Below are positions 1 to 64,000 of a DNA stretch of 64,000 nucleotides, piece after piece (position 1 is the first letter of the stretch; each line of letters starts with the position of its first letter). The position numbers were made by a program, and so were the translations under genes. The notes under the pieces are model-generated. The model saw nothing but the letters and a program-made list of their open reading frames with translations. It was not told where the DNA came from and ran no database searches. This DNA comes from Flammeovirgaceae bacterium BBD 1991-12 (GTDB lineage Bacteria; Bacteroidota; Bacteroidia; Cytophagales; Cyclobacteriaceae): contig LYSV01000032.1 in assembly GCA_001657315.1 (NCBI GenBank), positions 1 to 64,000 on the forward strand, read 5' to 3'.

Positions 1-1
1 T

Positions 2-97
2 GAGAAAAATGAAAAGCTTTATGACGAACTGCTGAAAAGCGAGCGGGAAAAGGTGGCGCTGCTGGAGAAGCTTTTGGATAAAAAGCAGCAGCATTAA
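2..97 (+). CDS. C-terminal end of a coiled-coil protein (5' truncated)
   Basis: The open frame enters from the left edge and ends at TAA 95-97, leaving 31 residues. They are rich in Glu, Lys and Leu with leucines at heptad spacing (KLYDELLKSERE then LLEKLLDKK), so a C-terminal coiled coil is likely. Bacteroidota XRE-type regulators often end in such a tail, but the DNA-binding domain lies outside the window, so family and function cannot be decided. Confidence 0.5.
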   Translation, partial: EKNEKLYDELLKSEREKVALLEKLLDKKQQH

Positions 98-177
98 ACT
101 CTTCTTCGGATTTTCTTTCACCAGTCATCACCCTATGGATTTTATTATCTGCCATGATAACCCGAACACCGGCACCA

Positions 178-595
178 ATGAAAAAATATCACTTAACTCA
201 TCCAGGTTTTACACGAACCAGGATTAAAGCCTTAAAACGTAGCACAGGATCGTCAATATCCTGTACAGGATCATTTTGTACCGCCTGACAATCACACTGC
301 ACCTCATAAAAATGATCTTGTACCGGGCCGGAACTGCCCTGTACCACAGGAAAATCATTGTGCATGGGTAAAAAATGGTAATGCACCATAAGAAAACCGC
401 AGGTACTCAATGAAAGATCATGCCGCACCCCGGAAGAATGACAAATACCCATCACAGCATCACCCTGTGCTTGCAGAAAATCACTGTGCACCGGGAAGAA
501 ACCACCAGGTGACCGCCTGGGACCGCCGGGAGTGCAGTAAGCAGGCAAAAACCATCCGTAATTTTAAAGAACAGGTGTTTGGATGTCGTTTGTAG
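178..595 (+). pseudogene. Broken heptad-repeat protein gene
   Basis: An ATG at 178 opens a short basic N-terminus (MKKYHLTHPGFTRTRIKAL) that stops near 286 in frame 1. From about 248 to the TAG at 593-595, frame 2 encodes a run of seven-residue units resembling x-x-N-(H/D)-x-(A/V)-P, for example PDNHTAP, HKNDLVP, QENHCAW, MKDHAAP, AENHCAP. Frame 2 is interrupted by an in-frame TAA at about 389 and has no start of its own. One frameshift plus one nonsense change would join the pieces. The DNA shows 21-bp periodicity between about 278 and 532. I do not recognise the family; calling it a decayed gene is inference. Confidence 0.5.
278..532. repeat. Degenerate 21-bp tandem repeat
   Basis: A GTAC/GCAC-like core recurs at 278, 299, 320, 341, 362, 383, 403, 425, 445, 467 and 488, a spacing of 20-22 bp. 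The units are diverged and keep a 7-codon period, so the repeat is best explained as coding for the heptads of the surrounding broken gene. There are no unique spacers, which excludes a CRISPR array. Confidence 0.7.
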
Positions 596-966
596 GCATT
601 TACAGGTGTTTGAAAGATAATGGTGTATTTTCAGATGCTTAGCCACAACATTAAAAGAGCGACCTGTTATTGAAAACAGAAAAATAACTGATCTTCAAAA
701 AAATATTTTATATTTTTGTAACAGAAAATCAAAACTTAGTGCGGGAAATCCACCCCATACACGAATAGTGGCTTGGGAACTAGTAATCTAAATTACAAAT
801 AGCAAAAAAGGCAATAAGGCTAATCCTTAGCGCTTTAGAAATTCAATTCAATTACCAATTGAAGTAAATTGTTGTAATTAGATTTTCATAAGTCCTACTT
901 TCCAGGTTAAGTACACTTCCTTTTGTAAATCACACTAACAAATTACTTCGTGAAAAAATCACGAAA
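596..966. other. AT-rich intergenic region with a possible structured RNA
   Basis: No coding frame is convincing here. The stretch is markedly AT-rich compared with the PUL to the right. Between 785 and 884 it contains a set of nested inverted repeats, listed separately. The last part is presumably the leader and promoter of the methyltransferase gene, but no clear -33/-7 pair of Bacteroidota type was seen. Confidence 0.5.
785..884 (+). ncRNA. Candidate three-stem structured RNA
   Basis: An outer stem pairs 785-798 with 872-884 (13 bp with one bulged A). Inside lie two hairpins: GCTAA/TTAGC at 819-823 and 827-831 with a 3-nt loop, and a 7-bp stem at 847-853 and 857-863 with a 3-nt loop. Together they could form a three-way junction about 100 nt long. 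The strand is arbitrary. The stems are AT-rich and in AT-rich DNA could arise by chance, so this is a hypothesis. Confidence 0.25.
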
Positions 967-1758
967 ATGATTATTACCAAAAAGATAAGAGAAGAATTAA
1001 ATAACTTATTCTTCCTGTTAAAATTACAAGACAGACACTCGAATTCGTCCCTTGACAAACAAGTCAAAATAGAACAAATACTCGCCTATTTGGAAATTAT
1101 TCATGCCCAAATAAGAAAGACATCAAAAAAACGAAAACTTGTCTTTATCGATAGTGGTGCAGGCAACTGCTATTTGAGTTTTTTGGTGTATTATTTTTAC
1201 CATCAAATTGAAAACAGAGAGATCCAGATCCATTGTATTGACCATAATAAAAAACTAATGAGCTCAAATACAAAGCTGGCAAGCGCTATGAACTTCAATA
1301 ATATATTTTTTCATCCAATGGATATTATTGATTTTTCAACCGACCAAAAAATTGATTTGGTATACTCACTGCACGCTTGCGATACGGCAACCGACAAGAC
1401 GATGTATTTGGGCATTAAAACCAGAGCGAAAATTATACTATCTGTTGCTTGCTGTCAGCATTCAATTAGCATGAAAGCCTCGTCTTTCAAAATAGTTGTC
1501 CGTCACAAGTCTTTTAGGGATAAAATGCTAATGATGATCTCTGATAGCTTAAGAGCATTGTTATTGGAAAAGAATGAATATAAAGTTGATATTTTTGACT
1601 TTGTTTCATCAAGATATACCGAAAAGAACACAATGGTCCGGGCCATCCGTACCAGCTTTAAAAAGCAGATAGATGCTAAAGAAGAATATGATAACCTTAG
1701 CAGGGAATTCAGGATGAAGCCCTATTTGGAAGAGCTTTTATTGACAGCAGATAAATGA
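967..1758 (+). CDS. Methyltransf_32-type SAM-dependent methyltransferase
   Basis: This 263-aa protein has a Rossmann methyltransferase core. Motif I reads VFIDSGAGNCY (residues 59-69), the acidic loop after beta-2 is HCIDHN (about 89-94), and the family-specific LHACDTATD (135-143) and SVACCQH (159-165) motifs match Methyltransf_32 (PF13679). The Cys-Cys-x-His and His-Ala-Cys-Asp elements are typical of that family, whose substrates are mostly unknown, with RNA or protein proposed. The gene is isolated, AT-rich compared with the PUL downstream, and flanked by repeat-rich intergenic DNA, which suggests accessory origin. The family call is firm; the substrate cannot be stated. Confidence 0.8.
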   Translation: MIITKKIREELNNLFFLLKLQDRHSNSSLDKQVKIEQILAYLEIIHAQIRKTSKKRKLVFIDSGAGNCYLSFLVYYFYHQIENREIQIHCIDHNKKLMSSNTKLASAMNFNNIFFHPMDIIDFSTDQKIDLVYSLHACDTATDKTMYLGIKTRAKIILSVACCQHSISMKASSFKIVVRHKSFRDKMLMMISDSLRALLLEKNEYKVDIFDFVSSRYTEKNTMVRAIRTSFKKQIDAKEEYDNLSREFRMKPYLEELLLTADK

Positions 1759-1866
1759 TATGACCAAGTAAAGTGGCTAACAATGCATTATAAAACACAA
1801 GGGATCAGTGGCTTATGACAGGTTTGTGCATTTTGGTCAGCTCACCTTTTGTGTAAGCATAGACCT

Positions 1867-1898
1867 GTCCACCGGATCCCGTGGGGAGTCCGGTGGAC
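1867..1898. repeat. 10-bp inverted repeat with 12-nt loop
   Basis: GTCCACCGGA at 1867-1876 is perfectly complementary to TCCGGTGGAC at 1889-1898. A longer-range pair, GACAGGT 1817-1823 with ACCTGTC 1863-1869, encloses the upstream side, and GACTCAC/GTGAGTC (1896-1902, 1935-1941) follows. Confidence 0.6.
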
Positions 1899-2047
1899 TC
1901 ACAGAGTCCCGTGGATCCGCAGGATTCGGTGAATGTGAGTCTGGCGAAGTCCAATCGTTATTGGGCATTCACTGCTTGATATAAGGAGGCCCGCTTCTCT
2001 CTGAGTATACCGCTACTACTATCAATGTAAAGGTAGTGTCTTTACGT

Positions 2048-2086
2048 ACCGGTTTTAGGTTTTGGGATCGCTGCGCTAAAACCGGT
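2048..2086. repeat. 11-bp perfect inverted repeat
   Basis: ACCGGTTTTAG at 2048-2058 pairs with CTAAAACCGGT at 2076-2086 around a 17-nt loop. It directly follows another hairpin, GTAAAG/CTTTAC at 2027-2032 and 2040-2045. It lies about 100 nt before the esterase start, and no T-run follows on either strand, so it is not a standard terminator. Confidence 0.6.
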
Positions 2087-2187
2087 GCAGAGGAATATTG
2101 AAAGACATGGTTTGTAAGCGTTCAAAAGCATAAGAGTGTATATTCGAATGTTGACAATAGCAAAAAACGCCCCTGCATAGAAATGGT

Positions 2188-3099
2188 ATGACAGATAAAA
2201 TCATAAAGTATAGAATTCTCATATTAGCGCTACTTTCACTTGGGATTATTTCCTTTATCTATCTATCACCAAAGATCTACAGGAAGAATTCAACATACAA
2301 AGTAGAAAGGAAGTGGCAGATAAATTTCCCTCAAAAAGTGGAGTACATTGATAAATTACCAAATTCTGACAGCCTGTACATATTTTTCATGGCTGGACAG
2401 TCTAATATGGCCGGACGAGGATTCGTTGAACCAATAGACACTATCCCCGATAAGCGGATTTTAACCATAGATAAAAATAATAGCTGGATCTATGCAAAAG
2501 AGCCGCTTCATTTTTATGAACCTTCATTAACCGGGTTGGACTGTGGAATGTCCTTTGCAAAAAAACTACTTGACTCGATCCCTCAAGGAATTTCAATTGC
2601 CATGATTCCTTGTGCCGTTGGAGGTAGTTCAATCGAGCAATGGCTTAATAATGATACTTTTCGAGGGGTAACACTCCTTGAAAATTTTAAAAGGAAAGTA
2701 AACTTCGTCAAAGGTTATGGTGAAATTAAAGCAGTACTTTGGCATCAAGGAGAAAGTAATGCAAGATCAGAACTAATTCCTACTTATTCTCAGAAGTTAG
2801 ATTCATTGATAAATGTATTCAGAACGATAGTTGAAAATGATTCATTGCCAATACTTATAGGAGAATTGGGACATTATGCTGAACCGAAGGAAAAACAAGC
2901 CAGGTGGGATTCAATAAATTGGATTATTCATGACTTGGGAGATAATTACAACATTACTGTCGCAAGTACCAAAGACCTGAGCCATAGGGGAGATAGAGTG
3001 CATTTTGACTCTGGATCACAACGAAAATTGGGAGAAAGGTTGGCACATAAATACTTAGAATTAACAATGCCAGAGCATCACAATATATATAAAAAATAA
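2188..3099 (+). CDS. SGNH/SASA-family carbohydrate esterase
   Basis: This 303-aa protein has an N-terminal hydrophobic anchor (about residues 9-27), then the SASA domain (sialate O-acetylesterase / CE6 acetylxylan esterase group, PF03629). The nucleophile block is FMAGQSNMAGRG with Ser72 in GQSNM. The glycine block is VGGSSIEQW, followed by VLWHQGESNA and a C-terminal DLSHRGDRVHFDSG with the expected catalytic His and Asp region. The family deacetylates carbohydrates at or beyond the inner membrane. It is close to the N-glycan PUL but on the opposite strand and much more AT-rich, so a link to the PUL is uncertain. Confidence 0.8.
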   Translation: MTDKIIKYRILILALLSLGIISFIYLSPKIYRKNSTYKVERKWQINFPQKVEYIDKLPNSDSLYIFFMAGQSNMAGRGFVEPIDTIPDKRILTIDKNNSWIYAKEPLHFYEPSLTGLDCGMSFAKKLLDSIPQGISIAMIPCAVGGSSIEQWLNNDTFRGVTLLENFKRKVNFVKGYGEIKAVLWHQGESNARSELIPTYSQKLDSLINVFRTIVENDSLPILIGELGHYAEPKEKQARWDSINWIIHDLGDNYNITVASTKDLSHRGDRVHFDSGSQRKLGERLAHKYLELTMPEHHNIYKK

Positions 3100-3244
3100 G
3101 GTGTTCAGTGGCTTGCAAAAGTTCAGCGCTATTTACAAACACAATTCCCCATTATAACAGCCGGCTCATTTATCAAGCTCTGGTTTATGCCAACAGGAGA
3201 AAGCATCGGGGTAAGTCATTGATTTGACCCCAAACATCCCATTA

Positions 3245-3319
3245 TCAATACCCTAACCTCACCTTAGCCAGCTCCGGGTCAAAACTATCCCGCCTGAAGG
3301 TGTGGGCTTCGGTGTTAAA
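3245..3319 (-). other. Out-of-frame C-terminus of the GH47 gene (+1 frame)
   Basis: Directly past the GH47 stop, the +1 frame encodes FNTEAHTFRRDSFDPELAKV and a few more residues, ending at TGA 3245-3247. NTEAH is the conserved C-terminal motif of GH47 whose Thr coordinates the catalytic Ca2+. The junction on the minus strand reads CAT GTT TAA C, so a +1 shift at GTT-TAA-C, or correction of a small indel, would join the two parts. Confidence 0.75.
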
Positions 3320-4673
3320 CATGCTGGTTGAAATCGAAAACATCTTTTCCGGCAAAAGCAATGTAGAAATATTTTAATGTTTCAGCGAAGAAATAGGTGG
3401 CCAGGTAGTCGTTCTGTTCCATGGTACGCACATCCTTGATGGAGTGATATGCGACTTCATTTTTGCAACATTTGTTTATGTCATTCCAGTACTTTCTGAC
3501 CATCTGCATGTATTCGTCGTTTCCCGTGATCTGGTGCAGATAATACGCTGATTCAATGATCTCCGGGTTCAGTTCCGAATTAGCGTATTCCACGGTATCG
3601 GCTCCATAATGGTACCGGGTGGGCAGCAGCCCGAACTTATCCCACAGCCAGTCCCATGTCTTTTGGTTCTTTCCGGCAGCTTCAGGATCACCGCTGACAG
3701 CCTGAATGGCTGGAAAAAATGCGTCATAAAGGGATACCGATCTTTTGAGGATCTCGCCGGTGTGCATATCTACAATGGTGTAGTACGTGTGTCCCTTGTA
3801 TTCATCCAGCAGGTATTCATTGATCTTCGCTATGCTGTAATCCCATATTTCCCTGATCTCCGGATCGGGAAATATCATCCAGCTTTTATACATATACTCG
3901 TAATAAGCATCCACACCCGCCTGCAGGTGATGCCATTGTGTGCCTACCCATTCACCGGTCTCTACGTTAATATGCTCACCAGGCAGGCCTATCTCAGACC
4001 TTCTTTCGAATATGGCTTTGGTAGCTCTTTTAGCCGCCTGATAGTACTTCGGATCTTCTGTGTAGTAACTGAGAATGCCAAATTCAAACAGGTAGGTAGC
4101 GGCCTGGGCTACATTGATCACCGTACCTTCACCTTCTCCCTTGTTACCTGCTGTTTCTCCGGTATGTAAGTTAATGGAATGGTACGGGATACCGGTGGGA
4201 GAATCAAATGCCGGCAATATCCTGTCCCCAAAGTCACGCGCTTTTTCAAGGATATCCGGGTTTCGGGTATACTCATACATGGCCAGCAGTCCCCCCAGGA
4301 TACGAATGTTGACTTCAAAAACCTGCACATAAACATCCTTATCCCAGTTTTCGGCAAGGGCGTACTCTTCGATTTCCCTCGCTTCTTCATCGAAGCCCAT
4401 TACCTTCAGGGTGCTGTAGGCATCATAGGGAGATATTCCGAGCGTCTTGTCATACCAGTTGTAGCCCTTTTTGGAAAGCGGCAGCAGTACGTCATAGCCC
4501 CACGCATATTGTTTGTACCCCTGCCATGAGCGCAGCATTTCATTTCTGACCTGTGTGGCGAGTTGCTGCGTACCCACCGTTTCAGCAGGATCTTTGGTAT
4601 TTTCCTTCACCCTGCCCTGACAGGAGAGTAAACCAATGAGGAATGCAGAGATTAAATAATGGGTTCTTTTCAT
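3315..4673 (-). CDS. GH47 alpha-1,2-mannosidase lipoprotein (frameshifted at the C-terminus)
   Basis: This 452-aa protein belongs to GH47, the Ca-dependent inverting alpha-1,2-mannosidases that trim Man9-type N-glycans. A lipobox (LIGLLSC, Cys18) predicts an exported lipoprotein. Family signatures are SPYDAYSTLKVMGF, FEVNIRILGGLLAMY, FDSPTGIPYHSINL, SLYDAFFPAIQA, ELNPEIIESAYYLHQITGN and AETLKYFYIAF. The frame stops at TAA 3315-3317 just before the expected NTEAH motif, which is present in the next frame (3245-3319). Last gene of the minus-strand PUL arm, 20 nt after CutC. Whether active enzyme is made depends on the frameshift. Confidence 0.9.
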   Translation of the reverse strand: MKRTHYLISAFLIGLLSCQGRVKENTKDPAETVGTQQLATQVRNEMLRSWQGYKQYAWGYDVLLPLSKKGYNWYDKTLGISPYDAYSTLKVMGFDEEAREIEEYALAENWDKDVYVQVFEVNIRILGGLLAMYEYTRNPDILEKARDFGDRILPAFDSPTGIPYHSINLHTGETAGNKGEGEGTVINVAQAATYLFEFGILSYYTEDPKYYQAAKRATKAIFERRSEIGLPGEHINVETGEWVGTQWHHLQAGVDAYYEYMYKSWMIFPDPEIREIWDYSIAKINEYLLDEYKGHTYYTIVDMHTGEILKRSVSLYDAFFPAIQAVSGDPEAAGKNQKTWDWLWDKFGLLPTRYHYGADTVEYANSELNPEIIESAYYLHQITGNDEYMQMVRKYWNDINKCCKNEVAYHSIKDVRTMEQNDYLATYFFAETLKYFYIAFAGKDVFDFNQHV

Positions 4674-4693
4674 GATTGGATTCCTGTTAATAT

Positions 4694-5347
4694 CTAAAGT
4701 ATAGTTGTTGAAATACCTTCACCATCGTCCAGCGCCCCCACAATACGTTTCCCATGATAAGCCTGGGCGCCTATCCTTTGGTGTACCTCAGCAAGGTTTT
4801 TATCCGTCACTTTGCCGCAGGCGATCACCTCGATATCATCACCTGCCAGTGTCACAAGTGACCTGAGCAACCCACTCCCTTCCAGGGCAGTAGCCGCCTT
4901 TCCCGAGGTAAGCACGGCATGGATGTTGGCCATTTTTTTCAGTAGAACAAGCTCATTCACCGGATCACTACAGCTGTCGATGGCCTTGTGGATCGTCACC
5001 TTTAAAGAAGCAGAATGTCTTACCAGTTCAGAGATCACCTCCATATCCAGAGTCCCCTGTGCCGTACAGATACCAAAAACCACTCCCTCAACTCCTACGG
5101 ACCTGCAAAAGTCTATGTCCTTTTTCATTTGGACGATCTCTTCCCCCGAGTAAATAAAATCACCAGCCCTCGGCCGTATCATCACCCTTATGGGGATTTC
5201 CACGTGTTCGGCAGCAAGTTTGATGAGTTCATGCGAAGGGGTCAGGCCGTCCTGAACAAGGTTCGCACATAACTCAATACGGTCAGCGCCCTGCTTTTGG
5301 GCTCTCACACATTGTTCAAGGGTTTCTACACAGGCTTCTTTGAGCAT
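4694..5347 (-). CDS. cutC: CutC family protein
   Basis: This 217-aa protein is a TIM-barrel CutC homologue (PF03932). Recognisable segments are ACVETLEQCVRAQKQGADRI, ELCANLVQDGLTPS, VMIRPRAGDFIYS, VGVEGVVFGICTAQGTLD, VTIHKAIDSC and LTSGKAATALEG. It is slightly shorter than the usual 240-250 aa at the C-terminus. CutC was first linked to copper tolerance in E. coli, a role later disputed. In Bacteroidota it often accompanies glycan PULs, and here it lies between the ROK kinase and GH47 genes, which suggests a sugar-metabolic role. That role is inference. Confidence 0.85.
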   Translation of the reverse strand: MLKEACVETLEQCVRAQKQGADRIELCANLVQDGLTPSHELIKLAAEHVEIPIRVMIRPRAGDFIYSGEEIVQMKKDIDFCRSVGVEGVVFGICTAQGTLDMEVISELVRHSASLKVTIHKAIDSCSDPVNELVLLKKMANIHAVLTSGKAATALEGSGLLRSLVTLAGDDIEVIACGKVTDKNLAEVHQRIGAQAYHGKRIVGALDDGEGISTTIL

Positions 5348-5364
5348 TTTTCAGTACTTAGTAT

Positions 5365-5551
5365 TGAGTATTTAGTCTTGGGTTATGTCTGGTGAGTAGT
5401 ATTTTGTATCTGTGAAATGAGTTGGCAATCGGCAAAGGCCTGCCAACGCTGCACTCCTCCCAACCAGCAGTCGGCAAAATGGATTATAAGAATTTTGACT
5501 TCAAAGTACATTCTCAGTACCATATACCCTTTCCTCAAGACTAAATACTCA
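5365..5551. repeat. 16-bp inverted repeat bounding the ROK-cutC spacer
   Basis: TGAGTATTTAGTCTTG at 5365-5380 is exactly complementary to CAAGACTAAATACTCA at 5536-5551; similarity extends imperfectly outward through TTAGT blocks. The arms enclose 155 nt with no ORF of interest. The arms resemble a low-complexity intergenic motif (TAGTATTGAGTATTTAGT). The spacer interrupts an otherwise tight operon and might fold in the transcript or act as an attenuator. Confidence 0.7.
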
Positions 5552-5561
5552 GGACTAATCA

Positions 5562-6494
5562 CTAAATCGTTGGAAGATGAGGCCGGATCTTTTTCCAGTA
5601 ATCTTCATCAAACAAACGGGCGCTGCCGATCATGGCGGCCTCTTCCATCAGTTCGGAGATCACAATATCCACGGGAACCTCACAGCTGATCAGCCCTTTT
5701 AGCTCTTCAAGAAAGATGTCACCGGCTCCCATGATGTTCCCTCCCATTACCACTACTTCCGGGCCGAAACACTTCAGCCAGGGCATCAGAAAGCCTGAAA
5801 GGTTGTCCACAAATTCGAGGAAAATATTCATGGCCGCTGTGTTTTCACGCGCTGCCTCTGCCACTTCCTTTACGCCCTGAACGGAAATACCTGTCAACTC
5901 TCTGTAACGATTGACAAACCACCGGGTGGAGAAATAATCATCTGCTATCCCATCACCAAACGGAAGGTGCCAGAGACAGCCCTGGTCCGGCACGTCCCGC
6001 CGGTTTACCACAGGTATGTCATCATCAATAAAGGCTGAGCCAAAACCCGTCCCCAGGGTGAGTGAAATGGACTTTTTGGTACCCATAGCCTGACCGCACC
6101 AGGTGGTACCCACGGCAAACGCCGAAGCATCATTCAAAAACCTCATGTGGGCCTGCTCAACGTTAAGTAACGGGTTCAGAGCTTCCTTTATGGACACATT
6201 GTAAAGGTTTTCATACTTGTCCGTCTGTTCGTAGATCGCCACACCGGTCTGGTAGTTAAATGGTCCGGGAATGGCGAAGCCGAAGCCTATCAGTTGGGAG
6301 GTATCTATTTTCTCCAGTGTGAGGTTTATACACCCTGCCCAGCAGTCCAGAATTTCTTCACAGGTTCCCTTGCTGTTTACTTTTCTTGAGGAAGATGTAT
6401 CGGAAATGGGTTGTCCGGAGGCCATATCAACGGCCGAGCAGACTATATGTCCGCCTCCTATATCCACGCCAATGGCAATGTTCGTATGCTGCAT
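5562..6494 (-). CDS. ROK family sugar kinase
   Basis: This 310-aa cytoplasmic protein has the ASKHA/ROK fold: phosphate-1 loop VDIGGGHI near the N-terminus, GFAIPGPF, the catalytic-region segment LNDASAFAVG (Asp as candidate base), SLTLGTGFGSA (phosphate 2) and MGGNIMG (adenosine). The usual ROK zinc motif CxCGxxGC is absent; the corresponding region reads DQGCLWHLPFGDGIADDYFS. In this PUL the likely substrates are mannose or N-acetylglucosamine released from N-glycans, giving the 6-phosphate (inference). It starts 16 nt after the GH92 stop at 6511, so it is co-transcribed. Confidence 0.85.
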   Translation of the reverse strand: MQHTNIAIGVDIGGGHIVCSAVDMASGQPISDTSSSRKVNSKGTCEEILDCWAGCINLTLEKIDTSQLIGFGFAIPGPFNYQTGVAIYEQTDKYENLYNVSIKEALNPLLNVEQAHMRFLNDASAFAVGTTWCGQAMGTKKSISLTLGTGFGSAFIDDDIPVVNRRDVPDQGCLWHLPFGDGIADDYFSTRWFVNRYRELTGISVQGVKEVAEAARENTAAMNIFLEFVDNLSGFLMPWLKCFGPEVVVMGGNIMGAGDIFLEELKGLISCEVPVDIVISELMEEAAMIGSARLFDEDYWKKIRPHLPTI

Positions 6495-6510
6495 AAAGAC
6501 TTAAATGTTC

Positions 6511-8709
6511 CTATTTATCACTATCGCCCCCAAATCTCTGGTTGGTCATGTAGAAAACCAACTCTCCACCCACTATAATCTCCTCATGTTTGATAAAATA
6601 TCTGTCCAGTGGCACACCGTTGAGCATAACAGAGCCTACATAAACATTTTCATCGGATGGGTTGGTAACCCTGATCCTGAATGTTTTGTCGCCGGGCAGG
6701 TGGATCACAGCCTCCTCTACCTCCGGGCTGCCCAGTATGTACCGCCCATCGGCCGGATTGACCGGGTAGAAGCCCAGCGTGCTGAAGAGATACCATGCCG
6801 ACATCTGGCCACAGTCTTCATTGCCACACAGTCCGTCCGGACGGGTGGTATAGAGCTGGTCCATGATCTGACGTACACGCTGCTGTGTTTTATAGGGTAC
6901 ATCGGCAAACTGATACAGGTAGGCCACATGGTGGGCGGGCTCATTGCCATGCACATACTGACCGATGTAACCGGAGATCCACTCCGGCAGCTGTCCCGCC
7001 GGATGATCCAGTGTGAACATATCGTCCAGTCGGGCCTCAAAGGCCTCCTTCCCTCCGGTCAGGCGGATGAGATCCGGCATATCGTGGGGAACATACCAAT
7101 AGTATTGCCATGCGTTGGCTTCACAATAATCTTCCGGGCGGTACGCCAACGGATCAAAGCCCTGCTTAAAGTCACCGGATGCTGATCTGGCCCGGAAAAA
7201 CCCGGAAATACTGTCGAAGTGATTGCGGTAGTTCTGAGAACGCTTCATGAAGGCAGCATGATCTTCTGTTTTCCCGAGCGCTTTGGCCGTCTGTGCCAGG
7301 CACCAGTCGTCAAAGGCGTATTCCATGGTGAGAGAAACATTCCACCCGCCATGTTCAAAGGGTACATACCCCAATGCTTTGTATTGCCTTAAGCCAAAAT
7401 CGTCTTGCATGGCACTGGCTTTCATTGCCTGATAGGCCAGTTCATGATCTATATTGGTAATGCCTTTCAGCATGGCATCTGCTATGACCGGTACGGAATG
7501 GTAGCCGATCATCATATTCGTTTCGCCGCCCCACAGGTTCCAGACGGGCAGGAGTCCTTCCTCCCTATAAAAATCGAGCATGGAATTGACCAGGTCACTT
7601 ACTCTGTCAGGTTGCGTGATCGTAAGCCATGGGTGAAGCGCCCGGTAGGTATCCCAAAGGGAATAGATGGTATAGCGGGCATGACCGTCTGTTGTCCATA
7701 TCTTCCCATCCGTTCCCCTGTATTCGCCATTGGTATCCGAATATACCGTAGGCGCCAGCATACTGTGATACATGGCGGTGTAAAATTGTATCATGTTGTC
7801 CTCTGAGGCTTTGACCTGCACACGATTGAGCGCCTTTTCCCAGGTCTGCCGCGCCTTGTCCTGCACATTTTCAAAATCAAATCCGTGCTGCTCTGCTGAA
7901 AGATTGAAGGAGGCATTTTCAATACTCACAGAACTCAGTCCTGTCTTTACCATAACTTCGGGAGTACTGAAGGACAGCTCCGCCAGCAGATTCATTCCCA
8001 GCAAGGAATCAAGTTTTGTACTTACACCGTTATTGCTCAGCTCATACCGGAATGGGGCGGAGAACACGGATTTGAAATATACCCGCTGGTCACGGGCCCA
8101 CCCTGTTGACCTTCTGTACCCAACAAGGGTGGTATCATTTACAATTTCAATAAAACTGCCGGTGACTTTGTCCCAGTTACGGGTATACCCGAGGTGTAGT
8201 CTCACATTCGCCTCCCCCCTGTCAAAACGATACCTTTGCAGTCCGGTACGCAGGGTAGCTGTCAGCTCAACATTTACCTGATAGTCTTCCAGGTATACCT
8301 GATAGTAGCCGGGAGTTGCCTGCTCATTCGAATGGCTGAAACGTGAATAAACAGTCTCTTCAGGATTAATGTCGTCCAACTGCGCTTGCTTTAGCGGACC
8401 TGAAACCGGCAAATAGGAAATATCATACAGATCACCGGCCCCCGTTCCTGACAGATGCAAATGACTGAAACCGGCAATCACTGTATCTGGATAGAAATAC
8501 CCTGAGATCCAGTCCCAGCCGTTGCGTCCGTTGTCCGGGCTGAGCTGTACCATCCCATAAGGTAGTGTGGCTCCCGGGTAGGTTTTGCCCTTGCCATCGG
8601 TGCCAATGAAAGGGTCCACATAATCCACCCGGGCCCGGTCCTGGGTTTGTTCCTCTGACTGGCAGGCTAAAAGAAGGCAGCCAGCAATTCCCATCACCAG
8701 ACCTCTCAT
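6511..8709 (-). CDS. GH92 exo-alpha-mannosidase lipoprotein
   Basis: This 732-aa protein is a full-length GH92. The signal peptide ends in a lipobox (LLLACQS, Cys16). The N-terminal beta-domain begins VDYVDPFIGTDGKGKTYPGA and contains GFSHLHLSGTGAGD. The helical catalytic domain carries YSLWDTYRALHPW, CEANAWQYYWYVPHD with the Glu that serves as acid in GH92, HGNEPAHHVAYLY, and GNEDCGQMSAWYLFSTLGFY with the conserved acidic residues. GH92 enzymes are Ca-dependent inverting alpha-mannosidases. The 5' end overlaps the GH85 stop by 4 nt (ATGA). EGNAW is changed to EANAW here. Confidence 0.95.
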   Translation of the reverse strand: MRGLVMGIAGCLLLACQSEEQTQDRARVDYVDPFIGTDGKGKTYPGATLPYGMVQLSPDNGRNGWDWISGYFYPDTVIAGFSHLHLSGTGAGDLYDISYLPVSGPLKQAQLDDINPEETVYSRFSHSNEQATPGYYQVYLEDYQVNVELTATLRTGLQRYRFDRGEANVRLHLGYTRNWDKVTGSFIEIVNDTTLVGYRRSTGWARDQRVYFKSVFSAPFRYELSNNGVSTKLDSLLGMNLLAELSFSTPEVMVKTGLSSVSIENASFNLSAEQHGFDFENVQDKARQTWEKALNRVQVKASEDNMIQFYTAMYHSMLAPTVYSDTNGEYRGTDGKIWTTDGHARYTIYSLWDTYRALHPWLTITQPDRVSDLVNSMLDFYREEGLLPVWNLWGGETNMMIGYHSVPVIADAMLKGITNIDHELAYQAMKASAMQDDFGLRQYKALGYVPFEHGGWNVSLTMEYAFDDWCLAQTAKALGKTEDHAAFMKRSQNYRNHFDSISGFFRARSASGDFKQGFDPLAYRPEDYCEANAWQYYWYVPHDMPDLIRLTGGKEAFEARLDDMFTLDHPAGQLPEWISGYIGQYVHGNEPAHHVAYLYQFADVPYKTQQRVRQIMDQLYTTRPDGLCGNEDCGQMSAWYLFSTLGFYPVNPADGRYILGSPEVEEAVIHLPGDKTFRIRVTNPSDENVYVGSVMLNGVPLDRYFIKHEEIIVGGELVFYMTNQRFGGDSDK

Positions 8710-10637
8710 TTCCAGGCTATCTTTTGGCTGGAAGGCGGGCTTATGGTACCATCTCCGGCTATGGACACCACCTGGATCGTAATATGCGAGGCCTTGTCCC
8801 TGTTCATTACTGCCGGCACGTAATAGTGCTCACTGCTGGTTTGTCCGAGCCATGTTTTTCCACCATTACGGTTCAACTGGTATATCGAGTGGTACCTCAC
8901 GTTCTTATCTCCTTTAATGTGGATATACATTTCTGCCTTGTCCCCGTCTGGAAACAGCTCGATGGACGCCCCGGGTCTGGCAATTTTCGTCTTACGGCCG
9001 TTGGTCATGCCCAACCGGCCTAAATAAATGTGCTGACCGTTATCTCCGGCTGCCTTCACCCCTATTTTTACCACGTTTGCCGAAGGGACATCCCCGAGCT
9101 TGCCGGAAAATGAGTCCCATCCGGTTTGCAATTCCACAGGATAATCACGGCTGCTACCATCGGAGAAAGTCAGAGACAGCTTCAGTGTACCGGTTCCCTT
9201 CGCTGCCAGCTCAAACCCTTCACCACCATCAAGGGCAAGACGGGTCTTGTAAAGTGGAATGTAGATCTCCTCTCCGCCTTTTCTGATATCGATCCTTACA
9301 GATGACCCGCCCGTGTAGCTTTCATTGAAATCGAAGGTAACACCTACCTGCGTGGTATCCACATGCCATTGCCACGTCGGTAAAATGTCCTGACTACTCA
9401 GGTTATGCCACTCCTCATCTGACAATCTTTGTCCTTTTTCATTGTAAAACCTGCCAAGGCCATAGTTAAAATGTGTGACGAAGGGCACTTCATCAATGAC
9501 GGAACGGGCAGGAAAATACCGGGTAAATCCTTCCCAGACCCTACCTTTTTTGACCTTTGCTTCGGGAGTGGTACCATTCCAGAACTTTTGTTCTTCCTGA
9601 TAAACTGTCTCAGGCTGCTTGTCTTTGGCAAGATCGAACGTGGCATTCGGCCAGTACAGACCTATGGACGTGGTGTACGGTTTTCCATCCTTGTAAAGAC
9701 TTTTCCACGGTACAAAGGACTGATACCCCCGGCTCTGGACATCTATCCCGGAAAAAAGCTCCCAAGGGCTTCTGTCCATCTCCAGTGCGGCCCTGTGCGA
9801 ATCTTCCATTTGCGTAACGCTCCAGCCAAAGTCAATGAACATAATGTCAGACATTCGTTGACCACCCTTCTGGAAGTACATGGCATTATGATGGTTCAGT
9901 TCCTCCTGCCATACGATACGGCCATCATCGATCATGGCATCGTACCACATTATCTTAAATCTTCCCTGAGCCTTGTTTTGATAGTATTTCAGGAAGTCCT
10001 GCATGTTTTCAGCATCCGCTGCGTCAAGCCCATGGGTCTCCTGATTGATGAACCAACCTTCAAATCCGTAGTGCCCGGCTACTTCCAGTAGCTTGTCGGC
10101 AACCGGAAAATTACCGTCCGCATCCTTCTGCAGGAATTCCCTGACCCATTCCATTTTTCCGCCGTAAACGACGGGCGGGAAAAACACCGTACCCAGTATA
10201 CTCACCCCGTTACGATGCGCAGCATCTATCCACGGTAGTGCCGGGGTAACGATGATACCCTCTCCGGCAGATCCCCCCCATTGTACGAAATAATCGATAT
10301 ACTGCCAGTAGGGAAAGGCATATTGTTGCACCGTCCGAAACCCCTGTGACGGATGATTGGAGGTGGGATGAGAAGCCACCAGTGAAGAGATAGCCGGTTC
10401 GGTACTTAGTTCAGCGTTGATCTGCGTTGCAGGGTCAACAAACCGGCCAGCCAGTGGAGTTTTACTGACATTGAACCTTGCGTGAGGGTCAGTGTCCTTG
10501 TTCCACTTTAAAAGTCCGTCCACAAACCAATAGGAAGAATAAGGCTGATGGGCGCCATGGTCCGTCTGGGAAAATGCCTTTGAACAAAGCAACAGGAAAA
10601 GAAAGCACAGAGAGTGCCGGTAGATCAGGGATCTCAT
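8706..10637 (-). CDS. GH85 endo-beta-N-acetylglucosaminidase
   Basis: This 643-aa protein has a Sec signal peptide ending near SKAFSQ and a GH85 catalytic domain from about residue 35 to 400. The substrate-assisted catalytic pair lies in GFEGWFINQE, Asn198 and Glu200. Other family blocks are QYAFPYWQYIDYFVQWGG, VSILGTVFFPP, IMWYDAMIDDGRIVWQEEL and DIMFIDFGWS. The C-terminal third is beta-rich and probably carbohydrate-binding. GH85 cuts between the two GlcNAc residues of N-glycans, releasing the glycan and leaving GlcNAc-Asn. It overlaps GH92 genes by 4 nt on both sides, so the three are translated as a unit. Confidence 0.95.
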   Translation of the reverse strand: MRSLIYRHSLCFLFLLLCSKAFSQTDHGAHQPYSSYWFVDGLLKWNKDTDPHARFNVSKTPLAGRFVDPATQINAELSTEPAISSLVASHPTSNHPSQGFRTVQQYAFPYWQYIDYFVQWGGSAGEGIIVTPALPWIDAAHRNGVSILGTVFFPPVVYGGKMEWVREFLQKDADGNFPVADKLLEVAGHYGFEGWFINQETHGLDAADAENMQDFLKYYQNKAQGRFKIMWYDAMIDDGRIVWQEELNHHNAMYFQKGGQRMSDIMFIDFGWSVTQMEDSHRAALEMDRSPWELFSGIDVQSRGYQSFVPWKSLYKDGKPYTTSIGLYWPNATFDLAKDKQPETVYQEEQKFWNGTTPEAKVKKGRVWEGFTRYFPARSVIDEVPFVTHFNYGLGRFYNEKGQRLSDEEWHNLSSQDILPTWQWHVDTTQVGVTFDFNESYTGGSSVRIDIRKGGEEIYIPLYKTRLALDGGEGFELAAKGTGTLKLSLTFSDGSSRDYPVELQTGWDSFSGKLGDVPSANVVKIGVKAAGDNGQHIYLGRLGMTNGRKTKIARPGASIELFPDGDKAEMYIHIKGDKNVRYHSIYQLNRNGGKTWLGQTSSEHYYVPAVMNRDKASHITIQVVSIAGDGTISPPSSQKIAWK

Positions 10638-12985
10638 TGTTCTTTCCGGCTTGATAGTGAAAAGGGAATGGATCCTTCACCCACCCCCCAGCTTTTATTG
10701 GGGGCATCGGTCATGGTGAACTCAAGGGTGCCTCCCTGCTGCAGGTCCATATGATCTATCCATGTACGCTGGTAAGGCTGTCCGTTCCACCGGGCAGATG
10801 CTATGTAAACATTTTCCGGGCTATTGTTGCCGGCTTTTATTACGACGGTCTTTCCATTTTCCAATGTGAGTGTTGCCTCTTTAAACAATGGGCTGCCAAT
10901 GACGTACTGAGTGGTAGAAGGAGTCACCGGATAGAAACCCAACGCACTGAACACGTACCAAGCGGAAGTCTGCCCGTTGTCCTCATCGCCACAGTATCCG
11001 TCAGGATGGGCGGCATATAGCCTGTCCATCACCTCCCGTACCTTTTGCTGCGCCTGCCATGGCCGGCCGGCATAATTGTACAGATAGATCATGTGCTGGA
11101 TCGGCTGATTGCCATGGGCGTAGTTACCCATATTCACGATCTGCATTTCCCTGATCTCATGGATGGTAAACCCATAGTAGGAATCATCAAAATCCGGTGG
11201 CATATCAAACACCGCATCCAGTTGTCCGGCAAACCGATCTTTGCCTCCCATCAGATCGATAAGGCCCTGGATATCATGAAATACGGACCATGTATAGTGC
11301 AGACTATTGCCTTCCGTAAAGGCGTCCCCCCATTTGAGTGGATTGAACGGCGCCTGAAAGCTTCTGTCTTTGTTTTTTCCCCGCATCCACCCGCTTTCCT
11401 TGTCGAAAAGGTTTTTGTAATTCATGGACTTGTCATGAAAAACTGTGGCATCCTCATGCTTGTTCAGCGCCGTCGCCACCTCCGAGATGGCAAAATCGGC
11501 AAAGGCATATTCGAGGGTACGGGCGGCATTTTCGTTGATCCCTACATCATATGGCACATACCCCAACTCGTTATAGTACTCTACTCCTGCCCTGCCTACG
11601 GAATTGATCACATGCCCATCCCTTGAAACAGGCCGCCCCTTGCTGGTGGTCGAATTTTTTACCATGGCTTCATACAGGGTTTCGATATCATAGCCTCTTA
11701 TCCCCTTGAGGTAGGAATCTGCTATATTGATCGCTGAATTGGAGCCTATCATACTGTTCCTGTGCCCCGGACTGGCCCATTCGGGCAACCAGCCTGACTC
11801 CTTGTACGTGTTTACCAATCCTTGCATGATCTGACTGTTCAGTTCAGGATACATAAGGGTGAAAAACGGAAATACGGCTCTGAACGTATCCCAGAATCCA
11901 TTATCAGTGAACATATAGCCGGGTAGCACCTCACCGTTGTAGGGACTGTAGTGCATGACCCTGTCCTCAGCATCGATCTCGTAGAACTTCCTGGGAAACA
12001 AAAGGAGCCGGTACAGGCAGGAATAAAAGGTACGGATGTTGTCGATGTTATCATCTTTGATCCTGATACGGCCCAGTTCTTTTTGCCACGCATCAAATGC
12101 TTTGGTTTTGGTTTGATCAAAGGTATCTCCGCCGATCTCCCGGTCCAGATTGAGCCGGGCCTGCTCCGGACTGATGAAGGAAGAGGCCACCTTCACGTGA
12201 ACCTGATCGCCCCTTTCAGTTTTGAACCCTATGATAGCCCCAACATGGTCTCCTTCACTCTCCCTGGTGTTTTTACGGAGCTTCCAGTTGTCATCCCACG
12301 TATGGACCCATTCAAAGTCACGATCGAAACGGGCTACAAAGTAATTATGGAAGTTATCCGGCACACCACCACTGTTGTTTCTGCAGTAACCTATGATCAT
12401 GCGCTCTTCGGGTATTATCTTCACCATGGAGCCCCGGAAAAAAGCATCCAGTAAAAGGTACGCGGAGTCCGCCTGCGGAAAGGTGAATCTGAAATGTGCC
12501 GCCCGTTCTGTTGGTGATACTTCGGCCACAATATCGTAGTCTGCCAGGTAAACACTGTAATAATGGGTTTGGGCGGTCTCGGCCTTGTGTGAGAACCAGG
12601 AGGCTCGTTCGTTCTCTTCATACCGTAGCGGTCCCCGGCCGGCCATGAGCGAAAAAGCAGCGTAGTCATTGATCCATGGGCTCGGCTGATGGGTCTGCTT
12701 GATGCCCCGGATCTTGTTTTCATCATACTTGTAGGTCCAGCCGTCTCCCATTTTACTGGTCATGGGGGTCCAGAAGTTCATACCCCATGGTGTGGCTATG
12801 GCGGGATAGGTATTGCCATTGGACAGGTCAAACCGCGAGTCCGTGCCCATCAGAGGATTCACATAACGGACCAGATCGGCCTCGACATCATTCATGGTGG
12901 ATCCAACCTCTGCCGGAGGTTGACAGCTGTTGCCCAATAACACAAGGGCGATCCAGATACTATGTATAAAACGGGTTTGTTGCAT
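10634..12985 (-). CDS. GH92 exo-alpha-mannosidase lipoprotein (divergent paralogue)
   Basis: This protein of about 783 aa starts at the ATG at 12985; a TTG three codons upstream is less likely. The lipobox is LLGNSCQP. GH92 signatures include VRYVNPLMGTDSRF, GFWDTFRAVFPFFTLMYPE, TEGNSLHYTWSVFHD with the expected Glu, and GDEDNGQTSAWYVFSALGFYPV. The segment that reads GNEPSHH in two paralogues is GNQPIQH here, and WQY is replaced by LHY, so linkage preference may differ (inference). It begins 30 nt after the next GH92 upstream and overlaps GH85 by 4 nt. Confidence 0.93.
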   Translation of the reverse strand: MQQTRFIHSIWIALVLLGNSCQPPAEVGSTMNDVEADLVRYVNPLMGTDSRFDLSNGNTYPAIATPWGMNFWTPMTSKMGDGWTYKYDENKIRGIKQTHQPSPWINDYAAFSLMAGRGPLRYEENERASWFSHKAETAQTHYYSVYLADYDIVAEVSPTERAAHFRFTFPQADSAYLLLDAFFRGSMVKIIPEERMIIGYCRNNSGGVPDNFHNYFVARFDRDFEWVHTWDDNWKLRKNTRESEGDHVGAIIGFKTERGDQVHVKVASSFISPEQARLNLDREIGGDTFDQTKTKAFDAWQKELGRIRIKDDNIDNIRTFYSCLYRLLLFPRKFYEIDAEDRVMHYSPYNGEVLPGYMFTDNGFWDTFRAVFPFFTLMYPELNSQIMQGLVNTYKESGWLPEWASPGHRNSMIGSNSAINIADSYLKGIRGYDIETLYEAMVKNSTTSKGRPVSRDGHVINSVGRAGVEYYNELGYVPYDVGINENAARTLEYAFADFAISEVATALNKHEDATVFHDKSMNYKNLFDKESGWMRGKNKDRSFQAPFNPLKWGDAFTEGNSLHYTWSVFHDIQGLIDLMGGKDRFAGQLDAVFDMPPDFDDSYYGFTIHEIREMQIVNMGNYAHGNQPIQHMIYLYNYAGRPWQAQQKVREVMDRLYAAHPDGYCGDEDNGQTSAWYVFSALGFYPVTPSTTQYVIGSPLFKEATLTLENGKTVVIKAGNNSPENVYIASARWNGQPYQRTWIDHMDLQQGGTLEFTMTDAPNKSWGVGEGSIPFSLSSRKEQ

Positions 12986-13015
12986 AATGATCAAATCGGT
13001 TTCAGATAATACAGA

Positions 13016-15292
13016 CTATTGGTCGCTCATGGAAGGTGGGAACAGCGATGCATCAGCACCCCATTGCCTGTTGGGGGTCTCTCCCATGGTAAAAACAAGC
13101 CTTCCTCCCTGCATGATCTCCGCGTGTTTTATCCACGTCCTTTCCATAGATTCTCCGTTCAACTCGGCACTTTGTATGTATTTATGGGTGAAAGAACTCC
13201 CCTTTGCTTCTACAGTGAACGTTTTTCCTCCTCCCAACCTAATGGTGGCTGTTTCAAAAACAGGGCAGCCGATAACGTAGACGCCTTCTGCAGGATTCAC
13301 CGGATAAAAACCCAACGCACTGAACACATACCATGCTGACATCTGGCCGCAGTCTTCATTGCCACACAGTCCGTCCGGCTGGTCGTTGTACTGGGAGAAA
13401 AGTATGTCCCGCACTCTATTTTGTGTTTTCCAGTGAGCGCCGGCATAGGCATAAAGGTAGGCAATATGGTGGCTGGGCTCATTTCCGTGGGCATACTGAC
13501 CGATCAGGCCTGTGATATCCGCAGAAACGTTTTCTCCCGTGATATTGGAGTCTTCTGAAAAAAGCTCATCCAGCTTCCTGACGAACGGTTCATCGCCTCC
13601 CATCAGCTCAATAAGCCCGCGAACATCGTGCGGCACGAACCAGCTATGCTGCCAGGCATTACCCTCTGTATAGTCCGTGTGAACCCGGTGTGAGGAGTGT
13701 TTGGGATCAAAGGGTTCTCTCCACGAGCCATCGGCCAGCCTACCCCTCATGAATCCGGTTTCCGCATCAAAAAGCTTTTGATATGCTCCGGCACGCTCCA
13801 TAAAATAGTTGTGATCCTCTTCCTTTCCCAAAGCCCGGGCTACCTGAGCAATACACCAGTCATCATAGGCGTACTCCAGGGTCTTTGTGACCGACTCCAC
13901 CTCCAGTTCGGAAGGAACGTACCCATATTCCTTCAGGTATTGAACGCCCCTTATGTCCTGCATGGCACTTGTTTTCATGGCTTCATAAGCCTCGTCAATA
14001 TCGAAGCCCCCAAAACCCTTCAGACAGGCGTCCGCTATTACGGGGATGGCATGGTACCCCGTCATGGTGTTGGTTTCGTTGCCGAGCAATGACCATACTG
14101 GCAGGAGGCCATATTCACGGTAATGGGCCAGCATGGATTGGATCATATCCACTACCCTGTCCTGCTGTAGTATGGTAAACAATGGATGTGCCGCCCGGAA
14201 TGTATCCCAAAGTGAAAAGATATCATAACGTGTATACCCTTCCGCTTTGTGCACTTTGCCGTCTGCTCCCTTGTATTCATTATTGAGGTCTGAATAAATT
14301 ACAGGGGCGAGATGCGCATGATAAAGAGCTGTATAAAACGTGCGTTTGAGTTCCTCATCACCGGAAGCAACGATCACTTTGCCAAGTTCATTTCTCCATG
14401 CCTCTTCAGCCTTCTGTTTCACTCGCTCAAAATCCCATCCTTTTATGTGGTCAAGACTTTTCAGAGCACCTGCTTTGCTGGCACTGGAAATACCTGTTTT
14501 CACATAAAGTGTTGACTTTTCAGCCGAAAGTTCAAAATCGAACAACGCCTTTAGCCTGACACCTTCATGATCAGCCCCCTGCAGCAATGATCTGCCCTCA
14601 GCAAGTGCATATCGGGTTATGGGACTGGAAAAGGCAATGGCAAAGTATACACGCTGATCTTTGGCCCACCCAGTGGAATACCTGTACCCGGTGACCAGTG
14701 TATCATTTACCATTTCAATTTTCGTCTTTACAGGTCTGTCCCAGTTGACTGTATCGGACAGGTCCAATACCACCGATCTGCGCTGGCCTTCCGGGAAGTC
14801 ATACCGTTGCATACCGGCGTAAGTAGTAGCCGTGAGTGACACATCGATATCATGATCGAGCAGCTTCACATGATAATAGCCCGGTGAGGCTTCTTCCTTG
14901 TCATGGGAATAGTAAGAGCTGTAGTCATGGTCGGCCCTGTCAGTGATCTTTTTCGTGAGATCCACCTCGGCAGAAGTAGGCATTAAACGTATATCTGTCA
15001 GATCTCCGATCCCCGTTCCGCTGAGGTGCAAATGGCTGAAGCCAACGATAATACTATCGGAATAATGATAGCCCGAACACCAGTCCCAACCGGAGATGCC
15101 ATTATCCGGGCTTAGCTGCACCATTCCGAATGATACAGTAGCACCCGGGTAGGTATGTCCGTGCGCAGCAGTACCTATGAACGGATCCACAAATGGCAGT
15201 GGATCTTGGGGTTGTTCCATTTTGTCTTCGACAGGCCCTGAACATGCAGCAGCTATCAAAATGAAAAATGCATATGGGTTTAATCTTTTCAT
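13016..15292 (-). CDS. GH92 exo-alpha-mannosidase lipoprotein
   Basis: This 758-aa protein has a lipobox (LIAAACSG). It shows LPFVDPFIGTAAHGHTYPGA, GFSHLHLSGTGIGDL, YDIFSLWDTFRAAHPL, YTEGNAWQHSWFVPHD, YAHGNEPSHHIAYLY and GNEDCGQMSAWYVFSALGFY. This is the most canonical GH92 of the window, with the Glu and Asp residues of the catalytic centre all present. It resembles the 6511-8709 protein more than the other two paralogues. It lies between the symporter gene and the next GH92. Confidence 0.95.
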   Translation of the reverse strand: MKRLNPYAFFILIAAACSGPVEDKMEQPQDPLPFVDPFIGTAAHGHTYPGATVSFGMVQLSPDNGISGWDWCSGYHYSDSIIVGFSHLHLSGTGIGDLTDIRLMPTSAEVDLTKKITDRADHDYSSYYSHDKEEASPGYYHVKLLDHDIDVSLTATTYAGMQRYDFPEGQRRSVVLDLSDTVNWDRPVKTKIEMVNDTLVTGYRYSTGWAKDQRVYFAIAFSSPITRYALAEGRSLLQGADHEGVRLKALFDFELSAEKSTLYVKTGISSASKAGALKSLDHIKGWDFERVKQKAEEAWRNELGKVIVASGDEELKRTFYTALYHAHLAPVIYSDLNNEYKGADGKVHKAEGYTRYDIFSLWDTFRAAHPLFTILQQDRVVDMIQSMLAHYREYGLLPVWSLLGNETNTMTGYHAIPVIADACLKGFGGFDIDEAYEAMKTSAMQDIRGVQYLKEYGYVPSELEVESVTKTLEYAYDDWCIAQVARALGKEEDHNYFMERAGAYQKLFDAETGFMRGRLADGSWREPFDPKHSSHRVHTDYTEGNAWQHSWFVPHDVRGLIELMGGDEPFVRKLDELFSEDSNITGENVSADITGLIGQYAHGNEPSHHIAYLYAYAGAHWKTQNRVRDILFSQYNDQPDGLCGNEDCGQMSAWYVFSALGFYPVNPAEGVYVIGCPVFETATIRLGGGKTFTVEAKGSSFTHKYIQSAELNGESMERTWIKHAEIMQGGRLVFTMGETPNRQWGADASLFPPSMSDQ

Positions 15293-15330
15293 TGGTCGTT
15301 TTAATAATTCAGTTAAAATTCTGCTTTATG

Positions 15331-17121
15331 TTAATCCTTTAGTTTATCCAGCCAGAATACCTTCAACGATATGGAGCATACCAAAAACAGTCCTATCGCC
15401 GCCCACATGTACGGATATTCCCGAATCACCAGGTAAATCGGGATGATCACTAACGTAAGCTGCCATATCGTGCCCGTTACAATATTGAACATATCTCTTC
15501 CAAGGTCTTTATTTTCTTCAAAGGAAGGGTCTTCCCGAAGTACCTTGTCACGGACCGGACCCCATGCGCCCCACGGCCTGACCTTACGATAAAATTCCTT
15601 TAGCACGGCTTCATCATCCGGTGGGGTAAGCAGGGTACCCAGTAAGGAACCCACAGTAGCTACCAGCAAAATATAGGGGAATGCATAAAGTGGCTGCAAT
15701 TCGGGAAAAGCTACAGGCATTATGAGTGAGGATATCAGGCCAGCGATCATACCCCAGAAGTATCCATATCCGTTGAACCTCCACCAGTGCCATTTCAGTA
15801 GATTGGAGGCGGTATACCCTCCAAACAGGGCACCGAAGATCCACTGCATGATATCATTGATAGAGGTGACAAAAAAACCAAATACAACACCCACGGCCAC
15901 CAGAATAAATGATACGAGATAGCTGAGCCGCACATATCGTTTTTCCCCTGCATGGGGGTTGATATATTTTTTGTAGATATCGTTGACAAAGTATGCCGGA
16001 GCAGCATTTACAGCCGCGGCGTAGGTGGACATGAACGCAGCCAGCAATCCTGCAATTAACAACCCGGTGAGGCCTGTGGGTATGAAGTTTTTGATGGCGT
16101 AAGGCAATATGAGCTCAAAATCAAAGATCTCATTTTTGCTTTGAATTTCAGGACCCAGAAATACCAGCGCCAGAATGGTAAGCCCCGCAACGAGCATGTA
16201 TCTCGGAAAAAACATGACCAGAGAAACAATACCGCTCATTTTGGCTGCTTCTCTGGGAGACTTTGCCGCCAATATACGCTGCATGTCATAGTTGGGGACA
16301 GGTCCCGCCATGCTGGACAATACTCCCTTAAAAAGCATCATCATAAAAAAGTAACCGAACAGGGTAAATCCGTCCTCTTCCATTTTATTGTTCACTGTAT
16401 CCACCACTCCCGACCAGTCCAGATCCAGCGTCCAGCCGAAAAACAGATCCTTCCATCCATCGGGTATGGCACTGTCCAGGGTCTCAGGGCTAACGGTGTA
16501 AATGGCTATAACCCCAACGGCAATGGAGGCAATGGTCATTATGGCAAACTGAAGCACTTCTGTAAACACCACGCTGAACATTCCCCCTTTGATCACATAC
16601 AGTGTGGTAATACCAACGACAATGAGTGCGTAGGTATCCGGAGACAAATCCCACGGTAAAAATGTAGAGGAAAATTTACCAATGCCCTTAAAGGCATAGG
16701 AGATAAATCCAATAGCGCTTACAAGGGCAAAGATCACTACTACCTGGTGGGAAAGTGTAGCTCCCCGTCCGGTGCCAAAGCGTGTTTTGAGCCATTCCGC
16801 TCCTGTCATCACCTCTGACCGCCGGAGCCATGCTGACAGATATACCATCAGAAATATCTGGTTGAAGGTAGGCCAGATCCACGGCAGCCATGCGCTCTTG
16901 AGACCGTATACAAAGCACATCGAGACCAGCCACATGGTACCGGTTATGTCGAACATGCCTGACGCATTGGAAATACCCAGGACCCACCATGGTATGCTTT
17001 TCCCTCCCAGAAAATAGGAGTTGAGATCACCGGAAGCCCGTTTGGATATAAAAAAACCCAGAAAGACCGTCAGGCCCAAGTAAGCGAGGATAATGAGTAT
17101 GTCGAGGCCGGCAAGTTCCAT
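15331..17121 (-). CDS. Sodium:solute symporter (SSS family)
   Basis: This integral membrane protein of about 596 aa has roughly 13-14 hydrophobic helices. It starts at the ATG at 17121 (MELAGLDILIILAYLG), 5 nt after the GH2 stop; a TTG at 17130 is less likely. SSS hallmarks include LNSYFLGGKSIPWWVLG, the unwound helix SNASGMFDITGTMW, ISYAFKGIGKF and LIAGLLAAFMSTYAAAVN with the sodium-site Ser/Thr region. It is expected to import sugar released by the PUL enzymes, mannose or a mannosyl-GlcNAc disaccharide, with Na+. The substrate is inferred from context. Confidence 0.9.
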   Translation of the reverse strand: MELAGLDILIILAYLGLTVFLGFFISKRASGDLNSYFLGGKSIPWWVLGISNASGMFDITGTMWLVSMCFVYGLKSAWLPWIWPTFNQIFLMVYLSAWLRRSEVMTGAEWLKTRFGTGRGATLSHQVVVIFALVSAIGFISYAFKGIGKFSSTFLPWDLSPDTYALIVVGITTLYVIKGGMFSVVFTEVLQFAIMTIASIAVGVIAIYTVSPETLDSAIPDGWKDLFFGWTLDLDWSGVVDTVNNKMEEDGFTLFGYFFMMMLFKGVLSSMAGPVPNYDMQRILAAKSPREAAKMSGIVSLVMFFPRYMLVAGLTILALVFLGPEIQSKNEIFDFELILPYAIKNFIPTGLTGLLIAGLLAAFMSTYAAAVNAAPAYFVNDIYKKYINPHAGEKRYVRLSYLVSFILVAVGVVFGFFVTSINDIMQWIFGALFGGYTASNLLKWHWWRFNGYGYFWGMIAGLISSLIMPVAFPELQPLYAFPYILLVATVGSLLGTLLTPPDDEAVLKEFYRKVRPWGAWGPVRDKVLREDPSFEENKDLGRDMFNIVTGTIWQLTLVIIPIYLVIREYPYMWAAIGLFLVCSISLKVFWLDKLKD

Positions 17122-17126
17122 AGCTG

Positions 17127-19649
17127 TCAATGACAGGTATCGTAAACCGATAAAAATGACAGCTCACCAAGTTCCTCTTCTTCCTGTCGTTCGTAATGAA
17201 TAGTCAAAGGTTCATGGGGCATAAGATCAAAAAAGTTATCCGAAAAATTTCCTTTCATACCTTCTAAAGCAACATAAAGGTTTTTTACAAATGTCGAAGA
17301 CATCAACTCGAGTGAAATTACACCATTATCCTCTGACTGTTTGCAGGTTATAGCCGGTTTTGGAAGTTCGATATTTTTCATGTTATCCATATAGAGGATA
17401 TTTTTACTCACGATCTCATCATCTACCATAAGGACCATGACACAACAAAACACATCCTGAGAAAGCTGATCCATATCCTCCGTAAGTACCAGTTGGGAAG
17501 TACAGGGAGCCAGGGTCAGGTCCAGTTGTGTTCCTCTGAGTGATCTCCCATGCATGTCTTTCCAGGTAAGACTGAGCAGGGCCCTGTGCTCGATAAGGCT
17601 GTCACTTACCACATAAAAAGACACTTTTTTCTCTTCCCTGTTGGCAAGCACAAGGTATTGGGAAAACGATCGCCGTGCCTGGTAATGCAGCGCCTTCCAT
17701 TTTCCAAAGTAGTCAATTCCTGACCAGGAAACCACCGGCCAGCAATCGTTCAATTGCCAGTACAGGGTGCCCATACAAAATGGCATGGAGCTTCTGTGTG
17801 CCTCAAAAGCCACCTTCAAACCCTCAGCCTGCACTAGCTGACTCAGATACAAAAAACCTTTGAAGTCGGTAGGCTGGCGATAGTATCGGAGAATGGTTTC
17901 ACTGATGATTCGGTTACCACGGGGGTGTTTTTGATGCACTTTCAGGATCAGGGAATCAAGGTGTTGTTCGTCCGTGGGTATGAACTGGTCCACAGACTCC
18001 TGCATGGGAAAGGACTGAAAACCGTATTCACTCATGAACCGGGGAACACGTTGTCTGTAGGCATCGAAGTCCTCCTCGCCATGCCACACCCCCCAGTAGT
18101 GGTTATCGCCAATATTGTCATCCGACTTTTCCTGCCAGAATCCTATCGGGCTGGAGGGAAGATAAAAGCGACCCTGGTCATACCTGGCGATCAACTGTGG
18201 GAGTATGGCATAGAACAGCAGGTGATAGTCCTGTTGCATACGGCCGAATTGCTCATCAGAATAACCGAACTTTTGCTGCCATTCCCAAAACCCGATCCCC
18301 ATTTCAATTTCATTGTTTCCGCACCATAGGGCCAGGCATGGATGGTTCCTCAGCCTCTTTAAGGTATAGGTCACCTCGTTTTTAACGTTTTCCAGAAACT
18401 CGTCCGTACCAGGATAAAGGGTACAGGAGAACATGAAGTCCTGCCAGATCAGAATGCCGTATTCATCCGCAAGATCGTAAAAGTGATCGTCTTCATATGT
18501 TCCGCCTCCCCATACCCGCAGCATGTTCATGTTGGCTGACCTCACATCTTCAAACACCTGACGATAACGGCTTTTGGTGACACTGGAAAGGAAGCTGTCG
18601 GATGGAATATAATTCGCGCCCTTCATAAAAACAGCATGGCCGTTTACCTTAATGTAGAATGATTCACCAAACGTATCCTGTTCATTGACCACTTCGATGG
18701 TACGCAGGCCTACGCGTTCGCTCACAGTGCTGATGCAATTATCTTCTACCAACAGATCTATGGTGAATTCATACAAAAAGGGATCCCCCAGACCGTTCGG
18801 CCACCAACGCTTCGGGTCGGACAACGTTATCGAAAGCGTTTTTTGATTTGTACCCGTTCTCAAGGTGGTTTTTGCACTGACCTTTTCTCTAACCTGCTCA
18901 GAGTGCAGCACCAATGTGCCGTTCACACTTTCAGTGGCGTTCAGCTGTATCTCCGCATCGAGCCTTACTTCCGTATCACTAACCCAGTGCTGGATAATAT
19001 GCACATGGTCGATGACAGCTCTGTCCATGGACTGCAGATATACCGGTCTCCATATACCCGAGGTCACAAATCTGGGCCCCCAGTCCCAACCAAAATGATA
19101 GGGAGCCTTACGTGTGAATACACTTAACTTGTTTTCTGATCGGTCATTTTCAGCCGGATAAACGATACCGACTTCCTGCTGAAGATCATGGACTTCCTGC
19201 ACAGGGGATCTGAATTTCACCATGAGTTCATTTTCACCGAACCTCAGATACTCCCGGCACATTTTTTTATACCCGAGGAACATATTCCGGGCATCCAACA
19301 GCTTCTGTCCATTCAGAAAAACCTCACAGTAGGTATCCAGCCCCTCAAATACCAGTGCTGTACCCGTTGAGTTTAAAAACTCTTCGTCCAGTATGAACTG
19401 GCATTTGTATTCCCAGTTTTTTTGTTCTATCCACTGGAGGTCTTCTTCGTGGCCGCCGAAAAAGGGGTCTTTGATCCTGCCATTATTCAGCAGATCGGTG
19501 AAATTACAACCCGGAACCCGTGCCTCCAGCCACTCCTCACTGCCCTCCGCTCTGAACTGCCACCCGGAATGAAGCCAAAGTTTACCAGGGCTTACTTTTG
19601 AGGTATCCTTTAAAGCAACCCCGTTTTCCTGATTGATCCTGTTGGGCAT
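17127..19649 (-). CDS. GH2 beta-mannosidase
   Basis: This protein of about 840 aa has a GH2 sandwich domain, Ig-like domain, TIM barrel and C-terminal beta domains. The acid/base Glu is in WCGNNE and the nucleophile Glu in FMSEYGFQSFP (about residues 447 and 541 from the chosen start). LRVWGGGTYEDDHFYDLADE and GILIWQDFMFSC are typical of the beta-mannosidase branch. No signal peptide is seen, so it probably acts in the cytoplasm on Man-beta-1,4-GlcNAc imported by the symporter encoded next. The ATG at 19649 lies 4 nt after the upstream stop; an in-frame TTG at 19682 would give a 29-nt overlap and is less likely. Confidence 0.93.
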   Translation of the reverse strand: MPNRINQENGVALKDTSKVSPGKLWLHSGWQFRAEGSEEWLEARVPGCNFTDLLNNGRIKDPFFGGHEEDLQWIEQKNWEYKCQFILDEEFLNSTGTALVFEGLDTYCEVFLNGQKLLDARNMFLGYKKMCREYLRFGENELMVKFRSPVQEVHDLQQEVGIVYPAENDRSENKLSVFTRKAPYHFGWDWGPRFVTSGIWRPVYLQSMDRAVIDHVHIIQHWVSDTEVRLDAEIQLNATESVNGTLVLHSEQVREKVSAKTTLRTGTNQKTLSITLSDPKRWWPNGLGDPFLYEFTIDLLVEDNCISTVSERVGLRTIEVVNEQDTFGESFYIKVNGHAVFMKGANYIPSDSFLSSVTKSRYRQVFEDVRSANMNMLRVWGGGTYEDDHFYDLADEYGILIWQDFMFSCTLYPGTDEFLENVKNEVTYTLKRLRNHPCLALWCGNNEIEMGIGFWEWQQKFGYSDEQFGRMQQDYHLLFYAILPQLIARYDQGRFYLPSSPIGFWQEKSDDNIGDNHYWGVWHGEEDFDAYRQRVPRFMSEYGFQSFPMQESVDQFIPTDEQHLDSLILKVHQKHPRGNRIISETILRYYRQPTDFKGFLYLSQLVQAEGLKVAFEAHRSSMPFCMGTLYWQLNDCWPVVSWSGIDYFGKWKALHYQARRSFSQYLVLANREEKKVSFYVVSDSLIEHRALLSLTWKDMHGRSLRGTQLDLTLAPCTSQLVLTEDMDQLSQDVFCCVMVLMVDDEIVSKNILYMDNMKNIELPKPAITCKQSEDNGVISLELMSSTFVKNLYVALEGMKGNFSDNFFDLMPHEPLTIHYERQEEEELGELSFLSVYDTCH

Positions 19650-19653
19650 GCTG

Positions 19654-20628
19654 TTATCCGATTTGATAGCGGGCTTCTTCAAGCTCTTCCCTTACCTGAC
19701 TTTTAACAGCATAGGTGAACCCTTTTTGTATACTGTAGGCGCCCGTTCGGCCATCCATGTCCATGGCCATAAAACCTACCTGAATGTCCTCCATATCCTT
19801 TCCCTTCCGAATGATCCTGTGTACAATAGCTTCGCATGCCTCCTGAGGTGTTTTTCCCTGTCGCATCATTTCCACCACCATGGCACTTCCGGCTGTTCTG
19901 ATCACCTCTTCGCCCAATCCGGTAGCGCATGCGCCTCCCACCTCACCGTCCAGAAATAATCCTGCCCCTATGATGGGAGAATCACCGACGCGGCCGTGCA
20001 TTTTCCATGCAGCGCCACTGGTAGTGCATGCTCCGGCTATCGATCCGTTCATATCCAATGCCAAGGTGCTGATGGTGTCGTGATTTTCTATATTGATGAC
20101 AGGTTTGTATTCAGATTTTTCCAACCATTCCTCATAGTCCTTTCTGGAAGCCTCGGTGAGCAACTTCTCCTTTCTGAACCCGTGGTCAAGCGCGAACTGA
20201 AGAGCGCCATTCCCCACGAGCATGATATGAGGCGTTTGCTCCATTACCTTTCTGGCTACGGCTATGGGATTTTTAATGTCCTGTAAAAATGCTACCGAAC
20301 CACAGGAGCCATCCCCTTTCATAATACAGGCATCCAGTGTGACCACCCCTTCTCGGTCCGGAAACCCACCTATACCTACGGTTCTCACTTCAGGGTCAGA
20401 CTCAACTTCCATCACCCCCTGCTCCACCGCATCAAGCGCTGAGCCGCCCTTTTCCAGTATCCTGTACCCCATATTGTTGGCTATCCTGCCATGATCCCAT
20501 GTGGACATGATGATGGGTTGTTGTTTTTTTTGATCGTTGCTCAATGAAACTGAGGGTATTGACATAAGGGGAATTCCAAAAGTTCCTATCCTGACAAAGT
20601 CCCGTCTACCTATTTTTATCTTTTTCAT
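19654..20628 (-). CDS. N4-(beta-N-acetylglucosaminyl)-L-asparaginase (glycosylasparaginase)
   Basis: This 324-aa Ntn-hydrolase cleaves the GlcNAc-Asn bond left after endoglycosidase and peptidase action. The autoproteolysis site is in ENHDTIST: cleavage before Thr185 makes this Thr the nucleophile. GRVGDSPIIGAGLFLDGEVG and the ATGLGEEVIR loop match the substrate pocket of the family. The N-terminus GRRDFVRIGTFG followed by a hydrophobic stretch is a Tat signal, so folded enzyme is predicted in the periplasm, as known for Elizabethkingia homologues. It follows a 239-nt gap after the LamG gene, which may carry a hairpin. Confidence 0.93.
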   Translation of the reverse strand: MKKIKIGRRDFVRIGTFGIPLMSIPSVSLSNDQKKQQPIIMSTWDHGRIANNMGYRILEKGGSALDAVEQGVMEVESDPEVRTVGIGGFPDREGVVTLDACIMKGDGSCGSVAFLQDIKNPIAVARKVMEQTPHIMLVGNGALQFALDHGFRKEKLLTEASRKDYEEWLEKSEYKPVINIENHDTISTLALDMNGSIAGACTTSGAAWKMHGRVGDSPIIGAGLFLDGEVGGACATGLGEEVIRTAGSAMVVEMMRQGKTPQEACEAIVHRIIRKGKDMEDIQVGFMAMDMDGRTGAYSIQKGFTYAVKSQVREELEEARYQIG

Positions 20629-20820
20629 GAATTAAAGCTCGCCTATTCATGCGGCATATTGTTTTAGCCTTATTACAATACAACTCATAAATTCACGAAA
20701 TATCCGATACTTCTGAATTGTAAGAGATATTTATAACTACTGATAAAAAAGAGAAGGACAAGGGTGGACATGAATTCATAAACTAATTTTTGGATTGCAA
20801 ACCGGACAACTTGACTAAAT

Positions 20821-20846
20821 GGGGAAAATCTGTCACGACTTTCCCC
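20821..20846 (-). terminator. Hairpin after the susC-susD-LamG genes
   Basis: GGGGAAA at 20821-20827 pairs with TTTCCCC at 20840-20846 around a 12-nt loop, about 20 nt past the LamG stop on the minus strand. No U-run follows, so it may be a weak attenuator or an RNA-stabilising stem that separates high expression of the binding proteins from the enzymes downstream. Confidence 0.4.
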
Positions 20847-20867
20847 TTATTTCCTTTATCAGCTCTT

Positions 20868-22799
20868 TTATTGAGCATTCCATTGCACTCCTCTTATCTC
20901 AGCATCATAGTCTCCGGTAGCATCCTTGAAAAATACCCCTGCTACCCTATCCATTGGGAAATACATTTCAAGGTTAGCTTCAGAGCCGTTGATATCAGCA
21001 TTTAATTGCAATGCATCCTTTGCTTCTGTCCAAAACCTGAAATTCCGGTAACTGGCATCCGATATTACCCACGTATTACCGATCCACATTTCACTCCAGT
21101 CCACGGGGTCCGGTACATCTCTTCCTACGAAAGAGGCTACTTCGACGCCATCCACGTAAATGTAAGCGGTTTGTGTCGGAGCGTCATAAACCATCCCGTA
21201 ATGTTGCCAGGTACCTGGTTCTATAACACGTGGATCCGACCTGGGTCCATCATAACCGCCTCCATTTCGAATGAAAAAGTACAAACCCCCAGCGTTCAAA
21301 ACCTGTTCGCTGTTATCAGGGTGATCATAGGCTCCATAAATAAGTCCATAGGATCCATTGCCCACGGCATTACCCTGCTCGCAGCACGAAGATTGTAAAC
21401 TTTCCACGTTCATTTCAAATTCAATGGTAAAGCTGGCTGGTGGCGAAAAGGTAGGGGTCACTCTTATTCCAACAGCGCCGGGCTCCTGGGCATCTACCTT
21501 AATACCTTCTGCATCGGCTACTAAATTGGCTTCCACCAGACTGATCTTTTCCTCCATTTCGTTAGTCAACCCATCGATATCCGCCTGGCTTGACGTATTG
21601 GCGATCAGGTCATTGGCTTCATCCACCAGGTTTTGAAGGAACGCCTTGGTCCCGACCGGATAGTTACCATTGGCATTACCTTCCACTCCATTGTCAATGA
21701 TATCTTCGGCGGAAGCAATCGCGGCCTGAATGGTTGTGAGATCCAGCTCCACAGAGCCCAGATCACCATCTTCCACCCAAACAACATTATCCTGGAAGAC
21801 CGCATAATATTTATTGGAGATATCGGCAAACTCCCGTCCCAGGTTGGCATCAAATGGCAACAGGATCTCCAGGTCGGTTTCACTACCTGTAAGATCAGCC
21901 TCCATATTGTTCATGATATCAGCCTCGCTTAGTGCCCTGGTCCAAAACCTAAAATCCTTAACCATCCCGTTCATGGCTCTTTCCTGCCATGGAAATGCAT
22001 TCCCGATGGTGAATGGGAATTCATCATCCGAGTCAAGGTAGGTGGCGTCCTGAGATGCCACTTCCACACCGTTAACATAAAGTGACTGACGATCCATTGT
22101 ATTCACAAAACTGACATGCATCCATTGGCCGGCTTTCATTGTTCCATCAGGCGCTGCGGCCTCTTTCCAGCCTTCATCCGTACCCCCTACAATAAACTGC
22201 ATATTGCCGGATGCAAAATAGCGAACCACAAACCCACGGTCATTGGCTCCACCGCCTCCCATGGCGGAGGAAAACATCACATTGCTAAAACCGGACTGTT
22301 GCAGGTTTACAATCCAAAACTTAGCTTCTATAGTGAACGGCCGATCCAGTAATCCTTTCACCCCTCCTTCTGTACCGTCACCTTCCAAATGATCCTGTAT
22401 GGCAATATAATTACCTTGCACTTGTTGTATCCATGGGTTGGCCGGACCCACGACGTTATTCCTGAATTCTTCAAACTCCTCAGTCAGTCTTTCCACGGCC
22501 CTGTCCGTTATACTTTGATTCATTCCTTTGGAAATAACTTTTTTCGAGCTTTCAACGATCGGAGTAAAATCCTCGATGGATCCCGGAGGATGATTTCCGG
22601 CATTTACACCTTCTTCTGCTGTCGACAAGTAGGCCTCTACTTCGGAGATCTTAGCTTGCAACGCTGCATAGTCTGCCTCTCCAAACTCTGATGTACGGTC
22701 CAGGTTAAGATCATCATCTTCACAGGAATACAGTATTCCTACAGCCACTACCATGAGCAGGAATAAGGTGATTTTATAGATTATGTTATTGCTTTTCAT
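20868..22799 (-). CDS. Surface lipoprotein with duplicated helical-LamG modules
   Basis: This 643-aa lipoprotein has lipobox LYSC followed by EDDD, an acidic surface-export signal. It consists of two repeats of the same module: a helical segment (about residues 40-110 and 350-425) then a LamG/concanavalin-like domain (about 120-320 and 430-640). LamG features include FTIEAKFWI, WMHVSFVNTMD, LYVNGVEVASQ and, in the second copy, FTIEFEMNVES, WQHYGMVYDAP, IYVDGVEVASF. It follows susD directly, so it is best read as a glycan- or glycoprotein-binding surface protein of the N-glycan PUL. A catalytic role for LamG is unlikely. Confidence 0.85.
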   Translation of the reverse strand: MKSNNIIYKITLFLLMVVAVGILYSCEDDDLNLDRTSEFGEADYAALQAKISEVEAYLSTAEEGVNAGNHPPGSIEDFTPIVESSKKVISKGMNQSITDRAVERLTEEFEEFRNNVVGPANPWIQQVQGNYIAIQDHLEGDGTEGGVKGLLDRPFTIEAKFWIVNLQQSGFSNVMFSSAMGGGGANDRGFVVRYFASGNMQFIVGGTDEGWKEAAAPDGTMKAGQWMHVSFVNTMDRQSLYVNGVEVASQDATYLDSDDEFPFTIGNAFPWQERAMNGMVKDFRFWTRALSEADIMNNMEADLTGSETDLEILLPFDANLGREFADISNKYYAVFQDNVVWVEDGDLGSVELDLTTIQAAIASAEDIIDNGVEGNANGNYPVGTKAFLQNLVDEANDLIANTSSQADIDGLTNEMEEKISLVEANLVADAEGIKVDAQEPGAVGIRVTPTFSPPASFTIEFEMNVESLQSSCCEQGNAVGNGSYGLIYGAYDHPDNSEQVLNAGGLYFFIRNGGGYDGPRSDPRVIEPGTWQHYGMVYDAPTQTAYIYVDGVEVASFVGRDVPDPVDWSEMWIGNTWVISDASYRNFRFWTEAKDALQLNADINGSEANLEMYFPMDRVAGVFFKDATGDYDAEIRGVQWNAQ

Positions 22800-22820
22800 T
22801 TTTTTGAATTTAAGGTCTTA

Positions 22821-24314
22821 TCAATTTACATCCCACCAAACCCGTTCTCTAATGACATCTCCTCCGGACATTCTGGAAACTGCTTCATTGTAGTTGGCAG
22901 TATTCGTCAGGCTCTCACTCGTAGGATATCTCATCCTTTTGGGTATAGTGCCATCAGACTCTCCCTGCACCTCTCCCGGGGTAAGCTCGGGAAAACCTAT
23001 CCTGCGGTAGTTTGCATAAGCCTCGAATCCATCAAATATCAAGGCGATCCACTTTTGTGTATTGATCTGTTCAATAGCACGGTTGGCATTATAAGCAATA
23101 CCTGGTTCCGTTAAAAAAGCATCAATAGCGGCATCATCCACTCCACTGGTATTGGGATAAAGTGCCAAATGCTGGCACGCTGCCCTTATCCCTGACTCAT
23201 ATGCCGACCTTGGATCTCCTGTAGCCCAACCTCTTACTATGGCTTCCGCCCTCAAGAACTCTACTTCGGCGAAGGTTAGCATGAGCACCGGTGAATTGTA
23301 AGCCACCATAACTTCTCTCCTGGGCTGGGCAAACTCAAAAGGATTTTCCTGAATTCCGTTTGGTCTGCCTACATGGTTACCCGGCCCGACTGTTGCATCA
23401 ATCTCGCCTTCAGACGTGTAAGTCTCCATCAATATTGTCTCCCTTGGGTCATTGTTATCTATGATCCGGCTTACAAATTCGTCACTATACCTGAACTGAT
23501 GTCCCGTAATACCAAAATCCTGGAATACCTCTCCTACCCCACTGGCATTAGGTCCGTCGATATTCGAACCGTCAAAAGCCACATAGGCTATGTCCTCATT
23601 ACCTGTAAATACACCCCCGGCCAGTGCTTCCTGAACAGTTTGCTGAGCCAGTGAAGGGTTAACTTCGGACAATCGCATCCCCACGCGTAGAAGCAGGGAA
23701 TTACCGAGTTTTCTCCATTTAGAAATATCCCCGCCATAGTAAATATCATTAGAGCCCGGGTCGTTTCCATTCCCTTCAGCCAAATTACTCACCGCGTCTT
23801 TTAATGTAGCTATAAAATCATTGTATATTGACTCCTGAGTGTCATATACAGGTTGGGCAAACTCGTTGGGCCGGTTGGCCTGGCTGAATGGGATATCACC
23901 GTACATATCTGTGATACGCTGCATGATCAGCACCTTCATGATCTTACCCATACTACCTACGTTGGAGGTTTCTTCCCGATCAATGATGTCTGTGACATTC
24001 CTCATGTATTTACCATAGGCCTCATTCCAATATGCCGAGAGCCAGTCTTCATTAGTCGTAATGTATCGATCCGGACCCCAATCCCCTGAAAGTTGCTGAG
24101 CCCATTGCGAGGTGTATATTAAATTCCCTCTCCAGGTCTCAAAACGCTCCGAAGCTGATTTATTCTGGACAAAAGCCAGCAAAAAAATGGGGTCGAGATT
24201 GTCAGACTGTGTAGGGTTTCTATTTACATCCTCAAAACCATCATCGCATGCAAAAACCATCACTACGATAAGCAGTAATGCCAGTCTGTTTGAAATTTTA
24301 TGTATAGCATTCAT
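22821..24314 (-). CDS. susD: SusD/RagB-like nutrient-binding lipoprotein
   Basis: This protein of about 497 aa is a SusD-like lipoprotein (SusD-like_2 type). The preferred start is the ATG at 24314 (MNAIHKISNRLALLL), preceded by an A-rich leader; an ATG at 24338 would add eight residues. The lipobox is VMVFAC followed by DDGFED, a surface-export signal. SusD features include MGKIMKVLIMQRITDMYGDIPF, WRKLGNSLLLRVGMRLS, LTFAEVEFLRAEA, INTQKWIALIFDGFEAY and ANYRRIGFPEL. The gene begins about 28 nt after susC and its product is expected to cap the SusC channel and bind N-glycan or glycoprotein ligand. Confidence 0.93.
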   Translation of the reverse strand: MNAIHKISNRLALLLIVVMVFACDDGFEDVNRNPTQSDNLDPIFLLAFVQNKSASERFETWRGNLIYTSQWAQQLSGDWGPDRYITTNEDWLSAYWNEAYGKYMRNVTDIIDREETSNVGSMGKIMKVLIMQRITDMYGDIPFSQANRPNEFAQPVYDTQESIYNDFIATLKDAVSNLAEGNGNDPGSNDIYYGGDISKWRKLGNSLLLRVGMRLSEVNPSLAQQTVQEALAGGVFTGNEDIAYVAFDGSNIDGPNASGVGEVFQDFGITGHQFRYSDEFVSRIIDNNDPRETILMETYTSEGEIDATVGPGNHVGRPNGIQENPFEFAQPRREVMVAYNSPVLMLTFAEVEFLRAEAIVRGWATGDPRSAYESGIRAACQHLALYPNTSGVDDAAIDAFLTEPGIAYNANRAIEQINTQKWIALIFDGFEAYANYRRIGFPELTPGEVQGESDGTIPKRMRYPTSESLTNTANYNEAVSRMSGGDVIRERVWWDVN

Positions 24315-24341
24315 TTTTTTAAGCTTAAATAGGTACATGGC

Positions 24342-27300
24342 TTACAGTTTAAGGCTGAGATTCACTCCAAACGAGCGAGTACTTGGAGTAGTGCCATATT
24401 CAAACCCGGAGTTGCTGATTGTATACAGAGCCTCGGGATCCAGGCCGATATCATCAAGGCCGTTCTTAAAGAAAAATAAGTTGCGACCTACCAACGAGAT
24501 ACGGACACTATTGAAAGGGACGTTTGACAATAAGCGTGAAGGCAGGCTATAGCCAATAGAAACCTGCCGTAATTTGATATAAGAAGCATCAAAAATACTT
24601 TCTTCGGCTGCGTCAGCAAACTGGTTGTAATATAGATCAAGCCTTGCAAATTCCTGGTTAGGCGTATTCCCGTCGGGCCCTACTCCTCTACCCTGGATCT
24701 CGAACAGCGGGTTTTCCCGGCCTACCAGTGTATTAATGTGTTTACCAGTGGAATACGCCAGTGCATTAGTGATGGAGTATACCTCACCACCTTGTTTGAT
24801 ATCAACCAGGAAGCTAAGAGACAGGTTTTTGTAATTAAGAGTATTGGTTATTCCTCCATACCAGTCCGGGGCGAAATTACCAAGCACTTCTCTTTCTGTT
24901 GCGATCACTGGTAATCCTTCATCATCATGGACGACCTCTCCGTTCTCATTGCGTTCGAGCACAGTTCCAAAGATATCACCCACCATACCGCCCACACGAG
25001 AAATAAGGTTAGCAGAGAACCTTGCACTTTCAGAGGTCAAATTATCTATCCCCTCGGTAAGGCTTATGATCTCGTTCCTGTTCCGGGTGTAGTTTGCGAT
25101 AATATCCCAGCTAAAATCACCGATTGAAACAGGGTTTGCAGTCACCATTATCTCCAGTCCCCTGTTTTCTACCTCACCGGCATTGACCACCCTGTTTTCA
25201 TATCCCGTTGGTTTAGGTACAGCGGCGTTAAATATCTGGTCAATCGTATTTTGCTTGTAATAGGTAACATCTACTCCCAACTTCGCCTCGAAAAAGCTCA
25301 GGTCTGCCCCTATTTCAAATGACCGGGTCCTGGTAGGTGACAATGAAGGATTGGGGAAAGTAGGCTCTCCAATTTCTCCCAACGTTGCCGGGCCATTGGC
25401 ACCAATATAGGTGAAAGATTCTAACTTGTATGTTAATGCCGTACGATAGGGATCCGGGGCACCGTTTCCTCCGGATCCATAGGCCACTCTTAATTTACCA
25501 AGGGTAAAAAAAGAAGGTAAGGATACGACATCGCTAAAGGCAAAACTCAACGAACCTGAACCGTACAGGGCCGTGTTGTCGGAGGCACCCGGGTCATTTG
25601 GGTTGGTCAGTGTGGAATACCAGTCTTGTCGTATGGCTCCTTCCAGAAATAAAAACCCTTTATAATCCAAAAGGGCCGTGCCGAACAATGCATTTGTTTC
25701 TGTTTCCCTGAGTTCGTAGGTGCCAGGGTTTTGGCTGGCCATATTGTTGACAGCATGCAGCCCAACTACAATAAAGTCATTGCCGCTTACGCCAAATCGC
25801 TCTCTACTGAATTTGGTCTGTACCCCTCCAATATTTGCGCTTAATCCGAGGTCCGGGGTGATATTCTTGTTCACCATCACCAGAAAATCCAGGTTATCTT
25901 CACGGATTTCGAATATGTCCTCCCATAACGCCCCGTTTATGTTATGGGCAGTACCATCTTCTTCTATGTTGAGAAAACGGTGCGTGTAAGTATCCGTGCC
26001 ATACCTAAGCTGTAAGGTGAGCCAATCTGTAAACGCATAGCTGATCCTGGCAAATCCTATCAACCTGTTTCGCCGGTCTTCATTAACATTTTCGAAAGGT
26101 CCCCAGAAGGGATTCAGTGCAAATATGTTATCTGTCCATTGTATGGGATTACCATCTTCATCGCGAATGGCATTTCTTAACATATCCACGGAAATATTTG
26201 CTGGAATGAGAGAAAATGACTTCCCGGGGTTACTGGGATTGTCCGATAGATTAGGACGGTTGGTAGCTTCCTCCCGAATGTAGTTGGCTTTCGCCGCAAT
26301 GGTGAGTTTATCAGTAAGGTGGGCTGTGGTCACCAGGTTAACTGCACTTTTCTCATATTCTGTGTTGGGGATAATGCTTTCATTCACCACGTTGGACAGG
26401 GATAGTCTCGCGGTCACTTTTTCATTACCTCCGGTTAGCGCTAAGGTGTTTGTTAAAGTGCTGCCGGTTTCATAAAAGTTGCGGAGGTCATCATTTCCTG
26501 CCGCCGAATAAGGGCGACTGACCCCATCAAAAAAAGGTGTGAGTTCACCATCGAATCTTTCCCCCCAGCTGGCCGAATTGTCAATAGCTTCATCACGGTT
26601 GCTGGGCCTGACCCCTAACGCTCCCTGCCCATACTCCTGCTGGAACTCCGGTAGGATCAACGCATTTTCAAAAACAAAATTACCATTATACTCTACCCCA
26701 ATACCTTTTCGTGCCGTACCTTGTTTGGTGGTGATAATGATCGCGCCGTTGGCTCCACGCTCGCCAAAAAGTGTGTTGGCCGCTGCCCCTTTTAGAACAT
26801 TGATACTCTCAATGTCGTCCTGGTTTAAACTGCTGAAGCCATCGCCACTATCTCTTCCTCCAAACTGGCTTGAAGCGTTGATGTTGGTATTATCTATGGG
26901 TATACCATCGACAACGATGAGCGGCCGGTTTTCTGTCCGGGTTTCACCGGTACTTAAGCGAGCCATACCACGTATGAGAATGTTGGTAGAGCCTGCGGGT
27001 CCGGTAACCGGCGAGTTCACTTCCACTCCTGCAATTTTACCCGTAAGCTGTGAAGCGACACTGATCTCCCTTGCCTCCACAAGTTCCTCTCCCCCGATCT
27101 CAGTAGTAGAATAGCCCAACGATTTTGTTTTTTTCTCCAGACCAAAGGCGGTCACCACTATCTCTGAAAGGGTGGTGATATCCACCTCCAGGGATACGTC
27201 AATAACCGAACGCGGTCCGACTACTACTTCCTGGGTCTTGTATCCTACAAAACTAAAAGCCAGTACAGCATCACCAGAAACCGTAATAGAGTAGCCACCA

Positions 27301-27467
27301 TCAATGTCCGTGGTGGTACCATTGGTCGTACCTTTTTCAAGGATATTGACCCCGGGCAGTAAGGTCCCATCATCAGAATCTGTGACCTTACCTCTAACCG
27401 TGACCTGTGCCCATACTGAAGTACAGAGCATTCCTGTCATGATCAATAATAGTAATTGTTTTTTCAT
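24342..27467 (-). CDS. susC: SusC/RagA TonB-dependent outer membrane transporter
   Basis: This 1041-aa protein has a Sec signal peptide (MKKQLLLLIMTGMLCTSVWA), a CarboxypepD-reg-like domain (about residues 22-105, VTVRGKVTDSDDGTLLPGVN), a plug domain with LSEIVVTAFGLEKKTKSLGY and NVLKGAAANTLFGERGANGA, and a beta-barrel ending in a typical aromatic-rich outer-membrane strand (RSFGVNLSLKL). It is the first gene of the minus-strand PUL arm and should import oligosaccharides across the outer membrane with SusD. No N-terminal STN or anti-sigma-interacting domain is seen, which fits local control by the divergent DeoR regulator. Confidence 0.96.
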   Translation of the reverse strand: MKKQLLLLIMTGMLCTSVWAQVTVRGKVTDSDDGTLLPGVNILEKGTTNGTTTDIDGGYSITVSGDAVLAFSFVGYKTQEVVVGPRSVIDVSLEVDITTLSEIVVTAFGLEKKTKSLGYSTTEIGGEELVEAREISVASQLTGKIAGVEVNSPVTGPAGSTNILIRGMARLSTGETRTENRPLIVVDGIPIDNTNINASSQFGGRDSGDGFSSLNQDDIESINVLKGAAANTLFGERGANGAIIITTKQGTARKGIGVEYNGNFVFENALILPEFQQEYGQGALGVRPSNRDEAIDNSASWGERFDGELTPFFDGVSRPYSAAGNDDLRNFYETGSTLTNTLALTGGNEKVTARLSLSNVVNESIIPNTEYEKSAVNLVTTAHLTDKLTIAAKANYIREEATNRPNLSDNPSNPGKSFSLIPANISVDMLRNAIRDEDGNPIQWTDNIFALNPFWGPFENVNEDRRNRLIGFARISYAFTDWLTLQLRYGTDTYTHRFLNIEEDGTAHNINGALWEDIFEIREDNLDFLVMVNKNITPDLGLSANIGGVQTKFSRERFGVSGNDFIVVGLHAVNNMASQNPGTYELRETETNALFGTALLDYKGFLFLEGAIRQDWYSTLTNPNDPGASDNTALYGSGSLSFAFSDVVSLPSFFTLGKLRVAYGSGGNGAPDPYRTALTYKLESFTYIGANGPATLGEIGEPTFPNPSLSPTRTRSFEIGADLSFFEAKLGVDVTYYKQNTIDQIFNAAVPKPTGYENRVVNAGEVENRGLEIMVTANPVSIGDFSWDIIANYTRNRNEIISLTEGIDNLTSESARFSANLISRVGGMVGDIFGTVLERNENGEVVHDDEGLPVIATEREVLGNFAPDWYGGITNTLNYKNLSLSFLVDIKQGGEVYSITNALAYSTGKHINTLVGRENPLFEIQGRGVGPDGNTPNQEFARLDLYYNQFADAAEESIFDASYIKLRQVSIGYSLPSRLLSNVPFNSVRISLVGRNLFFFKNGLDDIGLDPEALYTISNSGFEYGTTPSTRSFGVNLSLKL

Positions 27468-27577
27468 ATTTATACATTGAGGTTGTTGAGATTAAGCACT
27501 AATCTGCATAAAATTCCATCCAAAATCAATGATTACAAGAATAAAAACGCATTTTAGCGCATCAATAAATTTAATTT

Positions 27578-27597
27578 CGTGCAAATACGTGCAAATA
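27578..27597. promoter_or_regulatory. Tandem CGTGCAAATA repeat, candidate operator
   Basis: Two immediately adjacent copies of CGTGCAAATA (27578-27587, 27588-27597) lie 111 nt upstream of susC and 209 nt upstream of the DeoR gene. The 10-bp period places both copies on the same DNA face, as expected for a DeoR-type protein that binds direct repeats. Assignment to the adjacent regulator is inference. Confidence 0.4.
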
Positions 27598-27768
27598 AAA
27601 GTCCCGACAGAAATCTTTCGATGCCTAAAACCTGACTAAATAGTTAATTATTCACAGTTTAATGATGAAATTATTCAGATTTTGATTTAAATAAGATTTA
27701 ACATCCCGTTTTCTGCAACTTCATGCACATATGAATATCGAACTAATGGAATAACCGCAATTATATTT

Positions 27769-27776
27769 TATATTTG
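27769..27776 (+). promoter_or_regulatory. Candidate -7 element of the DeoR operon promoter
   Basis: TATATTTG matches the Bacteroidota -7 consensus TAnnTTTG exactly and would start transcription about 20 nt before the DeoR ATG. The -33 position lacks TTTG, so strength is uncertain. Confidence 0.35.
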
Positions 27777-27805
27777 ATCCGTTACCCGGTATAATCCCTT
27801 CTCAA

Positions 27806-28555
27806 ATGCTAAAAGAAGAAAGGCACAATATTATCCTCGAGGAGATCAGGACCCATAATAAGGTGCACTCCTCCAAGCTGAGTCAACTGCTTAATGTGTC
27901 TGAGGATACCATACGCCGGGACCTGCGTGAACTGGCCGGAAGCGGGTACATTAAAAAGGTCCATGGTGGGGCTATGGCCAATCCCAATTCCATGGAAGTC
28001 TTCAGAACACAGGAAATATCCCGGCAACTGGAACGTGCCATTATAGCTGAAAAGGCTGCAGGGTTATTACAGAACGATCAGGTGGTATTGATGGAAGGTG
28101 AATCCACCAATCTTCTGGTGATCGATTTCATACCCGATGACATGCCGCTGACTATCTTCACCAATTCCCTTGAGCTGGCCGGCAAGCTGTTCAACTATCA
28201 GAATATAGAGACTATTTTCCTTGGCGGGCGCATTTCCCATAAATACCGTATGAGTCTTGGCATGGATGTCATCAATGCGCTGGGAGAGATCCATGCTGAT
28301 CTCTTCTTTACCGAAATATCGAGTATTCATGAAGAAATCGGAATAACCGATGGAGACCGTGAAAATGCCTATACCAAAAAGGCCATGTTCCGGTCTTCTT
28401 CTCAGGTCATAGCTATGTGCCTTTCCGATGATATCGGAACTATACAGCCATTCAAGGTGGAAAACATCAATCAGATAAATATGATCATTACCGAAGCTGA
28501 CCCTGACCATCACCTTCTGCAAAGATTCAGCAACAAAGGAGTGCAGATAGTATAA
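27806..28555 (+). CDS. DeoR/GlpR family transcriptional regulator
   Basis: This 249-aa protein has an N-terminal winged HTH (residues 3-57) with the DeoR signature HSSKLSQLLNVSEDTIRRDL, and HGG at the end of the wing. A DeoR C-terminal sugar-phosphate sensor domain follows (EKAAGLLQNDQVVLMEG, TIFTNSLELAGKL, FLGGRIS). DeoRC domains bind phosphorylated sugars, so mannose-6-phosphate or GlcNAc-6-phosphate made by the ROK kinase is a plausible inducer (inference). Its stop overlaps the following GH92 start by one base (TAATG). It likely controls both divergent arms through the 27468-27805 region. Confidence 0.92.
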   Translation: MLKEERHNIILEEIRTHNKVHSSKLSQLLNVSEDTIRRDLRELAGSGYIKKVHGGAMANPNSMEVFRTQEISRQLERAIIAEKAAGLLQNDQVVLMEGESTNLLVIDFIPDDMPLTIFTNSLELAGKLFNYQNIETIFLGGRISHKYRMSLGMDVINALGEIHADLFFTEISSIHEEIGITDGDRENAYTKKAMFRSSSQVIAMCLSDDIGTIQPFKVENINQINMIITEADPDHHLLQRFSNKGVQIV

Positions 28556-30807
28556 TGAGGTACTTTTTATTCTTCCTGCTCATTGCCCTGACGTATGCTT
28601 CACAGGGTCAGCAGCTCACAAAATATGTTAACCCCTTTATCGGAACCTCAAATTACGGGGCCACGCATCCCGGTGCCAATTACCCACATGCCATGGCTTC
28701 CGTCACGCCGTTCAACGTGGCGCACCGGAAAAATACCGACAACCTGTTTGAAAAGGATTCAGAATGGCACTCAAGACCCTATGTCCATGAAAACAAATAC
28801 CTCACCGGGTTCAGCCATGTCAATCTGAGTGGTGTGGGATGCCCCGAGGTGGGATGCATCATTCTTATGCCCACAACAGGAGAACTTGAGTTGGATTCCA
28901 AAAAATATGGAAGCACCTACTCTCAGGAAAAGTCCACCCCCGGATATTACAGCAACCGGCTGAATGAGTATGACATTCTTACCGAAATGACCAGTACACT
29001 GAGGACAGGCATCAGCAGGTACACCTTCCCGGCGGGCGAGTCGAATATATTGCTCAACCTTGGGCTTGGGTTGACCAACGAAACAGGTGCCAGTCTTAAA
29101 ATAGTTTCTCCCACTGAGGTGGAAGGGTTCAAAACCATAGGTACATTCTGCTACAATCCGGAGGATGTGCGTCCCGTCTATTTTGTGGCGCAGCTAAGTA
29201 AATCCCCCAGGTCCTTTGGGGCCTGGAAGAAAATGCCGGAATATAAAGGTGTTGAAGCTGAGTGGGTAAGTTACAATAATGACTACAAGCCCTATGAAGG
29301 ATACAGGCACGAGCTGGCCGGAGAAGATATAGGCGCATACTTCACATTTGATACAAAAGAAGGTGAAGTTATAGAAGTTAAGGTGGGTATTTCCTATGTA
29401 AGCATTGCCAATGCCCGGGAAAACCTGCGAGGTGAACAGTCCGGGTGGGAATTTGACAGGATACAGGACAAAAACAGGTCCAGGTGGGACGAACTGCTGG
29501 GAAGAGTACGTGTAAGATCCAGTGATGACGACGCAAAAACCATATTCTACACTGCTCTTTACCATACACTTATTCATCCCAACATCATCAACGATGTAAA
29601 TGGAGATTATCCTCTGATGGGCAGCTATAAGACTGGGAACTCCGGTAAGAACCGGTATACCGTTTTTTCGCTTTGGGATACCTACCGCAATGTACACCCT
29701 TTTCTGAGTCTGGTCTACCCTGAGCTGCAATCTGAAATGGTCAATAGCATGGTAGCCATGTACAATGAAAACCATTGGCTGCCCAAATGGGAGCTGCTCG
29801 GGATGGAGACAGGGGTAATGGTAGGAGACCCGGCATCACCAGTGATCACAGACACCTATAAAAGAGGGATCCGCGACTTTGATGTACAATTGGCCTATAC
29901 CGCTATGAAAAAGGCCTCGGATACTCCCGAAAAGGAGAACATGCTCAGAACGGGGATTGACAGTTACAACACACTGGGCTATGTGGCTGAAGACACCACT
30001 GATATATGGGGAGGCAGCGTATCATCCTCACTGGAATACTACATTGCCGACTGGAATATTGCGGAGCTGGCCAGGCTGCTGGGATATACTTCTGACTACC
30101 GGAAATATCTTGAAAAATCCATGGGCTATAAAAAGCTCTTCGACCCATCCACGGGCATGTTACGGCCCCGCTTTGAGGATGGCTCCTGGCTGAACCCCTT
30201 CAATCCTGAGGCAGGTAAAAACTTTGAAGCAGTGATCGGGTATGTGGAGGGGAACGCCTGGCAGTACAGGTTTTATGTGCCACATGATATAGAAGGACTG
30301 ATCAAACTATTGGGAGGACATGGCCGTTTTGCATCCCAGCTTCAGCTTCTTTTTGATAGTGACAACTACGATATGGCCAACGAGCCGGATATTACTTATC
30401 CTTATCTTTTCAATTACGTCAAAGGTCAGGAATACAAAAGCCAGCAAAAAGTCAGGGAGCTGATCGACAAACACTATACCAACTCACCGGGAGGGATACC
30501 CGGCAATGATGACACGGGAACACTTTCTACCTGGCTGCTCTTCAGTATGCTCGGCTTCTACCCTGTCTGCCCGGGAGACATGAACTATGCCCTGGTATCC
30601 CCCTATTTCGATGAGGTGACCATAAGTCTCAATGAAAAGTATTATCCGGGAAAGTCATTGACCATCAAAGCCAACAAAGCGGATCAGGAGGCTATTTACA
30701 TCAACACCCTTCGTCTGAACAAAAAAAAGGTCAATTCGTTTTTCATACATCATGAAGACCTGGTCAGGGGTGGGCTCCTGGAATTCGATCTGACCACAAA
30801 CCATTGA
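28555..30807 (+). CDS. GH92 family alpha-mannosidase (divergent, Sec-exported)
   Basis: This 750-aa protein has a short Sec signal peptide (cleavage near YASQGQ) rather than a lipobox. GH92 features include LTKYVNPFIGTSNYGATHPGA, GFSHVNLSGVGCPEVGC, YTVFSLWDTYRNVHPFLS, YVEGNAWQYRFYVPHDIEGL with the catalytic-acid Glu, and PGNDDTGTLSTWLLFSMLGF. The segment that is HGNEPSHHIAYLY in canonical paralogues is MANEPDITYPYLF here, so the His residues are gone and a different linkage or substrate is likely (inference). It is translationally coupled to the DeoR gene and followed by the 55-aa ORF after 2 nt. Confidence 0.92.
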   Translation: MRYFLFFLLIALTYASQGQQLTKYVNPFIGTSNYGATHPGANYPHAMASVTPFNVAHRKNTDNLFEKDSEWHSRPYVHENKYLTGFSHVNLSGVGCPEVGCIILMPTTGELELDSKKYGSTYSQEKSTPGYYSNRLNEYDILTEMTSTLRTGISRYTFPAGESNILLNLGLGLTNETGASLKIVSPTEVEGFKTIGTFCYNPEDVRPVYFVAQLSKSPRSFGAWKKMPEYKGVEAEWVSYNNDYKPYEGYRHELAGEDIGAYFTFDTKEGEVIEVKVGISYVSIANARENLRGEQSGWEFDRIQDKNRSRWDELLGRVRVRSSDDDAKTIFYTALYHTLIHPNIINDVNGDYPLMGSYKTGNSGKNRYTVFSLWDTYRNVHPFLSLVYPELQSEMVNSMVAMYNENHWLPKWELLGMETGVMVGDPASPVITDTYKRGIRDFDVQLAYTAMKKASDTPEKENMLRTGIDSYNTLGYVAEDTTDIWGGSVSSSLEYYIADWNIAELARLLGYTSDYRKYLEKSMGYKKLFDPSTGMLRPRFEDGSWLNPFNPEAGKNFEAVIGYVEGNAWQYRFYVPHDIEGLIKLLGGHGRFASQLQLLFDSDNYDMANEPDITYPYLFNYVKGQEYKSQQKVRELIDKHYTNSPGGIPGNDDTGTLSTWLLFSMLGFYPVCPGDMNYALVSPYFDEVTISLNEKYYPGKSLTIKANKADQEAIYINTLRLNKKKVNSFFIHHEDLVRGGLLEFDLTTNH

Positions 30808-30809
30808 TT

Positions 30810-30977
30810 ATGTATAACTATAGTTTATATGATCACTGCAAAGAGAGTCCCGACCCGCACCTTTTTATAATTTGCAATGACTTTGGTCATCACGGCAAAT
30901 TCAGGCACAGTCTTAATTCGCTGATCGAAGGAAGAATCAATACGGACTATCCACTAATCCAGTCTGACAAAATATGA
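30810..30977 (+). CDS. 55-aa hypothetical protein inside the DeoR-GH92 operon
   Basis: An ATG 2 nt after the GH92 stop opens 55 codons ending in TGA 30975-30977, which overlaps the next ATG by 4 nt (ATGA). The product has no signal peptide or membrane segment and contains a HLFIICNDFGHHGKF core rich in His, Asp and Phe. The tight spacing on both sides supports translation. I do not recognise a family. It could be a small partner of the PMI-like protein or a remnant of a longer N-terminal domain. Confidence 0.55.
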   Translation: MYNYSLYDHCKESPDPHLFIICNDFGHHGKFRHSLNSLIEGRINTDYPLIQSDKI

Positions 30978-32653
30978 TCAACAAGAAACCATACATAGAG
31001 GTACCTGACAGTGACAACGCATGCTGGGAGGGTTGGAACACCATAAGCGAAGTGCTGGTAGATCACATCCGCTCCATAGCGAAAAAAAAGGTGGTGATCG
31101 CCATTGAGTCCAATCTGGGTACTTATCTGGACTCTAACCTTCATGCCCTGAAGGATGGCATCGTTCCTAATGTCACCTGCCGGGCCCGGGACATCTACAA
31201 GGACGAAAACATTATTCTGCAGCTCACTAAAAATGACCTGGGCAATGATCACCACGCCTCTACCTCTACCAATAGTATTGAGGATTACTTCGACCGGCAA
31301 AAACTTGAGGGACTGCGAAACAACATCGATTTCATAGATGAAGGTGTAGTACTGATCCACGGGATAGGTGCATCCAAAATATGGGAGCCGGACATTCTGA
31401 TCTATTCGGATATTGCCCGGTGGGAGCAGTTGCAACGCTTCCGCCGCGGTGAGGTTTCCAATATCGGGGTCAATAATGTGGAAGCGGTATACCAGAAAAA
31501 GGAAAAATGGAGCTATTTCATTGACTGGAGGATCTGTGATAAGATAAAAAAGAATGTGATCGTCAAGTGTGACTACTTTCTGGAAACGAACAACTGGAAA
31601 AAACCCAAACTGGCCACGGGAGAGATCGTACGTAAGGGATATGAGATCGTATATTCCCGGCCTTTTTTCAATGCTCCCTTCTTTGATCCCGAACTATGGG
31701 ATAGCCCCGCTGACAACAACCGTGAGAACGATGATTTCAATTGGGTGTTCAACTGCAACCTGAACACCAACAATATCCTGCTAAAGCTGGGCGCCTATCT
31801 GTTTGAGTCACCGGCTATTAATCTGATCTATTTCAATCCAACCAAACTGCTGGGCAGCAATATTTATAAAAAGTATGGCCTCGAGCTGCCTGTTCGCTAT
31901 AATTTCATAGACACGTTGGATGAAAAGGACATAAATATCTATCTCTATCCGGGTGTACAGTTCTTCAAGGACAACTACGGCATTTATCACAAGCAATATG
32001 AAAACTTCTACGTCATGGATGCCGAAAAGAATGCCAGTGTAGGTATTGGCCTGGAAGACGGTATATCGAAGGAGTATTTTGAAGAGACGGCGCTGGCGGC
32101 AAGAACAAAAAACGCTAAAGTGGGTGTTCAAAATCTGCTGAATATTATCAAGCTAAAGAAACACGATCACCTGACCATACCAGAGGAAGTGCTTCATACC
32201 AAGGGCAACAAATCAATGATCCTGAGTATCACAACTTCTACCTCCATATTTGAAATGAGCCTTTTTGACCAAAACGATAAAATATCCTCTCCCGATCACC
32301 TCAATCAGCTACTTGAACTAACCTCCAACTTTTCAGAGGACTACCATCATAACCTGAACAACACCAAAAGGAAAAAGGAAAAAGGCATTGAATATGAACT
32401 TCTCGGTCACCCTGAGAACAATGAGTTTGTCATAAAACGAATTTGGATAGACCAACCGGTAGAACTCAGGACAAACAACACTGTGAATGTACTTAACCTT
32501 GTAGAGGGCAAGGAAGTAATGCTTAGCGGCGACTTCGAGGATTTTACAGTACACTATGCAGAAACCTGTGTTGTACCTGCGGGAGTAAAAGCCTACAGGA
32601 TCAACCCATCTCCTGATAGCCAGGTATGTGTTCTTATCACATCCATTAAATAG
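30974..32653 (+). CDS. Phosphomannose isomerase type I-like protein with an altered metal site
   Basis: This 559-aa protein resembles the long Bacteroidota class I mannose-6-phosphate isomerases. An N-terminal kinase-like region (about residues 20-210) keeps GVVLIHGIGASKIWEPDILI, DIARWEQLQRFRRG and FIDWRICDKIKKN, but no intact P-loop is visible. The C-terminal cupin half (about 220-559) has YENFYVMDAEKNASVGIGL and LKKHDHLTIPEEVLHTKGN. Of the four zinc ligands of the family (Gln, His, Glu, His), Glu343 and His408 remain, while the QxH pair is replaced by Tyr323 and Tyr325 in INIYLYPG. Isomerase activity is therefore doubtful. It may bind a sugar phosphate as sensor or act on another substrate. 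Confidence 0.75.
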   Translation: MINKKPYIEVPDSDNACWEGWNTISEVLVDHIRSIAKKKVVIAIESNLGTYLDSNLHALKDGIVPNVTCRARDIYKDENIILQLTKNDLGNDHHASTSTNSIEDYFDRQKLEGLRNNIDFIDEGVVLIHGIGASKIWEPDILIYSDIARWEQLQRFRRGEVSNIGVNNVEAVYQKKEKWSYFIDWRICDKIKKNVIVKCDYFLETNNWKKPKLATGEIVRKGYEIVYSRPFFNAPFFDPELWDSPADNNRENDDFNWVFNCNLNTNNILLKLGAYLFESPAINLIYFNPTKLLGSNIYKKYGLELPVRYNFIDTLDEKDINIYLYPGVQFFKDNYGIYHKQYENFYVMDAEKNASVGIGLEDGISKEYFEETALAARTKNAKVGVQNLLNIIKLKKHDHLTIPEEVLHTKGNKSMILSITTSTSIFEMSLFDQNDKISSPDHLNQLLELTSNFSEDYHHNLNNTKRKKEKGIEYELLGHPENNEFVIKRIWIDQPVELRTNNTVNVLNLVEGKEVMLSGDFEDFTVHYAETCVVPAGVKAYRINPSPDSQVCVLITSIK

Positions 32654-32668
32654 GAGAACCTACGGTCA

Positions 32669-35600
32669 TCACCTCTTTACCAGCCTGGCAGTTGTGCCGG
32701 ATTGGTCATACAAAATACTGACCATGTAGATACCCTGAGGAAGAAAGCTTAGGTCTACACCCGGTGAATCACGCAAAGAATGACGGGTATATTGCCCTAC
32801 TTTCCTGCCTGTGAGATCTGTAATGATGATCATGAATTCGTCAGAAGTATCCACTCCCGTCAGGTACAGCCATCCGTCCGTGGGATTAGGGTAAAACGAT
32901 ACCTTTTCAGGCTCTTCCTCACCTATTCCGACGAGAATGGAAACTTCCACCTCATTGGAATACAGTGATGCTCCTCCGGCATTCTGTGCTCTTACACGAT
33001 AATAGTAATCACCATGGTCTGTAATGGACTGATCCTGATAGCTCACAACATCAGCGCCTACCGTAGCAATTTGCTGAAAACGCCCATTACCCTCTGCCCT
33101 TTCAACAAGATAGTTCTCCTCATCATCGGCATTGTCCTCCCACTGAAGATCTACCTGCTCCCGTGCCACCAGAGTGGCCAGTAAGCCAGAAGGTGCCAGC
33201 GGGGCAGACAGCTCATTTTCGATGAAGATCTCAAGTCCCCATGACAGTAAACGCCCGCCATCAAAGTTGGCCAGGTCTTCCACTATCAACGTCCATGTCC
33301 CCTGTGCTTCTTTACCATTAAAAGCCTCCAGCGCCTGCAGTGGCTTATAGGCCTCACCATCCGTAGCGGGACAAGGTATGAGCTCATGGTCATTCCGGCT
33401 TTGATCATCAAACTGAATGTTAAAATCTTCAGAAAAAGCACATATCTCAGAAAAAAGAACTACCTCTGTATTGTCAGGAGCTCTAAGCGTTACCCTCAGA
33501 TTCTGTACCCGCGTATGCTCTCCGGTAAGGCCGGTCACGTTCACATCATAGATCATTCCCATATTTTCAACCTCAAGCGTTGAAAAGTAGGTGCCCTTTA
33601 GCGCCGGCAGGATCTCCTGGGGTACATCCGTACTTACCACCTGAAGGTCAGAAACAGAGATAGTCCTAAAGGTAGCCTCAACGTAGGTGCCAGCTTCACA
33701 AACTGTATTGGCTCTTACTCTCCAGAAATACTGCCGATTGTCCACGAGTGGTTCGGCGATATTCACAACATTGGGGACCATACCGGAATCCGACGCAACG
33801 ACCTGTGTAAAAGCTGCGTCATCTGCAATTTCAATCTGATAGGTTACCTCTGCATCTGACAGGCTCCATGAGAATGTGGGCAAAAGGCTGACATTTGACT
33901 CGCCGGCAGCAGGTGAATTCAAAAGTATATCATCCGGTGGTTCGCTGATCACATTAAGGTCAATGGTTGTTTCCCTCATCAATAAACCTCCGTTTCCGGT
34001 AATGACCACCTGATAGGATCCATTGGCCTGTTCGGTATCTGAAATGGTTAACTGAACGGTATCTCCAGGCATTAAAGTGGTGGACGAAAATACGGTAGTG
34101 ATCCCATCTTCAAGTTGATTTACGCTCAGGTTGACCGGATCGTTAAAGCCCAGAACACTTCCGACCGTCACATCAAAGACAGCTTCCTCTGGTGAGCAGA
34201 CCGTTTCCTTATTTTTATTGGTTACCAGAAAAAAGCCACGACTGACAGCTTCCAGAACAGTAAAGTCCGTATCTGAGATGTTAAAGAAAACGTTATCTGC
34301 GGCCTCCACTTTCAAACGGGCCTCCGTAGTGGAAATATCAGGCAACATAACAAGCTCTTCCCCATCGTTGGCCGTGCCGGATGCCAGCAAATGCGGGAAA
34401 GTAAGGCCTCCATCTTCAGACAGTAGAATATTCACAGTCTGACAGGAAACCGGGGCCACATTAGTATTCGCTACATCCCAGGTGACTGTCAACGAATTCC
34501 CGCCATTTTCTTCCACGGGGTCTCTCTGTGATGTCACTATAAAAGGTCCTGCCGTGTCAGTGGTCATGAAACTCAGATCATCATAATCCACACCTCCTCC
34601 ACCACTTCGATTGTCCCGCACAGTCAGCCGGAAGTTCAACTCACGGCTGGTGGAAGGCAGAAGCTCTCCGAGTGTCTGTGTACCGGCAAGAATATCGGAA
34701 GGCCGGGGGAATATCCGGTAAGGCTCTGTGACCGGGGTGAATGACCGGAACAAAGGAGCATTGCTCTGAGGAAGATCAGGACTACCCGCTGGCCCCAGAT
34801 CGAATTGCTCCCAGCAGTAGGTAAGCGCATCCTCTTCAGGGTCAGTGGCAGAACCCTCAAGTTTAAAAGGGGTATGAACAGGGATATGGAACCCACTGGT
34901 CCCTGCGTCAACAGCCGGTGGTGTATTATTGGTACCAGTGGTTACAGGACAGTTACTCCCCGCTCCCGTGGTGGTGTAGTTTATGATCTGCTCAAGACTG
35001 GCCACATGAAAATAATCATTGGAATTGTTTTGGATATTCTGAACTCCACAGATACCGGCATAAGCCATGATGGTGCTGCCACTACCAGGCTCATAGGCAG
35101 TAGAAGCGGACCTGTTCCCTCCTGAACAAAAGCCTGCATTGCCGTTAAAGGTATGCGTAGCACCAAACTGATGACCGATCTCGTGTGCCACAAAATCAAC
35201 ATCAAACGGGTCTCCCACCGGATTGTTCGTACCTGTCACTCCCTCAGCTTTCAGGCCGGTCCGGCAAACCACACCCAATCCTGCCAGTCCGCCGGCTCCT
35301 GTGGACAATCCGTGGCCGATATCATAATTGGCATCGCCTATTACCACGTCAATATTGGATTGCACTTCGTCTATAAAAAGGTTCGTATTATCGTTTGAAT
35401 AAGGATCGGTGGCCGGATTGGTGTAGATCAACAGGTCTGTGTTCCGCACCAGCTCCAGGGTGACGGCCAGCTCTCTTTCGTAAATGCCTACCACCCGATT
35501 CATAGTGGTCACTATAGCGGCGAGCGTGCTTTCCGTTGTACCACCATGAAAGGTGGCATATTCACCGGTTGTGGTAACCGCCAGGCGATACTTTTTCAGT

Positions 35601-36181
35601 TGGGTGCCGGACCTTGCCTGACGCCCCCCGGCAGATGACTTGTGAGCAGAAAATGCCTCAAGGGACACATCCCCACCCTGCTGATGGCAGGTAAAGTTCC
35701 TGAACGTTGATCGATGGTCTTTTTTATGATAACTCTTATACTCACGTCCATGGTCTTCAGGGTCAATGTAGGTGATGCCATTACCAGAAAGGATCATGCC
35801 ATGAAATCCATGGGGAGTAATATCAAAGCGAAGGGTCGTGGAAGGATCTTCCATGCTTACACCCGACCATGTTTTTATCGTGGGATACTTTGCCGCCAGC
35901 TCCCGGGACATCACACCACTCCTGTGAATAATGAAATCATGCATTCCTTCCGGAAGCGGCATTTGAACGGAAAGGCCAGCAGGTGAGTGCTCCAGAATAC
36001 TTCGGAAAGCTCCCAGGTCCAGTTGCCACCGGATGTCTTCCAATAATCGGGCATTTGTGTTTTTCTGTTCATCAGCTATAGTTTCCACCTGCCGCCATGG
36101 ATTATAAGGCGCTTTCTGCTGGCCCTGTGCAGAAAAGGAAAGGATCAGAAAAATACAGGAAAAAAATATACCGGATCTCAT
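32669..36181 (-). CDS. T9SS-secreted reprolysin-type zinc metalloprotease
   Basis: This 1170-aa protein has a Sec signal peptide, a propeptide (about 25-160) and a metzincin catalytic domain with HEIGHQFGATHTF (His333, Glu334, His337, His343) and a downstream Met-turn candidate TIMAYAGICG. Several beta-sandwich modules follow, including FN3-like domains near 770-860 and 990-1080 and a proprotein-convertase P-like domain near 870-985. The C-terminal 80 residues (VSFYPNPTDGWLYL to IYMVSILYDQSGTTARLVKR) are a T9SS type A sorting domain. It should be secreted or surface-anchored and degrade proteins, possibly exposing glycans for the PUL. It converges on the PMI-like gene with a 15-nt gap. Confidence 0.92.
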   Translation of the reverse strand: MRSGIFFSCIFLILSFSAQGQQKAPYNPWRQVETIADEQKNTNARLLEDIRWQLDLGAFRSILEHSPAGLSVQMPLPEGMHDFIIHRSGVMSRELAAKYPTIKTWSGVSMEDPSTTLRFDITPHGFHGMILSGNGITYIDPEDHGREYKSYHKKDHRSTFRNFTCHQQGGDVSLEAFSAHKSSAGGRQARSGTQLKKYRLAVTTTGEYATFHGGTTESTLAAIVTTMNRVVGIYERELAVTLELVRNTDLLIYTNPATDPYSNDNTNLFIDEVQSNIDVVIGDANYDIGHGLSTGAGGLAGLGVVCRTGLKAEGVTGTNNPVGDPFDVDFVAHEIGHQFGATHTFNGNAGFCSGGNRSASTAYEPGSGSTIMAYAGICGVQNIQNNSNDYFHVASLEQIINYTTTGAGSNCPVTTGTNNTPPAVDAGTSGFHIPVHTPFKLEGSATDPEEDALTYCWEQFDLGPAGSPDLPQSNAPLFRSFTPVTEPYRIFPRPSDILAGTQTLGELLPSTSRELNFRLTVRDNRSGGGGVDYDDLSFMTTDTAGPFIVTSQRDPVEENGGNSLTVTWDVANTNVAPVSCQTVNILLSEDGGLTFPHLLASGTANDGEELVMLPDISTTEARLKVEAADNVFFNISDTDFTVLEAVSRGFFLVTNKNKETVCSPEEAVFDVTVGSVLGFNDPVNLSVNQLEDGITTVFSSTTLMPGDTVQLTISDTEQANGSYQVVITGNGGLLMRETTIDLNVISEPPDDILLNSPAAGESNVSLLPTFSWSLSDAEVTYQIEIADDAAFTQVVASDSGMVPNVVNIAEPLVDNRQYFWRVRANTVCEAGTYVEATFRTISVSDLQVVSTDVPQEILPALKGTYFSTLEVENMGMIYDVNVTGLTGEHTRVQNLRVTLRAPDNTEVVLFSEICAFSEDFNIQFDDQSRNDHELIPCPATDGEAYKPLQALEAFNGKEAQGTWTLIVEDLANFDGGRLLSWGLEIFIENELSAPLAPSGLLATLVAREQVDLQWEDNADDEENYLVERAEGNGRFQQIATVGADVVSYQDQSITDHGDYYYRVRAQNAGGASLYSNEVEVSILVGIGEEEPEKVSFYPNPTDGWLYLTGVDTSDEFMIIITDLTGRKVGQYTRHSLRDSPGVDLSFLPQGIYMVSILYDQSGTTARLVKR

Positions 36182-36186
36182 GGGGG

Positions 36187-36735
36187 TCAGTTGTGTTTTT
36201 TTATGGCATCGTAAAACGGGTTTTCCATGTCTCTTTTGGCAAACTTCTTGTCATAGCAAAAGTAATGGTCGGAGCCCCTTGAAACCGGATGGATGAAATA
36301 GCTGGTTTCCAGGGTCGTCACCATAGCGAAAAAACCGGAGGAGTTCACGTCCACTCTCACCTCCAGCAGATCATCCGGCAATTCAACTCCACGAAAGGAT
36401 CCAATACCAGGATATTTAGCGGCAAGTGCGGGTGACATGACCGATGAGTTTTCAACCCTGACTGCAAAAAAGCCCTCCTCCATCCCTGGAAGAACGATCA
36501 CCGGATCTGCCGGGTCCTGCAGAGACGCCTTCAGCTTGTCAATGTTCATTCTCAAAAGTCTGTATTGTCCCGGGATTCGTCCTGTATCCAGCTGTTCCCG
36601 AAGGTTTGCAGCGTCATCCTGCCAATATTGGCGGTCACTGATATTCTCCGTTGATCTGCTTACTTTCGACGATGTGCATTGTATGCAAACCACTATACAA
36701 ACGTACAGTAAGGGGTTTATGGGAGATAAGTTCAT
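36187..36735 (-). CDS. Stand-alone propeptide-like lipoprotein, paralogue of the adjacent protease propeptide
   Basis: This 182-aa protein has a lipobox-like VCIQC near residue 20. Residues about 45-165 align by eye with the propeptide of the protease encoded 5 nt downstream. Shared blocks are SSVMSPALAAKYPGIGSFRG against SGVMSRELAAKYPTIKTWSG, then VRVDVNSSGFFAM against LRFDITPHGFHGM, then YFIHP against TYIDP, ending in a Tyr-Lys-Lys segment. No catalytic domain follows, although the frame ends cleanly. Propeptides of metzincins inhibit or fold their enzymes, so an inhibitor or foldase role is a reasonable inference. Order suggests co-transcription with the protease. Confidence 0.75.
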   Translation of the reverse strand: MNLSPINPLLYVCIVVCIQCTSSKVSRSTENISDRQYWQDDAANLREQLDTGRIPGQYRLLRMNIDKLKASLQDPADPVIVLPGMEEGFFAVRVENSSVMSPALAAKYPGIGSFRGVELPDDLLEVRVDVNSSGFFAMVTTLETSYFIHPVSRGSDHYFCYDKKFAKRDMENPFYDAIKKHN

Positions 36736-36985
36736 GACTCAATTTGAAAAGTAGTTCTAAAAAAATCGTTTTCCAAGAGAAAACCTTTATTCATAGCCTG
36801 CTCTCCGTGAATGCCTGTCCCCGGTTACCGCAGGTTTATCCCGCGGTATCTATCTAAAACCAATTTGCACAGACACCACTTCAGATTTTTTACCTGGCAT
36901 TTTTATTGTTTCATAAAAAATATGATCCGTTAACACGCAGGTCTTTGTACATTAGGCCTGATAAGACAAGAAGCGGCTGCGAGAT

Positions 36986-39900
36986 ATGAGCAAAAGTAAG
37001 ACCTTCTGGAAACCACTGACCATTTTAGCCGGCATTGTATTGATACCTGTGCTTCTGTTCGGAGCAGTGGTTGGCATACTTTTCTGGAAGCAGGATACGA
37101 TTGTACAGGAATTTATTTCCACGGTAAATGAGGATTTTACCGGGCGCCTGGAGATCAGGGACAGTCACATCTCCCCTTTTGCCAGCTTTCCCTACATCTC
37201 CATCGATCTGGAAAATATGAAGGTGTATGAGTCCAAATCGGATATGGCTAAACCTTTACTGAGCATACAGGATGTATATCTGGGTTTCGATTTTTGGACG
37301 CTCATCTCCGGAAATGTGGAGATCCGATCACTTAAGCTTACGGATGGTTTTGTGCAACTGGTACAACACACCGATGGTACCTTTAATATACAAAATGCCC
37401 TTTCCAGCCAAAAAGAGATTGAAGATACCGGAGAAGAGTTTCACATGGACCTCAAGCAGGTCCACCTGGTCAATATTGATCTGCTCAAACTAAATGAGGC
37501 CAATAACGTGCTCGTTGAGGCGTTTGTCGAGGATGCTCAGTCACAACTCAGCACCGGACCGGATCAGCTGACCATGTCACTGGACAGCCGGTTCCTCCTC
37601 AACCTTATCATTGATGGAGATACCACCGTGGTCCATCATAAACATATTGATATACATACACAACTGGATTATGCCAAAGATGAAGGCTTACTGAGTATTC
37701 AGCCATCCGAGGTCATTCTGGAAAATGCACTGTTCCTCATGGACGGTAGTATTGATTTTGGAGACAATATGTTTCTCGACCTGAGTTTCACTGGCAACAA
37801 GCCCAACTTCGATCTGTTTCTTGCATTCGCACCCGAGGAACTGACGCCCACCCTGGAACGCTATGACAACGGAGGACAGATCTATTTTGAAGCATCGATA
37901 AAGGGCAGGTCCATCAATGGGCATACGCCGCTCGTGGTGGCGGATTTCGGATGTCGGGAGGCTTTTGTGAATAATACGATCTCAGACAAAAAACTGGATG
38001 AACTCTTCTTTAAGGGGCATTTTACCAATGGAGAACAACGGAATACAACTACCATGGAGTTCTCACTCATGGATTTCTCCGCTAAACCAGAGGCAGGTAT
38101 ATTCCGGGGCGACCTGAACATAAGGAATTTTGACTCACCCGAAATTGATATGCAACTGGCCTCCGAGTTCGATCTCGAGTTTCTCTCTAAGTTCCTGAAT
38201 ATTACCGATCTCCAAAACCTAAAGGGTGCGGTCACCCTGACGATGAATTTCCACGATATCGTTGACCTCAGTAATCCTGAAAAAAGTATCGAGAAGCTCA
38301 ATGAGTCCTACTATACAGAGCTGGAGGTCAAGGACCTGAGCTTTAATAGTCCGGACTATCATCTGCCAGTACACCAGGTGGATATTAAGGCAAGTATGGA
38401 TGGTCATAAGGCACAGATCGATAAGTTTTACGTTCGGGTAGGTGATTCTGATGTAAGTATTCAGGCTAACGTAAGTGACCTGCCGGCCATTCTGCATCAT
38501 ACCTCCATACCTGTAACAGCTGACCTATCCATTCAATCCGGTTTGCTGGACCTTCAGCAGCTCACTAACCCGGATACCAGCAAGGCCGTGAATGAGCAGA
38601 TCAGGGACCTGAGTATGAAATTAAGATTTAATAGCTCCGCACGGGCTTTTACCGAATCGCCTCATCTGCCGGTTGGCGAGTTCTTTATCAAGGATATGTA
38701 TGCCCAACTTTCCAATTATCCACATACACTTCATGACTTTCATGCCGATGTATTTGTGGATGAGCAGGATTTCCGCATTATCGATTTTACCGGCATGATA
38801 GACGAAAGTGATTTTCATTTCGCGGGCAGATTAAAAAACTATGACCTGTGGTTCAACGATGATCCGCTGGGGGATACAAAAGTAGAGTTTAACCTGACCT
38901 CTGCCTTACTTCAGTTAGAGGACGTTTTCTCCTATGCCGGTGAAAACTATGTACCGGAAGATTACCGTCACGAACAATTCAGAGACCTCAAGATACACGG
39001 TCATGCTGACCTTCACTTTAACAAGGGACTGAGATCATCGGATGTGTATATAGACCAACTGGAGGCTCAAATGAAAATACATCCGATGAAATTTGAAAAG
39101 TTCAAAGGCAGAGTGCACTATGAAGATAAGCACCTTATAGTAGAGGACCTTTCCGGTAAGCTTGGGCGAAGTGAATTTACTGCCAATCTGAATTACTACC
39201 TTGGGCAGGACTCTGCCACAAGAAAAAGGGATAACTACTTCTCCCTCAGCGCTCCGCACCTGGATTTTGACCAGATATTCAACTACACCCCACCTCCTGC
39301 CAATCATACCATGACTCCGGCAGACCATGAAGCAGGGTTCAATATATTTGACCTCCCTTTCACGGACATGTCCTTCGGTTTTGACATCGAACATCTCAAT
39401 TATCATCGCTATTTGATAGATGATTTTACGCTGAAGGCACGAATGCAACAGGATCATTACATCTACATTGATACATTATCACTTAGAGCTGCCGGTGGGA
39501 AAATAGCTCTGAATGGATATTTTAATGGATCTGACCCGAAGGAGATCTACTTTAGTCCAAACATGGTAGTGGAAAACGTGGATCTGGGTAAGCTGCTTTT
39601 CAAGTTTGAGAACTTTGGTCAGGACCACCTTGTTTCGGAAAACCTGAAAGGGAAATTAAGCGGCAACCTTAGCGGTAAGGTCCATGTCCATGCAGACCTG
39701 GTACCCATCATCGATGACTCTGAAGTTCACCTGGAGATGGAGGTGGTGAACGGGAGCCTGCAGGATTATGCAGCCTTCGAGGCGCTTTCGGATTACTTCC
39801 GGGACAAAAATCTTCAAATGGTGCTGTTCGACACGTTACGTAACGAACTGGATCTGAAAAAAGGGTTATTATCTGTGCCTACTATGAATATCAACTCAAG

Positions 39901-40159
39901 TCTTGGTTTTTTCGAAGTATCCGGTCAGCAGGATGCGGACCTGAACATGGAATACTACCTTCGCATACCGTGGAAACTCATCACCAGGGCGGGCGCCCAA
40001 AAACTTTTTGGTCCGCGCAATGAAAACGATCCCACAGAGGTCGATGAAATTCAATACCGGGATGAGGATAAACGGGTGCGTTTTGTAAATCTGAAAATAA
40101 CAGGCACCCCAGCCAATTATACCATATCGCTGGGTAGAGACAAAAAAGTATACAACTGA
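36986..40159 (+). CDS. AsmA family envelope protein
   Basis: This 1057-aa protein has one N-terminal membrane helix (about residues 10-33) followed by a long periplasmic beta-rich chain. The N-terminal AsmA region shows NEDFTGRLEIRDSHISPFASFPYISIDLENMKV and a beta-taco-like succession of short strands. The C-terminal region has LKGKLSGNLSGKVHVHADL and a DLKKGLLSVPTMNINSSLGFFEVSGQ segment found in AsmA C-terminal domains. AsmA-like proteins are thought to bridge membranes and move phospholipids to the outer membrane. It is divergent from the propeptide-like gene with a 250-nt gap. Confidence 0.85.
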   Translation: MSKSKTFWKPLTILAGIVLIPVLLFGAVVGILFWKQDTIVQEFISTVNEDFTGRLEIRDSHISPFASFPYISIDLENMKVYESKSDMAKPLLSIQDVYLGFDFWTLISGNVEIRSLKLTDGFVQLVQHTDGTFNIQNALSSQKEIEDTGEEFHMDLKQVHLVNIDLLKLNEANNVLVEAFVEDAQSQLSTGPDQLTMSLDSRFLLNLIIDGDTTVVHHKHIDIHTQLDYAKDEGLLSIQPSEVILENALFLMDGSIDFGDNMFLDLSFTGNKPNFDLFLAFAPEELTPTLERYDNGGQIYFEASIKGRSINGHTPLVVADFGCREAFVNNTISDKKLDELFFKGHFTNGEQRNTTTMEFSLMDFSAKPEAGIFRGDLNIRNFDSPEIDMQLASEFDLEFLSKFLNITDLQNLKGAVTLTMNFHDIVDLSNPEKSIEKLNESYYTELEVKDLSFNSPDYHLPVHQVDIKASMDGHKAQIDKFYVRVGDSDVSIQANVSDLPAILHHTSIPVTADLSIQSGLLDLQQLTNPDTSKAVNEQIRDLSMKLRFNSSARAFTESPHLPVGEFFIKDMYAQLSNYPHTLHDFHADVFVDEQDFRIIDFTGMIDESDFHFAGRLKNYDLWFNDDPLGDTKVEFNLTSALLQLEDVFSYAGENYVPEDYRHEQFRDLKIHGHADLHFNKGLRSSDVYIDQLEAQMKIHPMKFEKFKGRVHYEDKHLIVEDLSGKLGRSEFTANLNYYLGQDSATRKRDNYFSLSAPHLDFDQIFNYTPPPANHTMTPADHEAGFNIFDLPFTDMSFGFDIEHLNYHRYLIDDFTLKARMQQDHYIYIDTLSLRAAGGKIALNGYFNGSDPKEIYFSPNMVVENVDLGKLLFKFENFGQDHLVSENLKGKLSGNLSGKVHVHADLVPIIDDSEVHLEMEVVNGSLQDYAAFEALSDYFRDKNLQMVLFDTLRNELDLKKGLLSVPTMNINSSLGFFEVSGQQDADLNMEYYLRIPWKLITRAGAQKLFGPRNENDPTEVDEIQYRDEDKRVRFVNLKITGTPANYTISLGRDKKVYN

Positions 40160-40342
40160 CCAGACGTTCGTTCGGCCTCATTGTTGGGTTGACCAACTGA
40201 AATGCCTTTTCCCTAATCACGGGAACAAAAACGGGATAAAGCCTTGATTTTCATGAAGAAAATCATTCTCCTCATTGTCCAACGTCATAGGGCAGGCATT
40301 GGTAAATTTCCAAATTGCCATATCCAAACAGCTTAATTGATC

Positions 40343-41485
40343 ATGAGGCGGAATACTACTATTTTTCGTCTGAATACTTCCCATCTTCGCTCGCTTTTTC
40401 AGCAGTTGGCAGCCGAAGATTACAAAAACCTTGGACCTGTAGCCAGAGACGGAGCCGTTATGCTGGAAACACTCTCTTCGTTCGATGATATGCCCACGGG
40501 CTGTACCGAAAAACATGATAAGGGCCAATACAGACTCCGACAAGGAGATGATGGAAGTTTATTTCAGTACACCCTCGGCCCCCAGTCCTTTAAAAAATTC
40601 CTGCATCCGCCCAGAAGGAAGCTTTGGGAAGCAAGAGGCACCAGGCAGTCCTTTGAAATTACCCTTCAGGAAGACATCCCTCCTAAAATGGCTTTTTGGG
40701 GTGTCAGAGGCTGTGATCTGGAAGCCATCAAAATACAGGATCGCATTTTCCTTCAAGGAACGGTAGTAAATGACTGGTACAGGCAAGCGAGGGAACAACT
40801 TTTCATTATTGCTACCGGCTGCACCCGCCCCGCGGGGAATTGCTTTTGTACTTCCATGAAAACCGGGCCTATGCCGGGGGATGATTTTGACCTTTCGCTG
40901 GTAGAAGTAAAAGATGCAGACGGCTGGTTCTATCTGACTGAATGCAGATCAACCAAAGCTCTGGAACTGGCACAGAAGCTGGATTTCCCGCCCGCAGGAA
41001 CGGATGAAGTAACCGAAGCCGCTATGGCCATTCAGGAGGCAGATGATAAAATGACGGTCAGGCTGGATCCCACCGAGGCAGCCCTGACCCTGAAGAATAA
41101 CCTCGAACACAGACACTGGGACAATGTAGCGGAAAGATGTCTGAGCTGTGCCAATTGCACAATGGTCTGCCCCACTTGCTTTTGCACTACTACAGAAGAC
41201 ATCACCGATATCACCGGCAACCACACGGAAAGGTGGCTTACGTGGGACAGTTGCTTCAACGGCGACTACTCCTTCATCCATGGAGGAAAGATCCGGCAAA
41301 CCACCAGATCAAGATACCGGCAGTGGATGACACACAAGCTTTCCACATGGCATGATCAGTTTGGCACCTCCGGCTGTGTAGGGTGCGGGCGGTGCATTAC
41401 CTGGTGCCCGGTAGGGATTGATATCACAGAAGAATTGCTCGCCATACAGGAAAACCAGAAACGGAAAGAACAGGAGTTCGCTTAA
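40343..41485 (+). CDS. hydB: Sulfhydrogenase beta subunit (HydB-like 4Fe-4S protein)
   Basis: This 380-aa protein is the iron-sulfur beta subunit of a group 3b-type [NiFe] hydrogenase. Cysteine motifs are [16 protein letters not shown] and [17 protein letters not shown], ligating two [4Fe-4S] clusters, plus an additional [11 protein letters not shown] / [15 protein letters not shown] region near residues 120-180. It passes electrons between the HydDA core and the flavoprotein HydG. The ATG at 40343 is preferred over an in-frame TTG at 40337. First gene of the hydrogenase operon, 183 nt after the AsmA gene, with 11 nt to the next gene. Confidence 0.92.
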
Positions 41486-41496
41486 AGACCACCAAA

Positions 41497-41958
41497 ATGA
41501 AAGCCATAAAAGACATATTGAAAGAACTATCTTTTTTCAAAGATATGTCCGGGGAAATGCTCGAATACATTGCCGGGTGCGGACAAAACATGCACTTCGC
41601 ACCCAATGAATTCATGGGTAGGGAGAATGAAGCCGCGGACTTTCTGTATGTCATCAAAAAGGGTAATGTCGCTATCCAGGTGATCCATCCGATCAAGGGG
41701 CCACTAACCATACGGACACTGGGGAGTGGCGAGCTGGCAGGGTTCAGTTGGATCATCCCCCCCTACCGCCTGCAGTTTGATATCAAGGCACTGGAGCATA
41801 CTTCGGTAGTTGCGCTTGATGGAACCTGCATACGCAAAAAATGTGAAGAAGACCATCACCTGGGCTATTTGCTGATGAAACAATCAGCCGCTATTATGAA
41901 CAAAAGATTGATTGACACCAGAATTCAACTACTGGATGTATACAGCCAAAGAGTCTGA
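41497..41958 (+). CDS. Cyclic-nucleotide-binding-domain protein of the hydrogenase operon
   Basis: This 153-aa protein is a single cNMP-binding beta-roll: LKELSFFKDMSGEMLEYIA, MGRENEAADFLYVIKKGNV, TLGSGELAGFSWIIPPYRLQ, ALEHTSVVALDG, then a helical tail. The usual phosphate-binding RxA motif of CRP is not evident, so it may not bind cAMP. It lacks a DNA-binding domain, so a role as an allosteric or assembly factor for the hydrogenase is more likely than transcription control (inference). It sits between hydB and hydG, overlapping hydG by 23 nt. Confidence 0.8.
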   Translation: MKAIKDILKELSFFKDMSGEMLEYIAGCGQNMHFAPNEFMGRENEAADFLYVIKKGNVAIQVIHPIKGPLTIRTLGSGELAGFSWIIPPYRLQFDIKALEHTSVVALDGTCIRKKCEEDHHLGYLLMKQSAAIMNKRLIDTRIQLLDVYSQRV

Positions 41959-42808
41959 GATCAAAGAGCCTATATCCTTCACGGGTAATACGTGGGTACC
42001 TGTCCCTTACCGGATCACCGGCAAGAAGACAGAAAGCAAGCATCTGCTCACCCTGACGATGGAACCTGCCGGCGAAGAGTCCATAGCTCCTATCGCAGCC
42101 GGTCAGTTCAACATGCTGTATGTTTTTGGTGTTGGTGAGATCCCCATTTCCGTTAGCAGTCTGGATACACCACATCCCACCCTGATACATACTATCCAGC
42201 AGGTGGGACCGGCTTCAAAAGCGATCAACAGCCTGGACGTGGGCGATACTATTGGCATTCGGGGTCCTTTTGGCACAGTATGGCCGGTAGGTGCTGCTGA
42301 CTCAAAGGACGTGATCATCATGGCCGGAGGTGTAGGACTATGCCCTTTACGACCTTTGATAGAAAATGTGCTAAGCGAACGTGACCGGTTTGGAGAAGTG
42401 AATATTCTTTACGGTTCACGGGAGCCGGACCGTATTATTTTCCACCAGGACATAATCGCGTGGCAGTCCGACCCCTCCATCAATTTTCACATCACCGTGG
42501 ATCATGCCTTTTCTCACTGGCGTGGTAACGTAGGTGTCGTTACACAATTGATCGACAAGGCCAGTTTTGCCCCTGACAATACCGTTGCCTTCATCTGCGG
42601 CCCGGAGGTGATGATGCGCTATGGAGCCTACGCCTGTATGGACTCCCATGTAGATGAAAGAAACATCTATCTGTCTATGGAGCGCAACATGAAATGCGCT
42701 ATTGGCTTTTGCGGGCATTGCCAGTTCGGGCCACATTTTGTGTGTAAGGAAGGGGCCGTTTTTCCCTATTCCGTTGTGAGATCCCACCTGAATATTGCTG
42801 AGCTATGA
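41936..42808 (+). CDS. hydG: Sulfhydrogenase gamma subunit (HydG-like FAD/NAD(P) oxidoreductase)
   Basis: This 290-aa protein is a ferredoxin reductase-like diaphorase. The FAD domain includes [21 protein letters not shown]. The NAD(P) domain has [19 protein letters not shown] and a [10 protein letters not shown] helix. Close to the C-terminus, [17 protein letters not shown] supplies four Cys for a [2Fe-2S] cluster, as in group 3b gamma subunits and PyrK-like proteins. It exchanges hydride with NAD(P)H. The ATG at 41936 is preferred; a TTG lies at 41912. Its stop overlaps the hydD start by 4 nt. Confidence 0.92.
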
Positions 42809-43584
42809 GCACAGAAAAGAAAAAACTGGCGGTCTGGAAATTTGCGTCCTGCGACGGATGCCAGCTGAGCCTGCTGGATTGTGAGGATGAACTGCTTTTG
42901 CTCACCGATAACATCACGATCGCTTATTTTCCGGAAGCTACCAAAACCGTCATAGAAGGGCCCTATGACATTTCACTGGTAGAAGGATCCGTGACTACTC
43001 CACATGACGCCCTGCAGGTGCTGGACATTCGGAAAAACTCGAGGTTCATGATCAGCATTGGTGCCTGCGCCACTGCCGGAGGCATACAGGCGTTGAGAAA
43101 CTATATAAAGGTATCGCAGTACGTGCAGAAGGTCTATGCCCGGCCCGAATACATCAGCACACTGGAAACCTCTACTCCCATCAGTGATCATGTGAAGGTG
43201 GATTATGAGCTACGCGGCTGTCCGATCAACAAATATCAGCTGCTTGAGGTGCTGGCTTCATTTCTTCATGGTAAAAAGCCTAACATCCCGGATCACAGTG
43301 TGTGCATGGAGTGTAAGCTTGGAGGAAACCCTTGTGTTTCCGTTGCCCGTGGCATTCCATGCCTGGGGCCTGTTACACAGGCAGGTTGTGGTGCACTGTG
43401 TCCCCATTACTACCGTGGATGTTTCGGCTGCTATGGCCCCAAGGAAAATCCAAACACAAGAGCACTGGCCCGGTACATAAAGGAACATGGATGGGATGAC
43501 GGGGATATCCTGAGGATGTTCCGAAATTTCAATTCCGCTGCCCCGGCCTTTTCACAGGAAAGTAAGAACTATGAAACCAGCTAA
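42805..43584 (+). CDS. hydD: [NiFe] hydrogenase small subunit, group 3b (HydD-like)
   Basis: This 259-aa protein has the proximal-cluster motif [16 protein letters not shown], then [15 protein letters not shown] and [17 protein letters not shown] second Cys-rich region contains [26 protein letters not shown] and [13 protein letters not shown] for the medial and distal [4Fe-4S] clusters. There is no Tat signal, consistent with a cytoplasmic bidirectional enzyme. Overlaps of 4 nt with hydG and 14 nt with hydA indicate translational coupling. Confidence 0.94.
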
Positions 43585-44872
43585 AAACACCAGAGTAGTA
43601 AAGCTCGACTACATTGCCCGTGTAGAGGGTGAGGGATCGTTCTATGTAAAAGTAAAGGATCACAAGGTGCAGGAATCAAAACTGAAAATATTTGAGCCTC
43701 CTCGCTTTTTTGAAGGATTTCTGACAGGACGCTCTTTCCTTGAGACCCCGGATATCACTGCGCGTATCTGTGGCATCTGTCCCGTGGCCTATCAGATGAG
43801 CTCCGTACACGCTATGGAAAAGATCTGTGAGTTCAGTGTGCACCCAACGGTTCGGGCTTTAAGGAGGTTGTTGTATTGCGGTGAATGGATAGAAAGTCAT
43901 GCCCTGCACACCTTCATGCTGCATATACCGGATTTCCTCGGCTATCCGGATGCCATCACCATGGCCATGGATCATAGGGACTGGGTGGAAAAGGCATTAA
44001 AACTAAAAAAGACAGGGAATGATATTGTCAATATCCTTGGAGGACGCGAGATCCATCCCATCAATGTAAAGGTAGGCGGCTTTTATCGCTATCCACAGCC
44101 GACTGACCTTACTGATATCAGAAAGCGGCTGGAAGAGGCACAGGAAATCGCTCATGAAGCTGCCATTTGGATGGCAGGATTGTCCTTTCCGGAGTTCACC
44201 TCAGATTATGAATTTTTAGCCCTTCATCACCCGGACGAGTATCCAATGAATGAAGGCCGCATCATCTCCAGCAACGGCCTGGATATGGCTGTAGAAGAGT
44301 ATGAAGATCACTTTACTGAGGAGCATATGGACTACAGCACTACCCTGCATACCACACTGAATGGCGACAAAACCGTTTTCACCGGCCCGCTGGCCAGGTT
44401 CAATCTTAATTTTGATCTGCTATCCAAAGCCACCCAAAGGCTGGCACGAAAGATCAACCTGATGCCGGGATGCAACAATCCTTTCAAAAGCCTGCTGGTG
44501 CGCATGGTAGAAACTTTCTATGCCTGCGAACATGCTGTTTACCTGATCGATCAATATAAATTCCAAGAGGGTATTGAGGATCATGTCGAGCCCTGCGCCG
44601 GTACAGGCCAGGCTGTTACCGAGGCACCACGAGGTATTTTGTTCCATCGCTACACGATTGACGACAATGGACTGATCCAAAATGCCCGAATAGTGGCTCC
44701 CACCAGTCATAACCAACGGGTAATGGAGCAGGACCTGAGGCTGGTGGTAGAAAAGTTTCAGCACCTTGGTGATCAGTTGCTGACGGAACAGTGTGAGCAG
44801 GCCGTTAGAAACTATGATCCATGCATTTCCTGTTCCACCCACTTTTTAAAGGTGAACATTGAACGGGAGTAA
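43571..44872 (+). CDS. hydA: [NiFe] hydrogenase large subunit, group 3b (HydA-like)
   Basis: This 433-aa catalytic subunit carries the L1 motif [18 protein letters not shown] and the L2 motif [11 protein letters not shown], giving the four Cys ligands of the Ni-Fe site. The chain continues nine to ten residues past the L2 His, a tail that a maturation endopeptidase would remove. [15 protein letters not shown] at the N-terminus is typical of the cytoplasmic group 3. The enzyme can oxidise H2 or evolve it with NAD(P)H, and related archaeal enzymes reduce sulfur. The maturation protease gene follows immediately. Confidence 0.95.
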
Positions 44873-45341
44873 CAGGAATTGGCTGATCGTTGGTGTCGGT
44901 AATGAATTCCGGGGAGACGACGCCATTGGCATTGATATGGTCCAACGCCTTCAGCAACATCGTCTATCCGCAGCTACCTACCTGATCGTACAGCGCGATG
45001 CCAGTTCGTTGATCGACCAATGGGAGGGCAAAAATATCATTGTTATTGATGCTGTTTGTTCAAAAAACACGAAAACCGGCAGGATACATCTGATCGATTC
45101 CTTTGAGAAGCTCACCTCTTATCGTGAAAAATTGTACTCCACGCACGGTATAGGGGTTGTTCAGGCATTTGAATTGGGTAAACAGCTTGGCAGAATACCT
45201 GCATCTTTTCTTGTCATAGGTGTGGAGGGAGAAAACTGGGGAACAGGAGAACAAATGTCTGAAAATGTAAGAAATGCTATTCCCGAGGTAGAGCAGATGG
45301 TTTGGGGATATATTGATGGGAAGATAACTCACTTCACTTAA
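44859..45341 (+). CDS. Hydrogenase maturation protease
   Basis: This protein of about 160 aa is a HyaD/HycI-family endopeptidase with [20 protein letters not shown] at the N-terminus (Asp as Ni-sensing residue), IIVIDAVCS in the middle and [14 protein letters not shown] with the conserved His. It should clip the HydA C-terminal tail after nickel insertion. No ATG is available; the TTG at 44859 overlaps hydA by 14 nt and is the best start seen. It is the last gene of the operon. Confidence 0.88.
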
Positions 45342-45434
45342 GTATTCGTAAGCCGCTGCAATCTGTCTTAAATTGTCTTGAAACCGATGTTTCTGATTAT
45401 TTGATTGTGATTTTTTAACCAAAATTCCTATTAT

Positions 45435-45453
45435 TACACATAATAAGTGTGCA
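45435..45453. promoter_or_regulatory. Inverted repeat at the VapBC-like start, candidate operator
   Basis: TACACA at 45435-45440 and TGTGCA at 45448-45453 form a near-palindrome with a 7-nt spacer, 3 nt before the antitoxin ATG. Antitoxins of this type usually bind a palindrome over their own promoter, so autoregulation is likely. Confidence 0.35.
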
Positions 45454-45456
45454 CAT

Positions 45457-45687
45457 ATGAGAAATATAACATTATCCATACCTGATGAGCTTTTGCGTAA
45501 AAGCAGGGAATATGCCCAAAAACAGGGGAAATCACTGAATGATATGGTTCGGGAGTTATTGAAAAAAACCATTGATACGTCAAGCCAGAAAGGATATCTG
45601 GAAGTGATAGAAAATGCCCGTAAAGATAAGGATCTGGGTATTGATACACTTGACCGATGGAACCGCGATGAATTATATAACAGGTAA
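45457..45687 (+). CDS. Ribbon-helix-helix antitoxin (VapB-like)
   Basis: This 76-aa protein begins with a ribbon-helix-helix fold (NITLSIPDELLRKSREYAQK then SLNDMVRELLKK) and ends with an acidic, Trp/Asn-containing tail likely to wrap the toxin. Its last 20 nt overlap the PIN-domain gene, the usual arrangement for a type II toxin-antitoxin pair. Confidence 0.8.
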   Translation: MRNITLSIPDELLRKSREYAQKQGKSLNDMVRELLKKTIDTSSQKGYLEVIENARKDKDLGIDTLDRWNRDELYNR

Positions 45688-46093
45688 AGTATTCATTGAT
45701 ACTAATATCCTGGTGTATCTTTTAAGCGATACCGAACCAGACAAAAGGAAAAATATTCAATCACTTCTGGGACAAATAGAGGGTGAAAATCCTATTGTCT
45801 GGTCTACTCAGATCATACAGGAGTTCTACCAGGTTATGACATCTAAGTATGGAAAGGAACCCCAAAAGATCAAAGCCATCATAAAGCAATTTACAACCTT
45901 TGAGACCGTCATAAATGGTATCGACACTATTAACAATGCCATTGACATTCAGGTGCTGAATAACCTATCGTTTTGGGACTCTTTGGTAATCAGCGCTGCG
46001 GTTCAGTCAAGTTGCTCAACACTACTTACCGAAGATCTGAATCATGGGCAAAATATCGGAGGTGTCATGATCCACAATCCATTTGCTGAATAG
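45668..46093 (+). CDS. PIN-domain ribonuclease toxin (VapC-like)
   Basis: This protein of about 141 aa starts at the ATG at 45668, giving MNYITGKVFIDTNILVYLL. The PIN acidic centre is visible as Asp in VFIDTN, Glu in IIQEFYQVM, Asp in LSFWDSLVISAA and Asp in TEDLNHG, which bind Mg2+ or Mn2+. VapC toxins cleave tRNA or rRNA when not held by VapB. A longer in-frame reading from 45614 would overlap the antitoxin by 74 nt and is less likely. Confidence 0.85.
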   Translation: MNYITGKVFIDTNILVYLLSDTEPDKRKNIQSLLGQIEGENPIVWSTQIIQEFYQVMTSKYGKEPQKIKAIIKQFTTFETVINGIDTINNAIDIQVLNNLSFWDSLVISAAVQSSCSTLLTEDLNHGQNIGGVMIHNPFAE

Positions 46094-46146
46094 GGGTTGT
46101 CCTTCCGGCCTTATAACAATCCTCCACATTTCCCGGTTAAGTTTAC

Positions 46147-46665
46147 ATGATAAAACAACCTCAGCCACCGGGATTCCGTGATCATGTATACCAGTTTACA
46201 TTTCAGATAGCCGCCGGGGAAGAACATATCTGGCAATGGCTTAACGATACCCGGACCTTTACCGACACACAGGTATGGCCATGGAAAGTGGAGTTTTACA
46301 GTCCTGATCCGGATAGGATACCCAACGGTTTTCATGCAGGAGTGCTTACTAATCATTTTGGCCCGCTTATTAATCTGGCTGGTGAGCTCATCCATGTGGA
46401 CCATCATTACAGAGACCTGCAATATTTCTATGGGAGCTATGCTGTTGGGTTCCGCTGGATAAGACCTTACCGTCTGGAATTCCGTACGGAATCAAAGGGC
46501 GATCTCACCGTAGTAAGTGGTACGCTGAGGTCTTATGTCCGGCCGTTTATCAGTGGCTTTTGGACAAGAGTACAGAAAGTGTTCTGGAAACGCTTCCGGC
46601 GATGGGCAAAAAAGTCAGTCCTTCAAGTGGCAAAAAGAGCTTCCTCCGAACTCCAGGTTGGCTGA
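46147..46665 (+). CDS. SRPBCC-like hypothetical protein
   Basis: This 172-aa protein has the layout of a START/SRPBCC ligand-binding fold: a beta strand near the N-terminus (VYQFTFQIAA), helix EEHIWQWLND, several strands including GVLTNHFGPLINLAGELIHV and LQYFYGSYAVGFRW, then a long basic C-terminal helix (RVQKVFWKRFRRWAKKS). No catalytic motif is recognised and there is no signal peptide. The family assignment is tentative. It converges with the LPP20-like gene at 46721. Confidence 0.5.
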   Translation: MIKQPQPPGFRDHVYQFTFQIAAGEEHIWQWLNDTRTFTDTQVWPWKVEFYSPDPDRIPNGFHAGVLTNHFGPLINLAGELIHVDHHYRDLQYFYGSYAVGFRWIRPYRLEFRTESKGDLTVVSGTLRSYVRPFISGFWTRVQKVFWKRFRRWAKKSVLQVAKRASSELQVG

Positions 46666-46720
46666 CGATATCCGGGTGATGGATAATTCTCACCGAAGAA
46701 ATTCCACCCCTGATGACCTC

Positions 46721-48067
46721 TCAATACATGGGTTTGGTACACAGAAAAGTCACGAATGAGCTGAGAAAGTCATCATTGTCATTCACGGTACGCTGATAAG
46801 CCGCTGTGATCGCCTCATGACGTTTTGATCCCTGCCCCTGCCTGGCCGGAAAAGTAAAGCGATACACTTCCACATTGTCATCTGTTCGTGTGACCACAAT
46901 TTCCGCTTCATAGCTGGCAGTATAAAGCCCCCGCTGACGACCGATGATGTCTTTTCGTGGGTTAACACGAATCCTGTACAAGGCATTTTTCTCTTCTTCC
47001 GTAATCCCGAGATCTTTTGTGATGGACTGAAGGAACCTGACCAAAAGCTGGTCACCGGATCCCTTTTCAGAGGGCTCATAAATCACCTGATAAGGCGTGA
47101 ATTGCAGGGTAATGGGCCTTGAAGTAAACTGATTGCGCACAGCACGATCAATCAAAGCCCTAACCTCCTTCGGCAAAGGTATCTCCACGGTTATTTGAAT
47201 GGTTGCAGTCTGGTCAGCCGGAAAGAACCCATGAATGGCCAGCTCAGTATTTTGCCGGTTAAAGGCATAGTGAAATACATCTCCCTTCAGCACCTCCATA
47301 CTGGTTTTAAGGTTTTCCACGGGACGACCGGTAATACGGTCCGTGACAAAACCGGAGATTACGAGAGGTTTGGGATCATCGGCCTGAAAATCGTAGGTTT
47401 TCTGTATCCTCATATCGATCCGGCTCAGCTGTCGTTCCAGTTCGTAACGGGTGTGGAGGTACAGCTTCTGCAATGATACGTAGAACTCCGGCTCTACGAG
47501 CTTGTCCATCTCTTCATTCAACAACACAAGGCCATCCGTAAGCTTGTTGATACCTCTTACCAGCTCTCCGGAGTCAAACAGCTGATCTGCTTCTGTACGC
47601 TTCAGTCGGATTATATCCTCTACTCCCTGAAAATACACCCGTCGGTTCTCCAGGTAAGTTAATCTGTCGAGCTTGTACAGGACATAGTATTTCTTTGCCC
47701 GTTGGTCAGTCCAGTCATCCACTTTCTGATGCCCACTTAAAAAATTGGTGGATTCCATGGCCACTGTCTCGTCCAGCAGGTATTCCATCTGGTCATTCTC
47801 ATACTTCAGGGTAAGTTCTGAAGCTGAGTTGATGGACACGTAGATCTTCTCGGAGATGTCTCTCAATGCCATCTTACGTGCCTTGGTACGGAATTGAGGA
47901 TTATCCCTGGTTTCCGATATCCCCAATCCATAAAAGGTGTCATCCGTTACTGGAAGGTTGATGACCCACACCGGAGCCCTTTTCATCTGCGCGTATGAAG
48001 TGCCATACGCCAGGAAAAGTCCGATGAAGAAAGAGAGACTATTCCCTGATACCCTGCACAAGCTCAC
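46721..48067 (-). CDS. LPP20-like exported protein
   Basis: This 448-aa protein starts with GTG at 48067 and has a Sec signal ending near GTSYAQ. Its N-terminal region (APVWVINLP, then FYGLGISETRDN and KARKMALRDISEKIYVSIN) resembles the LPP20 domain found in envelope lipoproteins, followed by a helical segment and a beta-rich C-terminal half with ISGFVTDRITGRPVENL. The start codon shares one base with the upstream stop (TAGTG), so it is translationally coupled to the lipoprotein at 48067-48627. The function of the pair is unknown; an outer-membrane assembly role is plausible. Confidence 0.65.
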   Translation of the reverse strand: MSLCRVSGNSLSFFIGLFLAYGTSYAQMKRAPVWVINLPVTDDTFYGLGISETRDNPQFRTKARKMALRDISEKIYVSINSASELTLKYENDQMEYLLDETVAMESTNFLSGHQKVDDWTDQRAKKYYVLYKLDRLTYLENRRVYFQGVEDIIRLKRTEADQLFDSGELVRGINKLTDGLVLLNEEMDKLVEPEFYVSLQKLYLHTRYELERQLSRIDMRIQKTYDFQADDPKPLVISGFVTDRITGRPVENLKTSMEVLKGDVFHYAFNRQNTELAIHGFFPADQTATIQITVEIPLPKEVRALIDRAVRNQFTSRPITLQFTPYQVIYEPSEKGSGDQLLVRFLQSITKDLGITEEEKNALYRIRVNPRKDIIGRQRGLYTASYEAEIVVTRTDDNVEVYRFTFPARQGQGSKRHEAITAAYQRTVNDNDDFLSSFVTFLCTKPMY

Positions 48068-48627
48068 TAGCGATCTTTATTGAACTTTTCCAATTCCTCT
48101 TCATAGATCTTTCTGAACCGCTCCAGATCAAAATCCTGCTTCAATTGTTCATCAGCGGATATACCTTTGGTCATTCTGTCAGCCAGTTGGGAAGTAGACA
48201 TTTCCATGGCCACGTAATGAACATACTCTCCTTTTTTGTTCTGGAAAGACTCCTGATCGATGATCTTCACATTGACCAGTGTTTCATCGATCACTGTTCG
48301 TGTAATGTCCTCGTATTTGGAGGTGGTCTCCAGTTTGTTGGATATGGAGCGATTCTGAAGGAATTGTTCCCCCACACTCCTCACTTTCACTTCCATCTGT
48401 GAGGCAATGGCCTGACGGGCGTTGGTTTCGGCTATACGTCTGGCGACTGTAAGATCCTGGGCCTTGCCTTCGGCAGAAGCCCGGTAGTGCTTTTTATCCG
48501 ACATGTATTTGTTGGCGGTAAAAGGCTGCTCAATACGTTTAAGCTTAGTGTCGGCCCGTTTTAGTTTTGAACTACATCCCGCAGATACCAAAACGGAAAG
48601 GCTGAGAAAAATGGCAATAGTTTTCAT
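48067..48627 (-). CDS. LPP20 family lipoprotein
   Basis: This 186-aa lipoprotein has lipobox LVSAGC (Cys18). The LPP20-type domain is seen in YRASAEGKAQDLTVARRIAE then ARQAIASQMEVKVRSVGEQF, followed by VIDETLVNVKIIDQES, YVHYVAMEMS and a charged C-terminal helix. LPP20 domains fold like TolB/LpoB N-domains and sit at the inner leaflet of the outer membrane. It forms a two-gene operon with the 448-aa protein. Confidence 0.75.
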   Translation of the reverse strand: MKTIAIFLSLSVLVSAGCSSKLKRADTKLKRIEQPFTANKYMSDKKHYRASAEGKAQDLTVARRIAETNARQAIASQMEVKVRSVGEQFLQNRSISNKLETTSKYEDITRTVIDETLVNVKIIDQESFQNKKGEYVHYVAMEMSTSQLADRMTKGISADEQLKQDFDLERFRKIYEEELEKFNKDR

Positions 48628-48711
48628 GATTACTGGGTTTGTTTCCTGCTTATGGATATAACAAAAAACCTGCCATTTTTGCTGAGGAAACCGGTAGAAA
48701 TCTCACCTCTG

Positions 48712-48723
48712 CACCTGCAGGTG
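48712..48723. repeat. 12-bp perfect palindrome upstream of the LPP20 operon
   Basis: CACCTGCAGGTG lies about 90 nt upstream of the LPP20 lipoprotein start. The 238-nt gap 48628-48865 otherwise shows no supported gene. The palindrome might be an operator, but a single occurrence is weak evidence. Confidence 0.35.
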
Positions 48724-48865
48724 GGTCCTTCAGATCCTTCCATGTATCGTCAGCAGCTCCTCAGGATTGTTCGGATTCCTCTCCGTATGTCATTGACTAT
48801 AAGGGATATGACTCCTCCTACCAGCATACCAGCCACATGAGTACCAAGAGTTTTGTTAAAGATCT

Positions 48866-49243
48866 TTAAACTGACCTAAGCACCAGTTCCCTGATCTTTT
48901 TAAGTGTACCGGTATACCTTTGAAGGCGGCTCTCTTCCAGTGTATGGGTGTATACCATGCTGGAATCTTCACTCAGATAGGTAATAGAGTCGAGATTTAA
49001 CTGTCCAAACTCCTTGTCTATCTTTTCGCATGCCTGTTGAAGGGCTGTGATGTCATCCTTCGGTACATCGGTCACTCCCTTTTCATACAGAAAAGCAGTA
49101 AGAAAATCAGCGATCGATTTTTTGATCAATTCACACGCTGCGATCATTACCAGGTCTTCCTGAGGTTTGTTCAATTCTTCTATTACCTGGTCATATTCGT
49201 TTAAAGCCTGGCTTAAGAGGTTACCGGCAGTTGCATTTTCCAT
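48866..49243 (-). CDS. Small helical protein, possibly HEPN-like
   Basis: This 125-aa protein is almost entirely alpha-helical by composition (LLSQALNEYDQVIEELNKP, MIAACELIKKSIADFLTAFL, DDITALQQACEKIDKEFGQL, LQRYTGTLKKIRELVLRS). The helix order resembles HEPN domains that pair with nucleotidyltransferases, but the diagnostic RxxxxH motif is not present, so RNase activity is not expected. No nucleotidyltransferase gene is adjacent. Treat as hypothetical. Confidence 0.5.
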   Translation of the reverse strand: MENATAGNLLSQALNEYDQVIEELNKPQEDLVMIAACELIKKSIADFLTAFLYEKGVTDVPKDDITALQQACEKIDKEFGQLNLDSITYLSEDSSMVYTHTLEESRLQRYTGTLKKIRELVLRSV

Positions 49244-49403
49244 AGTATTCGGTTTTTAAAATTGTTTTTCTCTGGAGTCTTAAGTTATTGATTGGGCGGG
49301 TCCTTATTAATGACTTTTCACAAGCTCATACAAGACTTAAATCATGCCTTTTTATGTGTTGGATTTGAGATGATCACGGATGCCAAAACATTGCCGGCAT
49401 TTG

Positions 49404-49976
49404 TTATACCAATCCGGCAAACCCCATAAATGCCATGCTTAGAATACCGGCAACGATCAGAGCGGCAGGTACACCTTTCATGGCAGGAGGCAATTCTGAC
49501 ATCTCCAGGTATTCTCTCAGGCTGGAGAAAAGTACAATAGCCAGCGTAAACCCCATGGCATTGGCCACGGCAAATACTACCCCTTTCATCAGGCTCAGGT
49601 CCTGCTGTATCACGAGTATGGCTACACCCAGAATAGCACAGTTGGTGGTGATCAGGGGAAGAAATACACCCAGCGCCTGATACAGATCGGGACTTACTTT
49701 TTTTATCACGATCTCAACCACCTGTACCAGAAAGGCGATAACCAGAATATAAGCTACCGTTTGCAGGTAAGTTATCTCAAAAGGTATCAGCAGGAATTTG
49801 TAGATAAGAAAAGTAACTACCGTAGCAATGGTCATCACGAAAAGCACCGCCCCGCCCATACCCAATGCGGTAGAGGTATTTTTGGATACCCCCAGGAAGG
49901 GGCAAATACCCAGAAACCTTGACAAAACGATGTTGTTAATAAAAATTGCCGATACGATGATGACGATATAATCCAT
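49404..49976 (-). CDS. rnfA: RnfA, electron transport complex subunit A
   Basis: This 190-aa protein has six membrane helices. It matches RnfA: FINNIVLSRFLGICPFLGVSKN with the Cys of the membrane-embedded iron-sulfur site, LVQVVEIVIKKVSPDLYQAL, LPLITTNCAILGVAIL with the second conserved Cys, and NAMGFTLAIVLFSSLRE. RnfA and RnfE share an inverted-topology fold and together bind an in-membrane [2Fe-2S] cluster. Last gene of the rnf operon, 176 nt after rnfE, with two hairpins between. Confidence 0.96.
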   Translation of the reverse strand: MDYIVIIVSAIFINNIVLSRFLGICPFLGVSKNTSTALGMGGAVLFVMTIATVVTFLIYKFLLIPFEITYLQTVAYILVIAFLVQVVEIVIKKVSPDLYQALGVFLPLITTNCAILGVAILVIQQDLSLMKGVVFAVANAMGFTLAIVLFSSLREYLEMSELPPAMKGVPAALIVAGILSMAFMGFAGLV

Positions 49977-50006
49977 TGTTCAAGTTTTTCTCATTCCTCA
50001 TCCCAA

Positions 50007-50026
50007 GGTCTGTGTCCCCACAGACC
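50007..50026. repeat. Hairpin, copy 1 of two with identical stems
   Basis: GGTCTGTG (50007-50014) and CACAGACC (50019-50026) form a perfect 8-bp stem with a TCCC loop. Copy 2 lies at 50070-50093. The pair is in the rnfE-rnfA spacer. Confidence 0.75.
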
Positions 50027-50069
50027 TCAACTATACTTCGGGTTCGAATCTCCATTCCATAATCATATT

Positions 50070-50093
50070 CCGGTCTGTGAAGACACAGACCGG
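50070..50093. repeat. Hairpin, copy 2 of two with identical stems
   Basis: The same GGTCTGTG/CACAGACC stem as copy 1, here extended to 10 bp (CCGGTCTGTG at 50070-50079, CACAGACCGG at 50084-50093), with loop AAGA. Identical stems with different loops suggest a dispersed REP-like unit present twice. Confidence 0.75.
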
Positions 50094-50129
50094 GGAGTCA
50101 GGGGCGAGAGTATAAAAGAGAGATCCAAG

Positions 50130-50155
50130 ACCCTAATAACCAATAACCAACCCTA
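50130..50155. repeat. Low-complexity CCCTAATAACCAATAACCAACCC run
   Basis: The end of the rnfE-rnfA spacer, next to the rnfE stop, is a degenerate short repeat of AACCAAT/CCCTAA units. Its function is unknown. It resembles the other low-complexity spacers in this window (5365-5551 and 55090-55155) in style but not in sequence. Confidence 0.4.
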
Positions 50156-50746
50156 AACCGACTTTCTCCAATTCAGAAATCCAATGATCAATCCCAGCAC
50201 AATAAAAGCCCCAGGCGCCAGTATGAACAGGATCATCCCGTCCATTTCCATGAATTTGAATCCAAAAAGGGAAAGATTACCCAGTATTTCACGTATACCT
50301 CCCAGCAATACCAGCGCAAAGGTGAACCCCACCCCCATGCCCAGTCCGTCAATGATGGAGAACCATAGTGAATGTTTGGAGGCAAATGCTTCTGCCCTGC
50401 CCAGTACTATGCAATTGACCACGATCAGCGGAATGAAGATCCCCAACTGCTCGTGCAATGCAGGCGTAAAACCAGCCATCACAAGGTCAACCACCGTTAC
50501 AAACGATGCTATAATGACGATGAATGAAGGGATACGCACCTTCTCCGGGATGAAGCTCCGGATAAGTGAGATCACAAGGTTGGACATGACCAGTACAAAA
50601 AGGGTAGCCAGCCCCATACCCAGCCCATTGATCGCTGAAGTGGTCACCCCAAGCACGGGACAAAGCCCCAGCAATAAAACAAAGACCGGATTTTCTTTGA
50701 GTAATCCCTTGGTAAAGGTTTCTCTATAGGTTATTTCCTTCTTCAT
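50153..50746 (-). CDS. rnfE: RnfE, electron transport complex subunit E
   Basis: This protein of about 197 aa starts best at the ATG at 50746 ([20 protein letters not shown]); ATGs and a TTG upstream would enlarge the overlap with rnfG. Six membrane helices are predicted. [20 protein letters not shown] and [18 protein letters not shown] carry the conserved Cys residues that pair with RnfA. GINGLGMG-like and [20 protein letters not shown] segments are family hallmarks. It overlaps rnfG by 23 nt. Confidence 0.94.
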
Positions 50747-51386
50747 CCTTTGTCTCATTAAATGCATCAAGCGCCTGTTTCACTGCCTCACAAAACGCCC
50801 GGGAAGAAATGGTTGCTCCTGATATACCATCAACCTCACCTCCATCATTCTTTACACGCAGATCGAAGTCTTCAGCAGTTTTGCCGATAAATTGAGCGAT
50901 AAATGATTCATCCTTTATTTTTGAACCCAGCCCCGGTGTTTCCATATGGCTCACCACCTCGATATTGCGTATAACTCCCTCGTTATCGACGCCGACCATC
51001 AGCTCTATCCGGCCGCTGTATCCGTTTTCAGAGAAGGCATTAATAGCAGTAACCTGCTGATCATTACTCAGCTTTGCCGGATAAAAGGTAAGGATCTCCT
51101 CATTCACCGAGGCCTCAGGCTTCTCTTTCCCATGACCTTTTCTACGCCGGTGACGGAACTTCTTCCCCGCCCCCTTTTCTCTGCTAACCTCATATGACTC
51201 CTGCACCGGGTCATTTACATATTCCCCCGTGACGGACCGTATCGCCCTCTTCTGCTTTTCCGCTTTGGCTTTGGCTATGGGTTCCTTTGTTAAATTGTAA
51301 ACAAAGCCAAGGGCAAAAGCTGACCCCGCCGTGACCAGCACCAGCGTGATCAGCATATTGAAAAAAGATGATTTGCGTGTGCTCAT
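50724..51386 (-). CDS. rnfG: RnfG, FMN-binding subunit
   Basis: This 220-aa protein has one N-terminal membrane helix and a periplasmic FMN-binding domain. The flavinylation motif is [10 protein letters not shown], with the Thr that forms the phosphoester bond to [23 protein letters not shown] is the usual binding segment. An extra strongly basic stretch ([19 protein letters not shown], about residues 70-90) is not usual for the family. It overlaps rnfD by 4 nt. Confidence 0.93.
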
Positions 51387-52381
51387 GAGGTTACCGTTTT
51401 AGCGCCGTATCGTTCAGGTTTGGTATACCGGTTGATCAGGGGCACAAAGGCATTCATAATAAGAATGGCGAAGGATACCCCCTCGGGATAGCTGCCGAAC
51501 AGCCGTATCAGTACAGTGATCAGGCCTATTCCCGCACCGAAGATCAGCATACCTTTGTGGGTAAAGGGTGATGTAACATAATCCGTAGCCATGAAAACAG
51601 CCCCCAAAAGCACGCCGCCTGTTAGTAAGTGAAAAACAGGATTGGCAAATTTTTCAGGACTGAAGATCCAGAACAGGCCGGTAAGAATGAAGATCGTGGC
51701 GATCATAGATACCGGTATATGCCATGTGATGATCCTGCGGTAAAGCATGTAGATCAAACCGAGGATCAATGCAAACGCTGACATCTCCCCTATTGAGCCA
51801 CCGTGATAACCAAGGAACAGATCTGTATAGGAGGGCATCTCAGCCATCAATGAAGACATACTGCTACCCTGCCGCAGACCATCCTTAAGAATGCCCAGCG
51901 CGGTAGCTCCCGTGACACCATCTGCTATAAATGTTCCCTGTGCTGTGGGCCAGCTGGTCATCTGTACCGGAAAGGACATCAGTAAAAACACCCTTCCTAC
52001 CAGGGCGGGATTAAAAGGGTTGTTGCCCAGACCTCCAAAACTCATTTTACCAATACCCACCGCCACCGCACTACCGAGCACAACAATGTACCAGGGAAGA
52101 TTCGAGGGCACGTTGAAGGCCAGCAGTATGCCGGTGATCACCGCAGAACCGTCAGCTATTGTTGACTCCCTGCGCAGCAGATAACGGTTGATGAGTTGTT
52201 CAAACACTATACAGCTTATCACCGCCTCCACTGTAACCACCAAGGAATTTAATCCGAAAGTATAAACGGAAAACGCCAGCGCCGGAAGCATGGCATAGAT
52301 CACGCCCCGCATGATCTGGGGAACTGTCAATGCATGATGTACATGGGGTGAAGGAGATACCGTCAACAACGAAGTGCTCAT
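51383..52381 (-). CDS. rnfD: RnfD, electron transport complex subunit D
   Basis: This 332-aa membrane protein starts at the ATG at 52381 that overlaps the rnfC stop (ATGA). The longer in-frame reading from 52474 lies inside rnfC. It has about nine to ten helices, SPSPHVHHALTVPQIMRGVI at the N-terminus, GKMSFGGLGNNPFNPALVGR and DGVTGATALG with the Thr that carries covalent FMN. ATDYVTSPFTHKG and GSYPEGVSFAILIMNAFVPL are conserved late segments. RnfD and RnfG pass electrons in the membrane. Confidence 0.95.
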   Translation of the reverse strand: MSTSLLTVSPSPHVHHALTVPQIMRGVIYAMLPALAFSVYTFGLNSLVVTVEAVISCIVFEQLINRYLLRRESTIADGSAVITGILLAFNVPSNLPWYIVVLGSAVAVGIGKMSFGGLGNNPFNPALVGRVFLLMSFPVQMTSWPTAQGTFIADGVTGATALGILKDGLRQGSSMSSLMAEMPSYTDLFLGYHGGSIGEMSAFALILGLIYMLYRRIITWHIPVSMIATIFILTGLFWIFSPEKFANPVFHLLTGGVLLGAVFMATDYVTSPFTHKGMLIFGAGIGLITVLIRLFGSYPEGVSFAILIMNAFVPLINRYTKPERYGAKTVTS

Positions 52382-53715
52382 GACTTTGCTTCTTTTTTTA
52401 GTCTGGCTTTGCCAAAACGTATATAATCCAGAATGGGTCTGTTGGAAGGGCATACAAAGGAACAGGAACCACACTCCATACAGTCCAGAATATTCTCCTC
52501 TTTGGTCTTATCATTATTTTTACCTTTGGCAAGTAGCATGAGATGCAACGGTTCCAGTCCCATGGGGCAGGCCTCTATACATTTTCCGCATCTCAGGCAC
52601 TGATAAACTTCCGACCGTCTGGACTCAGCCTCCGGGATCACCAGTATCCCTGAGGTAGCCTTGGCAATGGGCACTTTCAGGTCAGCCAGGGCTTTTCCCA
52701 TCATAGGACCGCCACTGATCACCTTGCCTGTATCTTCCGGAATACCACCGGCAGCGGCTATCAGGTCGATCACCGGTGTACCTATCCTCACCAGAAAGTT
52801 GGATGGTTTTTGAATAGATTTTCCGGTCACGGTCACTACCCGCTGAATAAGAGGTTGATTTTTTTGTATCGCCAGGTAGATGGAATAAGTGGTGCCTACA
52901 TTATGGACCACGGCACCTACGTCATAGGGCAGTCCGCCGGAAGGCACCTCCCTGCCCAGCAACGCCTCAATCAGTTGCTTTTCGCCACCTTGTGGGTACT
53001 GCACTTTCAGGGCCTCCACAGAAATACCTGAAAAGTCCCGGGCAATAGTGGACAGCAATTCTACAGCATCCCGTTTGTTATTTTCTATGGCAATGATGGC
53101 GCGGTTGACTCCCAAGGCCTTCATGAGGATTTTCGTTCCCACCATGATCTCATGGGGTTTCTCCAGCATCACCCTATGGTCGGCAGTAAGGTATGGTTCA
53201 CATTCCACACCGTTGATGATCAGGGTATCAACCTTTTTCCCTTCCGGTACGGATAGTTTTACGTGGCTGGGAAAAGCAGCACCGCCTTGTCCTACTACGC
53301 CGGCCTGCATGATCTTCTCTATGATCTCTTTCGGGCTGTAAGGTATATCGGTAGCTACCTCATGGCTTCTGTCAATGCTATCCTCCCAATCGTCACCTTT
53401 CACCCGTATATTGATGGCCATGTGTTTATAACCGCTGCTGTCCATTACCGGATCGATCTTCCCCACCTTGCCGGACACCGACGAGTGGATGTTGGCGGAA
53501 ACAAAGCCCTCATGGACAGCGATCACCTGACCTGCCTTCACCATATCTCCTCTTTCCACCACGATTTTAGGAGGAGCACCTATGTGCTGATAAAGAGGGA
53601 TGATCACACTGCGCGGCATAGGCAGTTCCTCAATACCCGCTCCGGCGGAAAGCTTATTATCTTCCGGATGCACGCCACCCTTGTGGAAAGTCTTCAATCT
53701 ATTGTCAAATAGCAT
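52378..53715 (-). CDS. rnfC: RnfC, NADH-binding and 4Fe-4S subunit
   Basis: This 445-aa protein has the RnfC N-terminal barrel (FHKGGVHPEDNKLSAG), the Nqo1-like NADH/FMN fold (AGVVGQGGAAFPSHVKLSVP, INGVECEPYLTADHRVM, YPQGGEKQLIEALLGREVP), an SLBB-like region and two [4Fe-4S] motifs near the C-terminus (CLRCGKCIEACPMGLEP and CMECGSCSFVCPSNRPI). It takes up or delivers electrons to NAD. It overlaps the rnfB stop by 11 nt. Confidence 0.95.
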   Translation of the reverse strand: MLFDNRLKTFHKGGVHPEDNKLSAGAGIEELPMPRSVIIPLYQHIGAPPKIVVERGDMVKAGQVIAVHEGFVSANIHSSVSGKVGKIDPVMDSSGYKHMAINIRVKGDDWEDSIDRSHEVATDIPYSPKEIIEKIMQAGVVGQGGAAFPSHVKLSVPEGKKVDTLIINGVECEPYLTADHRVMLEKPHEIMVGTKILMKALGVNRAIIAIENNKRDAVELLSTIARDFSGISVEALKVQYPQGGEKQLIEALLGREVPSGGLPYDVGAVVHNVGTTYSIYLAIQKNQPLIQRVVTVTGKSIQKPSNFLVRIGTPVIDLIAAAGGIPEDTGKVISGGPMMGKALADLKVPIAKATSGILVIPEAESRRSEVYQCLRCGKCIEACPMGLEPLHLMLLAKGKNNDKTKEENILDCMECGSCSFVCPSNRPILDYIRFGKARLKKEAKS

Positions 53716-54672
53716 CTTTTTCAGATTTGGTGACTGATGCTTCAGCGGTTTTCTCCGATCTGGCCGCCTGCCTTTTCTTTTCTTTCTCCTCTTTTTCTTT
53801 TTCCAGCTTTTTACGCTGACGTTCGATCAGCTTATCCAATGTCTTCGCCGGTACGTTATCTGCTTTTATATTTTCAGAGTCGCAGACAATCACACATTTG
53901 GCGCACAACGTGCACTTTTCAAAATCAATGATAGCCAGGTTATTTTCTACCAAAATGGCGTCGTACTTGCATTCTTCGAGGCATTTTGCACAGCCGGTAC
54001 AGGCCACAGAGCATTCCTGCCTTGCCACTCCGGATTTTTCCTCATTCTTACAGGCTACATAGATACGCTGTGATTTTCTGCCTACCGGCCATAGCTCTAT
54101 AATGTCTTTCGGGCAGGCTTTTACGCAGGCGTTGCAGGCCGTACACTTATCCTCGATCACAACGGGCAGACCTGTTTTTTCATCCATGTACATGGCCTCG
54201 AAATCGCAGGCCTCCACGCATTCGCCCAGTCCAACACATCCGTAGGCACATCCGTGATCACCACTGTACAGCTCCGATGCTATGGTACAATTGGCCGCTC
54301 CATCACTCCATCATAAACGCTGGTCTGCTTTCGGTGCTCAAAAGAGCCTGAGCATCTCACAATAGCCACATAAGGATCACGTTCCTGTACCTCCTTACCC
54401 AGTATTTCGGCCACCTCCTTCATCACCTCATTGCCACCAACAGGACAATGGAACGGGGAGAGATCATCCGCCTTCACCAGGGCATCTGCAAAAGCGCTGC
54501 AACCAGGTAAACCACACCCGCCACAATTGGTATTGGGAAGTGCCTCGAGTACTTTAGGCAGCCTGGGGTCTTCCTTTACCCTGAACTTCCTCGAAACAAT
54601 AAAGAGGATCACAGCTGCTATGGCGCCCAGTGAAACAAGGATCAATACGGTAGCGATGACAGCTTCATTCAT
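53705..54672 (-). pseudogene. rnfB: rnfB, split by an 8-bp tandem duplication
   Basis: The 5' part (54280-54672, 130 aa) has the membrane anchor, a linker and the N-terminal cluster CGGCGLPGC (Cys50, 53, 58) with Cys75, then stops shortly after VYDG. The 3' part (53705-54217 and upstream in frame) continues AANCTIASELYSGDHGCAYG and CVGLGECVEACDFEAMYMD, then polyferredoxin motifs CTACNACVKACP, CTGCAKCLEECK and CTLCAKCVIVC. An exact duplication of TGATGGAG (54298-54313) sits at the break. Removing one copy leaves 960 nt, exactly 320 codons, and the joined protein matches RnfB throughout. As written, full-length RnfB is not made. A separate internal start for the 3' half is possible but would lack the anchor and first cluster. 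Confidence 0.9.
54298..54313. repeat. Exact 8-bp tandem duplication inside rnfB
   Basis: On the plus strand CTCCATCA is present twice in tandem (54298-54305 and 54306-54313). It causes the rnfB frameshift. Such duplications can be lost by slippage, so the lesion could be reversible. Confidence 0.9.
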
Positions 54673-55082
54673 AACCTCGACACTTTAAGATTCAACTGTG
54701 ATTTTAACTGTTTTCTGTAACGCGAAAGAGTCAGAAAATAAGGAGGCAGTACCAGCAGCGAAAACAGGCCGGACCATTGCTCCGCAATACCCAACAGCGC
54801 CCCACCAATGAGGATAATGAGTATTAGCAAGAACGGAAATAAATAGGCCCAGAAAAGGGCCTTGAATCCGACATGAGGACTGATCTCCAAAGTAACTCTG
54901 TCTCCCACTTTCAGATTTTCGACAGGTATTTCAAATCGGGCGCGCTCTTCATCAGTGACGCCGCAGAAATACTTCATACGGCAGCTATGACATTCTTCCT
55001 GTTGCATAAGTTGCACTATGGCCTGGTCACCCTGATGGTGGGTAACAGTCCCGATGTGTGATATATGATCAACTGATGTCAT
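54669..55082 (-). CDS. rseC: RseC/SoxR-reducing-system family membrane protein
   Basis: This protein of about 137 aa (ATG at 55082; a TTG at 55100 is less likely) matches RseC/MucC: an N-terminal domain with GDQAIVQLMQQEECHSC and CHSCRMKYFCG, a strand segment LKVGDRVTLEISPHVG, then two membrane helices. In many bacteria rseC lies beside rnf genes and supports flavin delivery or SoxR reduction. It overlaps rnfB by 4 nt (ATGA) and is the first gene of the rnf block proper. Confidence 0.88.
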   Translation of the reverse strand: MTSVDHISHIGTVTHHQGDQAIVQLMQQEECHSCRMKYFCGVTDEERARFEIPVENLKVGDRVTLEISPHVGFKALFWAYLFPFLLILIILIGGALLGIAEQWSGLFSLLVLPPYFLTLSRYRKQLKSQLNLKVSRL

Positions 55083-55089
55083 TTGCTGT

Positions 55090-55155
55090 TCTATGTTCAA
55101 CGTTTAAGGTTCAACGTTGCAAGCATCAATTAACATTGAACTCTAAACTTCGAAC
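55090..55155. repeat. Degenerate GTTCAACGTT repeat run
   Basis: The spacer between rseC and the flavodoxin gene contains TTCAACGTT twice in direct orientation within about 25 nt, plus diverged inverted versions (CATTGAACTC, CGAACGTTAAAC). It is low-complexity and could fold, but no function is apparent. Confidence 0.45.
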
Positions 55156-55161
55156 GTTAAA

Positions 55162-55677
55162 CTATTCTCCAAAGCCTTCTTCCTTTAGCTGTGCCACCCA
55201 CATTTGTATCCTTTCTTCAGTAAGGTCTTTTTGATTATCTTCATCGATCACAAGCCCGAGGAATTTACCATCTACAATGCCCTTGGATTCTTCAAAATCA
55301 TAGCCATCGGTAGGCCAGGCACCCACAAATTTTGCCCCGGAATCCACTATTCGTTCATGGATGATGCCAGGTGCATCGATAAAGGTATCGGGATAGCCAT
55401 CGGCATCTCCCAGGTTAAGGTAGGTTACCATTTTACCGTTATAGTCTACATCTTCGATCTCGTCGATAAAGGAGTCCCAGTCCTCCTGGAGCTCGCCGAT
55501 CTCCCATGTGGGGCAGGCCAGGATCAGGTAGTCATATTCGGCCATATCATCTGAAGTGGCCGAATTCACGTTGTGCAAAGCCACAACGTCCTCACCACCA
55601 AAGACCTCCTGTATCCGGGTAGAAACCCTTTCAGTATTACCGTCAGTAGATCCGTAGAAAATTCCAATTTTTGCCAT
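55162..55677 (-). CDS. Long-chain flavodoxin
   Basis: This 171-aa protein has the FMN phosphate loop IFYGSTDGNTERVS, the isoalloxazine loops ACPTWEIGELQEDW and NLGDADGYPDTF, and a long-chain insertion around the last strand (AWPTDGYDFEESKGIVDG). Flavodoxins carry single electrons at low potential in place of ferredoxin. It lies between the DHOD-like gene and rseC-rnf, two genes downstream of a PFOR that lacks its ferredoxin domain, so it is a likely direct acceptor for PFOR and a donor to Rnf (inference). Confidence 0.95.
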   Translation of the reverse strand: MAKIGIFYGSTDGNTERVSTRIQEVFGGEDVVALHNVNSATSDDMAEYDYLILACPTWEIGELQEDWDSFIDEIEDVDYNGKMVTYLNLGDADGYPDTFIDAPGIIHERIVDSGAKFVGAWPTDGYDFEESKGIVDGKFLGLVIDEDNQKDLTEERIQMWVAQLKEEGFGE

Positions 55678-55695
55678 AATCTGTTTGTTCAGTTT

Positions 55696-56724
55696 TTATA
55701 GAAAATCATCACCATCCTTAGGGTGATACTGCATGAATAATTCTGATTTCATTAATATGTCCACATACTGCGCCCGCTTGTAGGCAAAGGGGTCAGTGAG
55801 GTTGGACTTTGCCAGCTTACCCTTGAAGTCGGATAATTGTTTGTATCCTTTGGACTCCATCCATTGGGTCATTTCTTCCAGCATGTGTGTGATATGTGAA
55901 ATACCCTTGTTGTAGATAGCGCTTACCACCTGCACCGTATCCGCCCCCGCCATGATCATCTTCAGAGCGTCCTCGCCGGTCATGATGCCGGTATTGCTGC
56001 ACAGGGTACCCCTGACATTACCGAAAAGCAGTCCTGCATATCTCAGAGCGAGACGATGATCTTTGGAAGAACTGAAATTATAGGGAAAATGATGCTCCTC
56101 CTTCTCCAGGTCAATATCGGGTTGGAATAACCGGTTGAACAGCACAAAGCCATCGGCTCCCACCTCATCCATCTGTGCAATCACGCTGAGGGTATTGGTG
56201 TAGTAAGGGCTAAGCTTAACAGAAACCGGGATCTTCACAGCTTCCTTTACGCGTTTCAGTACATTGACCTGGTCACCGGTAATACTCGCACCGGTCTTCT
56301 TCGGGTCGATCACGTTGGCATAGAAGTTCAGCTCCAGCGCATCTATACCGGTATCCGCCATTTTGACAGCATACTCTTCCCATGTTTCCTCATAGACACA
56401 GTTGAGACTTCCGATAATGGGGATGTTCAGTGACTCCTTGATACGTTTCAGCTTTAGCAAATGCTCATTCGGGCCTGCGTGCCCCAGTTTTGGAAAAATA
56501 GAAGCATGTTCGGCATCCCAGTCTTCGTAGAGGCCTGTCTCTTCTTCCATCGCGTAGGATTCCAGCTGGATCTGCTCTTCAAACAGCGACTTGTATACGA
56601 TCGCTGCTGCACCGGCTTCCTCCAGCTTGATCAGATTGCTCATATCCGTGACCAGATTGCTGGCGCCAATTACCAGTGGATTCTTTACCGGTATGCCCAG
56701 ATAGGAAGTTTTCAGGTCAATCAT
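55696..56724 (-). CDS. Dihydroorotate dehydrogenase-like flavoprotein
   Basis: This protein of about 342 aa is a DHOD-fold TIM barrel: LKTSYLGIPVKNPLVIGASN, AAAIVYKSLFEEQIQ, IIGSLNCVYEETWEEYAV, ALELNFYANVID, VKLSPYYTN, DGFVLFNRLFQPDIDLE and FMN-phosphate segment GADTVQVVSAIY. It occurs next to PFOR genes in many Bacteroidota. Pyrimidine synthesis is unlikely to be its role; an electron-transfer or dehydrogenase function tied to PFOR is probable. The ATG at 56724 overlaps the PFOR stop by 8 nt; an ATG at 56736 would add four residues. Confidence 0.85.
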   Translation of the reverse strand: MIDLKTSYLGIPVKNPLVIGASNLVTDMSNLIKLEEAGAAAIVYKSLFEEQIQLESYAMEEETGLYEDWDAEHASIFPKLGHAGPNEHLLKLKRIKESLNIPIIGSLNCVYEETWEEYAVKMADTGIDALELNFYANVIDPKKTGASITGDQVNVLKRVKEAVKIPVSVKLSPYYTNTLSVIAQMDEVGADGFVLFNRLFQPDIDLEKEEHHFPYNFSSSKDHRLALRYAGLLFGNVRGTLCSNTGIMTGEDALKMIMAGADTVQVVSAIYNKGISHITHMLEEMTQWMESKGYKQLSDFKGKLAKSNLTDPFAYKRAQYVDILMKSELFMQYHPKDGDDFL

Positions 56725-59700
56725 TGATGGCTTCATTTAAAGGTTCTTCTTTGCTTTTATCTTCAGTACTGCTCTGGCCAAGGTGCCGTAGGTCATCAAA
56801 CCTCAATTTGTTATCCTCTTTCGCCAGGTTGATCAATCGCTCGGCTTCCTCCGGGTTGGCCCGCATAAGTGAGCGGTAGCGGATCTCTTCTTCCACGTAA
56901 TTTCCAAAGTCGGTCTCTACAGCAGGAGAATCCCAGTGGAAAGGGTCCTGGCCCTGCGCTCTCAGGTCCGGATTGAACCTGTACATAGGCCAGTAGCCTG
57001 ATTTTGATGCCCGCTCAGATTGTTTTTTGGCTTGCTGCAGATTGTATCCATGAGCAATACATGGTGAGTAGGCAATGATCAAGGATGGTCCATTGTGTTT
57101 TTCCGCCTCCACTATGGCCCGGGCCGATTGTTCCCGATCCATGCCCATGTTCACAGAGGCAACATAGGCATTCCCATAAGAGGCCATCATCAGCCCCAGG
57201 TTCTTCTTACCCAGTTTTTTTCCATCGGAAGCGAACTTGGCTATTGCCCCTCTCGGAGTAGCCTTGGAGGATTGCCCTCCGGTGTTGGAGTATACCTCGG
57301 TATCCAGTACCAGCAGATTAATATTCTTATCAGAAGCCATCACATGATCCAGACCGCTGAAGCCGATATCATAGGCCCAGCCATCCCCTCCGATGATCCA
57401 GACTGATTTGTCTACCAGGTAATCCTGTAGTTCTATGACCTTCTCCAAAACGGGCTTCAGGTTTTTGTCAGCTTCCTTCAGTGCTCCCGGAAGCAGTTTC
57501 TTCACCTCATCAGCATGGGTCTTTGCTTCAGTGGTTACCTCATCCCAGAGATCAAGTGATCTTTTCAACGCTTTGGCGAGTTTTGTGGATTTAGTCTGTT
57601 CCAACCACGATTCAATATTGGTTTTGAGTTGCTTTCTGTTGGCGTCAATGGCCAGTCGCATACCAAAACCGTATTCTGCGTTATCCTCAAAGAGTGAATT
57701 GGCCCAAGCAGGTCCGCGTCCGTTGCTATCCTTAGAGTAAGGCGTTGAAGGGAACGTACCGCCATAGATGGACGAGCAACCGGTGGCATTGGCGATGAGC
57801 ATTCGGTCGCCAAACAGTTGTGTGGCCAGGTGGATATAGGGGGTTTCTCCACAACCTGAACAGCATCCGGGATATTCAAAATAAGGCTCTTCTGTATTAA
57901 ACTCGGGCACAAAATCAAGTTTTGCTGCCCACTTGGCGGGATTACCCGGCCTGCCTCTTTTCTCCAGCTTTTTCGTAGCGGTAGGGATAGTTCCGTTCAG
58001 CGACATCATGGAAACAGGCACCACATCACCTTTCAGCCGCAGCACGGGATCCATTACTTTCTCTGCAAAATCTCCGGAACCTGCGGGTACCACATCCTGC
58101 ATATTGGCATGTTTTTCCTCTTTGGCGGGCACAGGTACTTCTATCACTGCGTCAACTGCTGCATCGATGGCCTGCCAGTTCATCTCTACAATCTCCTGCC
58201 CCTTGCGCTTGAATTGTTTTTCAATGTACTGCTTGATCAGCGCTATGGCTTCGTCTTCGGGCAGTACTCCCGAAAGCTTGAAGAAGGCCGTTTGCATGAC
58301 ACTATTGATCCGGCCTCCAAGGCCTACGCTCTTGGCTATTTTCGCGGCGTCAATGGCATAAACCCTGATCTTTTTCTCACGTATGGTTTTTTGCATATCC
58401 TCGGTGAACAATCCAAAGATCTTTTCTGGTTTCTGGCTACTATTGATCAGAAAAGTACCTCCTTCGGTGATACCCTCAAGAATATCGTACTTACCGATAT
58501 ACTGAGGCCGGTGCAGTGCGATGAATTCTGCCTTGGTCAGGAGGTATTCAGACTTAATCCTTTCCTTGCCAAACCGTAGGTGGGACACGGTGTAACCGCC
58601 CGATTTATTGGAATCATACTGGAAATAGCCCTGTACAAACTGATCAGTGCTCTGACCTATGATCATAATCGAGTTCTTATTGGCAGATACCGTTCCATCG
58701 GATCCGTACCCCCAGAACTTACATCGGATAATGCCTTCCTGCTCCGTATCTATTTCCTCTTTGACCGGGATGGAAAGATGGGTGACGTCATCATTGATAC
58801 CCACGGTGAAACCGTGCCAGCCGTCATTGTCCAGATGATCGAACACAGCCTTGACCATCGATGGCGTAAATTCCTTGGAAGAAAGTCCGTACCTTCCACC
58901 AATGATCTCCACGTCGGCCTTTCCCTTGAAGGTGGATACAACATCCAGATACAGAGGCTCTCCGGTAGCTCCGGGTTCCTTGGTACGATCAAGCACGGCA
59001 ATTTTTTTGACGGACTCCGGTATTTTGTTCAGAAATGCTCCCACCGAAAACGGTCTGTAAAGCCTCACCTTCAGAAGCCCAACCTTTTCTCCCTTGTTAT
59101 TCAGGTAGTTCACCGTTTCTTCTGCCGTTTCCATACCGGACCCCATACCTATAATGATCTTTTCGGCCTTAGGATCACCCACATACTGGAACAGCTCGTA
59201 CTTTCTGCCAGTCTTTTTGTAGAAAAGGTCCATGTACTCCTGCACAATGGAAGAGCATTCCTGATAATATTTATTTACTGTCTCCCTCCCCTGGAAGTAC
59301 ACATCAGGGTTTTGAGCACCTACCTTACACACCGGATTTTCGGGCTTTAATGCCTGATCCCTGAAGGCCTCCACATATTTCATATCCAGCATTTCATGCA
59401 ATGTATCATAATCCAGTGCTTCTATCTTTTGCATGGAATGTGAGGTACGGAAACCATCGAAGAAATGTATAAACGGGATACCAGACTTCAGAGCCGCCAG
59501 GTGCGCAATAGCTGCCAGATCCTGGGCTTCCTGCACATCACCGGAGGATAGCAAGGCAAAACCGGTACTGCGGGTGGCCATTACATCCGAGTGATCTCCG
59601 AAAATAGACAGCGACTGCGCCGCAATGGAGCGTGCAGAAACATGAAATACGGTCGGCTGCATTTCTCCGGCAATCTTAAACATATTAGGGATCATCAAAA

Positions 59701-59974
59701 GCAACCCCTGGGATGCGGTAAAAGTAGTGGCCATGGCACCACCGGACAGCACACCATGGATAGCTCCAGCTGCGCCTGCCTCAGACTGCATTTGTATCAC
59801 TTCCACCCGCTCACCAAACAGATTCTTCTTTCCCGCGGCGGACCACGCATCTGCCTTCTCACCCATATCCGAAGAAGGCGTTATCGGATATATAGCAGCA
59901 ACTTCGCTGAAGGCATAGGCCATATTCGAAGCTGCAGTGTTCCCATCCGTTGTAATGTATCGGGCGTTCTTCAT
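56717..59974 (-). CDS. nifJ: Pyruvate:ferredoxin (flavodoxin) oxidoreductase lacking the 2x[4Fe-4S] domain
   Basis: This 1085-aa protein is a homodimeric NifJ-type PFOR. N-terminal TDGNTAASNMAYAFSEVAAI and YPITPSS, FIHFFDGFRTSH, LKVRLYRPFS, IGGRYGLSSKEF and NRGPAWANSLFEDNAEYG-like segments span the pyruvate, CoA and TPP domains. The proximal cluster Cys residues are present in GCCSGCGETPY (705, 708), NATGC (733) and SPCIAHG (972). The domain that normally carries two CxxCxxCxxxCP clusters between GTIPTATKKLEKRG (661-674) and the CSGCGETPY block is missing, about 100 residues, replaced by a 25-residue linker. Usual length is about 1170-1200 aa. It heads the redox operon. Confidence 0.93.
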   Translation of the reverse strand: MKNARYITTDGNTAASNMAYAFSEVAAIYPITPSSDMGEKADAWSAAGKKNLFGERVEVIQMQSEAGAAGAIHGVLSGGAMATTFTASQGLLLMIPNMFKIAGEMQPTVFHVSARSIAAQSLSIFGDHSDVMATRSTGFALLSSGDVQEAQDLAAIAHLAALKSGIPFIHFFDGFRTSHSMQKIEALDYDTLHEMLDMKYVEAFRDQALKPENPVCKVGAQNPDVYFQGRETVNKYYQECSSIVQEYMDLFYKKTGRKYELFQYVGDPKAEKIIIGMGSGMETAEETVNYLNNKGEKVGLLKVRLYRPFSVGAFLNKIPESVKKIAVLDRTKEPGATGEPLYLDVVSTFKGKADVEIIGGRYGLSSKEFTPSMVKAVFDHLDNDGWHGFTVGINDDVTHLSIPVKEEIDTEQEGIIRCKFWGYGSDGTVSANKNSIMIIGQSTDQFVQGYFQYDSNKSGGYTVSHLRFGKERIKSEYLLTKAEFIALHRPQYIGKYDILEGITEGGTFLINSSQKPEKIFGLFTEDMQKTIREKKIRVYAIDAAKIAKSVGLGGRINSVMQTAFFKLSGVLPEDEAIALIKQYIEKQFKRKGQEIVEMNWQAIDAAVDAVIEVPVPAKEEKHANMQDVVPAGSGDFAEKVMDPVLRLKGDVVPVSMMSLNGTIPTATKKLEKRGRPGNPAKWAAKLDFVPEFNTEEPYFEYPGCCSGCGETPYIHLATQLFGDRMLIANATGCSSIYGGTFPSTPYSKDSNGRGPAWANSLFEDNAEYGFGMRLAIDANRKQLKTNIESWLEQTKSTKLAKALKRSLDLWDEVTTEAKTHADEVKKLLPGALKEADKNLKPVLEKVIELQDYLVDKSVWIIGGDGWAYDIGFSGLDHVMASDKNINLLVLDTEVYSNTGGQSSKATPRGAIAKFASDGKKLGKKNLGLMMASYGNAYVASVNMGMDREQSARAIVEAEKHNGPSLIIAYSPCIAHGYNLQQAKKQSERASKSGYWPMYRFNPDLRAQGQDPFHWDSPAVETDFGNYVEEEIRYRSLMRANPEEAERLINLAKEDNKLRFDDLRHLGQSSTEDKSKEEPLNEAIND

Positions 59975-60298
59975 AATCTCAACTCATTTTAATGTAATTC
60001 TGCGCTTTAAATTCCACGTCCAAGATCATCACTATAGTGTCAGTCAGGAATGGGATTGGTCAGGATATGGACTGATTTATATCAACTGGATTTTTCACTC
60101 ATGGCTGTAGGGGTAAACCCAAAAGGGACCTTCATTTACATGAGTTCGTGAGTATTCTGACAGTCCGGCTGTCTTCATTTGCATTCCCATTCATCCTGAA
60201 AAATCTGCCATTCGACCGGATTTTGGTTCCAGGCCTCGTAAAAACGCACTTAACAAGGATTATTTTGAAAGATTTGAAGCTCATCATTGGAAAAATAA
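59975..60298. other. Divergent intergenic region between PFOR and the surface protein
   Basis: This 324-nt gap must contain promoters for both the PFOR-rnf operon and the rightward surface-protein gene. Short ORFs on both strands here have no recognisable product. A small dyad GACAG/CTGTC lies near 60158-60172. No clear TAnnTTTG element was identified. Confidence 0.5.
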
Positions 60299-63200
60299 AT
60301 GAAGACGATAAAGAGAGTGCAGAAGATGAAGACAAGATTACAACTGATAATGGTGTTTGCTCTGGTGATGATGCAAACTGCGTTATTTGCTCAGTCAAAC
60401 TTTGACTGTAGTAACAATTTGTATCAGGTAGTAAATGGAAAAGACCTGAAACGTCTGGATCCGGCCACCGGAACCTACACGGATATAGGCAGTGCGGCCG
60501 TATCCTACAATGGAGCGGGATTTAACTATGAAGATGGTTATCTCTATGGAATAAGCTCAGGGAACCTGGTCAGAATAGACAATACCGGTTCAGCGACCAG
60601 CCTTGGGAGTATTAGTGGTTTCAATTCGATCAGCTATTCCGCTGACTTCGATACACTCGGTAACTGGCATTCCTTTTACAGATCCAGTGGGTCATGGTTC
60701 ATGACCCGGATCGATGTAAGCCTTGCTTCACCGACGGCGGAAGAATTTGCGGTGACCGAATTAGCGGGGGTAGCATCTCCGGAAGTGTGTGCAGACATTT
60801 CCTATAACCCTGCATCACATAAATTCTATGGCATGAAATCCGGTAAGCTTCATGAATTTGACCATATTAACCGGACGGTAAGGGTCATCGCCAATTATTC
60901 ATCAACGGCTCCCTCGGGAGGTTATGGAGCGGCATGGTCGGACATTGAAGGAAATACCTATTTCTTTAACAACGGGACGGGTGACATTTATAAAGCCTCT
61001 TTTGATAACAGCGGCACAATATTGTCATTTGGATTTACAGCTACGTCACAACCCAATAGCAGCAACGACGGTATGAGCTGCCCTCTGGCGGCTCCACCGG
61101 CTTTTCCTGAGGTATGTGACAACGGACTGGACGATGACGGAGACGGGCTGATCGATTGTAATGATCCGGACTGTACTTCTACCGTATCATGTGGTGTTTC
61201 AGGTCTGATCTTCAGCACTGATTTTGCCTGTCAGCAAAGTATTGTTACCTATCATGCGTTTTTTACGAACAACTCATCACTGACGAATACACTGACTGTG
61301 ACTGACGTGCTTCCTACAGGATTCACGTTCCTGCAGGATACCATTGATTTTGACGCAGGGGGCTCTTCAGACTTTAGTCAGCAGCCCGTGGAAGGAGATA
61401 ACGGCACATTGCAATGGGGTACAATAACTCTTGAGGGAGGAGAAACCGTTAAAATATCATATGATGTTACGGTAGACAATACTGCCTCTGCCGGCACCAA
61501 CAGTAACAATATAACGGTCGCTCTTGGTACACCAGGCACCATATTTGATCCAACAGTGCTCTCATCGGATGTTGTGATCAGTAGTTGTCCTACACCCAAC
61601 ACGTTCGAATGTGAACCTGCATTTTACCAGGTGTATAAAAAGAAAGGCAAGAATCAGCCCAATGTATACGGCAAACTGGATCCTATCACAGGTGATTACA
61701 TTCAAATTGCCATCGCCTCTGACTTTGCCAACGGGCTGGGCTATGATGTAAATACAGGACTGGTGTATGGCGCCTCTGGCAAAACATTCATTCAACTGGA
61801 TGAGGACGGCCTCGTTCTTGACAAGGGGATCACGTTCAACAAAAAAGTATACCGTGGCGATATCAACGAAAACAGTGAATGGTACGGTGTGGATGGAAGT
61901 GATATGGTAAAGATAGATATCAGTGGTACGCCAACCGTACTGGCTACCTATGCAGGACAGGGGCTTGTCGGCTGGGATATAGCCTACAATACGGATGGCC
62001 ACTTTTACTCCATTCATAATAATAAGCTTTACCAGTTTAATACCAGCAGCAATACAAAGTCAACCATTGCTACACTCAGTGGCGCTGGTATTCCCTCCTC
62101 AGGAGGATATGGTGCGCAATGGACGGGATCGGACGGTTATCTTTATGCTTCTCACAATGCTACGGGTACCATTCTCAGAGTAGATGTTACCAATGGAGAA
62201 AGCAGGAAGGTTTCAAGCTCGATAGACGGACTGAGCAAGAACGATGGATTTTCCTGCCCATTGGATATACCGGCTGTATATGAATTCGACTATGGCGACA
62301 ACAGCCGTCTGCCACAAAGCAGGGTGCTCTCCTACCGCCAGGACCTCAGCAATGACGGGCTGCCTGATTACGCCACGGTATGGATTGGAAATACCGTAGA
62401 CTACGATGTAACGAACCCGGCCAATACGGATGCTGATGGTGACACGGACGACGGGCTGAATTTGGATACACGCATAGCCAATGGCCAACTTACGGCGAAC
62501 ATAGGGCTGAATGCCAACGAAAACCTTAACCTGTTCTACGCCATAGGCGTGGACTGGAATGATGATGGCACGTTCGATGAAGTGATCAACGGGAACCGGG
62601 CAGTGACAGGCGCTGAGTCTCTGGTACAGAATCTTACTCCACCTTCCGGATTTATCACCGGCTTGATCAATCTGAGGGTGTTGGTCTCCGAGGAATCTGT
62701 AGATCAGAACAATATCAGCGGCGATATACTGGCCATGGGTGAGGTGGAAGACTACCGTTTTCTGATCACATCTGATGAAGATTGTACCAACGGAATTGAC
62801 GATGACAGCGACGGTCTGATCGATTGTGACGATCCGGACTGCTCCGCATCACAGGAATGCCCTGAGCAGCCTACCGACGGTGGTGGCGGAGAAGGTGGAC
62901 TGGAAAGCAATGACCGTCTTTCAGGCAAGATCGCCAAAGCACAATTCATGAGGAATAAGGCTGGAAAAAAGGATTTCAACAACAAAGCGGAACTACGCAA
63001 AATTTCAAGGTCCAAAAATTACGGTAAGAAATCACCCGCCGGTCGTATTTTCGCCGGCAGCATAGAGCAATTCATTCCACTGGATGTATTGCCTGCCACG
63101 GAATCGTTTGTTTCTTCACCGGAACACCTTACAGACATTACCAATGCAGAAGAAGTATTTTCCGTAGATGTTTTTAACGGAGACGCACGTGTAGCTACCG

Positions 63201-64000
63201 TACTGGCGCTTACTTCAGAGTCAGGGGTATATGAACATACCAAGTATGTCTGTGACCGGCTTAATGGCTCTTCGGTAGAAGACATCCTTACTTACCAGAT
63301 AGACGGAGAACACGAATTTCACATAGCCAAACTGGAAACTGTCTCAGGAGCGCGTGAATATGCTACCAGTTTCTCTGTAAGAGAGGATGGCGAAGAGGGC
63401 TTTGGGCTTGAGAGCCACTGGAACCTGGCCTTTTATACACCTGATGTGTCCTACTACAATTTTCAGGTTTGGGCAAATACCACAGAGCGTCTGTTCGACC
63501 TCGTGAATGAAGTGATAAGACTACTGAAAGTGCAAAGGCCTATCAATACCTTCGATGTGAGTGATGCACCTGGTGTATTTGTTAACGATGCTGAGCTGAC
63601 TTCCGGTATGCTCAGACTGAATATCACCAACAAAACGTCCAGTGCCCAGTTGAATGCCATAGGACAGCTTAGTGAATCCGAGACCTCGGACACACGGGAA
63701 CTTAATTATACCATAGCACTGGACGGAGCACAGCATCAGCAGGTGGATATTACCGTGGGCAGCGTCTATGATCTGGGACTGACCTTTCATGATGAAAACA
63801 ATGCTATGCCAGATGTTATCTTTATGGCAGATGGAGCATGGGGTACGGATTATGACCCTTCTGTAGAGGAAGTGAACAGCTTTGTTGTTGACCCTGGGTT
63901 CAATGAAGATCCACACGCCTTTGGGTTGGAAAGAAATGTGCACATTATGGGAGGTGTGAAGCAATCAGTAGCTGTATTCCGTTCATTCAGCCCTTCCTTC
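60299..64000 (+). CDS. Large secreted multidomain surface protein (3' truncated)
   Basis: The frame from ATG 60299 (or ATG 60326) is open to the window edge, 1234 codons. A Sec signal (LQLIMVFALVMMQTALFAQ) is followed by a propeller-like DUF6923-type domain (about 35-265). Then comes a CDNGLDDDGDGLIDCNDPDC acidic motif (about 271-291), a DUF11-like beta-sandwich (FQQ-type start near 300-425, LTVTDVLPTGFTFLQD), a second DUF6923-type domain (about 445-660), a GEVEDYRF domain (about 680-820), a second TNGIDDDSDGLIDCDDPDC motif (about 828), and an uncharacterised region. Such proteins are usually T9SS cargo; the sorting domain would lie beyond the edge. Adhesin or matrix role is inference. Confidence 0.8.
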   Translation, partial: MKTIKRVQKMKTRLQLIMVFALVMMQTALFAQSNFDCSNNLYQVVNGKDLKRLDPATGTYTDIGSAAVSYNGAGFNYEDGYLYGISSGNLVRIDNTGSATSLGSISGFNSISYSADFDTLGNWHSFYRSSGSWFMTRIDVSLASPTAEEFAVTELAGVASPEVCADISYNPASHKFYGMKSGKLHEFDHINRTVRVIANYSSTAPSGGYGAAWSDIEGNTYFFNNGTGDIYKASFDNSGTILSFGFTATSQPNSSNDGMSCPLAAPPAFPEVCDNGLDDDGDGLIDCNDPDCTSTVSCGVSGLIFSTDFACQQSIVTYHAFFTNNSSLTNTLTVTDVLPTGFTFLQDTIDFDAGGSSDFSQQPVEGDNGTLQWGTITLEGGETVKISYDVTVDNTASAGTNSNNITVALGTPGTIFDPTVLSSDVVISSCPTPNTFECEPAFYQVYKKKGKNQPNVYGKLDPITGDYIQIAIASDFANGLGYDVNTGLVYGASGKTFIQLDEDGLVLDKGITFNKKVYRGDINENSEWYGVDGSDMVKIDISGTPTVLATYAGQGLVGWDIAYNTDGHFYSIHNNKLYQFNTSSNTKSTIATLSGAGIPSSGGYGAQWTGSDGYLYASHNATGTILRVDVTNGESRKVSSSIDGLSKNDGFSCPLDIPAVYEFDYGDNSRLPQSRVLSYRQDLSNDGLPDYATVWIGNTVDYDVTNPANTDADGDTDDGLNLDTRIANGQLTANIGLNANENLNLFYAIGVDWNDDGTFDEVINGNRAVTGAESLVQNLTPPSGFITGLINLRVLVSEESVDQNNISGDILAMGEVEDYRFLITSDEDCTNGIDDDSDGLIDCDDPDCSASQECPEQPTDGGGGEGGLESNDRLSGKIAKAQFMRNKAGKKDFNNKAELRKISRSKNYGKKSPAGRIFAGSIEQFIPLDVLPATESFVSSPEHLTDITNAEEVFSVDVFNGDARVATVLALTSESGVYEHTKYVCDRLNGSSVEDILTYQIDGEHEFHIAKLETVSGAREYATSFSVREDGEEGFGLESHWNLAFYTPDVSYYNFQVWANTTERLFDLVNEVIRLLKVQRPINTFDVSDAPGVFVNDAELTSGMLRLNITNKTSSAQLNAIGQLSESETSDTRELNYTIALDGAQHQQVDITVGSVYDLGLTFHDENNAMPDVIFMADGAWGTDYDPSVEEVNSFVVDPGFNEDPHAFGLERNVHIMGGVKQSVAVFRSFSPSF

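Follow-up and report, generated by a model that had tools for sequence, protein, structure and literature searches.

In the stretch of DNA that we analysed (the window; 64,000 nucleotides of a contig of Flammeovirgaceae bacterium BBD 1991-12), the rnfB gene is broken by an 8-bp tandem duplication that probably represents a sporadic, fairly recent frameshift inactivating RnfB. On the minus (coding) strand, TGATGGAG occurs twice head to tail at positions 54313-54298, exactly at the break in the rnfB reading frame, as the original prediction had claimed; the plus-strand form of the duplication is CTCCATCACTCCATCA at 54298-54313. No other octamer is exactly repeated in tandem anywhere in the 64-kb window. 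The 5′ piece of the gene (54280..54672, minus strand) runs from an ATG at 54672 to a TAG at 54282-54280 and codes for 130 aa that include a hydrophobic N-terminal helix, as judged by eye, and the PF04060 Fe-S motif, with the end residues past the duplication being out of frame. The 3′ piece (53705..54310, minus strand) is an open frame from 54310 to a stop at 53705 and codes for tandem 4Fe-4S ferredoxin motifs. The offset between the two frames equals the repeat length. Specifically, the whole rnfB span is 968 nt, and deletion of one copy gives the 960 nt and 320 codons that had been calculated from the sequence beforehand, a figure that counts the stop and corresponds to a protein of 319 aa.

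We took as RnfB a protein in which an N-terminal membrane helix, PF04060 and tandem 4Fe-4S ferredoxins are present in one chain, encoded within an rnfBCDGEA cluster. All of these parts are present at this locus, as is the gene cluster, but they are in two frames, and the locus is a broken rnfB and not a working RnfB. The two pieces match the family model NF005504 (293 positions) at 3-123 and 120-277, and each piece by itself scores under the curated cut-off of this model. Since the pieces abut on the model, the break does not seem to have removed any part of the protein.

The cluster is encoded on the minus strand and runs from pyruvate:ferredoxin oxidoreductase through dihydroorotate dehydrogenase-like, flavodoxin, RseC-like, rnfB, rnfC, rnfD, rnfG and rnfE to rnfA. 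The expectation that the other rnf genes are intact was borne out, with rnfC (52378..53715, TIGR01945), rnfD (51383..52381, TIGR01946), rnfG (50724..51386, TIGR01947), rnfE (50153..50770, TIGR01948) and rnfA (49404..49976, TIGR01943) all matching their NCBIfam models over nearly full length. The first 11 nt of rnfC are shared with the end of rnfB, and rnfD, whose start was set by comparison with the nearest relative (G012), has a 4-nt overlap with rnfC. Upstream of rnfB there is an RseC/MucC-like gene (54669..55100, PF04246) that is found at the same place in G012 and in two further genomes (G018 and G017), followed by the flavodoxin gene (55162..55677, TIGR01752), the dihydroorotate dehydrogenase-like gene (55696..56736, NF005741) and the pyruvate:ferredoxin (flavodoxin) oxidoreductase gene (56717..59974, TIGR02176). 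Between the flavodoxin gene and the RseC-like start, the segment at 55088-55164 has similar sequences elsewhere in the genome, with 76-81% identity, on contig C103 and, on both strands, on contig C22; it is a dispersed intergenic repeat that is partly palindromic.

We then compared the site with that of relatives, using nucleotide alignment for G012 and tblastn for G018 and G017. G012, which belongs to the same genus, has exactly 8 nt fewer at the site and an intact RnfB of 316 aa, and the 8 extra nt of the window are the lone gap in the aligned 5′ part. Among 123 loci taken for a broader tblastn comparison, four had no match (L002-L004, drawn in by the intergenic repeat, and L009, drawn in by a 29-base DNA match) and four were copies of the own locus (L001, L005, L011 and L014). 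The other 115, which include many repeat fetches of the same genome and of which the 80 named are the best 80 of 103 confirmed, all cross the duplication site in one frame. In 112 of these there is no stop anywhere in the match, and the remaining three (L047, L063 and L069) have a stop solely in the variable C-terminal tail. Because an unbroken frame spans the site in all 115 non-own loci, the single-copy form of rnfB is, judging from these comparisons, the ancestral one and the duplication is derived. The original prediction had also considered that close relatives might carry the two-copy form with a conserved separate start for the 3′ half; this was looked for, and the relatives compared are single-copy, and the 3′ frame of the window has no usable start.

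In the search across the family, which covered 196 genomes sampled from a larger group, 76 had a match. Of these, 55 non-own genomes scored at least 150 bits, and none has an rnfB split into abutting frames; one genome (G186) has one TGA inside the matched stretch. Two genomes that appeared to carry other broken copies, G079 (residues 5-71) and G213 (residues 5-99), were rejected as such because their matches stop at contig ends, with the G079 match reaching base 4996 of a 5003-base contig and the G213 match beginning at base 6. Rnf itself is patchy in the genus, an RnfB match being found in 4 of 15 genomes with the own genome included. Two of these four (G008 and G013) carry a distant RnfB with ~40% identity, and the matches in the family fall into two groups, one close (60-75%) and one distant (35-43%). 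From these identities, two Rnf types seem to circulate in the genus and family.

Both rnfB pieces are well conserved. Neither contains an internal stop, their identities to the intact G012 RnfB are 83.6% and 82.4%, and the 5′ and 3′ pieces have the same dN to G012, 0.115. This is within the range exhibited by the five intact rnf genes, which extends from 0.036 (rnfA) to 0.165 (rnfG), and the RseC-like neighbour has a dN of 0.346 that is far above that of any rnf gene. Since the two pieces equal the intact rnf genes in their conservation, the break appears to be fairly young. Synonymous sites relative to G012 are saturated for every gene but rnfE, such that dN/dS is not computable, and the break would therefore be young merely in relation to a deep split.

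Conservation of the 3′ piece would also be expected if ribosomes made full-length RnfB by shifting or hopping across the duplication, with the GGA codons at 54309 and 54301 as the matched pair. Such matched codons 8 nt apart are necessarily produced by the duplication, and the recency of the break explains the conservation of the 3′ piece without recoding. Programmed frameshifting or bypassing involves a slippery sequence or a take-off stop together with a stimulatory structure. The region where the two frames overlap is without a slippery heptamer, and in the 196 nt examined the runs of at least four equal bases comprise one TTTT and one AAAAAA, both outside the overlap. The first GGA is followed by GTG and not by a stop, and the downstream RNA folds no better than shuffled sequences (z = 0.31). 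We consequently consider recoding at this site to be extremely unlikely.

The main rival to a genuine lesion is an assembly or sequencing artefact, in which case the organism would have a single copy and its rnfB would be intact. A tandem repeat of 8 bp is in itself at chance level, with ~0.8 expected per 64 kb. It is the position of this repeat that is beyond chance, as it coincides with the frame break, with the 8-nt gap in G012 and with the boundary of the NF005504 halves. We scanned 1.56 Mb, or 18% of the genome, in 81 segments that included the window (the segment of contig 14 was all N) for exact tandem repeats that had a unit length of 6-80 bp, multiples of three excluded, and that lay at long-ORF-to-ORF junctions. 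This gave five junction repeats in 312 strand tests relative to ~2.8 expected from random positions (178/20000); a first scan of 427 kb had given the window's repeat alone. When the four other junctions were inspected by eye, without a family search, two (L158 and L183) were places where a gene ends and a new start follows, one (L182) was an ORF end before an unrelated open stretch, and one (L185) was probably a non-coding reading. The idea that the assembly is littered with such lesions was thus rejected, as by eye the window's repeat is the sole exact junction duplication that splits a gene in the 1.56 Mb, and this also argues against an artefact at rnfB. In the same 1.56 Mb there are 29 exact tandem repeats with 8-bp units relative to ~19.5 expected from base composition, and 22 with 9-bp units relative to 4.9 expected. 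A 10-bp unit is exactly repeated in tandem at a single place in the window, 27578-27597; this repeat is located between the ORFs at 24342-27467 and 27806-28555 and breaks no gene.

The draft state of the assembly (282 contigs, with gaps of 20-90 N in seven of the 81 sampled segments) is what an artefact would be at home in, as is an rnfB that is otherwise intact and under ordinary constraint. On the other side, the window is without any N, a tandem repeat of 8 bp is much shorter than a sequencing read, and a duplication of this type is not a usual sequencing error. An artefact is in our view unlikely, with a chance that is nonetheless substantial.

The length of exactly 8 bp, together with the lack of flanking microhomology at the duplication, is also what would be expected of a target-site duplication left by an excised insertion sequence, as several IS families make 8-bp duplications. 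Bacterial excision usually takes one copy away, however, and searches of the genome for IS66, IS256 (Transposase_mut) and ISL3 transposases gave 0 matches; five DDE_Tnp_1 matches are present, which might include such an element. We consider a transposon footprint quite improbable. The same lack of microhomology is slightly unusual for slippage, and it counts a little against a sporadic frameshift.

The original prediction had also raised the possibility of an on/off switch for Rnf. In such a switch, gain or loss of one copy would produce two coexisting forms that are selected by conditions. Two exact copies, of which one extra unit breaks the frame, would allow for this, as would the mild genome surplus of exact tandem repeats described above. 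Contingency loci are recognized by a repeat tract, or by a repeat that is kept in relatives. The rnfB site has two copies only and no longer tract, the insertion is seen in 0 of the 115 non-own loci, and there is no rescue signal. A respiratory subunit is also an unusual phase-variable target. A precedent exists in pneumococcal capsule genes, where in-gene tandem duplications are reported to control phase variation according to the titles of Waite 2001 and 2003 as cited in PMC4022640. A passage of that same article puts the expected reversion of insertions of up to 9 bp at no more than ~10^-5, which argues against a switch. Thus, the on/off switch is not supported and we regard it as very unlikely.

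Of the options that had been raised beforehand, a recent mutation fits best, and the assembly artefact remains beside it. A sporadic null allele is indicated by a lesion that is unique to this lineage, by the intact single-copy form in relatives and by pieces that are still conserved, as seen in a single assembly of a single genome. Under such a sporadic frameshift, one fairly recent 8-bp tandem duplication in the lineage would have placed the distal ~60% of rnfB out of frame. Translation is predicted to stop at the TAG at 54282-54280, about ten codons ahead of the first ferredoxin-motif cysteine (54250), leaving the cell, as read from the sequence, with at most a 130-residue membrane stub. 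Such a stub would be devoid of the polyferredoxin arm of RnfB, and electron entry from ferredoxin to Rnf should be lost. Expression of rnfCDGEA is probably lowered as well through coupling and polarity, since rnfC overlaps the end of rnfB and ~565 nt before rnfC would be untranslated. Collapse back to one copy by slippage would be possible, as for any short tandem duplication, but the site bears no mark of an evolved switch.

The suggestion that the 3′ half persists without its membrane anchor fared poorly. Its first standard start is a GTG at 54217, which is inside the first ferredoxin motif and past three of its cysteines, and the 3′ frame before this GTG has just an ATA at 54283 and CTG codons at 54271 and 54229. 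A split gene with a separately translated 3′ half was accordingly rejected, as no start codon is usable ahead of the first ferredoxin motif. Judging from the reading frames, we would not expect full-length RnfB to be made, and a free polyferredoxin half is likewise improbable. A second rnfB or RnfB was not found in the genome.

Loss of Rnf may be tolerated because NqrF, an NQR pump subunit, is matched over its full length on another contig of the genome. This match suggests that there is a second, NQR-type pump in the genome, with NqrF being the sole NQR subunit searched. In the window, an ORF at 41912-42808 weakly matches the NqrF reductase part (46.7 bits, under the cut-off) and is probably a different oxidoreductase. 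In Bacteroides, a passage of PMC12718326 describes Rnf as dispensable in vitro and required for gut fitness; this in vitro dispensability indicates that Rnf loss is tolerable under some conditions, and the gut requirement counts against the sporadic loss in that it carries a cost in some settings. We also considered rnfB loss as a shield from an Rnf-dependent type VI toxin and set this aside. Mutants lacking RnfB are described in that article as still toxin-susceptible, with loss of the membrane subunits leading to resistance (PMC12718326), so a shield would fit only if polarity removed the membrane subunits.

At present, the finding amounts to a single broken gene in a single draft genome, and it serves mainly as a caution that a metabolic reconstruction crediting this organism with a working Rnf may be wrong, or that the assembly may be. 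The locus would matter more if both forms occur in one population, as it would then code for a switchable energy-conserving pump. Were a switch true, a respiratory ion pump, and not a surface structure, would be phase-variable.

Among known systems, the pneumococcal capsule tandem duplications are similar in that a duplication within the frame inactivates an ORF and that reversal is possible in principle. Unlike the capsule case, rnfB shows no sign that the two forms both exist, that the lesion reverts or that it has been selected for a role. Relative to the RnfB of Cyclobacteriaceae and other Bacteroidota (RnfABCDGE, NF005504 / TIGR01944), the locus has the same gene order, both protein halves and the cysteine motifs; the difference is that these relatives have one unbroken frame across the site, whereas the rnfB of the window is broken by 8 extra nt. 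With no difference found, the locus most resembles an ordinary frameshift pseudogene or sporadic null allele, sharing with these its restriction to a single lineage, its one lesion and an otherwise intact gene.
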